Shown here: one piece after another, positions 1 to 64,000 of the stretch
How the letters are laid out: every line of letters starts with the position of its first letter
How positions within the stretch are numbered: position 1 is the stretch's first letter
Origin: a virus
Reading direction: 5' to 3' (one strand)
Virus record (IMG/VR): IMGVR_UViG_3300034760_000060
Coordinates: 1-64,000 of that record
Length of the DNA stretch: 64,000 nt
Position numbers and translations under genes: made by a program
Notes under the pieces: model-generated
Databases searched by the model: none
Told to the model about the DNA's origin: nothing
The model's input: only the letters and a program-made list of their open reading frames with translations

Positions 1-2001
1 ATGGCAGCAACAGATTCCCCCCAGCAGGAAAATCAGGGCTTGCAGGAAAGCCGCGTGTTTGCACCGCCAGCCGACTTCGTGGCCAAGGCCGCCATCTCCG
101 GCATGGATGCCTACAATGCGCTGTGCGCCGAAGCGGCCTCCGATTACGAAGGGTTCTGGGCGCGCCTGGCGCGCGAGAATCTCGACTGGCACAAGCCGTT
201 CACCTCGACCCTGGACGAGACCGACGCGCCGTTTTACAAATGGTTCGATGACGGCGAGCTGAACGTCTCGTACAACTGCCTCGACCGCAACCTCCAGAAC
301 GGCAACGCCGACAAGACCGCCATCATCTTCGAAGCCGACGACGGCAGCGTCACGCGCGCCACCTACCAGGAGCTGTACGAGCGCGTCTGCAAGTTCGCCA
401 ACGGCCTCAAGTCGCGCGGCATCAAGAAGGGCGACCGCGTCATTATTTATATGTCGATGTCGATCGAAGGCGTGGCCGCCATGCAGGCGTGCGCGCGCAT
501 CGGCGCCACCCACTCGGTGGTGTTCGGCGGCTTTTCGGCCAAATCGCTGCAGGAGCGCATTATCGATGCCGGCGCGGTGGCGGTCATCACGGCCGACGAA
601 CAACTGCGCGGCGGCAAGCACCTGCCCTTGAAAAGCATCGTCGACGAAGCGCTGGCGCTGGGCGGCTGCGACAGCATCAAGAACGTCATCGTCTACCAGC
701 GCACCGGCGGCAACGTTGCCTTCACCGAAGGGCGCGACCTGTGGCTGCACGAACTGGTGGCCAGCCAGGCCGCCGAGTGCGAGCCGGAATGGGTGGGCGC
801 CGAGCATCCGCTGTTCATCCTGTACACCTCCGGCTCGACCGGCACCCCGAAAGGCGTGCAGCATGCCAGCGGCGGCTACCTGCTGTGGGCCGCGCTGACC
901 ATGAAGTGGAGCTTCGACATCAAGCCGCAGGACGTGTTCTGGTGCACCGCCGATATCGGCTGGGTTACCGGCCACAGCTACATCGCCTACGGCCCGCTGG
1001 CGGTGGGCGCGACGCAGGTCGTGTTCGAAGGCATTCCGACCTACCCGAACGCCGGACGCTTCTGGGACAACATCGCCAAGCACAAGGTCAGCATTTTTTA
1101 CACGGCGCCGACGGCGATCCGTTCGCTGATCAAGGCGGCCGATGTCGACCCGAGCGTGCATCCTTCCAAGTACGATTTGAGCAGCCTGCGCCTGCTCGGT
1201 TCGGTAGGCGAGCCGATCAATCCGGAAGCCTGGATGTGGTACTACAAGAACGTGGGCGGCGAGCGCTGCCCGGTGGTCGATACCTTCTGGCAGACCGAAA
1301 CGGGCGGCCACATGATCACGCCGCTGCCGGGTGCGACGCCCATGGTGCCCGGTTCGTGCACCTTGCCGCTGCCGGGCATCATGACCGCGATTGTCGACGA
1401 AGCCGGCGCGGACGTGCCGAACGGGCAGGGCGGCATCCTGGTGGTCAAGCGGCCGTGGCCATCGATGATCCGCACCATCTGGGGCAATCCGGAGCGCTTC
1501 AAGAGCAGCTACTTCCCGGATGAGCTTGGCGGCAAGATGTACCTGGCCGGCGACGGGGCGATCCGCAACAAGGAGACCGGCTACTTCACGATCACCGGGC
1601 GCATCGACGACGTGCTCAACGTGTCGGGCCACCGCATGGGCACCATGGAAATCGAATCGGCGCTGGTGGCCAATCCGATGGTGGCCGAGGCGGCGGTGGT
1701 GGGCAAGCCGGACGACACCACGGGCGAGTCGATCTGCGCGTTCGTGGTGCTCAAGCAGGCGCGCCCGACCGGGGAAGAAGCCAAGAAGCTGGCGCTGGAG
1801 CTGCGCAACTGGGTAGCCAAGGAAATCGGCCCGATCGCCAAGCCGAAGGAAATTCGCTTCGGAGACAACCTGCCCAAGACACGCTCGGGCAAGATCATGC
1901 GGCGTTTGCTGCGCGTGCTGGCCAAGGGCGAGACGATTACGCAGGACGTGTCGACCCTGGAAAATCCGGCGATCCTGGAGCAGTTGAAGGAAGCGTCGTA
2001 G
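1..2001 (+). CDS. acs: Acetyl-CoA synthetase (AMP-forming)
   Basis: Cytosolic enzyme that activates acetate with ATP to acetyl-AMP and transfers it to CoA. Visible motifs: A3 phosphate loop [11 protein letters not shown] (residues 275-285), A5 WQTETGG (430-436), A8 hinge region [17 protein letters not shown] (531-547) and the A10 catalytic lysine in [11 protein letters not shown] (Lys631), the residue that Pat/GcnL-type acetylases modify in this family. At 666 residues it is close to the usual 650, so the ATG at the first base is plausible, but the upstream region is outside the window. It is the only clear host protein gene here and fixes the chromosomal side of the prophage junction. Confidence 0.97.
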
Positions 2002-2018
2002 GGGGGAATGCAAATTTC

Positions 2019-2047
2019 TTCATACTTGGCAGAATCTTTGCTATAAT
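2019..2047 (+). promoter_or_regulatory. Promoter of tRNA-Ser
   Basis: A perfect -10 box TATAAT (2042-2047) lies 17 bp after a 4/6 -35 box TTCATA (2019-2024), followed by a GC-rich discriminator typical of stable-RNA promoters. Transcription would start near 2054, just before the tRNA. Confidence 0.7.
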
Positions 2048-2079
2048 CTGCGGCTTCGCGAAGGCGGAGATGTAAAGCA

Positions 2080-2170
2080 GGAGAGATGGATGAGTGGTTG
2101 AAGTCGCACGCCTGGAAAGCGTGTATAGGTTCATAGCCTATCCGGGGTTCGAATCCCCGTCTCTCCGCCA
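2080..2170 (+). tRNA. tRNA-Ser(GGA)
   Basis: Complete class II tRNA: acceptor arm GGAGAGA pairs with TCTCTCC, anticodon loop CTGGAAA gives anticodon GGA (reads UCC/UCU), a long variable arm is present, the T-arm contains GGTTCGAATCC, and CCA is encoded (2168-2170). It is the host tRNA beside which the prophage integrase sits, so its 3' part is the likely attachment site. Confidence 0.95.
2130..2170. other. Probable attL in the tRNA-Ser 3' end
   Basis: Inferred: tyrosine integrases commonly use the 3' half of a tRNA gene, the tRNA here stays intact, and the integrase gene ends 52 bp downstream. The exact core cannot be set without the right end of the prophage, where a copy of the T-arm/acceptor sequence should recur. 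Confidence 0.5.
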
Positions 2171-2179
2171 GGAACACTA

Positions 2180-2204
2180 AGCCCCTGATTTTAGGGGCTT
2201 TTTC
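2180..2204 (+). terminator. Rho-independent terminator of tRNA-Ser
   Basis: AGCCCCT (2180-2186) pairs with AGGGGCT (2193-2199) and is followed by a T run. It separates the tRNA from the oppositely oriented integrase gene and may stop readthrough from both sides. Confidence 0.8.
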
Positions 2205-2221
2205 TATTGCCCAGCCCGTTT

Positions 2222-3418
2222 TCATTCCTTGACGTTTCTGGCTCCGGGAATGTCCAGGGAATTTTTAGCCAGTGCGGCCTCCATCTTCTCCATTTCCCGA
2301 TCATCGTCGTCGCTGCTGATCCATTTGGCGTAGACCGTGAAGAACATGCGAAGACTATGGCCCAACTGCTTGGCCAAGTACCCCGGCTTGGCGCCGCTCA
2401 TGAGTCCGATTGTTGCAAAGGTGTGGCGCATGTTGTACGGGCGGCGATACCGGATGCCAAGCTGCTTCAAGGTGATCTCCCAAAAACTTCGAACGTCCGT
2501 AATTTTTGCGTACCCCCAAGGCTTGCTAGTTTTTGGGTCGTGGAAAACATGCCCGCCACCCTCCACGCGCGCGCCGACGAGCTGCGTGTACACCTTCTGC
2601 CGCTGCAGCGCCTCCATAGCCAGCTTCGTCAGCTTCACTACCCGCGCCTCATAAGTTTTCGTCGAGTCCGCTTCCTCATCGTACACATTCGCCCCGTCGA
2701 TCAGCATTTCCTTCTTCTGGAAATCGATATCCCCCCATTTCAGCGCGATACCTTCGGAGGTCCGCAGTCCGGAAAAGAACATCAGTTGCACGAAGTTTAA
2801 GATTTGCTCGTCTCGATGCGCCCGAAGGTGATCCAGAATTTGGTGCGCCTCCGCGAGGTCGAACGGGTCCGGGCCTGGTCGTTGGTAACCGGCGCGCGCT
2901 ACTTCTTCGCACGGGTTTTCGGTTATCAGCTTGTCACGCTTCGCGAATTCGAACACGCCCTTAATCAGCGACAGTTCGTTGTTCCGGCTTTTCCCGCTCT
3001 TCCAGGTGCCAGCCTTGAGCGCCTCTAGAATGTCCGAATAGCCTACCTCGGCGATCGGCTTATTCGTCAATTTCTTCTTCCAGAAATTTTCAAGGCGCCT
3101 GCGATACTGATCCTTCGTTGATGCCTTTATTTCATGCAGCCTAATCCATTTATCCATTACATCGAACAGCATCGGCACGCATTTGCCTGCTTCGTTCGCG
3201 CGCGGGGAATGCGGGAAATAGTCCTGATAGCTGAACGTGCCCTCTACAATTTTGCGCCTGATTTCCGCTGCGATCCTGGTCGCGTACTTTGCGTTCGCCG
3301 GCGTCGGCTGCATCGGCTCATCATTGAGATAAAGCGTTTCCTTGCACGAGCGCCCCCTGTACGTAAATCGCACGCGAATGCTGCTTTCCCGCAGTTCTAT
3401 GCCGCCTGTTCCACCCAT
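2222..3418 (-). CDS. int: Prophage tyrosine integrase
   Basis: Site-specific recombinase that integrates and, with an excisionase, excises the phage. The N-terminus (about 1-75, GIELRESSIRVRFTYRGR) matches the DUF3596 arm-binding domain, 80-165 is the core-binding SAM-like domain, and the catalytic domain follows. Visible catalytic residues: Arg219 (SGLRTSEG), Lys254, Arg331 in YNMRHTFA with Tyr in place of the first His, His354 (LGH) and the nucleophile Tyr363 (TVYAKW). The protein is full length at 398 residues. The gene is last in the leftward operon, overlaps the excisionase-like gene by 22 bp, and its 3' end points at the tRNA-Ser attachment site. Confidence 0.95.
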   Translation of the reverse strand: MGGTGGIELRESSIRVRFTYRGRSCKETLYLNDEPMQPTPANAKYATRIAAEIRRKIVEGTFSYQDYFPHSPRANEAGKCVPMLFDVMDKWIRLHEIKASTKDQYRRRLENFWKKKLTNKPIAEVGYSDILEALKAGTWKSGKSRNNELSLIKGVFEFAKRDKLITENPCEEVARAGYQRPGPDPFDLAEAHQILDHLRAHRDEQILNFVQLMFFSGLRTSEGIALKWGDIDFQKKEMLIDGANVYDEEADSTKTYEARVVKLTKLAMEALQRQKVYTQLVGARVEGGGHVFHDPKTSKPWGYAKITDVRSFWEITLKQLGIRYRRPYNMRHTFATIGLMSGAKPGYLAKQLGHSLRMFFTVYAKWISSDDDDREMEKMEAALAKNSLDIPGARNVKE

Positions 3419-3600
3419 TTGTAATACTCCTGGACATTCATTGTGATACGGCCGTCTGGCGCTTTTTTGTAGTGCTTACCTTCGAGCCAAACGCCATCTT
3501 CCATTTTTCGCCGGACCGCCTTATCGGTGTAGCCGGTCAGCGAACAAAACATGGGGATCAACACCCACTGCAATTGAAACTGAATAGAAATATCCGTCAC
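3397..3600 (-). CDS. Excisionase-like winged-helix protein
   Basis: 67 residues with a MerR/AlpA-like recognition region, LTGYTDKAVRRKMEDGVW (about 21-38), followed by a basic wing (GKHYKKAPDGRI) as in phage excisionase-like proteins that bend attachment DNA. Position supports the role: it precedes the integrase, overlaps its start and is coupled by ATGA to the gene upstream. I name the function from family resemblance and context; it could also act as a transcriptional regulator of int. Confidence 0.75.
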   Translation of the reverse strand: MTDISIQFQLQWVLIPMFCSLTGYTDKAVRRKMEDGVWLEGKHYKKAPDGRITMNVQEYYKWVEQAA

Positions 3601-3830
3601 TTGTCGTTCTCCTGTTCGTTATCAGTATCCAACTCAAGCCAAGCCGCCGGCATTCCCACTTCGTCACCATCGTCCTCTGGATCGATCAGCGCTTCCGACA
3701 CGTCATCACCATCATCATCGTCGTCCTGGTCCACGAGCACCGGCATGGCCGGCTCGATTGGCGCTTCGAAGATCTTCTCCCAGGCGTCATCCGAGGTCTT
3801 GCCCGGCCGGCGTGCGCTGCGCTTACTCAT
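3597..3830 (-). CDS. Small highly acidic protein
   Basis: 77 residues with a basic start (SKRSARRPGK) and a long run of Asp/Glu from about residue 34 onward (DQDDDDDGDDV, DPEDDGDEVG). I do not recognise a family. The acidic body recalls DNA-mimic proteins, but composition alone does not show that. It is coupled by ATGA to the excisionase-like gene downstream and overlaps the gene upstream by 8 bp, so it belongs to the int-xis end of the leftward operon. Confidence 0.7.
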   Translation of the reverse strand: MSKRSARRPGKTSDDAWEKIFEAPIEPAMPVLVDQDDDDDGDDVSEALIDPEDDGDEVGMPAAWLELDTDNEQENDK

Positions 3831-4092
3831 AGCTGCCTCCCTCCCAAAACAAACGCGGCTTGCTTGGCTGTCCGCCCTCTGGCTTGATGCCTGCTATCCG
3901 CAATTTCGTCGCCGGGTCACTCAGATAAACACTGAGGAAATCGTAGAGATTCTGCGCTTGCTTGTGCGAAAGAAAGGCTCTTACACCTCCCTCCGCGTAC
4001 TCGATACGCACTTCCAGGGCTGTAGCAAGTCTTGCATGGCCGTCGAAATAAACCGCCCCGTTGTCGTCCGTTACCATTTTGAGAATGCTCAT
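3823..4092 (-). CDS. Hypothetical phage protein
   Basis: 89 residues, no recognised domain. The middle part (AFLSHKQAQNLYDFLSVYLSD) looks helical and amphipathic; no Cys, signal or membrane segment is seen. The ATG overlaps the stop of the gene upstream (ATGA), and it overlaps the acidic-protein gene downstream by 8 bp, so it is very likely translated with them. Confidence 0.65.
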   Translation of the reverse strand: MSILKMVTDDNGAVYFDGHARLATALEVRIEYAEGGVRAFLSHKQAQNLYDFLSVYLSDPATKLRIAGIKPEGGQPSKPRLFWEGGSYE

Positions 4093-5663
4093 TGTTTTTC
4101 TCCCGGCGATAGCTCTGTTGCTACAGGGGCGGCGGGCAGTGGTCCGAACTTCGGTTTCGCCGCCTGCTTGGCGCGGATCGCGTCGACTTTCGTCCAGATG
4201 CGCGCAAGCTCGACCTCTGCGGCGTCATGCATATCCAAGCCCTGCGCCAGGCAAAGCGCTGCCAGCGTTACCATCACGCCGCCGACCTCTTGGTGCTTCT
4301 CGCCGACAGGGCGGCCAAAGGTGTAATCGACCAGCTCGTGCGCCTCGGCGGCGGTCATGCCGCATGCCTGCACAAGCTCGGTCGCTTCCTCAAAGAACCG
4401 GTGATTGCGCTCCTCGGCGTCGCCGGCGATCATCGGCCCGAAGCACGCCATCATCCAGGGCTGCACGCGATGCTGGAAGGGCGCGCGTGCCGGCTCCGCA
4501 TGCCCTGCTGGCGCAACAGCGGCGCGGTCAGCGAGGACGTAGGCGTGCATCATGTCCGGCGTGTAAAGCGGCTCGCTGCCGTCGCCGCATCCGTTGTACC
4601 GCGTTTCAGGCAGCGGCGGCAAATCCCCCGCTGGCGCATCTGGCGCAGCTCCGGCGCCAACCGGAAGAAACCCGGCCGCTTCCAACTTCGCCCTCACATT
4701 CGCGATTACAGTAGGGGCATCCGCACGCTTCATCGCTGGCGCATCTGGCGCGCTGGCCTTTCTCACGGATGAGCATTCACAAAACCAAGCGCCGCATACT
4801 TGGCATTGATCGTCGCGGGATGGCGCGCTGGCATTCGGTGCAGGCGGGCGCACGATTAGTTCGGTCAGGTAGCAGCCTTCTTTGGCGTCGTTCTCGATGT
4901 AGTCGTCCGCTTCGTCCTTGTCGAAATAGGCGGTCCCCAACTCAAGCTCGCCATCGGGCAGCGTAATAAGCCATGCCACGGTGTCGTCCGGCACCTCATC
5001 AGCGCTGGGCGCGGGGGCAGCCCAGCGCATATCGTTCTTCCAATCGATTTGAAGCCCGCGCCAGGACTCTTGCGCATTGTGCCGCACCCATCCATCGCGC
5101 ACGCGTTGCTCTAACTCAGCTCCGACGAAAACGGGGCGGTCATCGAGATAGCCGAGAGGGGCCCCTTGGTCGCCTTCGGGGAAGGCATCAGCGCTGGCCG
5201 CACGCTGGGCGATCTCAAGCTCGGCGGTTAGTTGCGCGTTTGCTGCCCGCTCGGATGCCAGCATGCCCGCCGCACCGAGATTCGTTTCCACTTGCTTTTG
5301 AACTTCGTTCAATTGGCTGCGCAACGCCTTGACCAGAGTTTCATAGGCGTTGATGCGCTTACGCTCGCCGTCTTCCGGGGCCGCACGCTGGGCGATGTAG
5401 GCGCGCAGGTCTGCAATTTCGGCTTCCATGAAGCTATCATGTTTGTAGCCGGTATAACGATGCCCCAATTCGGCGAACGCCCGCTCACGCCATGTCTTTG
5501 GCAACGCCGTATCAATGCTGCCCTGCGCTGGCGCGGCTTGGATGGCGGCGAGCACGTCTGGGCGCCACAGCCAATTCCCGCCCTTGTGTTGGACAAGTTC
5601 GCCTTGGACAGGCGCGTGGCGGGTCAGCGCGTCGATGGCGGCTTGAATGGAATTCTTACTCAT
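4089..5663 (-). CDS. Large accessory protein with C-terminal MazG-like domain
   Basis: 524 residues. The N-terminus (SIQAAIDALT) is shared with two neighbouring genes. Residues about 110-165 (ALRSQLNEVQKQVET) form a coiled coil, a Cys cluster CQVCGAWFCEC lies mid-protein, and residues about 405-500 resemble all-alpha NTP pyrophosphatases: EEATELVQ (425-432) as the EExxE metal motif and QEVGGVMVTLAALC as the second helix. This suggests hydrolysis of nucleoside triphosphates, possibly nucleotide-pool control during infection. The low-complexity Ala/Pro linkers and the fusion to other modules are unusual for MazG. Function rests on motif reading only. Confidence 0.65.
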   Translation of the reverse strand: MSKNSIQAAIDALTRHAPVQGELVQHKGGNWLWRPDVLAAIQAAPAQGSIDTALPKTWRERAFAELGHRYTGYKHDSFMEAEIADLRAYIAQRAAPEDGERKRINAYETLVKALRSQLNEVQKQVETNLGAAGMLASERAANAQLTAELEIAQRAASADAFPEGDQGAPLGYLDDRPVFVGAELEQRVRDGWVRHNAQESWRGLQIDWKNDMRWAAPAPSADEVPDDTVAWLITLPDGELELGTAYFDKDEADDYIENDAKEGCYLTELIVRPPAPNASAPSRDDQCQVCGAWFCECSSVRKASAPDAPAMKRADAPTVIANVRAKLEAAGFLPVGAGAAPDAPAGDLPPLPETRYNGCGDGSEPLYTPDMMHAYVLADRAAVAPAGHAEPARAPFQHRVQPWMMACFGPMIAGDAEERNHRFFEEATELVQACGMTAAEAHELVDYTFGRPVGEKHQEVGGVMVTLAALCLAQGLDMHDAAEVELARIWTKVDAIRAKQAAKPKFGPLPAAPVATELSPGEKQ

Positions 5664-6210
5664 GTGTGTAGCTCCCGATTTGTCCTGGTTCGTTACTGCC
5701 CGTGCAGTCGTTCCGGTGGTTGGCTGCGTGTGGGCAGCGTTTATTCCCGCACATGGCGCACAGAATCATGCGATTGGGGAAAAGTTCGTGTGGGTGACAG
5801 GTGGCACAATGGCATCCGGGTAGCGCGTCCAAAACGCCGAGCGCGCGTCGCGCATGGAAAGCGACATCGTCGCCGCTTACCTGCATACCTTTGCGCCTGA
5901 TGCACCAGTCCAAGAAACTACGCACTTCCCGATCCTGTCGTGCGGTGATGTCATCCGAATCCGTGGCGTTCGGCGCACTTGGCATGCCAATGACCGAGAC
6001 GGGCGCGACCGTCGGGGCGGGCGTGGCGAGGGAGGTGCGCTCATCCGGCATGCTGCTGCCCGGCGATGGTGCGACCTGAAGGGCGGCGAGAGTGTCGCGG
6101 CACTTCTGCATCGTCGCGACATGCTGCTGAATACGCATGGTGAAATGATTTATCATCGCCAGGGTGTCGGTTAGCGCATCGATGGCGGCTTGAATAGGGG
6201 ATTTGCTCAT
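5656..6210 (-). CDS. Hypothetical protein with Cys-rich C-terminus
   Basis: 184 residues. It starts with SPIQAAIDALT, the peptide shared with the next gene and with the gene two further upstream. A Pro/Ala/Thr-rich linker follows, and the C-terminal part (CHCATCHPHE ... CAMCGNKRCPHAANH ... C) has eight Cys and several His in CxxC spacing, so it probably binds zinc. No known family recognised. It overlaps its downstream neighbour by 8 bp and is coupled upstream by ATGA. Confidence 0.6.
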   Translation of the reverse strand: MSKSPIQAAIDALTDTLAMINHFTMRIQQHVATMQKCRDTLAALQVAPSPGSSMPDERTSLATPAPTVAPVSVIGMPSAPNATDSDDITARQDREVRSFLDWCIRRKGMQVSGDDVAFHARRALGVLDALPGCHCATCHPHELFPNRMILCAMCGNKRCPHAANHRNDCTGSNEPGQIGSYTHE

Positions 6211-6374
6211 TTATTTTTGTCCTTGTACGCGCAAGTGAGGGTTACGCCAGTGGCGGGTTTTGAAAGTCCTACGATCTCGATGCATTCCGCCATGCTCTTC
6301 ATGGGGAACTCGATGCGAACGGTGGGCGTCCAGGCCGTGGCTGCTACGAGGTACAGCATGATGACGACGTTCAT
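6207..6374 (-). CDS. Small membrane or secreted protein
   Basis: 55 residues. The chosen ATG at 6374 overlaps the upstream stop (ATGA) and has a purine-rich GAGGGGG site before it; a longer frame upstream lacks a site. The first 17 residues (NVVIMLYLVAATAW) are hydrophobic like a signal peptide, and two Cys (CIEI, CAYK) follow, which could form a disulfide in the periplasm. No family recognised. Confidence 0.55.
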   Translation of the reverse strand: MNVVIMLYLVAATAWTPTVRIEFPMKSMAECIEIVGLSKPATGVTLTCAYKDKNK

Positions 6375-6769
6375 TTCGACACCCCCTCGATGTGTCCCGC
6401 GATAGCCAGGGCGTCGGCCACGCACGCATCGAATGCCTCGATCACGTCGTCCGACAGATGACCTTCGCCAGCGATGTCAAAATCGGCTCCGTTCGGATCG
6501 CTGAATGCCACCCAGCCACTATCACGCTCCACGCCGATCGTGATCACGTAGCCCTCGGGCAGCTCCGCGCAGCAGCGGTTCAGTGCATCTGCCAGCGCGC
6601 CGCCTGGTTCGTCCGCCGCCACAGACGTGACCGGGATGGTGGCGAGGGCAGTCAGCGCTCTTTTAGCAAGAAATTTCATGCTGCGGATTGCCAATTCCTC
6701 ACCGGCATCACCCGGGTAGTCCTTGATAGTAGTGAGGTCGTCGATAGCGTCTTGAATGGGGGTGGTCAT
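6371..6769 (-). CDS. Hypothetical protein with shared N-terminal peptide
   Basis: 132 residues beginning TPIQDAIDDLT, the third copy of the peptide found at the start of the genes at 4089-5663 and 5656-6210. The C-terminal half (EGYVITIGVERDSGWVAFSD) is predicted strand-rich, the end is acidic. No enzymatic motif seen. Coupled by ATGA at the downstream side and overlapping its upstream neighbour by 4 bp. Confidence 0.6.
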   Translation of the reverse strand: MTTPIQDAIDDLTTIKDYPGDAGEELAIRSMKFLAKRALTALATIPVTSVAADEPGGALADALNRCCAELPEGYVITIGVERDSGWVAFSDPNGADFDIAGEGHLSDDVIEAFDACVADALAIAGHIEGVSK

Positions 6770-7029
6770 GTGGAACTCTCCTTTGGCGAATAGCCTTCAA
6801 CCAAGCGCTTGATAGCGCAGTCCTCGCCGAGCGTGCCGACGAAGTACTGTGTGCCGCCGTGCCCGCGCAGCTCGTGAATTTTGTAGATGTAGGCACGCGG
6901 CGTCATAAGTTCGCCGCTCCCAGAATGCGCCGGAACGCCTTCCCAGCGAATGTAGGTGCGGCGAGTGCTGACGGTGCACACCTGTCCGTCAAGTGGTCCG
7001 CCGAGCATAAGCACGTTGACGGTGCTCAT
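6766..7029 (-). CDS. Hypothetical phage protein
   Basis: 87 residues from the ATG at 7029, which overlaps the stop of the upstream gene. The N-terminus STVNVLMLGGPLDGQVCTV resembles a recurring phage protein type with an early LxGGPxDGxxV motif and a later tyrosine-rich stretch (YIYKIHEL); its function is unknown. The longer in-frame extension upstream is Arg/Gly-rich noise from the neighbouring gene's other frame. Confidence 0.65.
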   Translation of the reverse strand: MSTVNVLMLGGPLDGQVCTVSTRRTYIRWEGVPAHSGSGELMTPRAYIYKIHELRGHGGTQYFVGTLGEDCAIKRLVEGYSPKESST

Positions 7030-7835
7030 ACAGCGCCGCCCTTGTTGGGCGCGTCGATCTCCAGGCCGCCGGCGGTAAAGCCGCGCTCGACGCACGCGTT
7101 CCTGGCAGCGATCATCAGCGGCGACTCCTTGGCCGTGGGCGATGGGTGCAAGGCGCGCTCGTTGTCTGGAAGCTCGGCCATCTGATCTGCGGTGCGGACC
7201 AGCGCGCGGACCACATCCATCGGGTCGACCTCGTATTCTGGGTCTGGCGGGGCGACCGAGGCGATAGCGAGCCGCTGCTCCGCCTCCCACTGCATTTCCA
7301 TCGCGATACCGCGATAATCCCAGTACATCTCCTCGGCTTTCGCGAAGGCGTCGTACAGCTTGTCGTCGGTGCTGAACACTTCGCGCAGCTTATCCATGTC
7401 CCAGTAGGCGCTGCCCTCATCGTCAGGCGAGACTGGCGAACTCCATCCTGTCAAGTCGCCCAACGCGTCCTCGGCGTCCATCCCAATGATGATCTGCACC
7501 GCCTCCGCCCGGCCCTCGGCACGTGATGCCAAGATAATGCTGCGCAGGTCGTTCGCACCGGCTGACGCCTCCAGCTCCGCGACGCGCGCGATCAGCGCAA
7601 GCACGACGGTCGGGTTGGCGGCGGCGATGTAAGCGGCGTTGTCGCGGACCGGCAGATATTTGCAGCTGGTAGCGCAAATCTGGTGAGCGTAGTCCTCAAA
7701 ATCTCGCATGGGATTTGTGCTCCCGCCGATATTCCGGTCGGCATGGCCGGCAGGAATAACCCAACGCTCAAACTTCGCTATCCACGGCCCTGGCGTGGCC
7801 GCTTCCGCAAGCCGCTTCAATTCTGTCGTATCCAT
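7026..7835 (-). CDS. Ead/Ea22-like protein
   Basis: 269 residues. The N-terminus carries the Ead/Ea22 signature: LAEAATPGPW (9-18) and NAAYIAAANPTVVLALIARV (about 66-85), found in accessory proteins of lambdoid phages whose role is unresolved. The rest has an acidic centre (DDEGSAYWDMDKLREVF) and no catalytic motif that I can see. It starts with ATG at 7835 after a short gap from the preceding gene, and its stop overlaps the next start. Confidence 0.75.
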   Translation of the reverse strand: MDTTELKRLAEAATPGPWIAKFERWVIPAGHADRNIGGSTNPMRDFEDYAHQICATSCKYLPVRDNAAYIAAANPTVVLALIARVAELEASAGANDLRSIILASRAEGRAEAVQIIIGMDAEDALGDLTGWSSPVSPDDEGSAYWDMDKLREVFSTDDKLYDAFAKAEEMYWDYRGIAMEMQWEAEQRLAIASVAPPDPEYEVDPMDVVRALVRTADQMAELPDNERALHPSPTAKESPLMIAARNACVERGFTAGGLEIDAPNKGGAV

Positions 7836-7850
7836 ATATTCCTCGTTTCG

Positions 7851-8090
7851 TTATTCAGGCTGCTTTTGCAGCGATACCAGCGGTGCGTCGATCGGTGTCG
7901 GGTCGCCGGACAGGTACACGACCATGTCGATGCGACCGCCGGCCCGTTGCGCGCTGACCGTGTGAATGTGCTCGACCTTTCCCGCGACCTCGACCGGGTG
8001 GCCGTTTTGCAGCGCGGCCAGCAGGATCCGTTGGTGCTTGTGCTCGGGCAGCTCCGAGCGGGAGAAGTTCGGCGGCGGCAACTGGCTCAT
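7851..8090 (-). CDS. Hypothetical protein
   Basis: 79 residues, starting MSQLPPPN at 8090, where the ATG overlaps the upstream stop and is preceded by GAGGGA. It contains two short repeats of His-rich text (EHKHQ, VEHIHTV) and a beta-like second half. No family recognised. Confidence 0.6.
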   Translation of the reverse strand: MSQLPPPNFSRSELPEHKHQRILLAALQNGHPVEVAGKVEHIHTVSAQRAGGRIDMVVYLSGDPTPIDAPLVSLQKQPE

Positions 8091-8290
8091 CCGATGTCCC
8101 TCAGGCGGGTCAACCCGGTGTCGCATTCGTAAATCTGGTCAGCCGGCGCGCCCGACGCTTCGATCAAGCGGCACTTGTGATCGATCAGGTATTTGTCGCG
8201 GCGGATGCCCATGGCCTGGTCAGCGAACGTCAGCACAAAGCTGGTGAACATGACCGCGCCGAGAACTGCCAAAATAGCATTTGGCTTCAT
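8087..8290 (-). CDS. Small membrane-anchored or exported protein
   Basis: 67 residues. A hydrophobic N-terminal segment (residues 5-24, AILAVLGAVMFTSFVLTFA) after a short KPN start is a signal anchor or signal peptide. The remainder (about 40 residues) has two Cys (HKCRL and YECD) that could be disulfide-bonded outside the membrane. ATGA-coupled at both ends. No family recognised. Confidence 0.6.
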   Translation of the reverse strand: MKPNAILAVLGAVMFTSFVLTFADQAMGIRRDKYLIDHKCRLIEASGAPADQIYECDTGLTRLRDIG

Positions 8291-8580
8291 AGTTGATCTC
8301 CTGCTGTGATTGGAAGCTGGCGCGGGTCCGTTGACGCCAGGGTGTAGACGAAGGTGCGGCCCGTTTCGGTGTCGCGCTCGTCGCAGTCATTCATCCCGGC
8401 CAGCACTGCGGCGTGCGCGGCGGCCTCGCAGATTTTGGTTGCCTGGCCGCGAAACATGCAGCCCGCGCAGTCGCCGGCGCCGACGGCCGCCAGCTTCGCC
8501 CGGAACTGCTTTGCTACAGGGTCGAGCGGCGCGGCATCCTGGCCCAGCCAACGATGGACGGCGACGAACCCTTTCATCAT
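8287..8580 (-). CDS. Hypothetical protein with Cys cluster
   Basis: 97 residues. CAGCMFRGQATKIC and a later NDCDE give four Cys, the spacing seen in small phage proteins thought to bind zinc. Two adjacent ATG codons (8580 and 8577) could both start it; the second overlaps the upstream stop. Function unknown. Confidence 0.6.
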   Translation of the reverse strand: MMKGFVAVHRWLGQDAAPLDPVAKQFRAKLAAVGAGDCAGCMFRGQATKICEAAAHAAVLAGMNDCDERDTETGRTFVYTLASTDPRQLPITAGDQL

Positions 8581-9275
8581 TTCACCGTGGCGATCAGGGC
8601 GACGAGATCCAGGTCCGAAGCACCTGGGATCGAGTAATACCCGTTCACGTGTGCGCGGTGCACAGCCTCGGCGATGGCGAGCTCGCGCGCGGCAACCGCG
8701 TATTCGGTGCGATATGCCTCATGGCCTGCGCGGTGCGCGTCCGCAATCGCAATGAGATGGTCGTCCTTGCGCACTACCTGGCCGACGTCGATTGCGTGGC
8801 GCAGCGCCGCATCGGCAACGGCTTTCACTTGGGTTTCGGTAATAGTCAGGCAACCACGCCGGCCAGATGCATCGATGGCGGCCATCGCTTCGCCCCAATC
8901 CATCTGCGATTCCGGATAAACCGGCGCTGGCGATGGCCAGTAACAGTCATAGAGCGAGGTTTCGCTGCGGCACATCGATGTCGCCACCCACTCCATGCCG
9001 GTCGGCGTGACTAGCGTATCGCCCACGAACACCGGCTTGCCGTCGATGATGTCGAGCGGGGTCATGACAAGATGTGTGTCGTCGTGCGCACCATTGGTGC
9101 CGCCGGCATTCCAGCCCATCACTTCCTGTGTGCTGTTGCCAATGATGCCGATGATTGAAAGGACGTGCTTGCGATCCCACGTCAGAATTTCGACTGTCTC
9201 GCCGTTGACGCAGCAGAAGGGAGCGCCGGCACGTGCGTGCTCGATGCTGAAAGGGCGAGTGTGTTCTGGTTTCAT
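8577..9275 (-). CDS. Hypothetical phage protein
   Basis: 232 residues from the ATG at 9275, which has a GAGG site at good distance; an ATG three codons earlier (9284) sits too close to that site. The start KPEHTRPFSIEHARAGAPF matches a recurrent phage accessory protein whose N-terminal half is strand-rich and of unknown function (text like AGAPxCxxNGE and LTWDRK). The C-terminal half is helical. No catalytic motif found. Confidence 0.6.
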   Translation of the reverse strand: MKPEHTRPFSIEHARAGAPFCCVNGETVEILTWDRKHVLSIIGIIGNSTQEVMGWNAGGTNGAHDDTHLVMTPLDIIDGKPVFVGDTLVTPTGMEWVATSMCRSETSLYDCYWPSPAPVYPESQMDWGEAMAAIDASGRRGCLTITETQVKAVADAALRHAIDVGQVVRKDDHLIAIADAHRAGHEAYRTEYAVAARELAIAEAVHRAHVNGYYSIPGASDLDLVALIATVK

Positions 9276-9286
9276 ATCGTTCATCC

Positions 9287-9757
9287 TCAAGACTTCGTGC
9301 CGCGCGGCGGCGGTTCGTGAAACTCGACGCCATGCTGGCCGCCGAATGCGTGTACCTGGTCCAAGTGCTGGGCAAAGCCCTTGATCGTCAGATCGGTGGT
9401 GCTGCCGACTAAGATGCGGCTGCCGTCCGGGCCGAAGTCCCATTTGCGGTAGTCTTCGCGCCGGCACAGCTCCGGGTCATACTCATCTGGCAAAAATTCC
9501 TTCTTGAAGTGCTCATGCCACACCTCGGCGCTGTACTGCCGCTGCCCAACCCATACCTGCTCTGCGATGTCTTTGAGCGGCCCGACCCAAAGTAGGGCGT
9601 TCTGGTCCAGCTTCCGGGTCTTTACCTCTTCGCCCAGGCGGAACTCCAACGGCTTCTTTTCATCCAGCGGCGCGTTGCGCAGCACCGCTATCGCGCGCTC
9701 CACCTGCTCCGCTTTACGCAGGAGCACCTTGCGCACTTCGAACTTGGGGCGCGTCAT
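9287..9757 (-). CDS. ninB: NinB-type recombination protein
   Basis: 156 residues of the NinB/Orf family, ssDNA-binding mediator proteins that replace RecFOR functions in lambdoid recombination. Family traits visible: an R/K-rich start with paired helices (QVERAIAVLRNAPLDEKKPLEF), the central RKLDQNALLWVGPLKDIAEQVW (QN...LW motif), and the C-terminal GSTTDLTIKGFAQHLDQVHAFGGQHGV. It sits in the same leftward operon as RecT and the YqaJ exonuclease, consistent with a joint recombination role. Confidence 0.85.
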   Translation of the reverse strand: MTRPKFEVRKVLLRKAEQVERAIAVLRNAPLDEKKPLEFRLGEEVKTRKLDQNALLWVGPLKDIAEQVWVGQRQYSAEVWHEHFKKEFLPDEYDPELCRREDYRKWDFGPDGSRILVGSTTDLTIKGFAQHLDQVHAFGGQHGVEFHEPPPRGTKS

Positions 9758-10053
9758 GGCGGCGCCCCGGCTGGCCGATTGAACGCATTGATCGCCTCCT
9801 TCGACGCGCCTGGCAACAGACGAATCTTTATTGGGCCATTTCGTCCGTCGCCATCCATCACGGCATGCATTTCGCGCTTATCTTTGGCGTTCAGATTGCG
9901 CCACTTGGAGACGTAGCAGTCGCCGTGCCAGATAGCCTGCGGACCATCCGCCTGGCTTGGGCCAAAGGAAAACCCGCGCTCGCGCAGCCATTCTTCTGCG
10001 GCGCGCGATGCCGCGAACTCCCCCTGGTTATTGAAAGTGATGACGTCGCTCAT
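9754..10053 (-). CDS. Hypothetical protein
   Basis: 99 residues from the ATG at 10053, which overlaps the upstream stop; the longer frame upstream is an Arg-rich artefact. The text ASRAAEEWLRERGFSFGPSQ is a short helix followed by DGPQAIWHGDCYVSKWRNL, a pattern I know only from uncharacterised phage proteins. Located immediately upstream of ninB with a 4-bp overlap. Confidence 0.6.
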   Translation of the reverse strand: MSDVITFNNQGEFAASRAAEEWLRERGFSFGPSQADGPQAIWHGDCYVSKWRNLNAKDKREMHAVMDGDGRNGPIKIRLLPGASKEAINAFNRPAGAPP

Positions 10054-10787
10054 GCAGGTACCGCCTCGGCAGCCAGCAACGCGTTCATGACCAGCGCCTC
10101 GGCGTGGTCGCGCTCGACACGGGCGGCGTCGTACTGCTCGATGCCCCAGGCCAGCGCGTACATGCACCAGACCATGCTGAAGGTGTAGTCCTTCATGCGG
10201 TGCTCCCACAGGTCTTCAAAGTGCCAGCTGTCGCGCGACCCGCTGCTGTCGCGATCCCGATAGCTGAACTCGTGAGCGGCCCATAGTGCGCGCTCAACAC
10301 CGCCATCCTCCAGCGCACCGAAAACTTCATCATCAACTGCCTCCCAAAGGGCGCGGCGGCCGTCGGCGTCCAGTGAGTCTTCCAATTTGGCGCTGCGCAT
10401 CCAGCGGACGCGGTACTGGTTGATCACGCGGCGGAACTCGGCTTCGTCGTATTCCATTGCCTTGCCGCCATCACGGCCACCGTCCACCGCAATAAGCTTC
10501 TCGGTCCAATACCCGGGATTGATGGCGAGGCGCCGGCCACACTGACGGTTGTATTCCCGATCGGTGCGGAAGAACTCGAACATGTCCGTCGTGCGTTGGA
10601 ACACGTAAGTGCCCATGTCGCCGGTGTAGCAGAGAACGCCCGGCCAGGTGATCAAGTCGAAGTGCATGTTGCCTGTGCCTGGCTGCTTAAAGCGGATGTG
10701 ACGATTCACACCGTCGTCGCGGATCACGGTCATCGTGTGCTGGGCGACGTCGCGCAGGAAGCGCTCCTGGGTGCATTCGTGGCTCAT
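10050..10787 (-). CDS. Conserved phage protein of unknown function
   Basis: 245 residues. The N-terminal 80 residues, including FDLITWPGVLCYTGDMGTYVF and RTTDMFEFFR (short parts quoted), match a protein widely present in lambdoid early regions of proteobacterial phages, without known activity. The second half is acidic and helical and ends in a C-terminal helix (MYALAWGIEQYDAARVERDH). It lies between the KTSC protein and ninB, so a link to recombination or DNA handling is possible but not shown. Confidence 0.7.
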   Translation of the reverse strand: MSHECTQERFLRDVAQHTMTVIRDDGVNRHIRFKQPGTGNMHFDLITWPGVLCYTGDMGTYVFQRTTDMFEFFRTDREYNRQCGRRLAINPGYWTEKLIAVDGGRDGGKAMEYDEAEFRRVINQYRVRWMRSAKLEDSLDADGRRALWEAVDDEVFGALEDGGVERALWAAHEFSYRDRDSSGSRDSWHFEDLWEHRMKDYTFSMVWCMYALAWGIEQYDAARVERDHAEALVMNALLAAEAVPA

Positions 10788-11083
10788 GCCGCATTCCCGT
10801 CTACCGCCGGCGATGACTTAAGCACGCCCATGTTCTTGCACGGGTATTTGTCGCCGAACGGCTTGATGTGCTTGTAGAAGTGCTTGCCGACTGATTCAGC
10901 ACCGGCAAACGCAGCGTAGTCGTCAGCCGAAAAATTCGCGTACTGGTACACGTTGCCCGGCGCGCCCTTGTGGAAGAATTGCACGGCTAACGTGTTCGTT
11001 TCGGTGCAAAAACCGATAGCCGCGATCTGCGACGAGGTGACAGGCGTCAGGGTGATGCGTGGTGCTTGCGCGACGATGCTCAT
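10784..11083 (-). CDS. KTSC-domain protein
   Basis: 99 residues. The segment SSQIAAIGFCTETNTLAVQF followed by YQYANFSADDYAAFAGAESVG and HFYKHIKP fits the KTSC domain, a small fold named from lysyl-tRNA synthetase C-terminal fusions and common in phage accessory genes. The biochemical role is unknown. Its stop overlaps the next start by 4 bp. Confidence 0.8.
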   Translation of the reverse strand: MSIVAQAPRITLTPVTSSQIAAIGFCTETNTLAVQFFHKGAPGNVYQYANFSADDYAAFAGAESVGKHFYKHIKPFGDKYPCKNMGVLKSSPAVDGNAA

Positions 11084-11110
11084 GGGTTTCTCCAGGTGGT
11101 GGGGTAGGGG

Positions 11111-12799
11111 TTATGCAGCGCAGGCCAGTGCGCCGGCACGCGCGTCCGCGATGAAGCGCTCGAGCCGGGGAATCAACTCGCCGACTTCCATGTCGTGCTC
11201 GGCGCCAAACGCCACGATGTCGTCATCGGTCATGCCGGTGTCGACCACGGCGTCAATAATTTCGGTCGCCGGGCGCGGTGCTGGCGGCCAAGCTGCGGCC
11301 GGGGTCAATCGGACCTTCGGCACGGTGGCGCGCGGGGCAGGCTCGGGCTCCACCTGCTGGACCGGCTCGGCACTTGCCAAGGCAGCCTGGGCGGCGGCAA
11401 TGCGGGCTTGCTCGGCTGCCGCGGCGGCCTTCTGGCGCTCAACCTCGGCTTTAGCGGCTGCCGTCTCGGCCTTGGCACGCTCTTCGGCGGCGATGCGCGC
11501 ACGCAGCTCTTCAGCCTTCTGCGCTTCGGCACGCTGGTGATCGGCGATGCGGGTCGTCACCACCAGCTGGAAGTCGTCCATGGGCTTGGCGATGATCTGC
11601 TGCAGGTCCATCAGGAGGAACTTGTGAGCGCCGGCGTGCTCCGCGCACCAAGCTTGCTTCGCCCGGTAGTCGGCGGCCGTGGTGTTGGTGGCGATCTTGG
11701 CGCCGGCCAGCAATGTGTCAACCGCATCGTGCAGGCTGGCCAGTGTCCGCTTGTTCTTCATGGCGCCGGCGAAGTCCGGGGCGGCAGCGAACAGGCGGAT
11801 CGGGCGGATCTCGGCTTCCAGCACTGCGACGTGCTCGGAATAGGCCAGCTTGGCTTCGGCTAGGATCGTTTCCTTGATCTCGGTCTTGCGCTTCGTGACC
11901 AGCTTTTCCAGCATCAGGCGCTTGGCGCGCAGCTGGTCCTTGACCAAGTCGATCGTGCGCATCAGGTCGTCAATGCTGGCGGTCTGCGCAATGGCGGCCG
12001 ACTTGGTCGCTTCCAGGTTGTTTTCGGCAGCAGCGCAGAACTTGACGGTCGCCTCGGCGTTGGCGAAGTCCTCATCGCTTTGCAGATCGATCTTGATGTT
12101 GGCGATGAAGCGCTCGGCCGCCGCTTTGAACGTCGGCAGGTTGCTATTCGCTACCTCGCCGCGAATATGAACGACCAGAGCAGGGAGGGCCATGATTGCG
12201 TCGGCCTGCGGCTTCTCCGCCAGCTGGCGCGGGACGTACTCGGCCATGTCCTTCGCGAACTGCTCCCAGCCAGCACGTATCCGCTCGAACCATACTGTGT
12301 CCGGATACACCCACATGTAGACCATGTTCTCGGCGGTGCCGTCGGATACGACGAACAGCAGTTTCTCGGCGCCGGTCACCATTAGGATCTGCTGGCACTG
12401 TGGCATATGCTCTTCCGGCAAAGTCTCAGCACTCACGCTGGCCGCCAGCGCCGCTGCCCACTGCTTGTGTTCAAAAGCAATTAATTGGCTTAGCGTCAGC
12501 CCGTCGCATGAGGCGGACAGGCGGCCGTCCGAACAGGTTACGGGATAGAGGTCGTCCTGAATGATGGCTTCAATAAGCGGACGCGCGGCTGCCTCGACCT
12601 CGTGACCGTAGTCCAAGACGTTGAACTGAACCCAATCAGAAAATTCTTTTGCCAAGCCGGTCGATTTCATCGCCAGCAACTCATTTCGGCTAACCGTCTT
12701 CGACAGACCCAGCATTGCTGCCGCCTCACTGGCGCCGTTGTGATCGAGGCGAAACTGATGCCAAGCGTTAGTGCCCTGAACTAATTGATGAATTTCCAT
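11111..12799 (-). CDS. YqaJ-type viral exonuclease with long C-terminal coiled coil
   Basis: 562 residues from the ATG at 12799, preceded by AGGGGCA. The first 200 residues are a lambda-exonuclease-like YqaJ domain: GASEAAAMLG (22-31), Glu67 in YGHEVEAAARP, Asp99 and the E-x-K pair Glu110/Lys112 (SCDG ... FEHKQ), the PD-(D/E)XK catalytic set. It would chew 5' ends so that the neighbouring RecT can anneal strands. The rest is a long Ala/Glu/Lys coiled coil (about 270-480) and a Pro-rich linker; that tail is much longer than in stand-alone exonucleases (about 200-300 residues) and has no function I recognise. Confidence 0.85.
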   Translation of the reverse strand: MEIHQLVQGTNAWHQFRLDHNGASEAAAMLGLSKTVSRNELLAMKSTGLAKEFSDWVQFNVLDYGHEVEAAARPLIEAIIQDDLYPVTCSDGRLSASCDGLTLSQLIAFEHKQWAAALAASVSAETLPEEHMPQCQQILMVTGAEKLLFVVSDGTAENMVYMWVYPDTVWFERIRAGWEQFAKDMAEYVPRQLAEKPQADAIMALPALVVHIRGEVANSNLPTFKAAAERFIANIKIDLQSDEDFANAEATVKFCAAAENNLEATKSAAIAQTASIDDLMRTIDLVKDQLRAKRLMLEKLVTKRKTEIKETILAEAKLAYSEHVAVLEAEIRPIRLFAAAPDFAGAMKNKRTLASLHDAVDTLLAGAKIATNTTAADYRAKQAWCAEHAGAHKFLLMDLQQIIAKPMDDFQLVVTTRIADHQRAEAQKAEELRARIAAEERAKAETAAAKAEVERQKAAAAAEQARIAAAQAALASAEPVQQVEPEPAPRATVPKVRLTPAAAWPPAPRPATEIIDAVVDTGMTDDDIVAFGAEHDMEVGELIPRLERFIADARAGALACAA

Positions 12800-12800
12800 A

Positions 12801-13280
12801 TTATTTGCCCCTGTTGTTTTCGAGATAGCCATGCTTCACTTCAGCCTCTTTCCGAGCCGCCACTGCCGCATCAAACGTTTTAAAATGTCCGACGTAGAGG
12901 CTTGCGCAGCTGACGGAATAACCATTTTTATGATTGGTGACCCCGGCAACTCCTGTTCGATTGTTTTTTGCGATGCGGCGGTTTCTTTGATTGCCGGAAA
13001 GCGTCGTTATCCGTAGATTCGCTAACCGGTTATTAAGTCCGTCTCCATCAAGGTGATCGATACACATGCCATCAGGGATGGCGCCGTTGACCATCTCCCA
13101 AATGACTCGGTGCGTGTAGTGCCGCTTGTGGAACAAGACGAATGACCTGTAGCGTCCGTCGTGTTTTACTGATCCGACTTCTTGGCCCACCGCTGTTTTT
13201 GGCCCTGGCCGTTTCACCTTCCATGACAAAACCCCTGTGATTTCGTCGTAGCGCAAAAACGCATTCCAATCTGTACTCAT
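12801..13280 (-). CDS. HNH endonuclease with AP2-like tail
   Basis: 159 residues. HNH_3-type core: THRVIWEMVNGAIPDGM then CIDHLDGDGLNNRLANLR (His/Asn/Asn set), followed by NQRNR and an AP2-like DNA-binding tail (GVTNHKNGYSVSCASLYVG). Such genes are free-standing homing endonucleases that spread between phages. It sits between recT and the exonuclease gene, two genes that usually adjoin, which supports a secondary insertion. Start at 13280 overlaps the recT stop by one base (TGATG). Confidence 0.88.
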   Translation of the reverse strand: MSTDWNAFLRYDEITGVLSWKVKRPGPKTAVGQEVGSVKHDGRYRSFVLFHKRHYTHRVIWEMVNGAIPDGMCIDHLDGDGLNNRLANLRITTLSGNQRNRRIAKNNRTGVAGVTNHKNGYSVSCASLYVGHFKTFDAAVAARKEAEVKHGYLENNRGK

Positions 13281-14236
13281 CAATCGCTCTCACGAGTCCA
13301 AGAGTGGATTGTTAAGCGCTGATCTTCGGTGAGTTGGTCCCGCGTCTGAATCATGGCAATCACCTCGTCGGGGCTCTTCCCAGACAGGATCAAATTGCGC
13401 CACCCAGCCTTCTTTGCCGCGAAGGCTTCGTCGGACAGCACTTGCAACTGCTGGCGACCGCCGGCTTGGCTGCCTTGCTGGCCTTTTTCGAGTACTTCGC
13501 TGCCGTCTTCCTGCTCGGTGACGATCACGACCTCGCCGTCGAAGGTGAAGTCTTTGCCGGCGTCGACGGCCTGGGCCACCTCCATCGCGCGGATCACCTC
13601 GATCGATTTCGGCATGTACTTGAGCACCTGCAGCAGCACAACCTTGCGGGCGTACATTTCCATGTTCTGGCCGTTGTTGGTGAGCGCGTAGTGGCTACCG
13701 CCGACCTTGTTGTATTTGTTCAGGTGGCGCACCGCGCGGTCCATCGTCCAGACCTCGATGACCGGGTACTGGCTGCCTTGAACGCGACCGATGGCGTACA
13801 CGTGGGTAATGCTTTGCCAGTCGTCTGCGTCGCTTTCTGGCTGGTGCTTCACGAACGGGTTATCGCCCAGCGCCCAGTCAAACTTATCGCCGCGGTAGAC
13901 AGCGCCGGTCCAGACAGTGGCACGGCCGGCGCGGGATACCAGATCGACCAAGCCTTGCCAGCCGGGCACGAACGTCGCCTTGCCCTTGTACGGGACCAGG
14001 TAGCCCTGTCCGCCCACACCGATCTCCAGGCCCAGCTGCGCAGCGATGACCACTGAGGCGAAAATGCTGTGCATGTCGCACTTTTGAAGCGCCGCGTTCT
14101 GGCTGAATGACGTCATGGTCAAGCGCACCATACGGTCGGCCGTGATGTGCTTTGGCAGAGCGAGGGCGATCTGGCCCTTGTACTGCTCCATGAAATCGTT
14201 GAGGCGCTTGGCCGGGCTAACTGCTACTTGATTCAT
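13280..14236 (-). CDS. recT: RecT-family single-strand annealing protein
   Basis: 318 residues. Conserved RecT features: ALPKHITADRMVRLTMTSF near the N-terminus, then FASVVIAAQLGLEIG, GQGYLVPYKGKATFVPGWQG and the C-terminal ARKVVLLQVLKYMPKS. It binds ssDNA and pairs homologous strands, working with a 5'-3' exonuclease, here the YqaJ protein two genes downstream. The ATG at 14236 has GGAG at 7 bp; a longer upstream frame is not preceded by a site. The C-terminus is Gln-rich. Confidence 0.93.
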   Translation of the reverse strand: MNQVAVSPAKRLNDFMEQYKGQIALALPKHITADRMVRLTMTSFSQNAALQKCDMHSIFASVVIAAQLGLEIGVGGQGYLVPYKGKATFVPGWQGLVDLVSRAGRATVWTGAVYRGDKFDWALGDNPFVKHQPESDADDWQSITHVYAIGRVQGSQYPVIEVWTMDRAVRHLNKYNKVGGSHYALTNNGQNMEMYARKVVLLQVLKYMPKSIEVIRAMEVAQAVDAGKDFTFDGEVVIVTEQEDGSEVLEKGQQGSQAGGRQQLQVLSDEAFAAKKAGWRNLILSGKSPDEVIAMIQTRDQLTEDQRLTIHSWTRESD

Positions 14237-14247
14237 TGCGTTCTCCG

Positions 14248-14340
14248 TTACAGGTTGATGTATTTGATCGCCAGGATCAGCGCGTCGTCGCGCCGGAATC
14301 CCCAGCTGCGCCACTGCTGGTACTTCCGCAGCAGCTTCAT
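14248..14340 (-). CDS. Very small basic protein
   Basis: 30 residues, start KLLRKYQQWRSWGFRRDDAL. The ATG overlaps the upstream stop (ATGA), and the stop lies 11 bp before recT's start. Basic, amphipathic helix; similar tiny coupled genes are common in phage early operons. Too short for the usual gene finders; supported by coupling only. Confidence 0.5.
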   Translation of the reverse strand: MKLLRKYQQWRSWGFRRDDALILAIKYINL

Positions 14341-14483
14341 TTCGTTTCGGTCGTCGCCGGCGTCGTGTCGGGCTCGTCGTTGTGCGCCAGGCTGTAGGCT
14401 GCAATGACCAGCAGCACGATCGCCATGTCGGTCGCCAGGCGACCAAAGCGCCGGATCAGGTAGAACTCGCGCAGCCTTCTCAT
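14337..14483 (-). CDS. Small single-pass membrane protein
   Basis: 48 residues with a basic N-terminus (RRLREFYLIRRFGR), one hydrophobic segment (DMAIVLLVIAAYSLA, about 18-33) and an acidic Thr-rich tail. ATGA overlaps at both ends place it firmly in the operon. Function unknown. Confidence 0.55.
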   Translation of the reverse strand: MRRLREFYLIRRFGRLATDMAIVLLVIAAYSLAHNDEPDTTPATTETK

Positions 14484-14587
14484 GGCAGCATCCAGGCGAC
14501 AAAGTCGGACAAGGCTTGCGCCATGGAGATCAGCAGCAGGGCAGCGATGGCGTTCCGGGCCGGGTGCTTCGTTGTGTAGCGGCTCAT
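14480..14587 (-). CDS. Small hydrophobic protein
   Basis: 35 residues, TKHPARNAIAALLLISMAQA then a Trp-containing end, predicted as one membrane helix. The start at 14587 overlaps the stop of the upstream gene and its own stop overlaps the next start. Two tiny membrane proteins in tandem suggest a shared membrane role, unproven. Confidence 0.5.
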   Translation of the reverse strand: MSRYTTKHPARNAIAALLLISMAQALSDFVAWMLP

Positions 14588-14901
14588 GGCTTGTGCTTTC
14601 CGTTGCCGTAACACTTCCAGCATTGGCTGTCGCTGCCGTGGTAAGGCCCCTGAGAGTAGATGCGTCCACGGCCGCTGCATGTGTTGCAGTGGACAAGCTC
14701 GCGCTCGGCCTTCAGAGCAGCCTTGGTTTCTGACAGCTCGCCGATCAGCGGGTTCTCAGGCTGGTAAAAGGCCATGCCGTAGTTTTCGTGGGCGCTCTCG
14801 ACGTTCGCGGCGATGGTGGCAATCTGCTCGCTTGTGGCTTCGATGCCAGCCTCATCCAGCGCCTCGCTGACTACCTCATTCCAGAAATCAGCGGCGCTCA
14901 T
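14584..14901 (-). CDS. Hypothetical protein with C-terminal zinc knuckle
   Basis: 105 residues from the ATG at 14901 (ATGA with the upstream stop). The first 70 residues are helical and acidic (SAADFWNEVVSEALDEAG), the end has CNTCSGRGRIY and CWKCYGNGKHK, a DnaJ-like CxxCxGxG pair that probably binds one zinc. No assigned function. Confidence 0.6.
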   Translation of the reverse strand: MSAADFWNEVVSEALDEAGIEATSEQIATIAANVESAHENYGMAFYQPENPLIGELSETKAALKAERELVHCNTCSGRGRIYSQGPYHGSDSQCWKCYGNGKHKP

Positions 14902-15902
14902 GGCGCGGCCTTGGCTGCGAGAATGGCGGCGTCGATGGCCTTGTCGAGTTCGTCGGCGACGATGTTGCCGCACGCATCAAGGATCGGAAACTGGTCGAAT
15001 TGCGGACCGCACACACGCAGCCAGCGATACCGCGCCGCATCGAGCTTGTCCTGCTCGCTCGGGCCGGCCGGCTGGACGGGCGCGGCGAGCCAGCCATTAC
15101 GGAATACCTGCCAATCGTGGTCCACCATCTTGTCCAAGAACTCGGGATTGGCGTCATCGTGCGAAATCAGCTTTTTCAGGAAAAGGTCGGGCATCAAGCC
15201 GCGAACGGGACAGTTGCGAACTGTAGCCTCAAAGGCTGCAATCGCGCGTAGCTCGCTCGGCGCTGCCTGCTGCACCGGGGCGGGGGCGGTAGTAGGGCGA
15301 GGCGTTGGATGCTCCTGCCCGTCATGAGCCATGATCAGGCCCAATTGGACGATTGCCCTGTCGATGCGAGTGCGTTGCGCCGCCACATCGATATCACGGG
15401 TTCCAACGTCGCCGAAGTTCGGACGAATGGCGTTCAGCAGGTTTATCAGCTCGGCGGTCAGTTCGGTAGGCGCTGGCAAGCCGCCCATTCCCACCACCAC
15501 AGGCGCGGCGATGGACTTGAGGGCGCGAATGCGCTTGCCGATGATTCGACATAAGCCGCCTTGACGCAAAGGCAAGTACTCTTTGCTGGTCGAGTCTGCT
15601 ACGGCAGCCGCTTCCTCCAGTGCCGCATCCCTTGCCGCGCTCGGCATGCCCGGCACCGCGACCGTGCGCTGGTAGCCGTCAGGGCCGGGGGCGATGGCTG
15701 CGCTCCAGGCGGGGGCGTGGGGTGCGGTGGCGAGCTTGCGCAGCGATGTAGCCATTTGCCACGCGAAGTCTCCAGCGAGAGCGTTGCGGCCAAAGTCGCC
15801 CCGGATGTAGCTGTGATAGGTGCGGTCCGTGAAGTTTGCCTCCATAAACGAAACGAGGTATTCGCGCGCTTCGTCGATCGTCATCTTTTTCTGTTCGTTC
15901 AT
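14898..15902 (-). CDS. Hypothetical phage protein
   Basis: 334 residues, preceded by AGGGA before the ATG at 15902. Helical modules separated by Pro/Ala-rich linkers; the C-terminus (QDKLDAARYRWLRV ... LDKAIDAAILAAK) is a recurrent ending of uncharacterised phage early proteins. No enzymatic motif is visible. It lies upstream of the zinc-knuckle gene with a 4-bp overlap. Confidence 0.6.
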   Translation of the reverse strand: MNEQKKMTIDEAREYLVSFMEANFTDRTYHSYIRGDFGRNALAGDFAWQMATSLRKLATAPHAPAWSAAIAPGPDGYQRTVAVPGMPSAARDAALEEAAAVADSTSKEYLPLRQGGLCRIIGKRIRALKSIAAPVVVGMGGLPAPTELTAELINLLNAIRPNFGDVGTRDIDVAAQRTRIDRAIVQLGLIMAHDGQEHPTPRPTTAPAPVQQAAPSELRAIAAFEATVRNCPVRGLMPDLFLKKLISHDDANPEFLDKMVDHDWQVFRNGWLAAPVQPAGPSEQDKLDAARYRWLRVCGPQFDQFPILDACGNIVADELDKAIDAAILAAKAAP

Positions 15903-15917
15903 CGTGATTCCCTGTGG

Positions 15918-16106
15918 TTATTTCGTTTGAGTGCCGAGCGCAGTACGGCTTTGCGCCATCAGCGTGTTGCGCATGTGCGCATCTACTGGTTCGCCGCATG
16001 CCCAGCAAGGTTGCTTGGCACTCAGCCACTCAATGCGCTCCCGGTGGTTGGCGATGTTTTCTGCATCGCGGCTCGCTTGTATTGCCTTCGCCATTTCGCT
16101 TGCCAT
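15918..16106 (-). CDS. Hypothetical small CxxC protein
   Basis: 62 residues with a helical start (EMAKAIQASRDAENIANHRERIEW) and PCWACGEPVDAH, a possible zinc site with the later His. The ribosome site before the ATG is weak, so expression is less certain than for its neighbours. It is the first gene downstream of the HNH gene and a strong dyad. Confidence 0.5.
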   Translation of the reverse strand: MASEMAKAIQASRDAENIANHRERIEWLSAKQPCWACGEPVDAHMRNTLMAQSRTALGTQTK

Positions 16107-16160
16107 GATCAGCTTTCAGTAAGTGCGCCAGGCGGCGCGGTTATTGGTGGGCGGTGCATT

Positions 16161-16237
16161 CACCACACGGCTGCCGACTGAATAATCCCGACGCTCGTCG
16201 GATGCCATTCGTCGGGCCAATCAGCAGCCGTGTGGTG
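16161..16237. repeat. Long inverted repeat (cruciform/hairpin)
   Basis: CACCACACGGCTGC (16161-16174) is perfectly complementary to GCAGCCGTGTGGTG (16224-16237). The 49-bp interior holds a smaller dyad, CGACG/CGTCG, and CCCGAC/GTCGGG. There is no T run, so it is not an ordinary terminator. It lies just after the stop of the HNH gene at 16244-16726. Confidence 0.8.
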
Positions 16238-16243
16238 GCTGGA

Positions 16244-16726
16244 TTACCCAGCCCTAGCAAATTCGCCGTGGTACTGCTTTGATGCTTTTTCATAAGCTAC
16301 TTTTGCTGCCTCAAATTCGACAAAGTAGCCAAGGAACTTCTTTTTTCCGTCAACGTGAATTTGCGCATTCCACTTGCCCTCGCGCGCTGCCCAGCTCACT
16401 CCCTTGGTTCTGGATTTGCTGTCACTGCGTGGCGCTGCATTCATTCGATTCTGCGAAGCTGTCACGGCTCTGAGATTTGCTATTCGGTTATCCGCACGGT
16501 TTCCATTAATATGGTCAATAATCTCCGGCAGTCCCCCATGCGTCAGAAGCCATGCAAGCCGATGCGCCTTGATCGTCTTTCCGGCGATCCCGAGGTGCAC
16601 ATACCCCTCCTGACTAACGTGACCTGCATGGGCCCCAACCCGAATCCCAGCGCGTGGCTTGATCCAGGTAAAAGCGCCTGTTATCGGGTCGTAAGACAGT
16701 CGCGGCTTGATTTTTTCGATATCCAT
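16244..16726 (-). CDS. HNH endonuclease with AP2-like tail
   Basis: 160 residues. HNH_3 core: KAHRLAWLLTHGGLPEIID then HINGNRADNRIANLRAVT (catalytic His and Asn residues), SQNRMN, and an AP2-like tail (GVSWAAREGKWNAQIHVDGK) that would bind target DNA. It is a second, divergent copy of the type at 12801-13280. Start at 16726 with GAGG at 7 bp. It stands apart from the packed operon: dyads at 16161-16237 and 16750-16780 flank it, as expected for a mobile insertion or a separately controlled unit. Confidence 0.88.
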   Translation of the reverse strand: MDIEKIKPRLSYDPITGAFTWIKPRAGIRVGAHAGHVSQEGYVHLGIAGKTIKAHRLAWLLTHGGLPEIIDHINGNRADNRIANLRAVTASQNRMNAAPRSDSKSRTKGVSWAAREGKWNAQIHVDGKKKFLGYFVEFEAAKVAYEKASKQYHGEFARAG

Positions 16727-16749
16727 TTGTCGCCTCAAATTTGGTACAA

Positions 16750-16780
16750 GCCTCACCGGCAAGAGTTGCGCCGGTGAGGC
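16750..16780. repeat. Perfect 11-bp hairpin upstream of HNH gene
   Basis: GCCTCACCGGC (16750-16760) pairs with GCCGGTGAGGC (16770-16780) around a 9-nt loop. On the minus strand it would form in the leader of the HNH mRNA, 23 nt before the start codon. No T run follows in either direction. Confidence 0.75.
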
Positions 16781-17131
16781 GGCACGACTGACGTGCGTGA
16801 GGCCTGCGCTATCTAGCGCGGCCGATGCCCAGGTATCACTTCAACGTGCTCTTGATTGGGTTTCGACTTCGCATGCCCGCTCTCCTTAAGTTGGTTAATC
16901 GGATTCAAGGCTTTCGGCCCTTGCACCGCCAAAGCCACCTCGCGGGTGGCAGTGGCGTTCTAGTCAACTTCGCGCTAATCAGGGTTGCCGCCCGAGAAGC
17001 GCAGCAGCTAGCCGTATTCAAGCTGGGTTGGTCGGTTAAACGCTGCCGCCATATCGTCATGGCTGTCGGCACACAGCACCGGAGAAATCCGGTATAGGCA
17101 TCGGCAAGCGGTAATTAGGATTGGGAGCATT
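16781..17131. other. Unassigned region with interrupted minus frame
   Basis: 351 bp between the HNH leader hairpin and the next gene. On the minus strand one frame from 17130 to 16813 reads like protein but contains four TAG stops and no TAA or TGA (see findings). The opposite strand is open from 16825 to 17097 (90 codons) in the exactly antiparallel codon phase, without a ribosome site and with weak third-position GC bias. I cannot assign a gene with confidence; a conserved RNA is an alternative. Confidence 0.4.
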
Positions 17132-17332
17132 TCAGTCGACGCGCGGCAGGCGCTCAAGTGCCGCTTCAGCTTCGGCGAGCGGTCCCGGCGACGGCCTGAG
17201 GAAAATCCTGATCGTCGCCAGCGCGCCTTTTAGGTAGCCGAAGCGATACTCGTCAGCAGGCGAAATCTCGTTGACGTATTCCATGAAGGAGGCCAGGGCG
17301 TCGTCGCCATTGCACCAAGCGCCGGCGCTCAT
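17132..17332 (-). CDS. Hypothetical protein
   Basis: 66 residues, acidic, helical (ALASFMEYVNEISPADEYRFG). The ATG overlaps the stop of the upstream gene (ATGA). No motif recognised. Confidence 0.55.
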   Translation of the reverse strand: MSAGAWCNGDDALASFMEYVNEISPADEYRFGYLKGALATIRIFLRPSPGPLAEAEAALERLPRVD

Positions 17333-17673
17333 GCCATTGCCCGGTCGTGTGCGGCGTGCTCGGCGCGGGCAGCGTCAGCAGATTCCCGGCGCAGTTCTTT
17401 GCTGGTCGGCAGCACGTCGTCACACCAGCAGGACATCGACAGCAGCAGATCGGCATCTGCACGCACGCTGATCGTGGTGCCGGGGACCGTGGCATCCGTG
17501 ACCTTGTAGCCGCCTTCTGTCAGGGAGCCGTGCAGGTCGAGCGTCAAGCCGGCGTGCTCGTACGAGGCCAGCTTGGTAGGGGCTGGGGCGACGTACTTGG
17601 CGAAGATCCAAGGCAAGGCACCGTTGTGCGCGTTGCCGACCGCTGCGATTGCGTCCAATTCTGCTTTACCCAT
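17329..17673 (-). CDS. Hypothetical early phage protein
   Basis: 114 residues, start at 17673 with AGGAG at good distance. Mixed alpha/beta composition; a centre with repeated Thr/Gly (VTDATVPGTTISVRAD) and a Cys pair (SMSCWCDD). No family recognised. Second gene after the leftward early promoter. Confidence 0.6.
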   Translation of the reverse strand: MGKAELDAIAAVGNAHNGALPWIFAKYVAPAPTKLASYEHAGLTLDLHGSLTEGGYKVTDATVPGTTISVRADADLLLSMSCWCDDVLPTSKELRRESADAARAEHAAHDRAMA

Positions 17674-17682
17674 TTCGCTCTC

Positions 17683-17838
17683 CTATCGTGCGCACTCGGC
17701 GCTTTTGTTGTCCCGGACCAGCTGCCACCCAAGTTCTCGTCTGATCACCTCTGGTGTTGGCGGCGGGGTGTTCTCCGCTTGCCTCTGCTTCATCCATTCC
17801 CTGACTTGCTGCGGCGAGGGGTGAGTGACCGGTGTCAT
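17683..17838 (-). CDS. Small first gene of leftward operon
   Basis: 51 residues: TPVTHPSPQQVREWMKQRQ then a Pro/Thr linker and RRELGWQLVRDN. AGGAG lies 7 bp before the ATG at 17838, and the start is 38 bp from the -10 box of the leftward promoter. First genes of such operons often regulate transcription (for example N-like antiterminators are small, basic and Arg-rich); this one is basic and its sequence alone does not identify it. Confidence 0.6.
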   Translation of the reverse strand: MTPVTHPSPQQVREWMKQRQAENTPPPTPEVIRRELGWQLVRDNKSAECAR

Positions 17839-17875
17839 GACGCGCTCCTGGTGGGTTGCTGCTGTCTATGGATGA

Positions 17876-17905
17876 AGTATAGGACAACTATACATTCAAT
17901 GTAAA
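17876..17905 (-). promoter_or_regulatory. Leftward early promoter (pL-like)
   Basis: On the minus strand -35 TTTACA (17905-17900), 18-bp spacer, -10 TATACT (17881-17876). It reads into the small gene at 17838 and the recombination-integration operon. Both boxes are covered by operator-like dyads, so it should be shut by the repressor in the lysogen. Confidence 0.75.
17877..17893. promoter_or_regulatory. Operator, GTATAG-N5-CTATAC
   Basis: Perfect dyad GTATAG (17877-17882), 5-bp centre, CTATAC (17888-17893), overlapping the -10 box of the leftward promoter. The same dyad with the same spacing overlaps the -10 box of the rightward promoter at 21319-21335. Confidence 0.75.
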
Positions 17906-17917
17906 GAGAAACTATAC
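17901..17917. promoter_or_regulatory. Second, degenerate operator
   Basis: GTAAAG-N5-CTATAC, one mismatch from the perfect operator, centred 24 bp away from it and overlapping the -35 box of the leftward promoter. Paired sites of different strength are usual for phage repressors. Confidence 0.6.
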
Positions 17918-18209
17918 ATTTTTTTCGGAACCGGGTAGAATGCTTCTGTCGGAGAAGTTTTTCGCGGTCGCGCTATGTGGTCAGAGTTGACGTGCAGTAC
18001 TGCGTGGTAAGCGTTGCAGTGGTTGTATAGAAGAAAGAAGAAGAAATACCGAAGGGAAACTCACACCACAAGACCGAAGGTCGCTGTAGTGAACGTAGTG
18101 AACGTGAAGTAGACAGTGTGATTGATTAGCTAAAGAACGAGCCGCCTTATATAGACACATAGCTTTAGCTACTACGCGTGCGAATACCACAAAACAGGGA
18201 TGCTAAACA
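17918..18209. other. Non-coding control region with repeats
   Basis: About 290 bp, AT-richer than the flanks. It contains a tandem 9-mer GTAGTGAAC at 18086-18103 and the inverted repeat TAGCTAAAG (18127-18135) / CTTTAGCTA (18163-18171) whose loop includes TTATATAG, a possible -10 region for the HNH gene that starts at 18210. A half operator GTATAG lies near 18016. No gene is visible. Confidence 0.5.
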
Positions 18210-18782
18210 ATGAATTTGCAAGAATATTTGCGCGATTTTAAGCGCTGGCCAGCGACACTTACTGCTGCCGAGTTCGCCGTTTCTGGCGTGCCAGACATGG
18301 GGCGTAAGTGGTTGAAGAAGTATCGATATCTTGAGGTCGAGGCGGATGCAATGCGAGCCGCCTTTGATGCAGAGAGCCAGGATGGTGGGAGGGTGATCAT
18401 TCGGTCGGGCAGGGTGCTATGGCGCACCACAGAAAAGCCAGTGTTCGCCAGGCCGAAAGCGTTGGATCAAGGCGGGCGTCCGAGGCCTGCGCGCCGCATC
18501 AAGGTCAGCAGCGAGAAGCTGACGCACGCGATCGTGAACGCCGACGCGTTTCTAGAGTCATTCGAATGGCGCCAGGCTCGCTTTGCAACACTACAGCGGT
18601 ATGGGCGCAAGTGCCAGTGCTGCGGTGCTACTCCAGCGTCTGGTGCGGTGATGCATGTGGATCACATTAAATCTCGCCGACGGTTTCCGGAGTTAGCGCT
18701 CGACCTCGAAAACCTCCAGATACTTTGCGATGCATGCAATCACGGCAAGTCGAATCAAACGGCGGATTTTCGATCTGAGTAG
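18210..18782 (+). CDS. HNH nuclease, free-standing
   Basis: 190 residues. The C-terminal third is a classical HNH module with zinc ligands: CQCCGA (135-140), MHVDHIKSRRRF with His149/Asp151/His152, ENLQILCDACNHGKSN with Asn168, Cys173, Cys176 and His178. The first 110 residues are basic and may position the nuclease on DNA. It is alone on the plus strand between the two early promoters, where lambda carries rex-type genes, so it may be expressed in the lysogen. Packaging-type HNH proteins lie near terminase, which this does not. Confidence 0.85.
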   Translation: MNLQEYLRDFKRWPATLTAAEFAVSGVPDMGRKWLKKYRYLEVEADAMRAAFDAESQDGGRVIIRSGRVLWRTTEKPVFARPKALDQGGRPRPARRIKVSSEKLTHAIVNADAFLESFEWRQARFATLQRYGRKCQCCGATPASGAVMHVDHIKSRRRFPELALDLENLQILCDACNHGKSNQTADFRSE

Positions 18783-18808
18783 CCCAGGGCGCGGAGCTGA
18801 GACGGTAG

Positions 18809-18830
18809 AGCCCGCACGCTGCGGGCTTTA
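18809..18830 (+). terminator. Terminator-like hairpin
   Basis: AGCCCGCA (18809-18816) pairs with TGCGGGCT (18820-18827), followed by a short TTA. It lies between the convergent HNH gene and the membrane-protein gene at 18846. Confidence 0.55.
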
Positions 18831-18845
18831 CATGGCGCGGACGGA

Positions 18846-19082
18846 TCAGGGGAAGTAGGACTTGATCAGCGGCAGAAGCTGGGCCAGGAAAACGGCCGTA
18901 ACGACCCACATGAGAATTGACGATTTCGCCTCGGCTACCGACGCCTTGACGTCTGCAATGGCCGCCTTGCACTCAGCGATATCTGCCCTGGTGGCGCCAT
19001 TGGCCTTGATCACCGCAACATCGACCTTGATGGCAGAGAGATCAGCTTCCAGTTTAACGACGCGGGCTTCCATGTGGTCCAT
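18846..19082 (-). CDS. Coiled-coil protein with C-terminal membrane anchor
   Basis: 78 residues: an N-terminal heptad region (ARVVKLEADLSAIKVDVAVI, then CKAAIADVKASVAEAK) and one C-terminal membrane helix (ILMWVVTAVFLAQLLPLI). The layout resembles XhlA-type hemolysin/holin-associated proteins and some superinfection-exclusion proteins. GGGAG precedes the ATG. It is in the immunity region, so lysogenic expression is plausible. Confidence 0.65.
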   Translation of the reverse strand: MDHMEARVVKLEADLSAIKVDVAVIKANGATRADIAECKAAIADVKASVAEAKSSILMWVVTAVFLAQLLPLIKSYFP

Positions 19083-19163
19083 CTTCTACGCTCCCGAAAA
19101 GGTTGTCAACCAAGCTATGCAATGGTCAACGATCCCTCTCCAGGGATTTTGATTCGGCGCAAA

Positions 19164-19688
19164 TTACTGTTCGGTGTTAGCAGACTCGGTCGCCGGTACT
19201 TTCTTTTGCAAGGGCGTGCAATCGGCCTTTGACTCCGGGAATTTTCGCTTCTGGACATCCATCGCCATCATCATGGCGGCTCCGCACTTTTCCATCTCAC
19301 TCACCTGGCGCTGCATTAATATCAATTTCGTACGCGAATTGCGCTCGTCAACAATCGATTTTTCAGAAATATCTTGATAGGATTTGAGCCCCACTTGATA
19401 GCTGCACGATGCGGAGGCTAACTCGTGCTGGTTCATGGAGTTAAGTTCGGCAAACTCGTGAGGCTTGCACATGAAGGCGCGGAGATTAAGCGTGACCGGT
19501 TTTTGCTGCGCGGGTTGAGGGGATGCAGGGGGCGGTGAGGATGTGAGGCGATCAAGGGCACTCAAGCATTGAGTGCGTTTCGGGACCGCCTTCATCGCTA
19601 CGCATGCCTCTTTGATCAGATCAATATCTGACGCATGAGTTTGCGCGCAGACAACAAGTGCTACGAAAGGCAAAAAGAATTTTAGCAT
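19164..19688 (-). CDS. Secreted protein of unknown function
   Basis: 174 residues with a clear Sec signal peptide (KFFLPFVALVVCAQTHA, cleavage after residue 19 or so, before SDID). The mature part has six Cys (EACV, TQCL, FMCK, ASCSY, EKCG, ADCT), enough for three disulfides, a Pro-rich linker and a helical Lys/Glu/Met-rich middle. Such exported proteins in a prophage immunity region are typical lysogenic-conversion genes. No family recognised. It is AT-richer than the late genes. Confidence 0.7.
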   Translation of the reverse strand: MLKFFLPFVALVVCAQTHASDIDLIKEACVAMKAVPKRTQCLSALDRLTSSPPPASPQPAQQKPVTLNLRAFMCKPHEFAELNSMNQHELASASCSYQVGLKSYQDISEKSIVDERNSRTKLILMQRQVSEMEKCGAAMMMAMDVQKRKFPESKADCTPLQKKVPATESANTEQ

Positions 19689-19866
19689 TGGATTTCTGCG
19701 TTAGAAGCTAGTTGAAATTGCAATTTATTCACATGCATGAAGCATGCACGCGTCGAATTACGCTCGGTGCGCCCCGCCACGCTCATATGGCACTGCTTCG
19801 ATAGTTCGCGGGGCCGTGAAGTCGAATCATACAGAGCGTGATCGCTAGAAGACTCTCAAATTGTAA

Positions 19867-20094
19867 CTAGGCAAGTGAATCAAGCACCGTTTGCAGCATT
19901 GCTTTGATCTCGCTGAGTTCGGCCGGCACATGGTCGGGCGCTCCAGCTCGTAGCCGGACAAGAATTTCCGTATTCATGGAGTGTCCATTGCGCTCGGCTT
20001 CGGCTCGAATCTCAGCGTGAAGGTCAGGCGGCAGACGCAAAGCTGTCTTGATGAACTCGGCTTGTGTTGTTTTTTTGAAGGGCGGTGTCGTCAT
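19867..20094 (-). CDS. Arc-like ribbon-helix-helix DNA-binding protein
   Basis: 75 residues. EFIKTALRLPPDLHAEIRAEA gives the beta strand and first helix of the Arc/MetJ fold, and NGHSMNTEILVRLRAG the second helix, as in phage P22 Arc. The short C-terminal helix (SEIKAMLQTVLDSLA) may oligomerise it. It would bind operator DNA as a dimer or tetramer. A promoter-like sequence lies about 220 bp upstream. Confidence 0.85.
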   Translation of the reverse strand: MTTPPFKKTTQAEFIKTALRLPPDLHAEIRAEAERNGHSMNTEILVRLRAGAPDHVPAELSEIKAMLQTVLDSLA

Positions 20095-20566
20095 CGCCCC
20101 ATTTTTTCACAGGCTTAAACGCTGTAGTTGTAACCGCCTTCACCAATGGAGGCACTACAAGCCATACATGTCTTTTCGTAAGGGCAATCTTTCGTAATTT
20201 CAGGCAGAATAAAATTCTGAAATGAAAATCATCCCAGAACTACTGATGGTATGCGTGAGATTCGGCAATATTGCTCAGCGCACGCCCGCTTCGCAGAATG
20301 AAAACTCACGGATATACACTATATTTTTGGTACTGGCAAGATCAAAAAAAGGCTGCTAGAATTAGAAAATTAGATAACAAAAATTGCCTTGCGTCATCTA
20401 CATGGTGGGCTTAATCTTAAGTTGCGCCCCAAGCCATGTCGCTGACACTCTCGGACCCTAGCACCCGCTCCGAGATGTCAAATTTCAAACCGCCAGATGT
20501 GTTGCGGGTAGGATAACTAGAAGTTTTCAGTCTACTCGCGCCCAATCAATGCTCGGAAGAAATTTA
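20095..20566. other. AT-rich non-coding region
   Basis: 472 bp without a convincing gene, clearly AT-richer than the rest (for example around 20310-20390). It contains one good minus-strand promoter (20311-20339). The base composition unlike its neighbours suggests recent transfer with the adjoining regulatory genes. Confidence 0.6.
20311..20339 (-). promoter_or_regulatory. Putative minus-strand promoter
   Basis: TTGCCA (20339-20334), 17-bp spacer, TATATC (20316-20311) on the minus strand, reading toward the Arc-like gene with a leader of about 210 nt. Confidence 0.45.
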
Positions 20567-20737
20567 ATGCATAGCTCAGAAAAGATGGAAGCGCTCACAG
20601 CAAGTGAGCGGATTTTGGTCGAGAACTATCGCCACATCAGGGCGGACAAGCGTGAGATGTTTATTGACATGTCACGAAGCTATCGCCGCAACTACCCCGT
20701 GGAGTCGCCCCGGCTACAGCTTGTTCCTTCGAAATAG
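20567..20737 (+). CDS. Small helical protein near repressor
   Basis: 56 residues from the ATG at 20567, which has GGAAG about 8 bp upstream. HSSEKMEALTASERILVENY then DKREMFIDMSRSYRR: two helices, charged, no known fold. It converges on the repressor gene and overlaps its 3' end by 24 bp. Small genes beside repressors may modulate it; nothing here proves that. Confidence 0.5.
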   Translation: MHSSEKMEALTASERILVENYRHIRADKREMFIDMSRSYRRNYPVESPRLQLVPSK

Positions 20738-21262
20738 AAGGCTTCCAATGTTTTGGGCGGCAGGAAGTAGGTTCGCTTGATCGATTAGGGTGGCACGGTC
20801 AGCGCCTTCTGATTCTCGGTATATCGCGATAAGAGTAGCTTCAGTCTCATCTAGGCGGTCAAGCCAAGTCAAAGCGTGCCTTGCGCCAATGTGCTGCTCA
20901 GCGTCGACTTCAGCTTCCGGACTTTTGATGGTCATGGTTAAGCGCGGAGGAGATGGCGCCACTTTCGCCGCCTCGTTTAAGCCTGAGGGAGCCAGTTCCA
21001 CTTTCGCCGCTTGTCCGCCCCTCCCAGCGAGATCAGCAAGCACGTCATCCGGCAAGCCCTTGCCTGTTATTTTGACAATTCCAACAATCTGCTGAAGGCT
21101 CGGCTCGTGCTTTTCGGTTTCCCAATGGGAAATGTTGGCTCTGCTGTTGCCACGCGACTCCCCTAACTCCAGCGCGAGCTTCGTACCCAGCTCGGCACCG
21201 GAGAGGTCGGCCTCCGTTCGGGCCTCCCTGATCCACTTCGCAATTTTTTCTTTTAGCTTCAT
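20714..21262 (-). CDS. CI-like repressor without peptidase domain
   Basis: 182 residues from the ATG at 21262. An XRE-type helix-turn-helix covers about residues 5-65 (KIAKWIREARTEADLSGAEL, then SRANISHWETEKHEPSLQQI). The C-terminal part (ARHALTWLDRLDETEATLIA and on) is helical and lacks the Ser/Lys LexA-type peptidase of lambda CI, so RecA-triggered self-cleavage is not expected. Divergent from the Cro-like gene across a perfect operator, which marks it as the lysogenic repressor. The ribosome site is weak, as often seen for repressors. Confidence 0.8.
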   Translation of the reverse strand: MKLKEKIAKWIREARTEADLSGAELGTKLALELGESRGNSRANISHWETEKHEPSLQQIVGIVKITGKGLPDDVLADLAGRGGQAAKVELAPSGLNEAAKVAPSPPRLTMTIKSPEAEVDAEQHIGARHALTWLDRLDETEATLIAIYRESEGADRATLIDQANLLPAAQNIGSLLFRRNKL

Positions 21263-21307
21263 AGCCGGATCGTATAGCCAATCTGAACAAAATTGGGGTA
21301 GAAAAAC

Positions 21308-21336
21308 TTGACATCTATGTATAGAGTTCCTATACT
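21308..21336 (+). promoter_or_regulatory. Rightward early promoter (pR-like)
   Basis: Perfect -35 TTGACA (21308-21313), 17-bp spacer, -10 TATACT (21331-21336). Transcription would start near 21343, 24 nt before the Cro-like start codon. Confidence 0.9.
21319..21335. promoter_or_regulatory. Operator, GTATAG-N5-CTATAC
   Basis: Perfect dyad overlapping the -10 box of the rightward promoter, identical in half-sites and spacing to the one at 17877-17893. A further half-site GTATAG is at about 21270 in the repressor leader. Confidence 0.8.
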
Positions 21337-21366
21337 TAGGCAAGTTCAACAAATTACGGCCTAAAA

Positions 21367-21633
21367 ATGACCCCCGAAGAAGCCCTTGATAAAGCAGTTT
21401 CCTACGTTGGAACCGTGCAGAACATGGCAGATCACCTCGGTGTAACCAAGGGGGCCATCAGCCAGTGGAAGCAAGAAGGCCGCCGCATCCCTGCGGAGCA
21501 CTGCCCAGCAATCGAGCGGCTTACTGCCCGAGGCGTCCGCTGCGAGCAAATGCGCCCGGATGTCGACTGGGAGTATCTGCGCCTTGTCGTCGCCGCCAAG
21601 CCGCCTCGAAGTCGCGCAAGCCCACCACCCTGA
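21367..21633 (+). CDS. YdaS/Cro-like regulator
   Basis: 88 residues of the YdaS family: ALDKAVSYVGTVQNMADHLG then VTKGAISQWKQEGRRIPAEH (helix-turn-helix), followed by the family tail CPAIERLTARGVRCEQMRPD and VDWEYLR. In lambdoid prophages it takes the place of Cro, the first gene of the rightward operon. It lies directly behind the operator-controlled promoter; the Shine-Dalgarno site is poor. The C-terminus is a short Pro/Ser tail. Confidence 0.88.
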   Translation: MTPEEALDKAVSYVGTVQNMADHLGVTKGAISQWKQEGRRIPAEHCPAIERLTARGVRCEQMRPDVDWEYLRLVVAAKPPRSRASPPP

Positions 21634-21690
21634 CACATCGCCGCCCCGGCTCGTTGACCAATCTCAAAGCACGCTAACCCAGGACTCGCC

Positions 21691-21963
21691 ATGAACACCA
21701 CTTCGCAAGACGCAGCACTCTCGAAAAAGGCTCTCAGCCTCGCAATTCTGGCCGAGCTGCGCAAGCACACCGATCTGCTGACCACGCTTTGCCGTCATCA
21801 GGATGACGCCGCGACTCTGGCTGACGGTGCGATGAGGTTTGCGCCTAACCGCACTGCCTCGCCTATGCCGCGTCGGGAGCGCCAGAAGCGCCAGGAAGTA
21901 GGGGTTTATGACCCTGTTCTTGGGGTGATTCTTCCTCCGCAAGCAAATCCTGAAGTTGCTTGA
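21691..21963 (+). CDS. Hypothetical early protein
   Basis: 90 residues, AGGA before the ATG. A helical first half (KKALSLAILAELRKHTDLLT) and a basic Arg-rich middle (PMPRRERQKRQEVG) may bind nucleic acid. This is the position of cII in lambda, but no CII helix-turn-helix is seen. Its last 101 bp overlap the minus-strand gene 21863-22129. Confidence 0.55.
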   Translation: MNTTSQDAALSKKALSLAILAELRKHTDLLTTLCRHQDDAATLADGAMRFAPNRTASPMPRRERQKRQEVGVYDPVLGVILPPQANPEVA

Positions 21964-22129
21964 TCGCCGTCTTAATCGGTGTCTGTCGCAACTGCTTTGC
22001 AGTGAGAGGGTCGCGATTCTCGATTGGGATTTTTACGTCGACTTTTATGTTGATCCAGCCGAAATCGTATGTCGCCTCGAATTCGGTCATATCGCCGAAC
22101 TTTAGATGGAGCGTTTGTTTGCAAGTCAT
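21863..22129 (-). CDS. Antisense-oriented hypothetical gene
   Basis: 88 residues from the ATG at 22129 with AAAGG upstream. The first half is strand-rich (HLKFGDMTEFEATYDFGWIN), then a basic helix (RQTPIKTAIKQLQDLLAEE). It runs against the rightward operon and overlaps the 3' end of 21691-21963; both frames look protein-like. No family recognised. Confidence 0.5.
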   Translation of the reverse strand: MTCKQTLHLKFGDMTEFEATYDFGWINIKVDVKIPIENRDPLTAKQLRQTPIKTAIKQLQDLLAEEESPQEQGHKPLLPGASGAPDAA

Positions 22130-22257
22130 GGGGGTTGCCTTTCGTGTTGATTGTTTTTTTGGAATTAACAAAGTAACACGTTTGGCAATGCCCGCCCATT
22201 TTGAAACCGTAGTCCCGCCACCTTTTCCGTGTAGTCCGATATATAGGAGCAATACCA

Positions 22258-22521
22258 ATGTCGCAACCAGCTAAAAACATCCCCGTCAAGTGGTACGCCA
22301 CAGCAGATTCATTCGAGGCGCACCGCAACAAATGCGCAGCGCTCGGCATCTCGCAGAGCCAGGCGCTCAACCAGGCCGCGCACCAGTGGATGCGAGAACC
22401 GCATATTACCCGGCTGCCAGGTCGCCACGATAGGGCCACTCTGGTCCCAGTCCGGGCCCGCCGCGCCACGGACTCGCGCAGGCACCGAGGCGGCGCGCCG
22501 ATGCCCCGGATGTCGGTTTAA
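22258..22521 (+). CDS. Hypothetical small basic protein
   Basis: 87 residues with a good AGGAG site. The first 50 residues (ADSFEAHRNKCAALGISQSQ and ALNQAAHQWM) could be a ribbon-helix-helix-like dimer unit; the last 35 are Arg-rich and disordered. Function unknown. Confidence 0.55.
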   Translation: MSQPAKNIPVKWYATADSFEAHRNKCAALGISQSQALNQAAHQWMREPHITRLPGRHDRATLVPVRARRATDSRRHRGGAPMPRMSV

Positions 22522-22574
22522 AGGCTTCCGCGTGCTGGGCCAGTAAGAACAGACGGAGAAATGAGGGGGGCTTT

Positions 22575-22787
22575 ATGCAGAAAACCAACGTGGGCGCAAC
22601 GCCGGAAGAGCAGATCGTCCACTACGCAATCGAATTCATTGGAGCGCGTGACGCTCACAAGCGCGCAGCACCAAGCCAGAAGGACGCAGCCAGGGACGCC
22701 AAGCACGAAAAGGAGCGCGCCCTGGACAAGGCAGTTAGAGCTTTGCCCAGGGCGACAGTCAAAACGCCTCCCACAGATACACGATAA
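22575..22787 (+). CDS. Hypothetical small helical protein
   Basis: 70 residues, strongly helical and charged (EEQIVHYAIEFIGARDAHKR, then QKDAARDAKHEKERALDKA). Preceded by a G-rich site. No family recognised. Confidence 0.5.
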   Translation: MQKTNVGATPEEQIVHYAIEFIGARDAHKRAAPSQKDAARDAKHEKERALDKAVRALPRATVKTPPTDTR

Positions 22788-22836
22788 CCCGCAGGAAATC
22801 CGCAGGACTGATGCACCACAACGAGGGAGTTGAGAA

Positions 22837-23085
22837 ATGTCAGCAAAAGAAGAAGTCAAGTACGACCCGAACGGCCTGCTTAACGCCCTGATCAGCAGGC
22901 ACGGGCTCAAGAACGACGCCGCCCTGGCGCGCTTCATCGACGTCGCGCCGCCAGTAATTAGCAAGATGAGGCACCACACCCTGCCGCTGGGCGATTCGTT
23001 CGTCGTGCGCTGCCAGGAGATTGGCAAGATGACGCTGGCGGAAGTTCGCGCGTTCGTGCCTTCGCCGTACGTGGGTGCCGCATGA
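22837..23085 (+). CDS. Small helix-turn-helix protein
   Basis: 82 residues. LLNALISRHGLKNDAALARF then IDVAPPVISKMRHHTLPLGD form a Cro/CI-like helix-turn-helix, followed by LTLAE-like C-terminal helices (IGKMTLAEVRAF). This type is common in Burkholderiales as a stand-alone small regulator. GAGGGAG precedes the ATG; the stop overlaps the next start. Confidence 0.75.
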   Translation: MSAKEEVKYDPNGLLNALISRHGLKNDAALARFIDVAPPVISKMRHHTLPLGDSFVVRCQEIGKMTLAEVRAFVPSPYVGAA

Positions 23086-23297
23086 CGACCGCCATCACCA
23101 TCGGCCTTGCTGCCGCGCTGTGCAGCGCCTGTCAGCCGCATATCCCGAAAGTCGAATACGCGTGCACTGCGGCTCAGCGCGAGGCTGCGCAAGTTGAAGC
23201 TAGCCGTGAGATCGATGTCGTCGGCGCATCTGACGGATGGACGCGCGGCGCTATCTACGACGCTGCGCTTGCGCGGAATTGCGTGGTGAAGTCATGA
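23082..23297 (+). CDS. Small possibly exported protein
   Basis: 71 residues. The first 18 residues are hydrophobic and end in CSAC, close to but not matching a lipobox. Further Cys at 28 and 67 could pair. ATGA overlaps at both ends. Function unknown. Confidence 0.5.
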   Translation: MTTAITIGLAAALCSACQPHIPKVEYACTAAQREAAQVEASREIDVVGASDGWTRGAIYDAALARNCVVKS

Positions 23298-23590
23298 CCG
23301 CGCCGCTGATCAAGTACCGCACCGGCTGGCTCGGTGATGCGATCGAAAAGGTTGAGTGCACCCGCGAGACCGACAAGTGCGTGTACCTGGCTGGTCGCGG
23401 GAAAAAGGTTGAGCGTCGCGAAGCGAAGCGCGCTGAATTTGCGCAATACCACGATAGCTGGTCCGACGCTCGGGAGTATTTGCGAGCCAACGCGGAGGAA
23501 AAGCGTGACGATGCCGCCACTGCACTGAAGCAGGCCGAAGCGAAGCTGGCGGCCCTTATCGCCATGAAGCAGCCGCGAGGTGTCGCATGA
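23294..23590 (+). CDS. Hypothetical phage protein
   Basis: 98 residues from the ATG at 23294, which overlaps the previous stop. N-terminal strands with a Cys (AIEKVECTRETDKCVYLAG), then a long charged helix (DDAATALKQAEAKLAALIA). The pattern is familiar from uncharacterised phage early proteins. Confidence 0.6.
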   Translation: MTAPLIKYRTGWLGDAIEKVECTRETDKCVYLAGRGKKVERREAKRAEFAQYHDSWSDAREYLRANAEEKRDDAATALKQAEAKLAALIAMKQPRGVA

Positions 23591-23862
23591 GCGCCCAACC
23601 AGTGACCGGCGACCTGCGTGTCTGGCACGCCCCGCAAGTTCCTGGGAAGCCGTTCCATGTTCGCGTCGCCAGCATCGGCGACGCAAAGCTGGTGCTGAGT
23701 GCGCTCGCCGACTATGACCTGTTCCAGTTGGCGAACAACATCAAACCGGATTACTGCAACGCGGCCGGCCTGGAAGTCTTCGACGACGGCGAGTGGTGCG
23801 AGTGGACCAGTGATGACGGCTATTCAATTGATGAAGTCGATGCCGAAGGAGTTCACGCATGA
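23587..23862 (+). CDS. Conserved hypothetical phage protein
   Basis: 91 residues. The text WHAPQVPGKPFHVRVASIGD, LADYDLFQLANNIKPDYCNA and GEWCEWTSDDG matches a protein often found in early regions of Burkholderiales phages, with no known function. Coupled by ATGA on both sides. Confidence 0.7.
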   Translation: MSAQPVTGDLRVWHAPQVPGKPFHVRVASIGDAKLVLSALADYDLFQLANNIKPDYCNAAGLEVFDDGEWCEWTSDDGYSIDEVDAEGVHA

Positions 23863-24125
23863 GCGCCCAATCCAAAGCCAAGGCCGCGCAGGGCTATGAC
23901 CCGAAGCCAGAGCCGAATCGGTGCGCCACGTGCGGGCACTTCAAGTCCGATTTCGTCCTGCCTGAATGGATGATCAAGTCCAACAGTGTAAAGGCGCGGT
24001 GGTCAGCGCCGCTTTACACGCTGGAGAACGACGCGGTCGAGAAGAACGCTCGTTGTGGGCTCGGCGGCTTTGCGGTCAAGAAGACGGCGGTTTGCAATTA
24101 CTACATCAATCCGGTGTCGGCATGA
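23859..24125 (+). CDS. Hypothetical zinc-binding phage protein
   Basis: 88 residues with RCATCGHF near residue 22, a single Cys in ARCGLGGFAVKK and a last in AVCNYY, giving four potential zinc ligands. Conserved in form in related phages, function unknown. ATGA-coupled. Confidence 0.65.
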   Translation: MSAQSKAKAAQGYDPKPEPNRCATCGHFKSDFVLPEWMIKSNSVKARWSAPLYTLENDAVEKNARCGLGGFAVKKTAVCNYYINPVSA

Positions 24126-24454
24126 GCGCGCCAACCGACCGCAAGCTGCTGGAGCAGGCCGCCAAGGCGGGTGGCGTCGCACTGTGGCCGCAAGGTGACG
24201 CATGGCGCGCCTATGGTAAGCACTACGGCTTTTTGCTGGCCAACGGGAGAGTGTTGTGGAATCCACTCACTGATGCCGGCGACCGCTACCGCCTAGCGCG
24301 CACGCTCGGCCTGAACATCGAGTTCGCTGACTGCCGCGTCTGGAAGCGCACACCTACCGGCATTCTCCAAGAGTTCTGGGGTTCGGATGCTGCCGGCGAC
24401 GACGATGCGCACGCCATTGTGCGGCTTGCGGCCGTGATCGGGCGGGCGCAATGA
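24122..24454 (+). CDS. Hypothetical phage protein
   Basis: 110 residues from the ATG at 24122 (ATGA). Text such as LLANGRVLWNPLTDAGDRYR and LARTLGLNIEF is typical of a small unassigned phage family in which a WNPL.DDGDALRLA motif recurs. No catalytic residues seen. Confidence 0.65.
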   Translation: MSAPTDRKLLEQAAKAGGVALWPQGDAWRAYGKHYGFLLANGRVLWNPLTDAGDRYRLARTLGLNIEFADCRVWKRTPTGILQEFWGSDAAGDDDAHAIVRLAAVIGRAQ

Positions 24455-24681
24455 TCGGCGCCCCAGCTTTCGCCCTGAGCCGCGAGCGCACGCTGCCGCA
24501 CTCGCTCGACAACAACGCCTGCTGCGAGTACTGCGGCTTCGACGCGGCAGAGGGCTATCACCAGCTCGTTTTGATAACGCCGGACCACCTGCAGGTCCGC
24601 ATGCCGGACTATGCGCGGTTCTGCGAGGAGCGCCGGAAGGTGATGCGCGAAGTAGTCGGAAATGAAAAAGCCCGGCTGTAA
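24451..24681 (+). CDS. Hypothetical protein with Cys cluster
   Basis: 76 residues; ACCEYCGFDAAEGYH supplies three Cys and a His for a metal site, and the rest is charged and helical. ATGA-coupled to the gene before. The coding region ends inside a terminator-like hairpin. Confidence 0.6.
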   Translation: MIGAPAFALSRERTLPHSLDNNACCEYCGFDAAEGYHQLVLITPDHLQVRMPDYARFCEERRKVMREVVGNEKARL

Positions 24682-24689
24682 CCGGGCTT
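24668..24689. terminator. Terminator-like hairpin
   Basis: AAGCCCGG (24668-24675) pairs with CCGGGCTT (24682-24689); the A run before it and short T-rich tail after it would let it act in either direction, better on the minus strand. It divides the small-gene block from the KilA-N gene. Confidence 0.55.
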
Positions 24690-24716
24690 AGTTTGAAACT
24701 TACCTATGGAGTAGGC

Positions 24717-25460
24717 ATGAACGAGATTGTACACCACAAGCATATTGACGTCGCCGGCGTCGCTATTGCGCAGGATCAGGCGGGGCGCTACTGCCTGAAC
24801 GATTTGCACAAGGCGGCGATGCTAGCTAAGAAGGCGACCGAATCACATCGACCCGGCAACTTCCTAAAAACGGCGGATGTTGTGAAGTTTGCTCAAGTTT
24901 TAAGCGATGCTACGAATGTAGCACCGGTCGAGACAATCAAGGGCGGCACACGTCAAGGTAGTTACGGCGTCGAATTGATCGTCATGCGTTACGCCGCTTG
25001 GATCGATCCCGCGTTCGAAGTCCAGGTGTACCAGACCTTCCAGGCCGCCGCGAATGGAACGCTGCAGAAGTTCATGGACGACCAGATCCGCGCGCAGTCC
25101 CGGCAAGCGGCCCGGCTGGAGGCGCCATATCTCACTGACGCCATCAAGCATCGCCGCAAGGTGCTGGGCAAGCCGACCGCGCACTACCACTTTTCCAATG
25201 AGTTCGACCTGATCAACCGGGTCGCGCTGGGCAAGTCGGCGAAGGCCTACCGCGAAGCGCACAGCATGACGTCAACAGAGGCAATCCGCGATCACCTGAC
25301 CCCGATGGAGATCCGTTGCATCGAGCACCTCCAGCGCGCCAACGCCACGATGATCGACCTGGGCTACGACTTCGAACAACGCAAGACCGAACTGCACAAG
25401 CTGTACGTGCTGCGCCACTCTGCCGGCCTGATGGCCGAAGTTGAAAGGATTGAATCATGA
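24717..25460 (+). CDS. KilA-N domain protein
   Basis: 247 residues from the ATG at 24717 with GGAG upstream. The KilA-N DNA-binding fold covers about 15-120: GRYCLNDLHKAA, SHRPGNFLKTADVVKFAQVL, GSYGVELIVMRYAAWIDPAF and FEVQVYQTFQAAANG. The C-terminal half is helical and basic. KilA-N proteins are common phage regulators or antirepressor-like factors of uncertain role. It begins a new block after the hairpin at 24668. Confidence 0.88.
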   Translation: MNEIVHHKHIDVAGVAIAQDQAGRYCLNDLHKAAMLAKKATESHRPGNFLKTADVVKFAQVLSDATNVAPVETIKGGTRQGSYGVELIVMRYAAWIDPAFEVQVYQTFQAAANGTLQKFMDDQIRAQSRQAARLEAPYLTDAIKHRRKVLGKPTAHYHFSNEFDLINRVALGKSAKAYREAHSMTSTEAIRDHLTPMEIRCIEHLQRANATMIDLGYDFEQRKTELHKLYVLRHSAGLMAEVERIES

Positions 25461-25876
25461 CTGCCGCCCGAACAACTGTTTTCTTCCACTCTGGCGGAAA
25501 GTCCCCTAACGGGCCAATCCTTCCCGTTGGTTGGTATTGCACCAGCAGCACTGGATTTGTCCCTATCGATCTGGTTATGCCAGGCGCCGTTGACAAGAAA
25601 GGCGGTCCCTTAATCAAGGTCGGCGCGCTTGCCGTAGACGCGCACTATGCGGTCGCCGCGATCCAATCGGCGAAGGGCCGCTACTACGCCCGCATTCGCA
25701 AGTTCGAAGAGATTTACGGGCATGTCGAAGGCAGGATTGACCCGGTCGACCCGAAGTACAAGGCAATCCGCAACTACACGCAACTCCAGTTCGCCGCGCT
25801 GCTTGAGGCTAAGCGCAAGGCCTACAACATTAAGCGCCGCCTGGAAAACGCCTGCCGGAAAGTGGGGAATGTATGA
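25457..25876 (+). CDS. Hypothetical protein
   Basis: 139 residues. The N-terminal half is strand/loop-like (TTVFFHSGGKSPNGPILPVG), the C-terminal half a basic helix (LLEAKRKAYNIKRRLENACR). No family recognised. Coupled by ATGA at both ends. Confidence 0.6.
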   Translation: MTAARTTVFFHSGGKSPNGPILPVGWYCTSSTGFVPIDLVMPGAVDKKGGPLIKVGALAVDAHYAVAAIQSAKGRYYARIRKFEEIYGHVEGRIDPVDPKYKAIRNYTQLQFAALLEAKRKAYNIKRRLENACRKVGNV

Positions 25877-26109
25877 CGAACCCATGCATCCATCACCAGG
25901 GCAAGGTACTCATCCGCGAGATTTCTCACGCGTTTGCGCAAGAGCACTCCGGGCGGGACAAGAAGCTGATCGCATGGCGCTTGGCGGACCTGGCCAAGAT
26001 CGAGAAAGCGCCGGGCACCAAGTTCCAGGATCTGGTCGATGACGAGCCCGATGCGCGCTATGCGCTGCGCGAGGTTGCTGATTCCCTGATCGCAAAGGGG
26101 CACCCATGA
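25873..26109 (+). CDS. Hypothetical protein
   Basis: 78 residues, helical and charged (GRDKKLIAWRLADLAKIEKA). It contains His/Cys at the start (CIHHQGK) but no complete zinc site. ATGA-coupled to both neighbours. Function unknown. Confidence 0.55.
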   Translation: MTNPCIHHQGKVLIREISHAFAQEHSGRDKKLIAWRLADLAKIEKAPGTKFQDLVDDEPDARYALREVADSLIAKGHP

Positions 26110-26633
26110 CCGCGCCAAAATTAGCAATCCCTCGCCCATCACGTAGCGAGAACATGAAGCGTTTGATTGCCGCTTTGCGCCACGGGCGAATGAATCGGTA
26201 CGAAGCTGCGGAAATGATGAAAGTCTCGCCGGAGAACGCAGGCAAATACCTGTGCGAACTGAAGCGCGATGGTATTGCGGCTTTCGCTGGCGCGGACGTC
26301 ATGAATCGGGGAGGGTACAAGCGCACGGCCTACGTGCTTGTGCCCAACGAGCAAAAGATCCGGTGGTATCTCGCCAGCCTCGATGTTCCGGAGAAGCCAG
26401 CTGTTCGTCAGGCGCGGCTGATCGCTGACCGGGTCCGTCGGGAGGCGCGAGCCGCGACGCCGCGCGTAGAAACCACGAAGATCGACCCGCTAGCCCTGCC
26501 GGCCAAGTTCTTCAAGCCATCGGCCGATCTCGCGCCGCCCGCCGAGCGCATCGAGCGCGCGCCGGCCAAGCCGACCGGCTTCGCGGCCCTGGCTACCGTC
26601 CGTTTCCAGCTGGCCAGCGAGGTATGCGCATGA
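26106..26633 (+). CDS. Winged-helix DNA-binding protein
   Basis: 175 residues. Residues about 15-75 form a winged helix: MKRLIAALRHGRMNRYEAAE, MMKVSPENAGKYLCELKRDG and a hydrophobic wing (RTAYVLV). The rest is Pro/Ala/Arg-rich and probably flexible. Likely a phage transcription or replication-associated DNA-binding protein; the target is not visible. Confidence 0.65.
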   Translation: MTAPKLAIPRPSRSENMKRLIAALRHGRMNRYEAAEMMKVSPENAGKYLCELKRDGIAAFAGADVMNRGGYKRTAYVLVPNEQKIRWYLASLDVPEKPAVRQARLIADRVRREARAATPRVETTKIDPLALPAKFFKPSADLAPPAERIERAPAKPTGFAALATVRFQLASEVCA

Positions 26634-27187
26634 TCGCCGTTACCCTCCACGGCGCCCACGCCACCCGCGACAGCTGGAACGCAATCCGCCCGCACCTGGG
26701 CGAAACAATCGACCTTAGCTATGACGTTGCTGAAGGCTTCGACGCCATCACTACGCGCCTCACGTCCGAGCTTGCTGCGGTCGACGGGCCGATCGGGCTT
26801 ATCGCCCACAGCCAGGGCGGCAACCTGGCGCTGGCCCTGGCAGACCGGCTGGGCGATCGAGTTCGCGGCGCGGTGTCGATGTGCAGCCCGTTCGGCGGAA
26901 GCGCGGCGGCGGCAATCCTGCCGTTCCTCGCGCCGCTCTACCACCCGCAGCTGATGCGCGACATCCACCCGCGCAGCCTGCCTATCAGCCGGGGCCGCGC
27001 GATCAAATTGCGCTGCCCGTGGACGCAGATTGTCGCAACCGAGGACCGGATCGTATCGCGCATCTCGGCCGAGAGCCGGAGCGACATGCGGATCGTGCGC
27101 GTCGCCACGACTCATACCGAGGTTCTTTTGAATGCCGAGGCGCTGGATGTTATCCGCGCCGCGGTGGCGCAGTGGGGTGAGCAATGA
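26630..27187 (+). CDS. Alpha/beta hydrolase
   Basis: 185 residues from the ATG at 26630 (ATGA overlap, GAGG upstream). Lipase-like core: LHGAHATRDSW (oxyanion region), nucleophile elbow IAHSQGGNLALAL with Ser61, acid Asp139 (ATEDRIV) and His162 (TTHTEV). It is shorter than typical esterases (250+) because the cap is missing. No signal peptide, so it acts in the cytoplasm. Substrate unknown. Such enzymes are unusual in a phage early operon. Confidence 0.8.
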   Translation: MIAVTLHGAHATRDSWNAIRPHLGETIDLSYDVAEGFDAITTRLTSELAAVDGPIGLIAHSQGGNLALALADRLGDRVRGAVSMCSPFGGSAAAAILPFLAPLYHPQLMRDIHPRSLPISRGRAIKLRCPWTQIVATEDRIVSRISAESRSDMRIVRVATTHTEVLLNAEALDVIRAAVAQWGEQ

Positions 27188-27270
27188 AAGCAATCGACCT
27201 TTTCGCCGGGGCTGGCGGTTTCAGTACCGACCCGCGCCAGCTCGTGCTGCCTGATGAGGTGCTGCCGTGA
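27184..27270 (+). pseudogene. Remnant of a cytosine methyltransferase
   Basis: 28 codons: KAIDLFAGAGGFST is exactly the N-terminal SAM-binding motif I of C5-cytosine methyltransferases, followed by 13 unrelated or C-terminal residues and a stop. The body, including the PC catalytic motif, is missing, so a deletion has joined start and end. It still has coupled ATGA/GTGA junctions to both neighbours, so it is probably translated as a dead peptide that preserves coupling. Confidence 0.7.
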
Positions 27271-28349
27271 CCGCCTACTACAACGAAATCGACCCGTACG
27301 CCGCCCAATGGCTGCGCAACCTGATCACCGCCGGGCACATCGCTGACGGCGTGGTCGACACCAGGAGCATTGAAGATGTACAGCCCGACGACCTGCGAGA
27401 GTTCACCCAGTGCCATTTCTTTGCCGGCGTCGGCGTTTGGTCGCATGCCCTCCGCGCCACGGGGTGGGGTGATGATCGACCTGTTTGGACCGGTTCCTGT
27501 CCTTGCCAACCTTTCAGCCAGGCAGGCGAAGGCGCTGGGTTTGCTGACGAGCGGCACCTGTGGCCTGCCTTCCACCACCTCACCAAAGAGCTGCGCCCTT
27601 CAGCGGTCCTTGGAGAGCAGGTTGCGAGCAGCCACGTCGACGCTTGGATCGACCTTGTACACGCTGACCTGGAAGGCATGGGTTACACCTTCGGGGCAAT
27701 CCCGTTCCCGTCTGCGGGCATCGGTGCGCCGCACATCCGAGACCGGCTGTACTGGGCGGGCACCATGGCCGACGCCGTCGAAGGCAAACGGGGACGGCGG
27801 GCAAACAATGGGGCATTGCTCGGCGACCGGACGGCGACCGGACGGGACCAAGTCGCAGGTGACGTTGAACGGGGTGGCAGCGCTGGCGGGCTGGCCTACG
27901 CCGGGGGCGGCGTTAGTGGATCACAAGCCACAACCACCGATCATTGGGAGCCGAAAGCCAACGGACCCGCAGATCGGGCTGGCGGACGTAGCGTTCTACC
28001 TGGCCGGGTGGCCGACGCCGAGTGCGAGCGACGGGAACGGGGGCAAGGGTTTCCGGCCAGGGGTATCGATGACTGGGCGCATGCCGGACGGCTCGAAGAT
28101 AACGATGGACCTGTCGGCCGCGACGAAACTGGCGTTCTACGAACTGAGCGGGCCGGTCCGACTAACGGCCTCTGGCGAGATGCTGACTGGCTCGCATGCA
28201 CAGATGGAAAGTGGCGGCCAGTTGAACCCGGCACATTCCCGCTGGCTCATGGGGCTGCCAGCCGCGTGGGACGACTGCGCGCCTACGGAAACGCTATCAA
28301 TGCTGAAGCGGCTCGCGTCTGGATCGAAGCCGTGATGGAGGGCGTATGA
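27267..28349 (+). CDS. C5-cytosine DNA methyltransferase
   Basis: 360 residues, GTG start coupled to the remnant before it, GAGG upstream. Motifs: [12 protein letters not shown] (51-62, motif I), [14 protein letters not shown] with catalytic Cys80 (motif IV), VLGEQVAS (114-121, motif VI in place of ENV), [12 protein letters not shown] (154-165, motif VIII) and [13 protein letters not shown] near the end (motif X). A segment that usually follows motif I ([18 protein letters not shown]) precedes it, as in a known phage subgroup. It would methylate cytosine in phage DNA, probably against restriction. A second frame inside it is also protein-like. Confidence 0.9.
27472..28335 (+). CDS. Protein overprinted inside the methyltransferase gene
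   Basis: 287 residues in the +1 frame relative to the methyltransferase, fully nested in it. Start [20 protein letters not shown] after a G-rich site; then [30 protein letters not shown], two WPTPS motifs (repeat-like), and the ending [25 protein letters not shown] know this text as a recurring phage protein often annotated as methyltransferase-associated. Whether it is a separate product or an ancient frame partner cannot be decided here. Confidence 0.6.
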
Positions 28350-28351
28350 AA

Positions 28352-28948
28352 TCAGCATCTACTTGCTATTTGCGCAATGCAAAGGTCAGAGCCATCTTTC
28401 GCAAGCTTCAGCGCGTCGTCAACGGCCGTATTGGTTGCAGCGCTGCGGGTATCAATATTTTGCCTGGGGGCTTCAATCTGTTGCCGCCACAGGCCATATC
28501 CCAAGGAGATTGTCGGAATTTCTTGCTGAAGCCCATGGCAAATCAGGACCAGATCTTCGTGGGGCATGTCAACAGGGGCTACCGAGCCGAGCAATTTTTC
28601 GCAGTCGTTCAGCAGTGTCTCGAAATTCTCGGGAGGCATTTGAAAGACATTGTTGGCACGCGCTGCGGCCAAATTGCTGATCGTCGTTTCGGTTTTGGTG
28701 AGAATCGCAAGAACGATCTTGAAGCGCTGCCGCTCGTCCGCCGCACGCCTAGCGTTTTCTGCATTGCGTTCGTTCACATGCTGTCCATTCGCAATCGCAA
28801 ACGCCCCACCAATGGCAGCCATGGAGCCGATCGCCTGAACCCAGCTGGCCCACTCGCCAGCGTTCAAACCAAACATCAATCCGGTATTGCTCGTGGCTAT
28901 CAGCACTGCTGCAACCAACGAGTATTGGATGCTTCGGCGAATTTGCAT
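28352..28948 (-). CDS. Membrane protein, minus strand in rightward operon
   Basis: 198 residues from the ATG at 28948 with AAGGG at good distance. Two membrane helices near the N-terminus (YSLVAAVLIATSNTGLMFG and WVQAIGSMAAIGGAFAIA), then a charged cytoplasmic coiled region (ENARRAADERQRFKIVL) and a helical end. Composition is less GC-rich than its neighbours. Orientation against the operon suggests its own promoter and a lysogenic or defence-type role. No family recognised. Confidence 0.65.
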   Translation of the reverse strand: MQIRRSIQYSLVAAVLIATSNTGLMFGLNAGEWASWVQAIGSMAAIGGAFAIANGQHVNERNAENARRAADERQRFKIVLAILTKTETTISNLAAARANNVFQMPPENFETLLNDCEKLLGSVAPVDMPHEDLVLICHGLQQEIPTISLGYGLWRQQIEAPRQNIDTRSAATNTAVDDALKLAKDGSDLCIAQIASRC

Positions 28949-28977
28949 ATCAGCCCTTATCAAACAGGAATCCTACC

Positions 28978-29169
28978 ATGTCACTAGGCCACGCCCCTAA
29001 CGACCGCTACCGCGCGGCGACGCAGCAGATTATCCCGGTGAGCACATCGAAGCGCATGACGTGCTCGTGCTGTAAAAATTTCAAGTCGATTGGCCAGTTC
29101 CCAGTAGGTCAGGACGTGTGTGTGAAGTGCAATCCACAGCCAGCAGGCTGGAGAAGGGGAGGGATTTGA
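28978..29169 (+). CDS. Small zinc-ribbon-like protein
   Basis: 63 residues. CSCCKNFKSIGQFPVGQDVC-VKC gives two CxxC-type pairs, a minimal zinc ribbon. AGGA precedes the ATG. Function unknown; such tiny zinc proteins are frequent in phage early regions. Confidence 0.6.
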   Translation: MSLGHAPNDRYRAATQQIIPVSTSKRMTCSCCKNFKSIGQFPVGQDVCVKCNPQPAGWRRGGI

Positions 29170-29170
29170 C

Positions 29171-29452
29171 ATGAAAGCGATACACAAATATCAACTGGGC
29201 ATGGCCGAGCAAGCGAGCGTGATGATGCCAGAGGGCGCTGTTGTGATCCGCGTTGATGGCATCGATGGCTTCCTTTGGCTCTGGGCGGTAGTCGACACCG
29301 ATGCACCAATGATCAAGCGGGACTTTCTGCTGTTCAAAACTGGTGCGTCAATGCCGGCCGACATTTTGCAAACGCACTGCTACCTGGGCTGCGGGGGAAT
29401 CTTCGTCCAGATGGAATTGATGATGTACGTATGGGAGGATGCAAATGTTTAG
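29171..29452 (+). CDS. DUF7352-like phage protein
   Basis: 93 residues: KAIHKYQLGMAEQASVMMPE, then a beta-rich body (VVIRVDGIDGFLWLWAVVD) and FKTGASMPADILQTHCYLG. This is a widespread phage family that often starts MKxIHKYxL; the function is not known. Its end overlaps the next gene by 8 bp. Confidence 0.75.
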   Translation: MKAIHKYQLGMAEQASVMMPEGAVVIRVDGIDGFLWLWAVVDTDAPMIKRDFLLFKTGASMPADILQTHCYLGCGGIFVQMELMMYVWEDANV

Positions 29453-30047
29453 CCGCGAACCCTTGTTTTTGGGTCGATTTGTCATCGATTGCCCCGAACT
29501 TATGTTCGTGCAGTACATGCCGATCGCTATGCCCGGAACTGAACTTCGAATCCCGAAAAACCTGTGGTGTTTTGCAGGATTGATAGAGCAAGCGGAATGC
29601 CGCGCTTCGGATGAGCAGTACATCTACCTGACGGCCAAACGCCTTTTCGTCGGGCCGCACTGCCTTGGCAATCGGCCTGGGTGGCACACAGACGGCTTCG
29701 GCACCGACGACATCAACTACATCTGGTCCGATACGCTCCCCACTGAGTTCTGTGTTGGGCAGCGATTCGATCTGTCCGACGACCACGACATTTCCTTGGC
29801 TCAGATGGCGCAGCAAGCGTCGCCAGAGAACTTTCGCACGTATGCGCCGGGCTCTCTACTGCAACTCGATAGCACGATTGTTCACCGTGCCGCTCAGCCG
29901 GTGAGCGAAGGCTACCGTACCTTCGTGAAGGTTTCCGTGTCGCGCCATCAATACAACCTCATTGGCAACGCACACAACTACCTCTTCGACTACGAATGGC
30001 CGATGGTCGAGCGCCAGGCTAGCCGCAACCATCCTATCGGGGCTTGA
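29445..30047 (+). CDS. Putative Fe(II)/2-oxoglutarate dioxygenase
   Basis: 200 residues from the ATG at 29445 (GGAGG at 7 bp). The pattern of the dioxygenase cupin is present: H81-T-D83 in PGWHTDGFG, distal His147 in DSTIVHRAAQPV and Arg158, 11 residues later, in GYRTFVKVSVS, as needed for iron and 2-oxoglutarate. The surrounding stretch RLFVGPHCLGNRPGW and the ending YNLIGNAHNYLFDYEW recur in a phage family I know only as uncharacterised. Possible substrates are DNA bases, given the methyltransferases on both sides, or a small metabolite. Confidence 0.6.
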   Translation: MFSREPLFLGRFVIDCPELMFVQYMPIAMPGTELRIPKNLWCFAGLIEQAECRASDEQYIYLTAKRLFVGPHCLGNRPGWHTDGFGTDDINYIWSDTLPTEFCVGQRFDLSDDHDISLAQMAQQASPENFRTYAPGSLLQLDSTIVHRAAQPVSEGYRTFVKVSVSRHQYNLIGNAHNYLFDYEWPMVERQASRNHPIGA

Positions 30048-30048
30048 C

Positions 30049-30366
30049 ATGAGCACGACAAAAGAAATCCAAAAGCTCTATTCGGTCACGGTGACGGTCA
30101 CCGCGGTAATTCTCGCGACGAGTGAGCGCAGCGCTGAGAGTGCATTCAGAAGCGCGCAGAGCGAAATTCTCAGCGACTACAGCGGCGACGTTTGGACCGA
30201 CTGCGAGGTTAAAAATGCCGCCGACTTGCCTCCTGGTTGGGATGAGGAATGTTTGCCATACGGGACCAAGGTTCAGCACACGATTGGTCAATGGCTCGAC
30301 CTAGCGCCGCCCGAGGTAGTTCGTGACACCAAGACCATCGACATGTTCGCTGGGGTGGCGCCGTGA
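30049..30366 (+). CDS. Hypothetical protein
   Basis: 105 residues from the ATG at 30049. Strand-rich first half (YSVTVTVTAVILATSERSAE) with a helix (SAFRSAQSEILSDY), then an acidic loop region. Typical small phage protein without assigned role; two bases separate it from the dioxygenase-like gene, so they are likely co-translated. Confidence 0.6.
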   Translation: MSTTKEIQKLYSVTVTVTAVILATSERSAESAFRSAQSEILSDYSGDVWTDCEVKNAADLPPGWDEECLPYGTKVQHTIGQWLDLAPPEVVRDTKTIDMFAGVAP

Positions 30367-30368
30367 CT

Positions 30369-30596
30369 CTATCGCTCGTCCACTTTGGTATCAATCAAAG
30401 CTTTGGCAGACGAATTCATGTTTTCGATGGCGAGTTCGACGGTTCCAAATTCGAGCGGGCCATCAGTTCGGTAGACCATTCGACCGAAAGGGGTCTCTTC
30501 GTGAATGGAATAGGCACCGTTAAATTTACCGCTTGGCAAGACGTGCGGGTGACCAACGGCAATGTACCCGCGGTGCGCAAAAGTCGGAAGGTTCAT
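30369..30596 (-). CDS. Minus-strand small protein
   Basis: 75 residues with GGAG before the ATG at 30596. HRGYIAVGHPHVLPSGKFNG, AYSIHEETPFGRM and a C-terminal helix (ELAIENMNSSAKALID) give a small alpha/beta fold of a recurrent uncharacterised type. A plus-strand frame covers the same DNA (GTG start at 30363) but its sequence is less protein-like, so I prefer the minus gene. Confidence 0.6.
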   Translation of the reverse strand: MNLPTFAHRGYIAVGHPHVLPSGKFNGAYSIHEETPFGRMVYRTDGPLEFGTVELAIENMNSSAKALIDTKVDER

Positions 30597-30631
30597 GACC
30601 GCTCCATAAATTATCGAAATGGAATCCTACC

Positions 30632-31171
30632 ATGATGCGCCGCGCACCGATGAAACAAGGGGTAGGCCTGAAGCGCACGGCGTTCAAGCAGAAGGCGCCG
30701 TCGACCAGCACCGGGACCCTGCGCGTCGCCGCGGCGGAGCGCAAGGCCCCGGCCAGAAAAGCGGCGATGAAGTCGAAGCAGCGCGCCGTGAGCGCCGACG
30801 AAAAGCTGATGTGGGATCGGCTAGCCCAGCTGGGCTGCGTGGCATGCATGAAGGACGGGCACTACAACCCGCACGTCAGCATCCATCACGTCGACGGCCG
30901 GACGAAGCCGGGATGCCACAAGCTTGTGCTCCCGCTGTGCGGACCGCACCACCAGGACGACGGCTCGGGCGCGATCGCCGTGCACCCGTGGAAAGCCAGG
31001 TTCGAGGCGCGCTACGGCAGCCAGGTCGAATTGATGGCGCTGTGCCAGCACCTTTTATCAAGCAAGAAAAGCGAGTCCGCATCGGTTGCAGCCGGCACGG
31101 ACTCTGATCAAACAATACCTAGGGGCACTATCTTGACTAAAACGAATGTTAGCACGTGGGTGGAATCATGA
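30632..31171 (+). CDS. Ref-like RecA-dependent nuclease
   Basis: 179 residues. A basic, disordered N-terminus (about 1-55) is followed by a Ref-type HNH variant: LGCVACMKDG (68-77), SIHHVDGRTKPGCHKL (83-98), LPLCGPHHQDDG (100-111) and HPWKARFEARYG (118-129). Phage P1 Ref cuts DNA at RecA-bound displacement loops and stimulates recombination. Here it adjoins methyltransferase genes; the C-terminal 40 residues are Ser/Thr-rich and extra. Confidence 0.85.
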   Translation: MMRRAPMKQGVGLKRTAFKQKAPSTSTGTLRVAAAERKAPARKAAMKSKQRAVSADEKLMWDRLAQLGCVACMKDGHYNPHVSIHHVDGRTKPGCHKLVLPLCGPHHQDDGSGAIAVHPWKARFEARYGSQVELMALCQHLLSSKKSESASVAAGTDSDQTIPRGTILTKTNVSTWVES

Positions 31172-32835
31172 AGCCCTACACCCTCATTCACGGCGACTGC
31201 ATCACCGAGATGGCCAAGCTGCCGGAGAACAGCGTCGACGCGATCGTCTGCGATCCGCCGTACGGCCTCGAATTTATGGGCAAGGAGTGGGACGGCGCCG
31301 ACGGGTTCCGCCGATCGCTGAACGCTGCCGATGCTGGCCGCGACAACACGTTCGGCCGCATGTCGAAGAAGGCGCCGGAATATCGTGCTGGTCGGCTGTT
31401 CCAAGAGTGGTGCGAGGCATGGGCGACCGAAGCCCTGCGCGTGCTCAAGCCGGGCGGCCATCTGCTGGCCTTCAGTGGAACGCGCACGTCGCATCGCATG
31501 GTGTGCGCGATCGAGGACGCAGGGTTCGAGATCAGGGACAGCATCCCCTGGATTTACGGGTCGGGCTTTCCGAAAAGTATGAACGTGAGCAAGGCGATCG
31601 ACAAGGCGCGTGACGACAGCACTGAAGGGAGGGCTGTAGGCGCGTGGCTTAAGGATCAGCGCGAAGGGCGCGGGCTCAAGCAAAAAGATGTTGCTGCACT
31701 GTGGCCTTCGGTTACTGGCGGGCTTACCGGCTGCGTTGCGAACTGGGAAACGTTGGGCAAGGTGCCGAAATGGGACCAATGGCTACAGCTCAAGGCCTTT
31801 ATCGGTTTTGGCGACGAAATGGACGCCGAAGTGTGGCGGCTCAACGGCCGCAAAGGCACGCCAGGAAACGAGCGCGAAATTCTGAGCGAGCGGCCAGCGT
31901 CCGGGATCGGGCACAACGGTGTCGCTTTCGGCGGGCATGCCGACGGTGCCACACAGAAGTTTGACGCGGGGGCGGTTACCGACGCCGCCCGCCAATGGGA
32001 AGGCTGGGGCACCGCCCTCAAGCCGGCGCACGAGCCGTGCTGCATGGCGCGCAAGCCGCTGGCTAAGGGCGCGACCGTGGCGGCCAATGTGCTGGCGCAC
32101 GGCACCGGCGCGATCAATATCGATGCGTGCCGGGTGCCTGGAAACGAGAGCTCGGCGCGCGATGGCGAGGGCAGCGTAGAGCGCCGGTACAGCGTCGGCG
32201 GCGATGCTAGGTTCGCCATGCTGCCAGGCCCGCGTGGGGGTGACGCCGCTGGGCGGTGGCCCGCCAACATCATCCACGACGGCAGCGCCGAGGTGGTGGC
32301 GCTATTTCCTGAATCGACAAGCGGATCGCGCGTGGCTGGCGTGCGCAAGGGCATCGGGTTTGGCAGCAACGCCAAAGGCGACGGCGGCCCGGCGATTGAG
32401 GCGAGCGCCGGCAGCGCCGCCCGCTTCTTCTACTGCGCTAAGGCCAGCCGCGCCGACCGCAATGCCGGGCTGCCAAGCGGCGCCGCGCCGGCTGTGGCCA
32501 CCGAAGCGACCATGCGCGAGCGCGAGAACGCTGACTGGCCTGAACGCAACGGGAACCATCACCCGACCGTGAAACCGACCGACCTCATGGCCTACCTGGT
32601 GCGCCTGGTCACGCCGCCGGGCGGCCTGGTGCTGGATCCGTTCATGGGCAGCGGAAGCACGGGCAAGGCGTGCATGCGTGAGGGATTCCGGTTCGTCGGC
32701 ATCGACATGACGGCGGAATACCTGCCGATCGCCAGGGCGCGCATCGAGCACGAGCTCGCAAAGGCGACCGCGGCAGCTGAGTTGGCTGCCACCCCAGCCC
32801 CACAGTTGGATATGTTTGCAGCGGAGGTCGCATAA
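31168..32835 (+). CDS. DNA N4/N6 methyltransferase with inserted helix-turn-helix
   Basis: 555 residues from the ATG at 31168 (ATGA, GGTGGA upstream). Amino-methyltransferase of the beta order: CDPPYG (catalytic, 28-33) first, DPFMGSGSTG (SAM site, 490-499) last, as in MboII/RsrI-type enzymes. Residues about 155-215 insert an XRE-like helix-turn-helix (WLKDQREGRGLKQKDVAALW ... GCVANWETLGKVP), and 245-460 is a long target-recognition region with TVKP near 467. Length is nearly twice that of simple family members. It probably methylates phage DNA, and the insert may give target or self-regulatory binding. Confidence 0.88.
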   Translation: MKPYTLIHGDCITEMAKLPENSVDAIVCDPPYGLEFMGKEWDGADGFRRSLNAADAGRDNTFGRMSKKAPEYRAGRLFQEWCEAWATEALRVLKPGGHLLAFSGTRTSHRMVCAIEDAGFEIRDSIPWIYGSGFPKSMNVSKAIDKARDDSTEGRAVGAWLKDQREGRGLKQKDVAALWPSVTGGLTGCVANWETLGKVPKWDQWLQLKAFIGFGDEMDAEVWRLNGRKGTPGNEREILSERPASGIGHNGVAFGGHADGATQKFDAGAVTDAARQWEGWGTALKPAHEPCCMARKPLAKGATVAANVLAHGTGAINIDACRVPGNESSARDGEGSVERRYSVGGDARFAMLPGPRGGDAAGRWPANIIHDGSAEVVALFPESTSGSRVAGVRKGIGFGSNAKGDGGPAIEASAGSAARFFYCAKASRADRNAGLPSGAAPAVATEATMRERENADWPERNGNHHPTVKPTDLMAYLVRLVTPPGGLVLDPFMGSGSTGKACMREGFRFVGIDMTAEYLPIARARIEHELAKATAAAELAATPAPQLDMFAAEVA

Positions 32836-33215
32836 TGCCCGCCCCAGGATTCCGCCATGTCGTAATCGCAGCTCTACCAGGCGCACTGTCCGAGTTAATA
32901 GAAAAATCAGGCCTCACGAAATCGTCCGTGATCCGCTGGCTCCGAATCATGCGCGACGAGAACGTATGCCACGTCAGTGGATGGAAGCGCACGGGCGGGA
33001 ATGGCCCAATCAAGCGCGTCTATTCCTACGGGCCTGGGCCGGATGCGCCTTGCAATCTCAAGCCGATGGGAGGTGCCTGCTACAGCGCGCGCAGCAGGAA
33101 GAAGCACCCTGAGAACTGCGAGATTTACAACGCTCGGCGTCGCGCTCGAACTACGGCTGACAGGGTGGCTAAGACACCGAATACCTGGCTGAACATTCTT
33201 GGAGGTGCCGCATGA
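32835..33215 (+). CDS. Winged-helix protein
   Basis: 126 residues overlapping the methyltransferase stop (TAATG). LPGALSELIEKSGLTKSSVI and RWLRIMRDENVCHVSGWKR form a winged helix; the C-terminal half is basic with two Cys. Probably DNA-binding, perhaps with the replication genes that follow. Confidence 0.65.
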   Translation: MPAPGFRHVVIAALPGALSELIEKSGLTKSSVIRWLRIMRDENVCHVSGWKRTGGNGPIKRVYSYGPGPDAPCNLKPMGGACYSARSRKKHPENCEIYNARRRARTTADRVAKTPNTWLNILGGAA

Positions 33216-33655
33216 ATCCGACATACGAAGAATTGCTTGACGAGGTGGAGGTGTTGCGCGCCGAGGTCATCGCACTACGCGCGCTGGCCAAGGTCAAGCC
33301 GGCAAAGAAGAACGATTACCCGGACGAGTTTGAGGAGGTCTGGGCAGCCTATCCGCAGCGCTCCGGCGCGAACAAGGTCAGTTCATTCAAAGCCTGGGGC
33401 GCGCGCGTCAAGGGTGGTGCCAAGCCAGCGGAAATTCTGGCCGGCGTGAATCGCTACGCCGACTACGTGAAGAGCGAGCGCACCGAGGACCGCTTTATCA
33501 AGCAGCCGGCGACGTTCTTCGGACCCGACGAGCATTTCTTGCTGCCCTGGGCTTCCAAGCGCGGCGGCGCGGGGCGCCAGTCACTGAACGACGAGGCCAA
33601 GCGCCGGCTGTTTGGGGGCTATGACGAGTTCGGAGGCCTGGATGCGCCAAGGTGA
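33212..33655 (+). CDS. Replication protein, DnaT/helicase-loader type C-terminus
   Basis: 147 residues. A short coiled coil (DEVEVLRAEVIALRAL) is followed by FEEVWAAYPQRSGANKVSSF, KAWGARVKGG, ILAGVNRYADYVKSE and FIKQPATFFG, the FxxxWxxYPxR...P.T(W/F)... pattern found at the C-terminus of phage replication initiators and DnaT-like loaders. The N-terminal DNA-binding domain is absent, unless supplied by the winged-helix gene directly upstream. ATGA-coupled. Confidence 0.7.
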   Translation: MNPTYEELLDEVEVLRAEVIALRALAKVKPAKKNDYPDEFEEVWAAYPQRSGANKVSSFKAWGARVKGGAKPAEILAGVNRYADYVKSERTEDRFIKQPATFFGPDEHFLLPWASKRGGAGRQSLNDEAKRRLFGGYDEFGGLDAPR

Positions 33656-34406
33656 CTACGACGCCTTCGCGAAGCTGCTGGACGACGCCTACGACATGAT
33701 CAGCTGCGGCACTAAGGTGCTCAGCGCCGATGCCAGGGCGATGTTCTTCCGCGCCGTCGCCAAGTATCCGTTGGAAGTGTTCCGCGCCGCGCTGCACGCT
33801 CACATCATGGGCAAGGACGGGAAGTTCGTTCCGCAGCCGGCGCACATCAATGAGCAAATTGCGCTGATGGCGGAAGGCGACGGCCGCCCGGGTGCCGAGG
33901 AGGCTTGGGCGATTGCGTTGACGGGGCGGGATGAAGAATCGACAGTGGTATGGACGGCGGAGACTGCAGCTGCGCTGTTCATCTGCCGCCCGGTGCTCGA
34001 CTCGAGCGGTGCGATCAGCGCGCGGAAGTCGTTCCTTGAGGCGTACACCCGGCTGGTTGCCGAGGCGCGCGCTGCACACCGACCGGCGGAATGGGTCGCG
34101 TCGATCGGCTGGGACAAGCGGCAGCACACGACGGTAATCAAGGGCGCTGTCAACGCCGGGCGCCTGCCTGCGCCTGCAGCCGCGGCGCTTCTCGAAGGAC
34201 CGGCCGGCGACCCAACGCCCGATGCCGAAGCCCGCGCGCAGCTGGCCAAGGTGAAGCAGATGATCAAGGACGGCGCCGAAGAGCGCGAACGCAAGCGCCT
34301 GGCGGAGGTGGAGCGCGTGCGCTTGGCGGACGAGGAGTTCAAGCGCGTAACGAATGACCAGGTGCAGCAGCGCCTGGCGGAACAACAACTGGAAGGGCAA
34401 ACATGA
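33642..34406 (+). CDS. Putative replication protein
   Basis: 254 residues from the ATG at 33642 (GGAGG at 6 bp). AKLLDDAYDMISCGTKVLSA and FRAVAKYPLEVFRAALHAHI with QPAHINEQIALMAEG resemble a phage replication/helicase-loader protein of Burkholderiales phages; DGRPGAEEAWAIALTGRDE and TAALFICRPVL repeat in relatives. The C-terminus is a long charged helix (EERERKRLAEVERVRLADEE). No ATPase motif. Overlaps the previous gene by 14 bp. Confidence 0.6.
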   Translation: MRQGDYDAFAKLLDDAYDMISCGTKVLSADARAMFFRAVAKYPLEVFRAALHAHIMGKDGKFVPQPAHINEQIALMAEGDGRPGAEEAWAIALTGRDEESTVVWTAETAAALFICRPVLDSSGAISARKSFLEAYTRLVAEARAAHRPAEWVASIGWDKRQHTTVIKGAVNAGRLPAPAAAALLEGPAGDPTPDAEARAQLAKVKQMIKDGAEERERKRLAEVERVRLADEEFKRVTNDQVQQRLAEQQLEGQT

Positions 34407-34792
34407 TGGGCGAACACGAAATGCTGACATTTGGCGCAATCGAAAGTATTGGCGATGTCAACAGCAAGGAGAAGGGCAGCGGCGCGCGCTTCAACGGAGG
34501 GAAGCCGGATTTTTCGCTGATACCGATGTCCACGCTCGAAGATGAGGCGCGCGTCTGGATGTATGGGAAGGCGAAGTACGCCGCCTGGAACTGGACCAAG
34601 GGCATGCCCTGGTCCGTTCCATTCGCCTGCGCAATGCGGCACATGGCAGCGTGGCAGCGCGGGGAAGAATGCGACCCAGAGTCCGGGCTGCCGCACTTGG
34701 CCCACGCGATGTGCAATTTACGCATGCTCACGTTGTACGCGTCCAACTATCAACAGGGCGACGACCGTCCAACCAAGGAGTTGCAGCCATGA
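34403..34792 (+). CDS. dATP/dGTP diphosphohydrolase-like protein
   Basis: 129 residues of the DUF5664 family: RFNGGKPDFSLIP (29-41), WMYGKAKYAAWNW (52-64), RHMAAWQRGEECDPESGLPH (79-98) with His80, Asp91 and His98, and LAHAMCNLRML. Related phage proteins hydrolyse dATP or dGTP to the monophosphate, in some phages (MazZ/DatZ context) to favour 2-aminoadenine DNA. No PurZ homologue is seen in this window, so the role here is probably a change in the nucleotide pool. Confidence 0.75.
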   Translation: MMGEHEMLTFGAIESIGDVNSKEKGSGARFNGGKPDFSLIPMSTLEDEARVWMYGKAKYAAWNWTKGMPWSVPFACAMRHMAAWQRGEECDPESGLPHLAHAMCNLRMLTLYASNYQQGDDRPTKELQP

Positions 34793-35043
34793 ATCAGACG
34801 CGACTCGGATCATTGATCGAAGCGGTCATCAATACTTGCATCGGCTTCGGGATCAACTTCACAGCCAATATGTTCATTTTCCCGCTTTTCGGATTTCACA
34901 TTACGCCGGGCGCAAACTTCGTCCTGGGCATGCTCTACACAATCATCAGCGTTGTGCGATCGTACTGCATCCGACGATGGTTTAACGCCAAATTGCACAG
35001 CATGGCACAAGCCGTTGCCGCGCGCATGGAGGCTGGAAAATGA
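34789..35043 (+). CDS. Small two-helix membrane protein (DUF7220-like)
   Basis: 84 residues from the ATG at 34789 with AAGGAG. SLIEAVINTCIGFGINFTAN and GANFVLGMLYTIISVVRSYC are two membrane segments, followed by a basic amphipathic tail (RRWFNAKLHSMAQAVAA). The family is common between replication and rusA genes of phages, function unknown. Confidence 0.75.
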   Translation: MNQTRLGSLIEAVINTCIGFGINFTANMFIFPLFGFHITPGANFVLGMLYTIISVVRSYCIRRWFNAKLHSMAQAVAARMEAGK

Positions 35044-35468
35044 TCACCTTCACTATCCCCGGCCAGCCGGTTGCCAAGGGCCGCCCGAAGTTCGCGCGCC
35101 GTGGCGCCCATGTCGTCGCCTACACGCCGGAGAAGACCGCCAGCTATGAGAACTTGGTCAAGATGGCGGCGACTGAGGCGATGGGAGGCCTGGCCCCGAG
35201 CGGCGCTCCGATATACATGAGCATCGAGCTGCGCATGCAAATTCCCGCAAGCTGGTCGGCCAAACGCCGCGCGCTGGCGGTGTTGGGGGAGGTTTTGCCA
35301 ACGAAGAAGCCAGACGCCGACAACGTGCTGAAGGGAATCAAGGACGGGTGCAACGGAATTGTGTGGCGGGACGATGCTCAGGTCGTGCGGATTGGCTTGG
35401 CCAAGGTCTACGCAGATTCGCCATGCGCCATCGTGATCATCACTGAAAGCGAAAAGGTCTCGGCATGA
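35040..35468 (+). CDS. rusA: RusA-type Holliday junction resolvase
   Basis: 142 residues. FTIPGQPVAKGRPKFARRG at the N-terminus and KKPDADNVLKGIKDGCNG with VWRDDAQVVRI contain the catalytic aspartates (Asp92, Asp94, Asp111/112 by position) of RusA. It resolves recombination and replication junctions before packaging. ATGA-coupled to both neighbours. Confidence 0.92.
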   Translation: MITFTIPGQPVAKGRPKFARRGAHVVAYTPEKTASYENLVKMAATEAMGGLAPSGAPIYMSIELRMQIPASWSAKRRALAVLGEVLPTKKPDADNVLKGIKDGCNGIVWRDDAQVVRIGLAKVYADSPCAIVIITESEKVSA

Positions 35469-35893
35469 GCCGCCCTAAGCCCAAGCGCACGAAGGCCTAC
35501 CATCCCAAGCCATGCGTGAAGCCGCTCGGGATGCGCCAAGCCTTGATGATGGAAATGCCGGGCTATGTTGCCTCCTTGGCGCTCGGCCTGCCGCACTTCT
35601 GCGAGCGGCACGTCTACGACCTGTTGAGCAACGCCGACTTGACGCGCCGGATCGCCCCGGACGGACATCCCATCCTGCCGATCGCAAAGGCCATGGTTCT
35701 GGCCATAGCCGAGATCCAGCACCGCGCGCAGGAGACGGAAAAAACCGAATGCACTGCGGGCGAATTGGCCGTGCTGCGTGAAGGCGTCGGTCGGACTATG
35801 GACTACCTACGGACGGTGCCGAACGTCGAGATATCGCGCGCTTCGGCAGCCGCCCTGGCGGAGTTCGACCGACTGGGGTGCTTGCGAGTATGA
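35465..35893 (+). CDS. Hypothetical phage protein before Q-like gene
   Basis: 142 residues. Basic start (RPKPKRTKAYHPKPCVKPLG), a helical body (LALGLPHFCERHVYDLLSNA, PIAKAMVLAIAEIQHRAQE) and a conserved-looking end. Position between rusA and a Q-like gene matches NinX/antitermination-region proteins of other phages, but I recognise no domain. Confidence 0.6.
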   Translation: MSRPKPKRTKAYHPKPCVKPLGMRQALMMEMPGYVASLALGLPHFCERHVYDLLSNADLTRRIAPDGHPILPIAKAMVLAIAEIQHRAQETEKTECTAGELAVLREGVGRTMDYLRTVPNVEISRASAAALAEFDRLGCLRV

Positions 35894-35961
35894 ATGGGCG
35901 AGTTCGTCAAGCGATTTGGGCATTGCAGCGAAGAAAAATAGTTCCCATTGGACTCTTGTAA
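35890..35961 (+). CDS. Tiny 23-residue coupled reading frame
   Basis: NGRVRQAIWALQRRKIVPIG, strongly basic. The ATG overlaps the previous stop. It fills part of a 115-bp gap before the Q-like gene. Low confidence: coupling and basic composition only. Confidence 0.35.
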   Translation: MNGRVRQAIWALQRRKIVPIGLL

Positions 35962-36008
35962 ACTTGCAGCAATATGGTAAGGTGGGAAGGTCTTCTTGTG
36001 GGGAAACT

Positions 36009-36566
36009 ATGGGATTCGCTGAAAAACACCTTCAATCGCTCGGCTCATCCAATCTCATGGATGACTGCTTCCATCATCAAACCGATGCGCTGCAAGCGGC
36101 TGCGCGTGCCGACAAGTCTGCGCGCAACATCGGGTCGCTGCTTTCGCGCGTCAAGTACGCAGACGGGACGCTCGGCAAGCAGTTCGAGGGCAATGCCCAG
36201 AACTTGGCCGCCCTGTTGCGCGAATGGCTCGCCATCGTGACGGAGAAGGGCACCGCGCGCCGCTGGGTCAAGCCCGAGGACATTGCAATCGCCCCGATCA
36301 CGTTTCGCCGCGTGGCCAACGCCTCCCTGGCTCACTTCTTGGACGGCAAATGCGTGCAGTGCCACGGCACCGGCGTCGCCGAGAGCAAGCGCGCGTGCAT
36401 TCCTTGCAAGGGCTCAGGGCAGATCGAATTGACCGGCCTGAGCGGCTACGAGGCAAAGCTGGTGCTCGACATGGTGTCTGAGCTGGGCGCCATCGAATCG
36501 ACGCACGCAGCCATCGCAAGCGCACTGTTGCGTAAGCGCGACCTGACGGCGGAAGAAATCGCATGA
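36009..36566 (+). CDS. Q-like antiterminator with zinc finger
   Basis: 185 residues from the ATG at 36009 (GGGGA upstream). Helical N-terminal part, RWVKPEDIAIAPITFRRVAN in the middle, and a DnaJ-like zinc finger with Cys115, Cys118, Cys130, Cys133 (CVQCHGTG and CIPCKGSG), as in Q proteins of the lambdoid antiterminator families. Strong context: it is the last early gene, directly followed by a promoter, a leader and a terminator in the lambda pR'-tR' arrangement. The name rests on motif and position, not on overall similarity that I can measure. Confidence 0.6.
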   Translation: MGFAEKHLQSLGSSNLMDDCFHHQTDALQAAARADKSARNIGSLLSRVKYADGTLGKQFEGNAQNLAALLREWLAIVTEKGTARRWVKPEDIAIAPITFRRVANASLAHFLDGKCVQCHGTGVAESKRACIPCKGSGQIELTGLSGYEAKLVLDMVSELGAIESTHAAIASALLRKRDLTAEEIA

Positions 36567-36585
36567 ACTGTGTATACGAACAGTA
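36566..36585. promoter_or_regulatory. LexA (SOS) box
   Basis: CTGT-N8-ACAG at 36568-36583 in the 20-mer AACTGTGTATACGAACAGTA, which matches the LexA consensus used in gamma- and betaproteobacteria at both half-sites including the outer A/T. It starts at the stop codon of the Q-like gene and would cover the -35 region of the promoter just downstream. Confidence 0.75.
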
Positions 36586-36598
36586 TTTCGTGTAGAAT
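36570..36598 (+). promoter_or_regulatory. Late promoter (pR'-like)
   Basis: -10 box TAGAAT (36593-36598), preceded 17 bp upstream by a poor -35 element inside the LexA box. Weak -35 elements are usual at Q-dependent promoters. Start would be near 36605, giving a leader of about 185 nt. Confidence 0.5.
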
Positions 36599-36604
36599 TG
36601 AAGT

Positions 36605-36790
36605 TCTCGACGTAACGTAAATTTCTCTCAGGCTTGTGCCAGACGCGAAAGCGACAACGACCCCTGAGACACATATAGTGCAAGCCTACCAACGGTTTCG
36701 CTCGCACTGAAATTTACGAGTTGCCGTCGCACGTAGTACCCCGCAGATAGCGGGGACGAACCCGGAAGCCACCCTTGAGGTGGCTTTTTG
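36605..36790 (+). ncRNA. Structured late leader RNA
   Basis: Leader between promoter and terminator with several pairings: CGTAAATTTC (36616-36625) with GAAATTTACG (36709-36718); TCTCAGG (36626-36632) with CCTGAGA (36663-36669) or, mutually exclusive, AGGCTTG (36630-36636) with CAAGCCT (36681-36687); a GAAA tetraloop hairpin (36644-36653); CCCCGC/GCGGGG (36739-36755); and the terminator. Length and place match the lambda pR' leader transcript; the amount of structure is larger than expected. Confidence 0.55.
36766..36790 (+). terminator. Leader terminator (tR'-like)
   Basis: AGCCACC (36767-36773), loop CTTGA, GGTGGCT (36779-36785), then TTTTT. It stands 18 bp before the next gene, so the late operon needs readthrough, the expected target of the Q-like protein. 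Confidence 0.85.
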
Positions 36791-36807
36791 CATTTAGCAA
36801 GGATTTT

Positions 36808-37032
36808 ATGCGCTTCTACGAACAGGTTTTCGATGGGCGCACGATTATCTGCGCCGATCTTGTTGCACGCGCCGATGTGCAAGGCGATCGCGTCATTCGG
36901 GATATCGATGCGGATTGCTGGATCGATGCTAAGCGCAAGCTCGGGTACATGCTGAGCGCCGTGCAAGAGTGGTTGCTGGATGAGTTCTACGCCAAGCGCG
37001 CCCGGTCCGGACGCGTTGATCTGAACGCATAA
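36808..37032 (+). CDS. First gene after the late leader
   Basis: 74 residues from the ATG at 36808 with AAGGA. RFYEQVFDGRTIICADLVAR, a beta-like start, then a helix (DAKRKLGYMLSAVQEWLLDE) and a basic tail. I do not recognise it. It is the first translated gene behind the terminator and the head of a chain of coupled tiny frames. Confidence 0.55.
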   Translation: MRFYEQVFDGRTIICADLVARADVQGDRVIRDIDADCWIDAKRKLGYMLSAVQEWLLDEFYAKRARSGRVDLNA

Positions 37033-37105
37033 TGAAATGCTGGCGAAGCGACCGCGTGCACATACCGCGTCGATTAGCTGGCGAAGGAGGTGCGCCATGA
37101 CGTAG
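37032..37105 (+). other. Coupled 22-codon frame and two-codon minigene
   Basis: A 22-codon frame (KCWRSDRVHIPRRLAGEGG) overlaps the stop of the previous gene (TAATG, 37032). Its TGA overlaps an ATG at 37097 that has a perfect AAGGAGGT site 5 nt upstream but reads only ATG-ACG-TAG. The layout recalls the two-codon bar minigenes of lambda. Confidence 0.4.
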
Positions 37106-37344
37106 CTCCACGTTCCACCGCAATGAAGCCCTCGCAAGAGGCCAGTCGGGTTGATCTCCGGTTGCTGTAGTACGGGCAAAATAGGCCGCCAGATGCGACC
37201 CGTCATCGATCAGGCCGACCAACGTCGAAGTTTATACGCAGGAAACAGTCGAGCGTCCGCCTGACAGCGGCGCTGCCCCGGAATGCGCCCCATATGGGTT
37301 GTTGCGTTCCACGACGCCGGACGCTGTAACCGGCACCAGTTTTA
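37106..37344 (+). other. Region before tRNAs, no clear gene
   Basis: Only very short frames are seen, for example 15 codons from 37122 and 23 codons from 37192. No strong hairpin or promoter. It is probably transcribed from the late promoter as the 5' part of the tRNA precursor. Confidence 0.5.
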
Positions 37345-37432
37345 GGTAGCATGGCTGAGAGGCCGAAAGCAACGGCTTGCTAAGCCGCACGGTCGAAAGG
37401 CCGCCCAGGTTCGAATCCTGGTGCTACCGCCA
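37345..37432 (+). tRNA. Phage tRNA-Ser(GCT)
   Basis: Acceptor GGTAGCA pairs with TGCTACC, anticodon loop TTGCTAA gives GCT (reads AGC/AGU), long variable arm, T-arm CCAGGTTCGAATCCTGG, and CCA encoded (37430-37432). One A-C mismatch at the base of the anticodon stem. Located in the late operon. Confidence 0.92.
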
Positions 37433-37438
37433 GTTCAA

Positions 37439-37527
37439 GGAAGATTGGCCGAGTGGTCGAAGGCACTGGTCTTGAAAACCAGCAGGTGTAACAGCCTCGG
37501 GAGTTCGAATCTACCCATCTTCCGCCA
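37439..37527 (+). tRNA. Phage tRNA-Ser(TGA)
   Basis: Acceptor GGAAGAT pairs with ATCTTCC, anticodon loop CTTGAAA gives TGA (reads UCA), long variable arm, CCA encoded (37525-37527). The T stem GGGAG/CTACC contains one G-A mismatch where CTCCC would pair fully. Six bases separate it from the other serine tRNA, so both come from one precursor. Confidence 0.88.
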
Positions 37528-38254
37528 CTTTCGTACCCGCCGCGCCGATAGCGACGCGCGCCGGGTTGAGCAACCACCCAGGTGCTGCTGACCGAGCTCG
37601 CGGACGCGCGCGCGACGAAGCAGCCGACTCCCTCACGAAACGAGGGGCAACACGCATGATGATTGCAAAGCCGCGCTTAAATGCGCACCAGCACCGGACT
37701 AATAACCCGAGCAATCGTCATCCGTGTTGATGAATGCGCCTAGCTGGCGCGACGCAAAGCTAGTCTGTCGTGATGCGACTCGACGAGGATGTGCTGACCG
37801 AGAATGCGCATAGGTCAGTGCTGGTTCCCGGCTCGTTGGATGGGCCTGCCCCAAGGCGAAAGCCAATATCACAGCCGGGTCGCGCCGGCCATCAACAAAT
37901 GCGCAGTGATGATGCGCGACGAAGGCAGCGGGGTGACCCGCGAGAAATCGACACCGGATAAAGAACACCAGCCATCGGGCTGGAAGGCAGCGGGCACCGG
38001 ACCCGCTTCGGGCCGCGCCATGGCCTGATAGTTTAGGTCAAGCCGGGATCATCGCCGGCACCAATCTCCCTCAGGGCGCTTCCCAGCGCTCTTCGCCGCT
38101 GCGCATACGCGACTGCGGCTCTTCTTATTCGAAGCCTCGACCCTAGCCGGCCGGGGCTTTTTCGTTTCAACGCGCAGATAGGGTTGCAACCCGAAGGGCA
38201 GTTCGTCACTGCTTCTGCGCACCCATTTCAACGACGGCCACTGACGAAGGAATT
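37528..38254 (+). other. Long region with coupled tiny frames
   Basis: 727 bp without a recognised gene. Three plus-strand frames are chained: 37656-37730 (24 codons, GAGGGG upstream), 37730-37813 (27 codons, TGATG coupling) and 37804-38028 (74 codons, overlap). A G/C-rich imperfect hairpin followed by TTTTT ends near 38163. Whether any frame is expressed is open. Confidence 0.4.
37804..38028 (+). CDS. Possible 74-residue protein
   Basis: Starts RIGQCWFPARWMGLPQGESQ, then VAPAINKCAVMMRDEGSG and a Lys/Pro/Gly-rich disordered tail. Codon third positions are moderately GC-rich like real genes here, but the ribosome site is poor. No family recognised. Confidence 0.3.
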   Translation: MRIGQCWFPARWMGLPQGESQYHSRVAPAINKCAVMMRDEGSGVTREKSTPDKEHQPSGWKAAGTGPASGRAMA

Positions 38255-38494
38255 ATGGGCTACCTAAATCCGCTACTGAATTTACCTGCTGGGCGCGCGC
38301 TGCTACAGCTTCCCGCCGAAGACCGTAAGAGAGTTGAGGCAGTAATGCGCGACCTGCGTGACCAGGCCAACACCGAAGCAGAGAACGCATGGCGCCGCAG
38401 GAAAGGTCCGATGGCGGCGTATTGGCGTGCTGTATCAACTTACGCGCGGCACATGGCGCACGCACTATCGACCACCATCAAGGAAACTCCATGA
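38255..38494 (+). CDS. Hypothetical late protein
   Basis: 79 residues, AAGGA before the ATG. Helical, with LPAGRALLQLPAEDRKRVEA and WRRRKGPMAAYWRAVSTYAR. Similar short genes precede terminase genes in related prophages. No assigned function. Confidence 0.6.
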   Translation: MGYLNPLLNLPAGRALLQLPAEDRKRVEAVMRDLRDQANTEAENAWRRRKGPMAAYWRAVSTYARHMAHALSTTIKETP

Positions 38495-38688
38495 TTCCCC
38501 GCCACTGGTACAGCCTGATTGTCCGCGCCGTAGAGGCCAAGGACGAGACGACGATCAACTCCCTGGCCCAGCACCTGTCCGAGTGCGCGAAGGCCAACGA
38601 GATCCTGCACGCTAAGGGATACGGCACATTGGGGCAGGGCATTGCAGCAGTCGCCGCCCAGGTGCCGCACATGATGGGGCGCGAATGA
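38491..38688 (+). CDS. Hypothetical late protein
   Basis: 65 residues from the ATG at 38491 (ATGA coupling). Two helices: HWYSLIVRAVEAKDETTINS and LAQHLSECAKANEILHAKG. No family recognised; an upstream in-frame extension has no ribosome site. Confidence 0.6.
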   Translation: MIPRHWYSLIVRAVEAKDETTINSLAQHLSECAKANEILHAKGYGTLGQGIAAVAAQVPHMMGRE

Positions 38689-39008
38689 ACGGCATCCAGA
38701 ACCTCGACGCTTTGCCATGGGTCGATATGACGTACGCAACCGCGCTCGATCTGCAAGCCCCGGCCAGCGGCACAGGGCCGGCGGTGAGCGAGACCAAGCG
38801 CGCGGTCAGCGAGATCGCCAAGATGCGCCGCGACCTTGAGCGGCGCCTGCAAGCGATGATCAACACCGAGCTCGGTGCATTCATTGATGCGACGGGCATG
38901 GCGGTCGACGCGCTGACCGTGAACATGCTGCGCAGTGAGACGGTCGACGCCACGCGCCAGGTCGGCCGCATCCAGTCGGTCGTGCTCGATATCTCGGTGC
39001 GCCGGTAA
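38685..39008 (+). CDS. Hypothetical late protein
   Basis: 107 residues, ATGA-coupled. Text such as NLDALPWVDMTYATALDLQA is followed by a charged helix (ETKRAVSEIAKMRRDLERRL). Possibly a small structural or packaging helper; no domain recognised. Confidence 0.6.
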   Translation: MNGIQNLDALPWVDMTYATALDLQAPASGTGPAVSETKRAVSEIAKMRRDLERRLQAMINTELGAFIDATGMAVDALTVNMLRSETVDATRQVGRIQSVVLDISVRR

Positions 39009-39051
39009 GTCAAACCTCACCCGCGCCTAGTGCGCAACGCAAAGGAATGTC

Positions 39052-39405
39052 ATGAAGATTCAAACTGCGGACGCGCTGTACCCGGCGCTGCAAAAGCTGC
39101 TCGGCCTGCCCGATCATGTGATCGCATTCGACCTTCACGTACGCGCTGGCGGCATTGTAACTGTTGACTGCAAGTACCATCCTGTCGCTGACGATGGTCG
39201 CATTGCTGCACTGGGTGCCGTGTTCGCGGGATACGAATTAGTGCCGCGAGCGATTGATAATTTTGGCAATGTCGAGATCATGACGCGAGCCAAGCGCACC
39301 GAAGCAAACCAAGACTTCGACGCCTGGATGCGCACTCGCACCGATTCGGCCCACGCCGCTTACATGGCGCAGCACAGCGCCGGTGGTCAGGCTTACCAGC
39401 CATGA
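39052..39405 (+). CDS. Hypothetical late protein
   Basis: 117 residues with AAGGAA upstream. Alpha/beta: ALQKLLGLPDHVIAFDLHVR, GGIVTVDCKYHP, and a helical Ala-rich end. The N-terminal part resembles small phage proteins that sit upstream of terS. Function unknown; stop overlaps the next start. Confidence 0.6.
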   Translation: MKIQTADALYPALQKLLGLPDHVIAFDLHVRAGGIVTVDCKYHPVADDGRIAALGAVFAGYELVPRAIDNFGNVEIMTRAKRTEANQDFDAWMRTRTDSAHAAYMAQHSAGGQAYQP

Positions 39406-39593
39406 TCGAGACGTTGCAATCGCTCTATGCGGGGGCTGCTGTTCTGCACTTCCGGCGAATTTACCTTAGCGCCATGGTGGAGTATTTGATTCGCGATGAT
39501 CGCCTCGGGGGCCCGTCGCAACTTGCGCGCCAGTATTTCGCAGGCCACGTGCCTGAGACGCCGCAAGCCCGGCGCGCCAAGACCCAAAAGTAA
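39402..39593 (+). CDS. Hypothetical late protein
   Basis: 63 residues, ATGA-coupled. Helical start (IETLQSLYAGAAVLHFRRIY) and a basic tail ending RRAKTQK. No family recognised. About 150 bp of untranslated DNA with no clear signal follow. Confidence 0.5.
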   Translation: MIETLQSLYAGAAVLHFRRIYLSAMVEYLIRDDRLGGPSQLARQYFAGHVPETPQARRAKTQK

Positions 39594-39745
39594 TTCGCTC
39601 CGCCTGTGGTTCAGGCGGCCTGCCAGCGCACTCCAGCGGCAGGAGACAGGAAGCGGGCGCAGTCCCCGACGAACCAAAGCCACAAGGCTCCTGCCGCAGC
39701 TCACCGCGGTCCCGGTGTGGCGCGGGCGGGGATAGAAGGAAGGGC

Positions 39746-39991
39746 ATGATGAACAAAATGCAGCACCCATCAAACAACGGCGTCCTCGGCGCACCAGCCG
39801 GTTGGAACCAGGCAGAGCTTCCGTGTAGCGCCTTGCCGATCACCCGCACTGAGTGCGAAGGACAGCCCGCCATCGTGTCGTACTGGCGCCCGACCGCCGA
39901 AGAGTTGGTCGCGCTGAATGCCGGCGAAGCTGTCGCGTTGTGGGTGATTGGGCACTCGATGCCGCCTGTAGCGCTGTGCGTTGGCAACTGA
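39746..39991 (+). CDS. Conserved hypothetical phage protein
   Basis: 81 residues, GAAGGAAGG upstream. GVLGAPAGWNQAELPCSALP, ITRTECEGQPAIVSYWRPTA and AVALWVIGHSMPPVALCV match a protein found just before terminase genes in many proteobacterial phages, of unknown role. Confidence 0.7.
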   Translation: MMNKMQHPSNNGVLGAPAGWNQAELPCSALPITRTECEGQPAIVSYWRPTAEELVALNAGEAVALWVIGHSMPPVALCVGN

Positions 39992-40018
39992 CAGAAATAC
40001 AAATTAACTAAGGCACCA

Positions 40019-40639
40019 ATGGCGCAGACCGACAAGGCTACGCCGGACTGGGAGCGCATTGAGTCTGATTACCGGGCCGGGCTGCTGTCCGTCCGGGAAA
40101 TCGCCGCACCCCAAGGCATCACCGAGGGGGCGGTCCGCAAGAGAGCAAAGCGCGACGCATGGACGCGCGACCTCGCGGCCAAGATCAAATCGAAGTCCGA
40201 TGATCTGGTACGCAAGGAAGCAGTACGCAATGCGGTACGCATCGAGCGCGCCGATACCGATGCCTTTGTCGTAGAGGCGAACGCTGAGGCAATCGCCGCT
40301 GTGCGTATCTCGCACCGAGGAGACATTGCACGCTTCCGTCGACTGGCGCGAAGCCTGCTGCGCGAGATCGAGATTGAGACCGAAAGCCTGGACCTGTTCG
40401 AGGAGCTGGGCGAGTTACTGCGCAGCGAGGACGACAAGGGGCAGGACAAGCGCAACGACATCTACCGCAAGGTGATCACCGGCGCATCCCGCGTCGACAG
40501 CATGAAGAAGCTCGCTGAGACGCTGAAAACGCTGATCGGGCTTGAGCGCGAGGCCTACAACATAGGTGAGGTCATGAAGCCATCGGATACGGACAGCGCG
40601 TCGCTGCTGCGGGAAATTGCATCCTGCCTGCCAGACTGA
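40019..40639 (+). CDS. terS: Terminase small subunit
   Basis: 206 residues. N-terminal helix-turn-helix (SDYRAGLLSVREIAAPQGIT, EGAVRKRAKRDAW, about 15-50) for DNA recognition, then a long helical oligomerisation region (ARFRRLARSLLREIEIETES, RVDSMKKLAETLKTLIGLE). It marks the packaging site and recruits the large subunit, whose ATG overlaps this stop (TGATG). Confidence 0.85.
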   Translation: MAQTDKATPDWERIESDYRAGLLSVREIAAPQGITEGAVRKRAKRDAWTRDLAAKIKSKSDDLVRKEAVRNAVRIERADTDAFVVEANAEAIAAVRISHRGDIARFRRLARSLLREIEIETESLDLFEELGELLRSEDDKGQDKRNDIYRKVITGASRVDSMKKLAETLKTLIGLEREAYNIGEVMKPSDTDSASLLREIASCLPD

Positions 40640-42003
40640 TGGCGCTCAGTCTGCAAACTCAGCGAGAGTTGGCCCGCTGGTATAAGTTGGTCGATCATCC
40701 GGTGCAGCTCGCATTGGTCGCCGCTGTCGCTAATGGGGTGCGCTTCCCGGTGGTGCCTGCCGGGCGTCGATCAGGCAAGACTGAGCGCGCCAAGCGCTTT
40801 GTCGCCAAGATGGCCATGAAGAACGCCTCCGAGCGGTACTTCATTGCGGCACCGACGCACACCCAGGTCAAGAAGATGTATTGGGCGGACATGAAGCAGC
40901 TTTGCCTGTGCAGCTTGCAGAGCAAGGCGCCGTCCGAGACCGATCTGATCATCTTCATGGACAACGGCACCGAGATCCACTTGATCGGACTGGACCGGCC
41001 GCAACGCATCGAGGGCGTGTTCTGGTCGGGTGGCGTGATCGACGAGATCGCCGACATCAAGGCTGAAGCATGGGAGGCGAACATCAGGCCGGCCCTGGAC
41101 ACGTTCAACCCGACCCGGCCAGATTATCGCGCATGGTGCTGGCTGATCGGCGTGCCGGATGGTCTGAACCACTATTACGACATGGCCAAATACGCCGAGT
41201 CGGCAAACGACCCGGATTGGCAGGTTTTCCACTGGAAGAGTTCGGAAATCCTGCCGGCGTCGACCATTGCCGCGGCGAAGCGCCAAATGTCGGCCAAGCA
41301 GTACAAACAGGAATACGAGGCTAGCTTCGAGGGCGCCACCGGGCGAATTTACGAGGACTACGACCTCAACAATCACACGAACGCGACGATTGAGCCGCAC
41401 GAGCAGCTGATGTGGATGCACGATCAGAACTTTACGCCACTGTCGTCGGCGATTGCAGTGCGGCGCGTGCGCGAGCAGACGCAGCAAGAGCGCGCGATCG
41501 GCGCCGCCGTGTTGCATGACCTCTACCTGCTGGACGAGATCGTGCTGACCAGCGCGGTATCGAAGCAGTCGGCAATGGAGTTTGTCGAGAAGTACAAGGA
41601 ACACAAAAACAAGCATGTCCTGATCTACGGCGATCCCGCTGGTCGAGCCGGCGAGAAGCACGCGCACGCATCGGACTATACCGACATCGAGGGCGTGCTC
41701 AAGGCGAGCGGATGGGCCTTTACTCGCAAGGTGAAGCACGCGGCTCCCGCCATCAAGGACCGCCAGAACGCGGTGCGCGCCAAGGTTTGCACCGCCGACG
41801 GCACGCGAACCCTGTTCGTGAACCCTTCCACCGCCAAATGGTGCGACAAGGGCTTAGCCACCGTCCAACTGCAAAAGGGCTCGACTTTTCAAGAAGACCA
41901 AACCAATAAGTATCAGCACATCACCACTGCGATCGGCTATTGCATCGATGTCGAATGGCCGTCGGCGAAGACTGCCGCCACAGTAGCGCCGCTGCGCATG
42001 TAA
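40639..42003 (+). CDS. terL: Terminase large subunit
   Basis: 454 residues, packaging ATPase and nuclease. Walker A AGRRSGKT (41-48), Walker B VIDE (133-136), and the RNase H-like nuclease domain beginning near LIYGDPAG with Asp332. Length is normal for Terminase_6/large-subunit proteins. It couples to the portal during head filling. Confidence 0.95.
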   Translation: MALSLQTQRELARWYKLVDHPVQLALVAAVANGVRFPVVPAGRRSGKTERAKRFVAKMAMKNASERYFIAAPTHTQVKKMYWADMKQLCLCSLQSKAPSETDLIIFMDNGTEIHLIGLDRPQRIEGVFWSGGVIDEIADIKAEAWEANIRPALDTFNPTRPDYRAWCWLIGVPDGLNHYYDMAKYAESANDPDWQVFHWKSSEILPASTIAAAKRQMSAKQYKQEYEASFEGATGRIYEDYDLNNHTNATIEPHEQLMWMHDQNFTPLSSAIAVRRVREQTQQERAIGAAVLHDLYLLDEIVLTSAVSKQSAMEFVEKYKEHKNKHVLIYGDPAGRAGEKHAHASDYTDIEGVLKASGWAFTRKVKHAAPAIKDRQNAVRAKVCTADGTRTLFVNPSTAKWCDKGLATVQLQKGSTFQEDQTNKYQHITTAIGYCIDVEWPSAKTAATVAPLRM

Positions 42004-42017
42004 TAACGAGGATTTCC

Positions 42018-43460
42018 ATGACCGACGCCGTACGCAAGATTTCTGACGAGGCGGCTGCGCTGCACCAGCATTGCGACCTGATTGATGCACTCCTGGGCGG
42101 CACCTGCGCTATGCGGGCAGCCGGCAAGACTTATATGCCTCAGTGGCCCAACGAGGATGATGAGAGCTACAGGCTGCGCCTCGCTGTGGCCACGCTGTTC
42201 CCTGCCTATGCTCGCACCGTCGAAGTGCTGGGCGCCAAGCCATTCTCGAAGCCTGTCACCTTGGGCGAGGACGTTCCAGCGCGTGTGAAACTCTGGTGCG
42301 AGGACATCGACCGCGCGGGCCGCAACCTGCATTCCTTCCTGGCTGAGGTAGGGCAGGAGGCGCTGGGCTACGGCTTCAGTGGCATCTTGGTGGACTATCC
42401 GCCGACGCGCGACGAAGAGGGGCGTCCACTCTATGTGACCAAGGCGGACGAAGATAAAGCCGGCGTGCGGCCGTACATGGTGCATATTCACCCGCGCAAT
42501 ATCCTCGGCTGGCTCAGCGACGCTGCGGGCCTGACGCAGCTGCGGTTGCTGGAGTCGGTCTCTGTGCCGGATGGCGAGTTCGCCAAAAAGGATGTCGAGC
42601 AGGTGCGTGTGCTGCGTCGGGGCGGCTGGGAGACCTGGCGCCAGCGCGAGGCCGGCGGGAAAAAAGAATGGGTGTCGTTTGCAAAGGGTCTTATCACCCT
42701 GGCCGAAATCCCATTCACGCCTGTCTATGGCAATCGTCTCGGCTTCATGCGGGCGCGACCGGCGCTGCTCGAACTGGCATATGCCAACGTCGAGCATTGG
42801 CAATCGAAGTCGGATCAGCAGAACATCCTGCACGTCGCGCGGGTGCCGATCTTGTTTGCGAAGATGCTGGGCGAGAGCCCCATCACTGTCGGGGCCGGCA
42901 GCGCTGTCAAGTCGGAATGTCCCGATGGCGATATGAAATTCGTTGAGCACAGCGGCGCGGCCATCGAGGCCGGTCGGGTATCCATCCTCGACTTGGAAGA
43001 TCGCATGCGCCAAGCCGGCGCCGAATTGCTGGTGATCAAGCCTGGCAATACGACCGAATCGCAGACCCTGGCCGACAACGAGCAAGGCGCGTGCGCGCTG
43101 CAGAAGGTCGCCCAGAACATCGAGGACAGCGGCGATCGTGCCTTGCAGCACGTGGCGGAGTTGGGGAGCGAAGCCCAGGGCGGGCACATCACGATCTATA
43201 AAGACTTCGGCGCCGCCACCCTTGCTGAGGCCAGCGCAGAGCTGCTGTTCAAGAGTGCGACGTCGGGCAAGCTGTCCGCCGAAAGCTATTTCAACGAACT
43301 GCAGCGCCGCGGCATCATCTCCCCCGATCTTGACTGGGACGAGGAGCAGAAGCGCATCGAGGAGGACAAGGCGAAGGCCGACAAGCCAGAGTTCGATGTC
43401 CTGATGCCAGCCGCGCCGACGAAGCCGGGCACCAAGCCTAATCCGGTACCGCCAGCATGA
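42018..43460 (+). CDS. Portal protein (DUF4055 type)
   Basis: 480 residues from the ATG at 42018. DUF4055-like features: SYRLRLAVATLFPAYARTVE near the start, LGYGFSGILVDYPPT, PYMVHIHPRNILGW, and a C-terminal helical barrel region (FKSATSGKLSAESYFNELQR). It forms the dodecameric ring at one capsid vertex. It lies directly after terL and overlaps the next gene by ATGA. Confidence 0.88.
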   Translation: MTDAVRKISDEAAALHQHCDLIDALLGGTCAMRAAGKTYMPQWPNEDDESYRLRLAVATLFPAYARTVEVLGAKPFSKPVTLGEDVPARVKLWCEDIDRAGRNLHSFLAEVGQEALGYGFSGILVDYPPTRDEEGRPLYVTKADEDKAGVRPYMVHIHPRNILGWLSDAAGLTQLRLLESVSVPDGEFAKKDVEQVRVLRRGGWETWRQREAGGKKEWVSFAKGLITLAEIPFTPVYGNRLGFMRARPALLELAYANVEHWQSKSDQQNILHVARVPILFAKMLGESPITVGAGSAVKSECPDGDMKFVEHSGAAIEAGRVSILDLEDRMRQAGAELLVIKPGNTTESQTLADNEQGACALQKVAQNIEDSGDRALQHVAELGSEAQGGHITIYKDFGAATLAEASAELLFKSATSGKLSAESYFNELQRRGIISPDLDWDEEQKRIEEDKAKADKPEFDVLMPAAPTKPGTKPNPVPPA

Positions 43461-44512
43461 GCGCGCTTGAGCAGTGGTTGATGGACTTGCTCATCGAGCA
43501 CAACGTCCTGATGCTGCGCGCCGAGGCTCGAATCAAGGCCAAGGTGCTCGCGCTGCTGATCCTGCTGCAGAAGGACGTGGTCGGCGTGCTGGCCAATGCG
43601 CCAGCGCTGTCCGAGCTGGGCAAGGCGGGCAAGAATGCCTTGCTGCGCGAATCAAATGTGTTGATCGCTGACTACTACGGCCGGGCCCAGCTGGTGGTCG
43701 ACCTGGGCGCGGTTGCCGAGGTCGAGGCGCTTGGCGTGCGGTCCGCGCTGTCGACCGTGATCGAAGGCCGTCTTGGCGTGGGCATGCCGACCGAGGGCTA
43801 CTTGCGCACGCTGGTCAGCGACACCCTGGTGCAGGGCTCGCCGGCGAAGGCTTGGTGGTTGCGCCAGCAGCAGGACACCGCGTTCAAGTTGGCGACCCAG
43901 ATACGCATCGGTGCCGCGCAGGGCGAAACGAACGCGCAGATCGTTGCGCGCGTGATCGGCACCGACGAGTTCCCCGGCGTGATATCCAAAGCCCGCGCGA
44001 ACGTAGCGGCGATCGTCCAGACCAGCATGCAGACCGTGGCCGCCGAGGCGCGCCGCGCCACGTTCCAGCTGAATGCAGACCTGATGACGGGCATTGAGCA
44101 GGTATCGACGATGGACGGGCACACCAGCCCGATGTGCATCGCCTACAGCGGCGCGCAGTGGGATCTGGACTACGAGCCGATGGGCGAGAACGATCTTCCG
44201 TACAACGGTGGCGTGCCCCGGCACTTCAACTGCAGGTCGACCGAAATCGCGGTGATGAAGACGTTCCGCGAGATGGGCATCGACCTGGACGAGCCGGCAG
44301 AGGGCACGCGTGCATCGTCAAGCGGGCCGATTTCAGCCAAGACGACGTTTGCCGAGTACCTGACCATGAAGGGCGCCGACTACCAGAACGAGGTGCTTGG
44401 CCCGGGCCGCGCTGCGCTGTTCCGCGAGGGCAAGCTGACGCCGCGCGACCTGGTCAACATGGACGGTCGGCCGCTGAAGCTGTCTGCCCTCAAGGAGATG
44501 TATTCGCAGTAG
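43457..44512 (+). CDS. Head morphogenesis protein (SPP1 gp7/Mu F type)
   Basis: 351 residues. A helical N-terminal half and the Mu F-like core: ISKARANVAAIVQTSMQTVA (near 177-196), GIEQVSTMDGHTSPMCIAYS and HFNCRSTEIAVM. Such minor capsid proteins enter the procapsid with the portal and are injected or help assembly. Standard place between portal and scaffold. Confidence 0.88.
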   Translation: MSALEQWLMDLLIEHNVLMLRAEARIKAKVLALLILLQKDVVGVLANAPALSELGKAGKNALLRESNVLIADYYGRAQLVVDLGAVAEVEALGVRSALSTVIEGRLGVGMPTEGYLRTLVSDTLVQGSPAKAWWLRQQQDTAFKLATQIRIGAAQGETNAQIVARVIGTDEFPGVISKARANVAAIVQTSMQTVAAEARRATFQLNADLMTGIEQVSTMDGHTSPMCIAYSGAQWDLDYEPMGENDLPYNGGVPRHFNCRSTEIAVMKTFREMGIDLDEPAEGTRASSSGPISAKTTFAEYLTMKGADYQNEVLGPGRAALFREGKLTPRDLVNMDGRPLKLSALKEMYSQ

Positions 44513-44526
44513 GGTAGAATCGGCGA

Positions 44527-44742
44527 ATGACCTTCGATCCGAAATCCCTGCTGAAATCGCCGACGCCGCTGGCGCCACCTAAACCCATGACCATCGACGA
44601 CCTGGCAGCCAAGCTGGCGCAGATATCAGCGATCGGCATGGGTGGCGCGCTGGTTGCGCTGCCTGACGGGCGGGCGGTAACTGTGGTTGATCTGGTGGCA
44701 CATGGCGAGGTGCCGGCGCATTTTGTCGTAACGCATAAATAG
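44527..44742 (+). CDS. Hypothetical head-region protein
   Basis: 71 residues: Pro-rich start, a helix (TIDDLAAKLAQISAIGMGG) and a beta hairpin (ALVALPDGRAVTVVDLVAHG). No family recognised. A terminator follows. Confidence 0.55.
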   Translation: MTFDPKSLLKSPTPLAPPKPMTIDDLAAKLAQISAIGMGGALVALPDGRAVTVVDLVAHGEVPAHFVVTHK

Positions 44743-44769
44743 ACGACAAATTATTCCCAAAATTATTCT

Positions 44770-44793
44770 AGCTCGCTTCGGCGGGCTTTTTTT
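44770..44793 (+). terminator. Rho-independent terminator
   Basis: AGCTCGC (44770-44776), TTCG tetraloop, GCGGGCT (44781-44787), then seven T. It would reduce transcription into the following genes or mark a processing point. Confidence 0.85.
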
Positions 44794-44810
44794 ACGCCCG
44801 GAGTAGCTGA

Positions 44811-45221
44811 ATGCCCTATGTGCTGACCATACTCGCCGTTGCGTGGGCCGCCTGGGCGGGCGCCAACTTGGCCGCCTTGATCCTGGCTGCACTGCTTGTA
44901 CGCCCGAACCAACCGTGCTTCAACGGCTTCAAGATAGTGATGCCGGCCTGGCTGGGCCAAGTGCTGACGCCGGCAGAAGTCGTCGCAGTGCTCGAACATG
45001 AGCGCGGACACCGGCGCCACCTGCATATCTGGACCAACCTGGCGCTGACCTGCTGCTTCGTGTCGATCAGCGTCGCACGTCACCGCCGGCTGGAGTTCGA
45101 GGCAGACGACTACGCCGCGCGCGGTGGGCATGCGCCGGCCCTGGCCTCGGCACTCGACAAGATGTCGGCCCACCGGCTGGACATCGAGCGGGCCGAGCGC
45201 CTGCGCAACCTATATCCCTGA
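44811..45221 (+). CDS. Membrane M48-like mini metallopeptidase
   Basis: 136 residues. A membrane helix at 5-30 (TILAVAWAAWAGANLAALIL), then the zinc motif HERGH (63-67, HExxH) and the third-ligand motif EFEAD (95-99) of M48 peptidases, separated by a second hydrophobic stretch (LALTCCFVSISVA). About half the size of cellular M48 enzymes, so the core only. Placed between head genes; it could process a head or membrane protein. Confidence 0.75.
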   Translation: MPYVLTILAVAWAAWAGANLAALILAALLVRPNQPCFNGFKIVMPAWLGQVLTPAEVVAVLEHERGHRRHLHIWTNLALTCCFVSISVARHRRLEFEADDYAARGGHAPALASALDKMSAHRLDIERAERLRNLYP

Positions 45222-45355
45222 CCCGGCACGCCGGGCAACAATTTCACGAGGACACCCGGGCGACTAGGTGGCCTTTTTCATTGCCGCTAGCGGACGCGAC
45301 GCGGCGCACGGCCGGAAGGCCATTTAAACGGGCGGATGCCCAGAAAGTCCAGACC

Positions 45356-46168
45356 ATGCCATTCAAATTCAATGCAGACGGAACCATCGCAATCGACGCC
45401 GATAAGAAGTTGCCGATTTTCATCCACCCCAACGGTACTGAAGCGCCATTTGACGCAGATACCACGCTGGGCACGATCACACGGCTGAACGGCGAGGCGA
45501 AGACGCACCGCGAAGGTAAGGAGGCTGCCGAAGCAAAGCTGAAGACCTTCGAAGGCATTGATGATGGCGTCGCTGCGCTGGCGGCGTTGAACACCGTGAA
45601 GAGCCTCAGCTCGGGCGAGCTCAAGACCGCCGCTCAGGTCAAGGAAATCCAGGATGCTGCGGCGAAGACTGCCCAGGACCAGGTTGCCGCGCAAGCGAAG
45701 ACCAGTGCGACCCAACTGCAGGATCTGACCGCCCAGCTGGAAAAGCGCACGCAGGAACTGAACAACCACATGATCGGCGGAGGCTTCACGAGTTCGAAAC
45801 TGTTCTCCGAAGAAGCTAAGCACCCAAGCCGCTTGGCGATCCCACCGGAAATGGCGCGCGCGTACTTCGGCAACAACTTCAAGGTCGAGGACGGCAAGAT
45901 GGTTCCGTATGATGCGGCCGGCAACAAAATCTTTTCGCCTACCCGCCCAGGCGAGATCGCTGACTTCGACGAGGGTTTGGCGCAGTTGGTAGCCGCTTGC
46001 CCATTCAAGGAAAAGATCCTGGCGAGCTCCGGCGCTTCCGGCGGCGGCGCCCAGGGCGGTAGCGGCGGTGCTGCTGGCACCAAGCAAGTCACTCGCGCCC
46101 AGTTCGATGCGGCCGACCCTTCCGCGCGCGCCGGACTGATGAGCGGCGGCGCCGTACTCGTCGACTGA
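45356..46168 (+). CDS. Scaffold protein
   Basis: 270 residues from the ATG at 45356, which lacks a strong ribosome site. Pattern of DUF6651-type scaffolds directly upstream of a coat gene: FKFNADGTIAIDADKKLPIF at the start, a coiled coil (AAKTAQDQVAAQAKTSATQL), then FSPTRPGEIADFDEGLAQLV and a Gly-rich linker before a C-terminal helix that would bind coat. It should leave the head before or during packaging. Confidence 0.8.
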   Translation: MPFKFNADGTIAIDADKKLPIFIHPNGTEAPFDADTTLGTITRLNGEAKTHREGKEAAEAKLKTFEGIDDGVAALAALNTVKSLSSGELKTAAQVKEIQDAAAKTAQDQVAAQAKTSATQLQDLTAQLEKRTQELNNHMIGGGFTSSKLFSEEAKHPSRLAIPPEMARAYFGNNFKVEDGKMVPYDAAGNKIFSPTRPGEIADFDEGLAQLVAACPFKEKILASSGASGGGAQGGSGGAAGTKQVTRAQFDAADPSARAGLMSGGAVLVD

Positions 46169-46188
46169 TTACCTGCAACACCGTATGA

Positions 46189-46212
46189 AGCCCGCCGCGT
46201 GCGGGCTTTTTT
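46189..46212 (+). terminator. Rho-independent terminator
   Basis: AGCCCGC (46189-46195), CGCGT loop, GCGGGCT (46201-46207), six T. Lies between scaffold and coat genes. Confidence 0.85.
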
Positions 46213-46325
46213 GTATCCGTTTCACCGTATCGCAATAGCCGCAACCTGGATGGGAAGTGGTGCTTTGGGCTGGATGGCCTGTCTGTTCGAAAACTCAAAT
46301 CACTCACTTAAAAGGCAATACCCAA

Positions 46326-47657
46326 ATGAAAAAGATTTTCATGATCGTCCTGGCACTCGCCGCCATGGCTACCAGCTCGGCAGTCCAAGCGGCGACCGCC
46401 GTGGCCTGCAAAGCCGAGCACGTCACCCGTAGCGCGGCGGATTTCGTGCTCGCCCACCTGTGGAGCTATTCGGTCAGCACCGGCATGGCGCTGGGCGCGA
46501 ACACCCTGACCGGCCTGATCACCTCGATCTACAACGCGATGGACGTCGTGTCGCGCGAGCAGGTTGGCATGATCCCGGCGGTGACTTCCGACATGACTTT
46601 CGCCCGTGCGGCCGTCGGCCAGGTCGTGACGTCGCCAGTCGCGCCAGCAGCAACCGCCTCGGACATTACCCCAGCCGTGACGCCGCCGAATGATGGCGAC
46701 CAGAACATCGGCAACAAGTCGGTGACGATCACCAAGGCGCGCCGCGTTCCGATCCGCTGGAACGGCGAAGAAAAGCTCGCCCTCGACAACAATGGCGCCA
46801 GCTACAACGTCATCCTGCGCGACCAGATCGCCCAAGCGATGCGCACGCTGTGCAACGAAGTCGAGTCCGACCTGGCTGGCCTGCACGTCAAAGCATCGCG
46901 CGCTTACGGTACGCCCGGCACCGCGCCGTTCGGCACCGCAAACGACCTGAGCGACACCGCTGGCGCATTGCGCATCCTCGAAGACAACGGCGCCGCCGGC
47001 CTGGACTTCCAGTTGGTTCTGGGCAGCGCCGCGATGCAGAACATGCGCGGCAAGCAGTCGGGCCTGTTCAAGGTGAACGAGTCCGGCCGTGAAGACATGC
47101 TGCGCAACGGCATCACCGATCGCCTGCAGAACTTCGCGCTGCGCCAGTCCGGACAGATCAAGCGCCCAGCGAAAGGCACTGCGGCCGGCGCGACCACCAA
47201 CGCGGCGGGCTACGCCTTCGGTGCAACGGTAATCACCCTGGCTGCAGCCGGTACCGGTTCGCTGATCGCTGGCGATGTCATCACGTTCGCAGGCGACACC
47301 AACCAGTACGTGGTGTCGAGCGGCGATGCCAGCACGGCTGATGCCGGCACCATTACCATCGCGGCACCTGGCCTGATGCAAGCCATCCCGGCCGCAGCTA
47401 CCGCCATCGCCGTGGCGAACGTCGGCAACCGCAACATGTTCTTCGCTCGCTCGTCCATCGTGCTGGCGACCCGTGTACCGGCGCTGCCGGCGCAAGGCGA
47501 TTCGGCGGTCGACCGCACCATCGTGACTGACCCGGTCTCGGGCCTGTCGTTCGAGATCAGCATGTACATGCAGTACCGCCAGGTGCAGCTCGAAGTCGCG
47601 CTGGTCTGGGGCGTCGGCGCTGCGAAAGACGAGCACATCGGCATCCTGCTGGGCTAA
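46326..47657 (+). CDS. Major capsid protein, P22-coat type with signal-like N-terminus
   Basis: 443 residues from the ATG at 46326 with AAAGG upstream; the internal ATG at 46485 has no ribosome site. From about residue 57 it follows P22 coat: ANTLTGLITSIYNAMDVVSR, TSPVAPAATASDITP and IGNKSVTITKARRVPIRWNG. The first 53 residues are extra: a Lys-Lys start, a hydrophobic core and a VQA/AT site at 22 look like a Sec signal peptide. An insertion-like beta region near 305-390 fits the P22 I-domain or a decoration fold. Confidence 0.88.
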   Translation: MKKIFMIVLALAAMATSSAVQAATAVACKAEHVTRSAADFVLAHLWSYSVSTGMALGANTLTGLITSIYNAMDVVSREQVGMIPAVTSDMTFARAAVGQVVTSPVAPAATASDITPAVTPPNDGDQNIGNKSVTITKARRVPIRWNGEEKLALDNNGASYNVILRDQIAQAMRTLCNEVESDLAGLHVKASRAYGTPGTAPFGTANDLSDTAGALRILEDNGAAGLDFQLVLGSAAMQNMRGKQSGLFKVNESGREDMLRNGITDRLQNFALRQSGQIKRPAKGTAAGATTNAAGYAFGATVITLAAAGTGSLIAGDVITFAGDTNQYVVSSGDASTADAGTITIAAPGLMQAIPAAATAIAVANVGNRNMFFARSSIVLATRVPALPAQGDSAVDRTIVTDPVSGLSFEISMYMQYRQVQLEVALVWGVGAAKDEHIGILLG

Positions 47658-47717
47658 TCGAACTGAACCCGGCCCGGCGCGCGCTTCGGCGTGCCCGGGC
47701 TATACCACGAGAACACC

Positions 47718-48098
47718 ATGACCTTCAAAATCAAATCGACCGACCCGCGCAGCCAAGGCCCGTTCGTCGTGATCAACCGTGCCGACTTCAATCCGCAAGT
47801 GCATGAGCTGTACGGCGACGACAACGACCAAGCAGCGCTGGGCGAGCGCGTCCCCACCAAGGAAGAACTGCTGGCGGCGCACGAAGAGCTGGAACGCCGT
47901 GCCGCTACCGATGCGCGCAATGCGGCGGATCAGTTGACTCACATCCAGAAGCTGCAAGCCGACCTCGATGCCAAAGCCGCCAACCTGGATAAGCAGGCCG
48001 CAGCCCAGGAAATCGAAGCACAGCGCCTGCGCGCTGAAGCCGCAAAGCAGGCCGAAGGCGCCGCCCCAATGAGGATGAAGGCCAGCAAACACGAGTAA
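47718..48098 (+). CDS. Hypothetical head protein
   Basis: 126 residues from the ATG at 47718. A beta-like start (FKIKSTDPRSQGPFVVINRA) and a long Ala/Glu/Gln coiled coil (AADQLTHIQKLQADLDAKAA). Position after the coat gene suggests head stabilisation or a completion role; no domain recognised. Confidence 0.6.
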   Translation: MTFKIKSTDPRSQGPFVVINRADFNPQVHELYGDDNDQAALGERVPTKEELLAAHEELERRAATDARNAADQLTHIQKLQADLDAKAANLDKQAAAQEIEAQRLRAEAAKQAEGAAPMRMKASKHE

Positions 48099-48124
48099 CA
48101 CGATTCACGTCAGCACCAGTACCT

Positions 48125-48147
48125 GCCCGCCGTGCGCGGGCTTTTTT
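48125..48147 (+). terminator. Rho-independent terminator
   Basis: GCCCGC (48125-48130), CGTGC loop, GCGGGC (48136-48141), six T. Separates the coat pair from the hydrolase gene. Confidence 0.82.
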
Positions 48148-48167
48148 ACGTCCATACAAGGTAAAAC

Positions 48168-50039
48168 ATGACCACAATCGCCGCCGGCCAGCAGAGCACG
48201 ATTTTAGTACCAAAGGGGCAAGTAATTTCCATTGTCGGGATGGTTGGCGCCAGCGGCGTGGCATATCGCTTGAATCAAATTCTGGGGGGCACGAACTCGG
48301 TCCAGTCGTATCAGATCAGTTCTAGTCCGAGTGAGCCAATTGGCCCATTCCCGAACTCGGAAAAATTCTTGATCACTTGCTCTGTAGGGGCAATCCTGGC
48401 CACTGTGGATGCCCCGGCTGCTGTCACCTATGATGCGTCGGGCCCGCTATTCACGCCCTTGACTCTGGGTAGGATAATCCCGCGTGGGCGCCTCGTAGTA
48501 TGCGGGGATTCGCTCAGCCTTCATGGACAGCCGGGGCGCTGTGACCGGAATGCCCAGTTCCAATTCGCTACAACCACGGTCACGACGCCTGCGAATTTCG
48601 GCGGCCTGACCTGGATCGCCTACGGAATGGTTGATGGCCGGGCCAACGGTGGGGTCGCCCTCGCGAACGCAGGCACGCTGGCGAGTGATGCACAAGGACG
48701 TCTTTCATGGGCGTTTGCAGGCGATACCGCAGGGCCAGCTGTCGATGTGAGCACCGGTGGGTGGTTCTACCTAGAGAGCGGGACGCTGACACGCCACGGC
48801 ATCACTGTTGTTGTGCGAGGCGCTACGGCGCCAGTGCTCAACGCCAGCAGCGCCGTGCAGACGGCTGGAACGCCTGTGATCAACGACTACAATCTGACCG
48901 GTTTTGCCGCATACATCGCTGGCATGCTGGGCGATACGTTCAGCAGCTACGAAGCATGCGCAATTGCCGGCGCGACTACAGGGGATATTCTTAAGTTTTT
49001 GCCCCAGGCGTTCCAGCTGGGCACGGAGGTCGCCGTCATCACTGCTGGCGTGAACGATCTGCCGACAACGAGCGCAGCATGTGTCGCAACGATCGCCAAC
49101 CTCAAGAGCATCATCGATTTCGCGGCCAGCAAAGCGCGCTTCGTCTATGTAAACGAAATTTTCCCGGACATCCTTGCCACGCCGGCCATTGTTCGCAATC
49201 TGGCCTTGGTGTCGGAGGCGATCAAAAAATACTGCGCAACGAAGAAAAACGTCCGGTTCGTCAGCTCGTTCGACAAGCTGATCGCGCCCAATGCATATGT
49301 TATCGGTAGCGGCGCGGGTGGCAGGCCGGGTGCGTACCAAGCCGACAACCTGCACCTCAAGCCATTCGGCGCGTATTGGGCAGGAAAGGGGATCGCCGAC
49401 GCCATCGCAAAGGATTATGCAATCGAGCCTGGCGACCGGGGTACGGTGGCCACGTGGGATTCGACGCTGCAGCTGGGCTCGCTGAATTTGAACCCGACCC
49501 TGCGTGGCACTGCCGGCGCAGTTCCGGGCACCGGCATCACCGGCACAGCGCCCGATAGCTGGTCGCTCAATCGCGCCGGGTCAACGCAGCTGTGCACCAC
49601 CGCATTTGTTGCGGCGGCTGACGGCGGCATCGATTTCTGGACGATGGATGTATCTGGCGCGACCGCAGGCGATTACAACGAGCTTTCGCAGAGCGTGCCG
49701 TTGCCTGCCGGCGTCGCCGTAGGCGATTACGTGCAGTTTGCTTGCGAGACGGTGGTGCTGACCACGTCCGGGGCTGGGCTCAATATCTTCAACGTGTACG
49801 CGGTTACCAATGGAAATCTTCAGTCGGCGTATCTGCTGCAGACGTCCCAGAACGTCGCAAACTTCACCACGGAAGCGCCGGTTCTGCACCATCGGTCGGA
49901 GCCGATGGAGATTCTTCCAGGGGTGACCTCCTTCGCCATGCGGGTGCGAGCGGGTGCCGCCGGCGCGAGCGCAGGCACGGGCAAGGTGGGAATCCGCAAG
50001 TTCCGCTTCGAGAAGTGCGCCGCGCCGGTGTACGCCTAA
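48168..50039 (+). CDS. SGNH/GDSL hydrolase of the virion
   Basis: 623 residues. The catalytic blocks of SGNH esterases are present: GDS (113-115), Gly268 in AIAGATTG, GVND (294-297) and DNLH with Asp393/His396. Residues 1-100 are strand-rich and could anchor to the capsid; the C-terminal 190 residues form a beta-sandwich-like module, probably carbohydrate-binding. It would deacylate a surface polysaccharide or similar. Location between coat and connector genes is odd for an enzyme normally found with tail fibres. Confidence 0.85.
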   Translation: MTTIAAGQQSTILVPKGQVISIVGMVGASGVAYRLNQILGGTNSVQSYQISSSPSEPIGPFPNSEKFLITCSVGAILATVDAPAAVTYDASGPLFTPLTLGRIIPRGRLVVCGDSLSLHGQPGRCDRNAQFQFATTTVTTPANFGGLTWIAYGMVDGRANGGVALANAGTLASDAQGRLSWAFAGDTAGPAVDVSTGGWFYLESGTLTRHGITVVVRGATAPVLNASSAVQTAGTPVINDYNLTGFAAYIAGMLGDTFSSYEACAIAGATTGDILKFLPQAFQLGTEVAVITAGVNDLPTTSAACVATIANLKSIIDFAASKARFVYVNEIFPDILATPAIVRNLALVSEAIKKYCATKKNVRFVSSFDKLIAPNAYVIGSGAGGRPGAYQADNLHLKPFGAYWAGKGIADAIAKDYAIEPGDRGTVATWDSTLQLGSLNLNPTLRGTAGAVPGTGITGTAPDSWSLNRAGSTQLCTTAFVAAADGGIDFWTMDVSGATAGDYNELSQSVPLPAGVAVGDYVQFACETVVLTTSGAGLNIFNVYAVTNGNLQSAYLLQTSQNVANFTTEAPVLHHRSEPMEILPGVTSFAMRVRAGAAGASAGTGKVGIRKFRFEKCAAPVYA

Positions 50040-50065
50040 TCAACATCGAAATTCGAAAGACGCAC

Positions 50066-50581
50066 ATGAGCTTGATCGTTGAAGACGGTACCGGCCTGGC
50101 CGGCGCTGAGTCGTATGCCAGCGTTGTCGCAGCGGATGCGCGGCTCGGTGGCCTCGGTAACGCTGACTGGGTAGCGCTGACGGTGGCGAACAAGGAGATC
50201 GCGCTGCGGAAGGCGGCGATCTTCTTGGGAATCTATCGCACGCGCTGGGCCGGCCGCCGGATGTATCAGCACCAGGCGCTGGACTGGCCGCGCTACGGCG
50301 TGGTGGTCGACGGCTTCCCGGTGCTCAGTACCGTAGTGCCGGTCGACGTCGTGAAGGCATGCATTGATTTGGCCGCGCGCTCTAGCGCCGGCGAGGATCT
50401 GATGCCTGACCTCGACCTGGGCTCGAACGTGATCAAGAAGGACAAAACCGGACCTCTGGAAACAGAGTACTTCCAGAACACCACGGATGTGCGCGAGCGC
50501 TTCGTCGCCGTCGACGCGCTCCTGGCGCCGTACCTGGGCACGGCCAGCGGTTCGAACTCAATCAAGCTGGTACGGGGATGA
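50066..50581 (+). CDS. Head-tail connector, DnaT-like
   Basis: 171 residues from the ATG at 50066. SLIVEDGTGLAGAESYASVV, ADWVALTVANKEIALRKAAI, ALDWPRYGVVVDG and a C-terminal VDALLAPYLG match the DnaT_2-type proteins annotated as ssDNA-binding-like but encoded at the head-tail junction of siphophages. It likely forms the first connector ring. Confidence 0.8.
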   Translation: MSLIVEDGTGLAGAESYASVVAADARLGGLGNADWVALTVANKEIALRKAAIFLGIYRTRWAGRRMYQHQALDWPRYGVVVDGFPVLSTVVPVDVVKACIDLAARSSAGEDLMPDLDLGSNVIKKDKTGPLETEYFQNTTDVRERFVAVDALLAPYLGTASGSNSIKLVRG

Positions 50582-51057
50582 AACATCCATTGCGCAAGCC
50601 CGTGCGCCGGGTTCGCACGAAGCGTGAGTATGCGCCCACACGATCTGCAATTGCTCGACACTTTACCGCCTACCCGGTCATTGGCCTGCCATTTAAGGTA
50701 CGCGTCTACATTTCGCCGACCAGGCGCCACATGCAAAAAGCCGCCGAGTTCATCACCGGCTTTCCAGATCCGGAAGATTTTCATGGGATGGTGCGGCACT
50801 ACATGAGCAAGGTGACCGGGCGTTACGTTGTGCGCCCGCGGCACGTTGTTGCCGATATGTTCCTGAATGCCTCCGATCTGCGCCATAACGCGAATGAAAT
50901 CATTGCGCACGAATGCGGGCACGCTGGAATGGCGTGGGCCCGCCTTTGCAAGGCCAACTTGTCGACGATGGATGGTGAAGAGGTGTTGTGCTATGCGATC
51001 GGCGTACTACACAAGCAAATCATTGGCTTCGGCTATGGCATGGGGATCTGGAAATGA
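50578..51057 (+). CDS. Second HExxH mini metallopeptidase-like protein
   Basis: 159 residues, basic start (KHPLRKPVRRVRTKREYAP). EIIAHECGHAGMAW holds HECGH (111-115) and GEEVLCYAIG (133-142) could give the third ligand, so it has the layout of a zincin. No signal peptide. ATGA-coupled on both sides between connector genes. Could cut a head or connector protein, or be a structural relic of a peptidase. Confidence 0.6.
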   Translation: MKHPLRKPVRRVRTKREYAPTRSAIARHFTAYPVIGLPFKVRVYISPTRRHMQKAAEFITGFPDPEDFHGMVRHYMSKVTGRYVVRPRHVVADMFLNASDLRHNANEIIAHECGHAGMAWARLCKANLSTMDGEEVLCYAIGVLHKQIIGFGYGMGIWK

Positions 51058-51431
51058 CCGACTACACCAAGACCGCCGCGCGCGCTGACCAGTCGCTGCG
51101 CCGCAAGGGCGGCACCGTGGTGCTGCGCCGGGTGCTGGCTGGGACTTACGATCCGAGCACCGGTACCGGCACCGACGCCAGCACCATCGACTACGACGGC
51201 ACCGGCGTTAAGTTCGGCTACAAGGCTGAGGATATCGATGGCACGCTGATCAAGGCCGGCGATCAGCAGCTTTTGCTGTCTCCGCTCCAGCGTAACGGAA
51301 TGCCGATGCCAAAGCCCTCGACCTCGGACCTAATGCTGATCGGACCGAAGACCTACACCATTGAATCAAACGGTGAGGTCGAGCCGACTGACGTGCCTGT
51401 GCTGTTCACGCTGCAGCTGCGAGGTGTTTGA
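51054..51431 (+). CDS. Putative neck/head-tail joining protein
   Basis: 125 residues from the ATG at 51054. ARADQSLRRKGGTVVLRRVL then a beta-rich body (GVKFGYKAEDIDGTLIKAGD, PTDVPVLFTLQLRG) is the common text of a siphophage neck protein type. Placed between the DnaT-like connector and the gp10-like protein, as expected. Confidence 0.65.
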   Translation: MTDYTKTAARADQSLRRKGGTVVLRRVLAGTYDPSTGTGTDASTIDYDGTGVKFGYKAEDIDGTLIKAGDQQLLLSPLQRNGMPMPKPSTSDLMLIGPKTYTIESNGEVEPTDVPVLFTLQLRGV

Positions 51432-51925
51432 TGGCCGGCAAATCGTTCTCGCTCCAGATCGCGGCGTTCATCGCGAAGACCAAAGCGAATCAGGACCTGG
51501 CAGTGCGCGCCATCCTGATGAAGATCGACGGCCGGCTGGTCCAGCGCTCGCCGGTGGGTGACGCCACCTATTGGCAGCACGCGCCACCGAAGGGCTACAC
51601 CGGTGGCCGTTTTCGTGGCAACTGGCAACTATCCATCGGATCGCCAGCGTCCGGACCGGTCGACCTGGTGGACAAGACCGGCAGCGCGACCTTGGCTGCG
51701 CACGCCGGCACCATCGGCACCGCCAAGGCTGGCCAAGTCTTCTACCTGGTGAACAACCTCCCGTACGCCAAGCGAATCGAGGAGGGCTGGTCCCGCCAGG
51801 CGCCCGTCGGCTTGGTAGCCTTGACCGTGGTGGAGTTCCGCACGATCGTGGATGACGCGGTGAACGGCGTGCGCGCCGGCACAAGCGCCCAGGACTTCTC
51901 ACAAGGATTCTCGACCTACTCATGA
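51431..51925 (+). CDS. HK97 gp10-like tail completion protein
   Basis: 164 residues; ATG at 51431 overlaps the previous stop (TGATG). LAVRAILMKIDGRLVQRSPV, GRFRGNWQLS and VFYLVNNLPYAKRIEEGW fit gp10-like connectors, which join head and tail. The C-terminal helix (VALTVVEFRTIVDDAV) is typical. Confidence 0.8.
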   Translation: MAGKSFSLQIAAFIAKTKANQDLAVRAILMKIDGRLVQRSPVGDATYWQHAPPKGYTGGRFRGNWQLSIGSPASGPVDLVDKTGSATLAAHAGTIGTAKAGQVFYLVNNLPYAKRIEEGWSRQAPVGLVALTVVEFRTIVDDAVNGVRAGTSAQDFSQGFSTYS

Positions 51926-52323
51926 GCCAGATAAAAATCCGGGCCGCGCTGGAAACGGCGCTGGCCAGCATCGTGCCGCCCATCGACACCGCGAATCAGA
52001 ACTTCCCTTACACGCCGGTGACCGGGCAGCCGTATCAGGCCGTCTACCTGCTGCCTGCGCAGCCGAACAACTGGGCCATGGGCGACGCGTCGCGGCAAGA
52101 GCGCGGCATCTTCCAGATCAGCCTGCAATACCCAACAGGGCAGGGGCCGACCGCCGCCGGCGCGCGCGCCGAAACGATCCGGGCCCTATTTCACCGCGGC
52201 GCCAGCTTCACGAAGGATGGCATCACGGTCCAGGTCGAACGCACGCCAGAGATTGGTGAGGGCCGCGAGGACAACGGGCGCTGGATGCTGCCCGTACGCA
52301 TCCGGTACTTCTGCAACCTGTAA
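51922..52323 (+). CDS. Tail terminator protein
   Basis: 133 residues. KIRAALETALASIVPPIDTA, RGIFQISLQYPTGQGPTAAG and the final LPVRIRYFCNL match DUF4128-type tail terminators, which cap the tail tube. ATGA-coupled to the gp10-like gene and followed by a terminator. Confidence 0.82.
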   Translation: MSQIKIRAALETALASIVPPIDTANQNFPYTPVTGQPYQAVYLLPAQPNNWAMGDASRQERGIFQISLQYPTGQGPTAAGARAETIRALFHRGASFTKDGITVQVERTPEIGEGREDNGRWMLPVRIRYFCNL

Positions 52324-52341
52324 CAAGAACCACCCAACACA

Positions 52342-52365
52342 GATCGCCTCGGCGGTCTTTTTTTT
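52342..52365 (+). terminator. Rho-independent terminator
   Basis: GATCGC (52342-52347), CTCG loop, GCGGTC (52352-52357), eight T. Between tail terminator and tail tube genes. Confidence 0.8.
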
Positions 52366-52389
52366 CGACCAAAGAAAGGCAATCCCATC

Positions 52390-53595
52390 ATGGCAACAAC
52401 CGCAAACGGCATCGACACCTTAGTCGTCATCGGCAAACAGTCGGCCGAGGGCGTCAAGGCCCTGGCTCCCAACGGACGCTTCTACCCGCGCGTGACCGGC
52501 ACCTTCGATACCGACGCCGACAAGTACAGCTCGAACGAGATCGATCCGTCGCAGCAAATGACGGACACCAGGCTGGGCAATTTTCGCGTCAGCGGCGACA
52601 TCAAGGGCGAAGCATCCTGCGGCGCCTATTCGTTGCTGATGGCCGCGCTACTGCGCCGCGACTTCACCGTCGGCGGCGTCACCACCGCGCAGATCACCAT
52701 CTCGTCGGCTGCAGGCGGCCTGACCCGTTCGGCCGGCTCCTGGCTGGCGGATGGGCACCGCGCCGGTACCGTCGTGCGCATCACTGGCTTTGCCACCACT
52801 GGCGCCGCAAACAACGGCAAGAACTTTTTCGTCACCGGAGTCACCGCCCTGGTGCTGACGGGCCAGTTCATGGACGCCTCGGCAATGACGGTCAAGGCCG
52901 CTGGCGACACGGTCACCGTCACCGCGCCAGGTAAGCGCACGTTCACGCCGCTCCTGGGCCACACGAAAGACTGGTTCACCGTCGAAGTGCAAGACCCGAC
53001 GATCTCGGTCAACCGCGCCTTCATCGACCTCATGGTCAGCAAAATGGATATGGCGGTTCAGCCGAACGGCATGACCAGCTGCGACATCTCGTTCATGGGC
53101 AAGCTCGAAGGGCCAACCACGCCGGCCGCGTACTTCACCACCCCGGCCGCCGCGCCAACAAACGGCAAGTTCTCCGGCGCCACCGCTCTGCTGTCCGTCA
53201 ACGGCATTCCGTCGCAGATCTGCACGGGCATGTCGCTCTCGATCGACGGTCAGGTAAAGATCGATCCGGTCATCGGCAATAAGTACGCGACTGCCGCCTC
53301 GCGCGGGAAGGTGATGGGTACCGGCCAGTTCACGGTGCTGATGCAAGACGCAGTGTATATCGACTACTTCAAGGCCGAGACCGAAGTGTCCGTGGCCTAC
53401 GGCATGGCGTCCGACAGCTCGCCGCTGGCCAACGTCATGACCCTGGCGATGGGCCGCATCAAGATCACCTCGGCAAAGGTCTCGGACGGCGAGACGAACA
53501 AGATCATCACGTGTTCGTTCGATGTACTCAGGTATGTGGGGGCTGATGCACAACACGAAGGCAGTACGTTAAGTATTCAAGACTCCACCCTCTGA
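52390..53595 (+). CDS. Major tail tube protein
   Basis: 401 residues. GIDTLVVIGKQSAEGVKALA and FDTDADKYSSNEIDPSQQMT are typical of siphophage tube proteins, DIKGEASCGAYSLLMAALLR follows, and the C-terminal half is beta-rich. Residues about 105-180 (TISSAAGGLTRSAGSWLADG and on) look like an inserted extra domain. It builds the tail tube together with the tape measure. A homing nuclease gene follows 2 bp after its stop. Confidence 0.85.
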   Translation: MATTANGIDTLVVIGKQSAEGVKALAPNGRFYPRVTGTFDTDADKYSSNEIDPSQQMTDTRLGNFRVSGDIKGEASCGAYSLLMAALLRRDFTVGGVTTAQITISSAAGGLTRSAGSWLADGHRAGTVVRITGFATTGAANNGKNFFVTGVTALVLTGQFMDASAMTVKAAGDTVTVTAPGKRTFTPLLGHTKDWFTVEVQDPTISVNRAFIDLMVSKMDMAVQPNGMTSCDISFMGKLEGPTTPAAYFTTPAAAPTNGKFSGATALLSVNGIPSQICTGMSLSIDGQVKIDPVIGNKYATAASRGKVMGTGQFTVLMQDAVYIDYFKAETEVSVAYGMASDSSPLANVMTLAMGRIKITSAKVSDGETNKIITCSFDVLRYVGADAQHEGSTLSIQDSTL

Positions 53596-53597
53596 CC

Positions 53598-54146
53598 ATG
53601 ATCGAGGAATGGAAGTCTGTCGGAGGTGCCGAGGGTGCCTACGAAGTCAGCAGCTTGGGCGCCGTCCGATCGCTGGATCGGATGGTGAGCACGTTCAGCA
53701 AGACCAGGACGCCAATGAAGCGGCTGCAGCGTGGGCGCGTCTTGAGGACTTGGTTTGACTGTAACGGCTATGCCGTTGTCTACATCTGCGGGGACGGCCG
53801 CCGCGAGGCGATCAATGTGCACAGGATCGTTGCCTTTGCATTCTGTGCTACCCGGACAGGTTGTAACGACGTGAACCACATCAATGGCGACAAGGCCTGC
53901 AATGCGGCTACAAATCTTGAATGGATGACCCGAAAAGAGAATGTGGCTCACGCCATCGACATAGGACTGGTCAGCCGACGTATGCGCATCCTCTCCAAGT
54001 CAATTGAGACTGGGGAGCAGGTCGAGTACGAGTCAACCGCCGCCGCTGCATTAGCACTTGGCAACAAGAACAAGGGCGGCAACATTTCCAGCGCGGCCAA
54101 CGGCAAATTGAAACAGGCGTACGGCTTTCTCTGGTCGTACGTGTAA
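53598..54146 (+). CDS. NUMOD4-HNH homing endonuclease
   Basis: 182 residues. NUMOD4-like start (EEWKSVGGAEGAYEVSSLGA, VRSLDRMV), HNH core (INVHRIVAFAFC, NDVNHINGDKACNAATNLEW, MTRKENVAHAI) and a NUMOD1-like tail (YESTAAAALALGNKNKGGNI). Free-standing homing nucleases of this type spread into conserved phage genes. It separates the tail tube gene from the tail chaperone genes, which normally follow directly. Confidence 0.92.
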   Translation: MIEEWKSVGGAEGAYEVSSLGAVRSLDRMVSTFSKTRTPMKRLQRGRVLRTWFDCNGYAVVYICGDGRREAINVHRIVAFAFCATRTGCNDVNHINGDKACNAATNLEWMTRKENVAHAIDIGLVSRRMRILSKSIETGEQVEYESTAAAALALGNKNKGGNISSAANGKLKQAYGFLWSYV

Positions 54147-54173
54147 CCGATCAGGGCTACGCGCCCTGTGCTT

Positions 54174-54200
54174 GGCCCACCTCAGACGTGGGCCTTTTTT
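54174..54200 (+). terminator. Rho-independent terminator
   Basis: GGCCCAC (54174-54180), 7-nt loop, GTGGGCC (54188-54194), six T. It follows the homing nuclease gene and probably came with the tail tube operon. Confidence 0.85.
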
Positions 54201-54226
54201 ATTCCCAAAACAGAAAGCTCAAAACC

Positions 54227-54742
54227 ATGACTAGCGCACAAAACACTGCACTGAACACCGCTCAAACCATCGCTTCGGTCGGCTTCGACATCTCGAACTT
54301 CACCGCGCCCGCCGCCCAAGTCACCTTCAAGGTGCCAGTCATGTTCGACGACGACGGCGAGCCCACCCACGGCTTCATCATCGTCGGCAAGAACAGCGAC
54401 GAGCACCGCAACGAATGGGCTGCCGTGCGCGCAGAAGGCCGTCAACGCTCGGCCAATCGTCGCACTGCGATCGACGAAACGAAGATCGAGGGCGCCGAAA
54501 AGCTGGTCAGCCTCATCGATAGCAACAACAAGCGCCTGGCCGTTGCTGTGGTGGTCGGTTGGTATGGCTTCACCAGCGCAGGCGCGCCAGCTCCTTTCAA
54601 CAAGGCGCTGGTCGAGGCGGCTTTCAATAAATACCCAACCTGGCAGGAGCGCGTGCAGATCGCCATGGAGGACGACGCCAATTTTTTGAAAGTCTCGTCG
54701 CAAGCCTCCTTGCCTACGCCGGCCACCAGTTCGGCCGACTAA
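54227..54742 (+). CDS. Tail assembly chaperone (G-like)
   Basis: 171 residues from the ATG at 54227. QVTFKVPVMFDDDGEPTHGF, then RTAIDETKIEGAEKLVSLID and a helical C-terminus are typical of siphophage tail chaperones that coat the tape measure before tube assembly. Near its end lies the slippery T TTT TTG (54682-54688), at which a share of ribosomes shifts to -1 and makes the longer GT-type product. Confidence 0.8.
   Translation: MTSAQNTALNTAQTIASVGFDISNFTAPAAQVTFKVPVMFDDDGEPTHGFIIVGKNSDEHRNEWAAVRAEGRQRSANRRTAIDETKIEGAEKLVSLIDSNNKRLAVAVVVGWYGFTSAGAPAPFNKALVEAAFNKYPTWQERVQIAMEDDANFLKVSSQASLPTPATSSAD
54682..54688 (+). promoter_or_regulatory. -1 frameshift site
   Basis: Heptamer T-TTT-TTG in the zero frame (AAT TTT TTG). 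After slipping back one base the frame reads GAA AGT CTC and remains open to 55044, exactly up to the tape-measure start. This is the G/GT arrangement of lambda-type tails. Confidence 0.85.
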
Positions 54743-55044
54743 AGAAGGCAGGGGACGGCAGCGCCAAAGGCGATCACCTCGACGCCGCGCGCGCCAATCC
54801 GTTCTACAAGGCAGCCGCCGCGCCACCGGTGCCGCAGCTGCCGCCTGAGCTCGAATACATCTGGACCTGGTTCACGCGCTTGAACAAGAGGCGTCAGAAC
54901 GGCATGGACGTCAATCCGCTGTCGAGCCAGGAGATTCTGGCTTGGCAAGCCCGGCACCAGATCGCGATGGACCCGTTCGAGCAGGAAGTCATTGACCGCC
55001 TGGACGATCTGTTCCTGTACCACCACCACAAGAAAGAAGACTAA
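54688..55044 (+). CDS. Frameshift extension of tail chaperone (GT)
   Basis: 118-codon -1 frame (the product is joined at 54688 to the 154 codons before it, 272 residues). It reads ESLVASLLAYAGHQFGRLKK, then RANPFYKAAAAPPVPQLPPE and a helical T domain (LEYIWTWFTRLNKRRQNGMD) that ends just before the tape measure. There is no good start codon upstream in this frame; an internal ATG at 54829 has no ribosome site. Confidence 0.85.
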   Translation, partial: ESLVASLLAYAGHQFGRLKKAGDGSAKGDHLDAARANPFYKAAAAPPVPQLPPELEYIWTWFTRLNKRRQNGMDVNPLSSQEILAWQARHQIAMDPFEQEVIDRLDDLFLYHHHKKED

Positions 55045-58000
55045 ATGACCGACCTCGTTGAACTGGGAATTGTCGTCAACAGCGCACCCATGAATGAGGG
55101 TGCGAAAGCGATGGACGCAATGGGCGATGCCGCGGTTCGGGTTGAGCCTAAGGTCATTAACACCACAAAGGCGGTGGATGGTCTGAGTGACGCCAGTTCG
55201 AAAGTTGGGCGCACCGGGGTTGACGCGACAAAAGTCGTTGATGCGCTTGGCGAGGCTTCAGTCAAAGTGGAGCCGAGGGTGGTCGGCGTAACTAAGGCGG
55301 TTGATGAACTGAGCACGTCAAGCATCAATGTATGGCGCCGTGGCACAGAGGCGACCAAGAGCATCGATTCGTTAGGTGAGGCCAGTCAGCGAACAGGGCA
55401 GCGCACGGCCGTCAGTAATGGTCAGATGAACGACACGGCCAAGATCATGCAGGCTCAGGCCGACCAAGCGCGTCAGACCGCCCAGGCGAATGCGGCTTTG
55501 GGGCAGTCGACGGACCGGCTGACAGTAGGTCAAAGCGCATTTATCGACAGGATGCGCGAGCAAGTCGCTGTGCTGGGAATGAGCCGCACGCAGCTGATGC
55601 AGTATCAAGCCGCTCAGCTAGGCGTTACCACGCAAACGCAAGATCTCATCAACAGGATGAAGCAGTTCGAAGACGCCACGAAAGCCGCGACTGAGGCCAG
55701 TAAGGCGGCTGCGGCTGCGAAGGGGCAGCAGGAGAAGTCCGCAATCTCGCTGACCGGTGCACTGGGCTTGCTATCAGCTGCGTATGGCGCCCTGAAGATC
55801 GGCGAGTATGTGAAGGAGTCAGCTCTGCTCGCGGCCCGCTACGAAACCCTCGGGGTGGTGATGGAAGTGGTTGGTCGGAATGCCGGCTACACCAAAACCC
55901 AAATGATGACGGCGACCCAGGCGATTGCCGCGCAGGGTATCACGATGGTCGAATCGCGTGAGTCGGCTGTAAAGCTGGTACAGGCTCACGTGGACCTGAA
56001 GCATGCGACCGCGCTGGCGCGCATCGCACAGGACGCGGCCGTTATCGGTCACATGAATTCCAGCGATGCCTTCGATCGTTTGGTGAACGGTATCGCTCGA
56101 GGCAACGTACTGATTTTGCGGAATATCGGTATCAACGTCAATCTTCAAAGTGCGTACCGGCAGATGGCCGAAGAGCTTGGAAAGTCGACCAAGGAGCTGA
56201 CAGAAAACGAGCGTGTGCAAGCTCGTCTGAATGCGGTGCTGGGGCGTGGTGCAGATATCGCCGGTACCTACGAGGCCGCAATGGGCACCGCCAGCAAGCA
56301 GATTACGTCGATGCAGCGCTATATCACCGACTTGAAAACGGTCGTTGGTGAAGTCGGCCTGGAATTGCTGACGGTATCGGTAATGGCTGTAGGTAAAGGC
56401 TTCAAGGACGCCAACTCTGAAATGAAGGGCATGTCCGAGAATGGAGATCTGAAGCGCTGGGGCGAGAATCTGACCGATGTTTTTGTTGGCATCGCCAACT
56501 CCATCAGCAACGTCATCGTCATGACTAAGCTCGCTGCTGTCGAGGCAGCACACGCCGTGGGTGCAGGCGGAGGGAAAGGTTTCGCCGCGCCGTCTCCCGA
56601 TGATTCGCTTGGTAAGAGCCTTAGCAAAAAATGGTTCTCACTGTTCGGCGCAAGTACCGCGCAGGGGAATTCGGAGACTGAAAAGGCATATGAGGAGACT
56701 ATTGCCCAACTATCAGGGCAGCTGAATCGTTTCGACGCAGCTCTAGGCGAGCGCCGCGCATCAAATCGGGCGAAGGACAAAGCTGAGTTAGACGCCCGTC
56801 TGAAGATGGATGCGGATTACGCCAAAGCGGCCACCGAAGTGCTTATGAAGGCCAAGGACGGGGGTGCCGTAGCACAGGAAGCAGCCCGCAAAAAAGTTGT
56901 GGAAATGCACCGCACGATCTACGAGGGCACTCCGACCTACCGTGACACCGAAGGCCGGGAGCCGAAGCCCAAGGTAGATCGCGCGGAGAATACCGAAATG
57001 ACCGATCGCATGGCTCGCATCCAGGATGCGGTCGATGCGGAAAAGTTATTGTCGCAACACCTGTCTAAAATCGATGACATGCGACACAAGGCCGGCCTCA
57101 TGAGCGAGGCGGAGTTCTACCAGAACAAGAGGGCATACGCCGAGGCCAACGCAGCGGATGAGATTGCCGGCTACAGCTCAAAAATCGCAATTCTGCGCGA
57201 GCACCATAGCGCGACAAAGGCAGAGGAGGCAAAGCACACCAAGGAGATCAACGACCTTCTCGGTAAACGGAGCAAAGCCGAACTGGCGGCGCAATACGAG
57301 CGGAACGAGTTGGCTCAAGAAGAAATCCTTCGACAGGCTGCCGTCGAATCTGCATCCGATAATGCGATGAATGCATATCTCTCGGGCTTGGACCGCGAGG
57401 CCGAGAAGCTGGAAGCCGCCAATGCTGGGCGCGAGGTCTCTCTAGCTTCAGTGGAGCGCGAGGAGGTTGCACGCTTGAACCTCGCCATCGCGTACCAGCA
57501 GCAATTCATGGCTGAGCAAGCGCTCGGCGGGGCAACTGCCGAGGAATTGGCGCAGGCGCCCGCCACCCTTAAATACCTGGAAGACCTGCGTGCGAAGCGT
57601 GAGCGGATCGCGGTCGGGCTGGAACAGAAGGATACTGACCAGTATCACAAGAAAGCAGCCGATCGCGCTATTCAAGACTGGGAGCGCGCCGGGAATTCGA
57701 TCGCGGATAGCCTCTCGAATGCTTTTGGCAAAGGCGGTAAGGCCATTGGGGGAATGTTCAAGGCTTACTCGACCGGTGTGGCTGGACAGTTGCGTGCCGA
57801 GAAAGAACTGGCAGCAGCTAAAAAGCTAACCGACGACAACCCGGAGAAGATTCAGGCAATACAGAGCGCCCAGCTCTCCGGGGCTCAGGCACAGCTTAAA
57901 TCCTACGCGGACATGGGCGAAGCCGCGAAGACCTATTTCAATGAAAATTCCCGTGGCTACCAAGCCATGACCGCTGCGGTCGGCGTTATGCGCGCGGCCG

Positions 58001-61000
58001 AAGTGGCGCTAAGCCTGGTCAAGGGCGTCAACGCGGTGCTAACGCAGGGTGGGGGAGACCAATACTCGGCATTTGCCCGCATGGCCGCCATGGCTGCAAT
58101 TGTCACCGGGCTCGGTGTTGCTCTCAGTGGCGGACTCGGCGGTGGCAGCAGTGGCGGCAAGAGCGCTGCTGATGTGCAGAAGTCGCAGGGCACCGGTGGC
58201 GTGTTTGGCGATATCGGAACGAAGCAGGCAGACGGTTCGACCCTGTATGCACAGCAGTCAGAATCGATCAGCCGCTCGCTGGCAATCTTGGAGGACCACA
58301 GCGGTAGCTTGATCCCGATCAATCGGGGCATGCTCGCCGCGTTGCGTTCGATCGAGGCGTCGATGAAGGGGCTGACGAACCTCATCGTGCGCGCGCCGGG
58401 CATCACCGAAGGCAGCAACCTCGGGATAAAGACTGGCCAGCTCAACATCGGCAAGCCGGTCGACGGGATTTCTACCGTCATGACCGAGGTTACAAAAGGG
58501 CTGTTTGGCCCTGGCCTTGGCGACAAGATCGCGAGCTTCGTCAACAACCTGTGGGGCAAGACAAAGCAGTCGATCGTGGACAGCGGCATCCAGTTCGGCG
58601 GCAGCGTGCGGGATCTGCAAGGCGGGAAGGGCTATGACCAGTACGCCAGCGTGGACACCACGAAGTCGAGTTTCTTCGGCCTGAGCAAGAAGACGAGCAA
58701 CGCTGTGCAAACGGCCGGGCTGGAAGGGGAACTTCCAGCGCAATTCGGTCTCGTGTTCAAGGGCGTGGAAGGCGCCCTGACGGAGGCGGCAGCAGTGCTC
58801 GGCGTTGGCGCTGACCACGTCAAGAAGTCGCTCGATGATCTGACCATCGACGTCACCAAGATTTCCCTCAAGGGACTGAAGGGTGATGAGTTGACGGCAG
58901 CGCTCAACGCTGTGCTGTCGAAGACGATGGACGACATGTCGGCCGCAGTGTTTCCGGAGATGGACGCCTTCCGTCAGGTCGGCGAGGGCTACACCGAAAC
59001 CATCGTCCGCCTGGCCTCGAACTACGCCACTCTGGATAACGCGCTGACCTCGATCGGTGTGACATTCGGCGCTACGGGTATCAGCAGCCTGCGTGCGCGC
59101 GAGGATTTGATCGCCGCTGCGGGTGGCATTGATAAATTCGCCGAGCAGACCAGCAGCTTCGCCGACAACTTCCTGACCGAGGCCGAACGTCTGGCACCGG
59201 TACAGAAGTATGTGAACGAGGAGCTTGCGCGCCTTGGTCGGGCCGGCATCAAAACCCGCGACGACTTCAAGGCCGCAGTGCTGGGCCTTTCTGAAGGCGG
59301 CCAGCTCGCCACCGCGGCGGGTGCTGAACTGTTCAGCGGCCTCATGGCGATCGAAGGTGCTTTTGCTGCCGTGGTGCCATCGCTCGAAAAAACGAAGACG
59401 GCAGCCGAGAAGCTGAGCGAGCGTGAAAGTCTGATTGACCGACGCGACGATCTCAAGATGACGCCGGAGCAACTGGCAACGAAGAGCCGGAACAAAGTCG
59501 ACAAGTCGAACTGGGACGTCTACGACGAGGTAGCCGGCTTGGAGTTGGCGAACAAACTCCGTGGGCTGGAAATTCAGAACATGGAATTGGCTGGCGATAA
59601 GTTGGGCGCCTTGGCCGCCACGCGCGCCGACGAAATCAAAAGCCTTGATCCGGTAACAGCCGAGCTCGTCAAACGGCGCAACGCATTGGAGGATGCGAAC
59701 ACGGCCGCAGCCTTGGCGACGAAAAATCGCGGCATTGAGATCCGGAACATGGAGCTGGTGGGGAACAAATCGGCCGCCTTGGCTGCATCCCGGGCCGAGG
59801 AAGTGGTCGGGCTGGACGCGTCGACTGCGGCGCTCATCAAAAATGGTCACGCTCTTCAGGACCAGGCGGCTGCGGCTGCGCTGGCCGTCGGCACGGCAAA
59901 CACGGCCCTTACCGGGCTGAAGAACTCGGTAGGCTCGCAAAAAGACATCCTCAACCAGCAATACGACGCGCAGGTCAAAGCTATTAAGGATTCAGCACCG
60001 ACAGCGGACACCTACAAAGGCCAGATCGACGCGGCGAAGAAACTGACTGATGCCGTTAAGTCTGTGTTCGACAAGCTTGCTTCTGCGCTTGAATCGACTG
60101 AGATTCAGTCGACCGCGATGGACGCGGCGCGCCGGCGTGCTGCCCAAGATCTTCTGGCGCAGGCTGCCGTTTTCACGCGCGGCGGTGGCACCGGAAATAT
60201 CGCAGGGCTGGACGAAGCTCTCGATGCGATTTCGAAGCCGAGCGAGGATATGTTCGCGACCTTCGAGGACTACGCCCGGGACCAGAATCGGGCAAAAGCC
60301 TCGCTTGAGGCGCTGCAGTTGAACGCGAAGAAGGAGCTCGATTTCGGTCAGTTGACCGTCGAAGGGCTCGAAGCTACGTCCAAGACTATCGATGCAGCGT
60401 CGAACGCTCAACTCAAGCTGCTCAGCGATCAACACATCAATGACCTGGCCCGCCTGGATGCCATCGTCACGAATGGCCAGAAAGAGCTTGATGCCGTGAC
60501 CGGTGTGGATACGTCAGTGAGGAGCTTGGCTGACGCCCTCAAGGAGTTCGCCGCAGCAATCAAAGGTGTGAAGGAAGCGCCGAGTGGACTGTCGGTTGAG
60601 GGCCTGTACCAACAGGTTCTCGGCCGCGACGGCGAAAAGGCGGGCGTCGACTTTTGGAAGAAGGCATACGGCGAAACGGTTGATGGAGGCGAGAAGGCTG
60701 ACTTTATCAAAAATGCTCAGCCTGAGCTCGATGCCAAGCGAAACGGCAATTGGGCCGAGTTCCTTCGTTCGCACGGGGTGCCAGGGTATGCCACCGGTGG
60801 CGACTTCGGCGGCGGCATGCGCCTGGTCGGCGAGAACGGTCCTGAGCTTGAGGCAACCGGGCCAGCCCGAATTTTCAACGCTGGACAGACCCGCTCGATG
60901 CTGAGCGGCGGCAACCCGGAGTTGCTGGAGGAAGTTCGCCGGCTGACGGCGACTGTCGCCCGGCAGCAGGTCGCGATCGAGCGTCAGCAGGAAGCGCTCG

Positions 61001-61092
61001 ACAAGACGGCGACGAACACCAAGCGCTTGGCCGACGCCTTTGAAACTGTAACCGATGGGAATAATGCCATGCGCACGAAGGAGCAAGCATGA
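55045..61092 (+). CDS. Tape measure protein
   Basis: 2015 residues. Long helical protein that sets tail length; at about 1.5 angstrom per residue the tail would be near 300 nm (a rule of thumb). Near the start short repeats of AVDGLSDAS/VVDALGEAS/SIDSLGEAS occur (residues about 40-115). Hydrophobic stretches lie near 235-255 and 1015-1040. Two tandem units of about 55 residues start near 1505 and 1560 (LRGLEIQNMELAG and NRGIEIRNMELVG). A DUF4214-like segment (LYQQVLGRDGEKAGVDFWKK) is at 1852-1875, followed by the C-terminal GGDFGGGMRLVGENGPE motif. Start immediately after the chaperone stop. Confidence 0.93.
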   Translation: MTDLVELGIVVNSAPMNEGAKAMDAMGDAAVRVEPKVINTTKAVDGLSDASSKVGRTGVDATKVVDALGEASVKVEPRVVGVTKAVDELSTSSINVWRRGTEATKSIDSLGEASQRTGQRTAVSNGQMNDTAKIMQAQADQARQTAQANAALGQSTDRLTVGQSAFIDRMREQVAVLGMSRTQLMQYQAAQLGVTTQTQDLINRMKQFEDATKAATEASKAAAAAKGQQEKSAISLTGALGLLSAAYGALKIGEYVKESALLAARYETLGVVMEVVGRNAGYTKTQMMTATQAIAAQGITMVESRESAVKLVQAHVDLKHATALARIAQDAAVIGHMNSSDAFDRLVNGIARGNVLILRNIGINVNLQSAYRQMAEELGKSTKELTENERVQARLNAVLGRGADIAGTYEAAMGTASKQITSMQRYITDLKTVVGEVGLELLTVSVMAVGKGFKDANSEMKGMSENGDLKRWGENLTDVFVGIANSISNVIVMTKLAAVEAAHAVGAGGGKGFAAPSPDDSLGKSLSKKWFSLFGASTAQGNSETEKAYEETIAQLSGQLNRFDAALGERRASNRAKDKAELDARLKMDADYAKAATEVLMKAKDGGAVAQEAARKKVVEMHRTIYEGTPTYRDTEGREPKPKVDRAENTEMTDRMARIQDAVDAEKLLSQHLSKIDDMRHKAGLMSEAEFYQNKRAYAEANAADEIAGYSSKIAILREHHSATKAEEAKHTKEINDLLGKRSKAELAAQYERNELAQEEILRQAAVESASDNAMNAYLSGLDREAEKLEAANAGREVSLASVEREEVARLNLAIAYQQQFMAEQALGGATAEELAQAPATLKYLEDLRAKRERIAVGLEQKDTDQYHKKAADRAIQDWERAGNSIADSLSNAFGKGGKAIGGMFKAYSTGVAGQLRAEKELAAAKKLTDDNPEKIQAIQSAQLSGAQAQLKSYADMGEAAKTYFNENSRGYQAMTAAVGVMRAAEVALSLVKGVNAVLTQGGGDQYSAFARMAAMAAIVTGLGVALSGGLGGGSSGGKSAADVQKSQGTGGVFGDIGTKQADGSTLYAQQSESISRSLAILEDHSGSLIPINRGMLAALRSIEASMKGLTNLIVRAPGITEGSNLGIKTGQLNIGKPVDGISTVMTEVTKGLFGPGLGDKIASFVNNLWGKTKQSIVDSGIQFGGSVRDLQGGKGYDQYASVDTTKSSFFGLSKKTSNAVQTAGLEGELPAQFGLVFKGVEGALTEAAAVLGVGADHVKKSLDDLTIDVTKISLKGLKGDELTAALNAVLSKTMDDMSAAVFPEMDAFRQVGEGYTETIVRLASNYATLDNALTSIGVTFGATGISSLRAREDLIAAAGGIDKFAEQTSSFADNFLTEAERLAPVQKYVNEELARLGRAGIKTRDDFKAAVLGLSEGGQLATAAGAELFSGLMAIEGAFAAVVPSLEKTKTAAEKLSERESLIDRRDDLKMTPEQLATKSRNKVDKSNWDVYDEVAGLELANKLRGLEIQNMELAGDKLGALAATRADEIKSLDPVTAELVKRRNALEDANTAAALATKNRGIEIRNMELVGNKSAALAASRAEEVVGLDASTAALIKNGHALQDQAAAAALAVGTANTALTGLKNSVGSQKDILNQQYDAQVKAIKDSAPTADTYKGQIDAAKKLTDAVKSVFDKLASALESTEIQSTAMDAARRRAAQDLLAQAAVFTRGGGTGNIAGLDEALDAISKPSEDMFATFEDYARDQNRAKASLEALQLNAKKELDFGQLTVEGLEATSKTIDAASNAQLKLLSDQHINDLARLDAIVTNGQKELDAVTGVDTSVRSLADALKEFAAAIKGVKEAPSGLSVEGLYQQVLGRDGEKAGVDFWKKAYGETVDGGEKADFIKNAQPELDAKRNGNWAEFLRSHGVPGYATGGDFGGGMRLVGENGPELEATGPARIFNAGQTRSMLSGGNPELLEEVRRLTATVARQQVAIERQQEALDKTATNTKRLADAFETVTDGNNAMRTKEQA

Positions 61093-62138
61093 GCGCGGAT
61101 TTCCGCATGATCCGGCCGGTCGCAGTGACAGATGTGCGATTGATCAGCAGTACCGTTCCGGAGGCACTGGTGCAGGAGTACGCAGGTGCCACCACGTACA
61201 TTCTCGGCGCTGTGGTCGGGGTTACAACTGGCACACAGCAGGTCGTTTATCAAGGCCTGCAAGCGAGTAACGGTGGGCACGTTCCCGCCAGTTCGCCCAC
61301 ATGGTGGAAGCTGCTGGGCACGGTGTACGCGCCATACTCGGCCGGGACGACGTACGCCAAGGGAGATCTCGTATCGAGCGTTGGTGCCGACGTCCATGAA
61401 CTGTATGAGTCGCAGATCGCGAGCAATGTCGGTCAATCGCTGGCAGGGAATCCCACCAAGTGGTTGCGGCGCAGCGCGACGAATCGCTGGAACATGTTCG
61501 ACAAGGCGATCAACTCGCAAACGGTGGCGCCGAACGCCGTCACCGTCGTGATCAAGCCAGGGGTGGTGGTGAACACCATCACCCTGTTGAACGTCGAGGG
61601 CGCGCAGGCATCGATCTCGCAAACGATCAGCGGCTATTCGCTCATCAAGAGTCTGGTTCGACACGAGGTGCTGAGCTGGTACGACTTTTTTTACGAGGAG
61701 CCGATCCGGTCTGGCGATGTCGTTTTCGACGGCATTCCGCCCTACGCAGCTGCTGAAATCACCATCACGGTCGACAACGCTGGGCTGGACGCTGCCATTG
61801 GTGGCTGCTTCGTCGGAAAGTCCCGAACGATCGGCCTCACCCAATGGGAGCTGACGGCCGGCGTGCTCAGCTACTCCACCACCACGACCGACACGTTTGG
61901 TAACACGACGATGGTGAAGCGGGCGAACGCAAAGCGGATGAACTTTGACGTGCGCATCCCGGAGGGGTTCGAGAGTGAGGCTTTCCGCTTGCTCACCGAA
62001 TACACGGACGTTGAAATGGTCTTCATCGCATCGTCGGACTACTCCATGACCATCGCCTACGGCTATCTTGGCCAGTGGGAAGTCCCAATCTCAAATAGCG
62101 GCCGGGCCGCACCAATCGAAGTACGAGGACTGATATGA
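61089..62138 (+). CDS. Distal tail protein with carbohydrate-binding-like repeats
   Basis: 349 residues, ATGA-coupled to the tape measure. The first third has two chitin-binding-like units (TTYILGAVVGVTTGTQQVVY, GTTYAKGDLVSSVGADVHEL with YES), then a beta-rich part typical of tail tips (VNTITLLNVEGAQASISQTI) and YGYLGQWEVPIS at the end. It probably sits at the tail tip, ahead of the receptor-binding fibre. Confidence 0.7.
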   Translation: MSADFRMIRPVAVTDVRLISSTVPEALVQEYAGATTYILGAVVGVTTGTQQVVYQGLQASNGGHVPASSPTWWKLLGTVYAPYSAGTTYAKGDLVSSVGADVHELYESQIASNVGQSLAGNPTKWLRRSATNRWNMFDKAINSQTVAPNAVTVVIKPGVVVNTITLLNVEGAQASISQTISGYSLIKSLVRHEVLSWYDFFYEEPIRSGDVVFDGIPPYAAAEITITVDNAGLDAAIGGCFVGKSRTIGLTQWELTAGVLSYSTTTTDTFGNTTMVKRANAKRMNFDVRIPEGFESEAFRLLTEYTDVEMVFIASSDYSMTIAYGYLGQWEVPISNSGRAAPIEVRGLI

Positions 62139-63121
62139 CAATAACGCAGGTTATCACCCCACTGCCAGTGGCGCCAAATCCGGCCACGGACCCGCCGGCA
62201 GTGTTCAGCGAGAAGGCAGCGGCTTTCGTCGCGCAGCAGCAGTTGATGGTGCCGGAGATTAACACTTGGCGCATCCAGGCGAACGCGCTGGAAACCAACG
62301 TCAACGCGAAGGAAGGATCAGCCAGTGGCTACGCAACTGCCGCGCAAGGCTTCCGAGACACAGCCAATTTTGCAGCTGATGCGGCGGTCGGTTATCGGGA
62401 TCAAACGCAGGGATGGGCGGTAGCAGCTGCAGCAAGCGCCACCACCATCGGCACCACGGCGGCCTTCTCGGATGCAAATCCGATGGTAAAAAACGCCACG
62501 GTCAATACGAAGCAAGGGCGGTTCAAAGCAACGTTAATCACTGCTGCGACTATTCGTGATTACCTGTTGCCTGATAAAGATGGAACTATGGCCCTGACGA
62601 GCGATATGGGCTCAGCACTTGTTGCCGGGCCGCTCGCGACAACTGCCGTACCGTACGTTGACTTCCTCACGTTATTCAGTGCTGGTGCGGGTAACTTCGA
62701 TAATTACGACATCATTCTTAATCGTATTCAGCCTGTGTTTGCAGCGAATAGCGATTCACTGTGCTTGCGCGTCGCAAATGCCGGCACCGTAGACACTGGC
62801 AATTTCTATGCTGGGGGCGCTGTCGGTGCCGGGTTCGGCTCGCTTGTTGGCACAATCACAGGCCCGAGTATCAGGGGCCAAGACGTCCAGGCCGGGAATA
62901 TCGAAATTCAAATCCGCAATGCGAACTCGGTTACTGGTTCGAAAACAGTCTTCATTCGGGCGATTGGCAACACGTCGCCGGCAGTCAGTTACCAGATTCA
63001 GCAGTTTTGGGGCCTGTACACCGGCGCCAATGCGATATCTGGCTTCCGACTGTATTGGGCCACCGGAGCTAACTTTGCCGCAGGTGGCTCCGTTCGTGTC
63101 TACGGTTGGAAAAGCGCATAA
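62135..63121 (+). CDS. Tail fibre / receptor-binding protein
   Basis: 328 residues. N-terminal part (INTWRIQANALETNVNAKEG) is a helical, Ala-rich shaft-like region, as in fibre adaptors, and the C-terminal 150 residues are a beta-rich knob (DIILNRIQPVFAANSDSLCL onward) with no signature. Order after the distal tail protein supports the role. ATGA-coupled. Confidence 0.65.
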   Translation: MTITQVITPLPVAPNPATDPPAVFSEKAAAFVAQQQLMVPEINTWRIQANALETNVNAKEGSASGYATAAQGFRDTANFAADAAVGYRDQTQGWAVAAAASATTIGTTAAFSDANPMVKNATVNTKQGRFKATLITAATIRDYLLPDKDGTMALTSDMGSALVAGPLATTAVPYVDFLTLFSAGAGNFDNYDIILNRIQPVFAANSDSLCLRVANAGTVDTGNFYAGGAVGAGFGSLVGTITGPSIRGQDVQAGNIEIQIRNANSVTGSKTVFIRAIGNTSPAVSYQIQQFWGLYTGANAISGFRLYWATGANFAAGGSVRVYGWKSA

Positions 63122-63128
63122 GGAAAAT

Positions 63129-63491
63129 ATGGAACCCTTGAAAATAGATTATTGGGATGTGGCTGAAGGCGTCCAAAAACAGCGGGATATGACCAGCGAT
63201 GAAGTGACGCAACGGGAGTTCGATATCGCAGCCGCTGCCGTGCCGGTGGTGCCGGCATCTGTGCCGATGCTGAACGCGCGCCTGGCCTTGATCGCCGCCG
63301 GCCACATGGCTGCAGTGAAGGTCTTCGTCGACGCGATGCCAGGCGTTGACGGCGAGCAGGCGCGCGCGTACCTCGAATACGCGCAGAACGTGCGGCGCGA
63401 CCACTGGCTGGTCGAGGGCATTCGCCAGGTGCTGGGGCTGGGCCCGGCTGACATCGACGAACTGTTCATCACCGCCGCAGCGATCGACTGA
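63129..63491 (+). CDS. Tail fibre-associated small protein
   Basis: 120 residues from the ATG at 63129 with AAGGA. KIDYWDVAEGVQKQRDMTSD near the start, Val/Pro-rich centre and helical C-terminus (RAYLEYAQNVRRDHWLVEGI). Similar short proteins after fibre genes are often fibre assembly helpers; not certain here. Confidence 0.55.
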   Translation: MEPLKIDYWDVAEGVQKQRDMTSDEVTQREFDIAAAAVPVVPASVPMLNARLALIAAGHMAAVKVFVDAMPGVDGEQARAYLEYAQNVRRDHWLVEGIRQVLGLGPADIDELFITAAAID

Positions 63492-63509
63492 TCACGCGCA
63501 ACATCCTCT

Positions 63510-63533
63510 AAGCCGCCTTCGGGCGGTTTTTTT
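63510..63533 (+). terminator. Rho-independent terminator
   Basis: AGCCGCC (63511-63517), TTCG loop, GGCGGT (63522-63527), then T-rich tail. Marks the end of the tail operon; lysis-type genes follow. Confidence 0.85.
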
Positions 63534-63554
63534 ATTGGCCGGCCAGAGACCCTA

Positions 63555-63836
63555 ATGACACAAGCATCCACCGAAGTACAGATCGCCCTGCTCATCCATG
63601 GGCAAGCGCTCTTGCAGCGCGAAATTGAAGAGAACAAGCGCGAGGCCGAGGTCGACCTCAAGCGCGTACAGGAGAAGGCTGACGCCGGCGAGCGCGCCAA
63701 TGCCGCCCGCATCGCTGCAATTGAAGCCGAGCGAACAAAGGCTCTGATTTGGGGCATATCGACGCTGGGCGCGGCCGTGCTTCTGATGGGGAGTTGGATT
63801 CTTACGAAACTGTTTACAGGAGGCATCAAATGGTAA
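63555..63836 (+). CDS. Coiled-coil holin-region membrane protein
   Basis: 93 residues: charged coiled coil (REIEENKREAEVDLKRVQEK, about 21-62) and one C-terminal membrane helix (ALIWGISTLGAAVLLMGSWI). Same layout as XhlA/holin-accessory proteins and as the lysogenic gene at 18846-19082, without obvious sequence match. After the fibre genes this is where the lysis cassette begins. Confidence 0.6.
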   Translation: MTQASTEVQIALLIHGQALLQREIEENKREAEVDLKRVQEKADAGERANAARIAAIEAERTKALIWGISTLGAAVLLMGSWILTKLFTGGIKW

Positions 63837-64000
63837 AGGGCAAATTGGATACTGCGTTTTATTGGATGCTGCGCTTCGCCGTGATGGTCGCGGCCGGCGT
63901 GGTCGTGGTGGCCATCGTCTACCCGAGTCCGATCCTGCGCGGCGCGCCGGGGCCGGCCGGCGCGGTGGGCGCTACTGGCGCAACCGGCGCCGACGGCGTA
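63830..64000 (+). CDS. Membrane protein with collagen-like tail (partial)
   Basis: 57 codons to the window edge, ATG at 63830 with AGGAGG. One membrane helix (FAVMVAAGVVVVAIVYPS) after a short basic start, then GAPGPAGAVGATGATGADGV, a Gly-x-y collagen-type repeat. The gene continues beyond the window. Could be a holin-like protein or a bitopic virion or lysis protein. Confidence 0.6.
   Translation, partial: MVKGKLDTAFYWMLRFAVMVAAGVVVVAIVYPSPILRGAPGPAGAVGATGATGADGV

Follow-up and report, generated by a model that had tools for sequence, protein, structure and literature searches.

In textbook temperate phages, DNA damage is sensed at immunity, after which Q alone leads to the late step. Late control in phage λ runs in the order Q gene, promoter pR', terminated leader (tR') and late operon, and in λ this promoter is active constitutively, outside LexA control. 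The stretch of prophage DNA analysed here, 64 kb in length and referred to as the window, raises the question of what a LexA site might be doing at a promoter of this kind. A preliminary description of the window had placed a near-ideal LexA site over the −35 region of the promoter that follows a Q-like gene, had read the CI-like repressor as lacking a self-cleaving domain, and had proposed that the SOS response gates lysis at the late step and not at immunity. Three issues have to be dealt with: (i) whether the site is a LexA operator of the host, (ii) what it would control, and (iii) whether it stands in for cleavage of the repressor.

The prophage and its late region

The window covers most of one prophage, and the parent IMG/VR record (G000) is 72,109 bp long. 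A tRNA-Ser(GGA) gene (2080-2170) adjoins the prophage, with the integrase gene at 2222-3418. The flanking acetyl-CoA synthetase gene (acs) is 98% identical to its Massilia aquatica counterpart, suggesting a Massilia-like host within the Oxalobacteraceae. The early region includes DNA methyltransferases of the C5-cytosine and N6/N4 types, at 27267-28349 and 31156-32835, and a KilA-N protein at 24693-25460. The late genes, identified by PHROGs matches, occupy 40019-63836 on the plus strand and run from terminase and portal through head morphogenesis to the tail and onward; a GH19-type endolysin follows them past the end of the window (L001:4145-4663). Two tRNA-Ser genes, GCT (37345-37432) and TGA (37439-37527), come next after the leader, within the late region, and a tRNA-Ser(GCT)-like sequence is also present in the corresponding late region of L002, the locus of phage G001, whose Q-like protein is a 96% relative of that in the window.

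The Q-like gene (36009-36566, plus strand) encodes a putative late antiterminator of 185 aa with a C-x2-C ... C-x2-C zinc motif. The longer ORF at 35778-36566 is most likely over-called, and the start at 36009 is favoured because relatives align from that Met. By sequence and by modelled fold the assignment to Q is weak, and its main support comes from the position of the gene and the anatomy of the leader that follows it. The window protein has no Pfam or PHROGs match at 1e-3; some members of its family match phrog_127, ‘anti-termination protein Q-like’ (E 0.00098 in the best case, 0.063 for the window member), and the library matches of the family are weak and run via the zinc motif. AlphaFold models have a pLDDT of 50 from the single sequence and of 78 when guided by an alignment of 18 relatives. 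Chains of λ Q take ranks 1-3 and 10 among the PDB matches to the model, with non-significant E values of 0.06-0.78 overall and 0.06-0.28 for the top hits, and a chain of an AlpA-loading complex appears at rank 21. No sequence match to the family was found among 50,697 phage records, and a peptide-pattern search of genome contigs returned zero relatives. Within the host family, 69 of 393 genomes carry relatives of the Q-like protein; outside it, 399 genomes of the order yielded two weak partial matches.

Directly 3' of the Q-like gene comes ACTGTGTATACGAACAGTATTTCGTGTAGAAT, comprising the box and then the −10, followed by a leader of ∼185 nt and a terminator. The predicted −10 element, TAGAAT (36593-36598, plus strand), is kept in L002. 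The best −35 at a spacing of 16 nt is TGTATA, a 3/6 match that lies within the box, and transcription is predicted to start near 36605. The structured late leader RNA occupies 36605-36763 on the plus strand and ends, as the preliminary description had stated, in an intrinsic terminator with a 10-bp stem and T5 (about 36764-36790, plus strand). The λ-type layout is thus present, with a promoter after the Q-like gene, a leader with a terminal terminator, and the late operon downstream, an order shared with λ. Unlike in λ, the −35 of this late promoter coincides with a predicted LexA operator.

The operator and its conservation

The core box CTGTGTATACGAACAG at 36568-36583 is the sole perfect CTGT-N8-ACAG within the window. 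On its own the bare pattern is weak evidence, because with eight fixed bases a chance match is due in every 64 kb or so, and sites with at most one mismatch show no enrichment in the window (15 observed, 16.2 expected). The site was also compared with the operators of the host family by means of a 20-position scoring matrix derived from 30 distinct lexA-promoter operators. The phage operator, ACTGTGTATACGAACAGTA (36567-36585, plus strand, overlapping the −35), reaches 21.4 bits on this matrix, which favours perfect sites because its training set held perfect half-sites only; true operators span 13.8-28.8 bits. The next best site within the window scores 5.0 bits, and the top score in a set of 40 random 64-kb sequences is 17.2 bits. 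The lexA promoters of M. aquatica and its near relatives carry CTGTGTATATGGACAG and CTGTATTTTTGTACAGTATTTCG (...ACAGTATTTCG), the phage counterpart being CTGTGTATACGAACAGTATTTCG, so that the phage operator is nearly identical to those of host lexA. No match to a LexA DNA-binding domain was found in record G000 itself. In the G001 record, scanned whole, the late box is the single site above 15 bits, and in nearly all of the other scanned prophage stretches it is again alone above that score.

In phage G001 the box, the −10, the leader and the terminator are all kept. The box is found in 21 related late promoters, 13 of them from one cluster of related prophages; 17 boxes have perfect half-sites and four have one half-site mismatch. 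These comprise 11 distinct 16-mers, the distance from box to −10 is 9-12 nt, and the weakest boxes, those of L107 and L150, score ∼12 bits. Across 10 representative boxes, C1-T2-G3 and C14-A15-G16 are invariant and the centre is variable, a pattern expected for LexA. It is on the host-matrix score and the conservation in relatives, not on the bare pattern, that a chance match is rejected. By sequence, the box is confirmed as a genuine LexA operator of the host family, at which LexA would bind and repress, and its location over the −35 is as the preliminary description had it.

In a tree of the Q proteins, all boxes that adjoin Q fall within one clade of 21 proteins (support 98/97), although one member of this clade, L170, has no box. 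A profile built from the late leader of the relatives also located late promoters that intervening genes separate from Q; the window's own leader does not match this profile. In L155, L156 and L110 the box lies 470-880 nt from Q, in its usual position relative to the leader, and scores 23.3, 17.4 and 15.7 bits, respectively. Loss of the box in L155 and L156, which the tree labels had suggested, is ruled out by its presence farther downstream, and where an insertion separates Q from the box, the place of the box before the leader is retained. In L110 the box accompanies a Q from outside the clade, so it appears that Q and promoter can be reshuffled. The boxless relatives L113, L117, L121, L139 and L240 have the same leader behind a TTGACA, TTGATA or TTGACT −35, so a −35 region would have turned into a LexA operator in one line, or the reverse.

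Control of the late promoter

It is likely that a functional host LexA operator has been fused to the −35 of a Q-dependent late promoter, and that the late genes are thereby under a double lock, which would open only when Q is present and LexA has been cleaved. The operator match, its place and conservation, the leader, the terminator and the repressor types are computed features, and from these LexA binding, repression, the action of Q and the dependence of the late genes on SOS are inferred. In a lysogen, LexA would occlude the −35 and hold the late promoter silent; upon SOS, LexA would be cleaved and the promoter would fire. Without Q, the transcript would stop at the leader terminator. Q would be made from the CI-controlled early operon once CI is gone, and the Q-modified polymerase would read through the leader terminator into the late genes. 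Because Q would be needed for readthrough and lies in the CI-controlled early region, LexA cleavage alone would yield the terminated leader only. The net logic would be that of an AND gate with Q and SOS as its inputs.

A more far-reaching version, possible but doubtful, is that the lytic cycle depends on damage to the host's DNA in infection as well, and that virion production and lysis are licensed only by SOS. In a new, undamaged host, LexA would repress the incoming late promoter whatever Q does, and the infection would then default to lysogeny or to abortive early expression. Exceptions would arise if phage copies titrate LexA or if the infection itself triggers SOS.

The leader has properties that could make it the product in its own right. 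It is strongly structured (−68.5 kcal/mol, z −4.5 against shuffles) and conserved, five compensatory pairs being found in leader and terminator against the 96% relative L002, two of the five in the terminator. An Rfam search of the leader gave no family above its gathering score; the weak matches to P9 and asX2 lie below theirs, and a known RNA family is rejected on these grounds. The leader motif TAGTGCAAGCCTACC matched 20 viral contigs, the matches outside the G001 phage being short, and the match in L014 proved on inspection to be an unrelated repeat. Since the leader ends in a terminator, an SOS-induced small RNA of ∼185 nt would be the sole product without Q, and the box could be there for this RNA more than for the late genes. 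Such a role is nevertheless improbable: the box keeps a constant place before quite different leaders, the leader of the relatives also stands behind boxless promoters, the order of Q, promoter and late genes is retained, and Q-type late promoters, as with λ pR', generally produce a terminated leader.

The double lock also has to be set against the state of the repressor. The CI-like repressor (20714-21262, minus strand) is a protein of 182 aa with an HTH and a short helical C-terminus, and a Cro of the YdaS/P22 Cro-like type (21367-21633, plus strand; PF15943 and PF14549 in Pfam) is divergent from it. Domain searches found no peptidase match in CI, which thus lacks the S24 domain of a λ-type RecA-cleavable repressor; this bears out what the preliminary description had read from the DNA. 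A peptidase-type repressor elsewhere in the prophage was also looked for, and the 72-kb record yielded no Peptidase_S24 even with the threshold relaxed to E ≤ 1. The closest relative, G001, has a CI that is 71% identical to that of the window, likewise with no S24 peptidase found in the phage, and G269 has another short CI without S24, beside cro. A repressor from another genome of the host family is 46% identical to the N-terminal part of the window CI, but its C-terminal part is an S24 domain that carries a GDSM motif, suggesting that the window CI is a version whose C-terminus has been lost or exchanged.

Other carriers of the box are equipped differently. In at least 15 box-carrying prophages (G097, G182, G054, G150, G336, G078, G281, G322, G240, G258, G317, G312, G327, G287 and G253) the contig that carries Q also has an S24 repressor 5-17 kb upstream of it, and in G360 it lies ∼1 kb from Q. 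A cro homologue adjoins the S24 repressor in seven checked box-carrying cases, and no S24 repressor was found within 20-30 kb upstream in G363 and G308. The short CIs of the window, G001 and G269, where the late box is also the strongest LexA site in each sequence, would suit the idea that SOS reaches the phage through LexA at the late promoter in place of CI cleavage. There is only a slim chance that this is so, given the box carriers that retain an S24 CI; moreover, LexA release without Q should end at the leader terminator, and a second LexA-box gene in the prophage could give a separate route against CI. The late box appears to be an added lock, then, and not a substitute for repressor cleavage, since in the carriers with S24 repressors both controls coexist. 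With a RecA-cleavable CI in most box-carrying relatives, SOS would act on immunity as well as at the late step. The earlier proposal of gating at the late step is supported only in part.

Many genomes of the host family have a Q-like gene in the vicinity of an S24 repressor that is divergent from it (L137, L140-L147, L149, L151 and L152). In L145 (2695-7999) genes for tail tube, chaperone and tape measure come immediately after the Q-like gene, and a cluster of this type resembles a domesticated, tailocin-like headless tail under SOS control. L165, from G360, likewise has a cluster of S24 repressor, Q and tail genes, the tail genes coming right after Q, with a late-promoter LexA box of 25.6 bits.

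The scan of the prophage for LexA sites that the preliminary description had proposed gave one strong site besides the late box. This second operator, TACTGTACGCATGTACAGTA (G000 67984-68003, 17.0 bits), lies just past the window and covers the ATG from which an ORF of ∼115 aa begins (G000 67992-68345; box and ORF together G000 67984-68345, L001:7985-8345); the ORF has no Pfam or PHROGs match. Relatives of the ORF occur in 22 of 245 Oxalobacteraceae genomes, and in most of these relatives, too, a LexA-like box covers the start codon at the corresponding place. Its product is a candidate SOS-controlled antirepressor against CI. In the window lineage, which has no cleavable CI, the late operator is, going by predicted sites, one of just two strong SOS inputs visible in the prophage.

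Binding of the palindrome by Q or another regulator, or a chance match, is very improbable: about one bare match is indeed expected per 64 kb and a binding site for Q would be at home on a late promoter, but the near identity with host lexA operators and the host-matrix score, the fixed CTGT/ACAG ends around differing centres, and the normal −35 without a box in relatives with similar Q proteins all speak against it.

Parallels and significance

The wiring had at first seemed unfamiliar. Searches of the open-access literature found no description of LexA control over the late promoter of a Q-type phage; late genes that SOS gates directly, through LexA together with an early phage product, are, however, already known from a tectivirus. 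The late promoter P3 of the Bacillus thuringiensis tectivirus GIL01 is repressed by LexA-gp7, and the phage protein gp6 is also required (PMC6182141). As at P3, the arrangement described here would place host LexA on a promoter for late structural and lysis genes, with an early phage product needed too (PMC6182141). GIL01 differs in having no dedicated repressor, a Gram-positive host, tandem LexA boxes and an activator of initiation (PMC6182141), whereas the present phage is tailed and of lambdoid type, with CI and Cro, a Q-like protein and one box over the −35.

In the Gifsy prophages, LexA-controlled antirepressors act on non-cleavable repressors (PMC3121763). The window prophage resembles them in combining a non-cleavable repressor with a LexA operator outside the immunity region (PMC3121763). 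The Gifsy operator drives an antirepressor, whereas here the operator is on the late promoter; the ORF at G000 67984 is the candidate antirepressor. Colicin operons offer a further parallel, in that a lethal product is under the direct control of LexA and subject to a second condition as well, but these are plasmid bacteriocin genes without Q-type antitermination (PMC6182141).

This prophage group of soil and water bacteria seems to have swapped the −35 of its late promoter for the SOS operator of the host. The operator has been retained while Q diverged to ∼50% identity and some lines lost the cleavable repressor. Box-plus and box-minus relatives that share the same leader provide a clean comparison for why a phage checks SOS twice.
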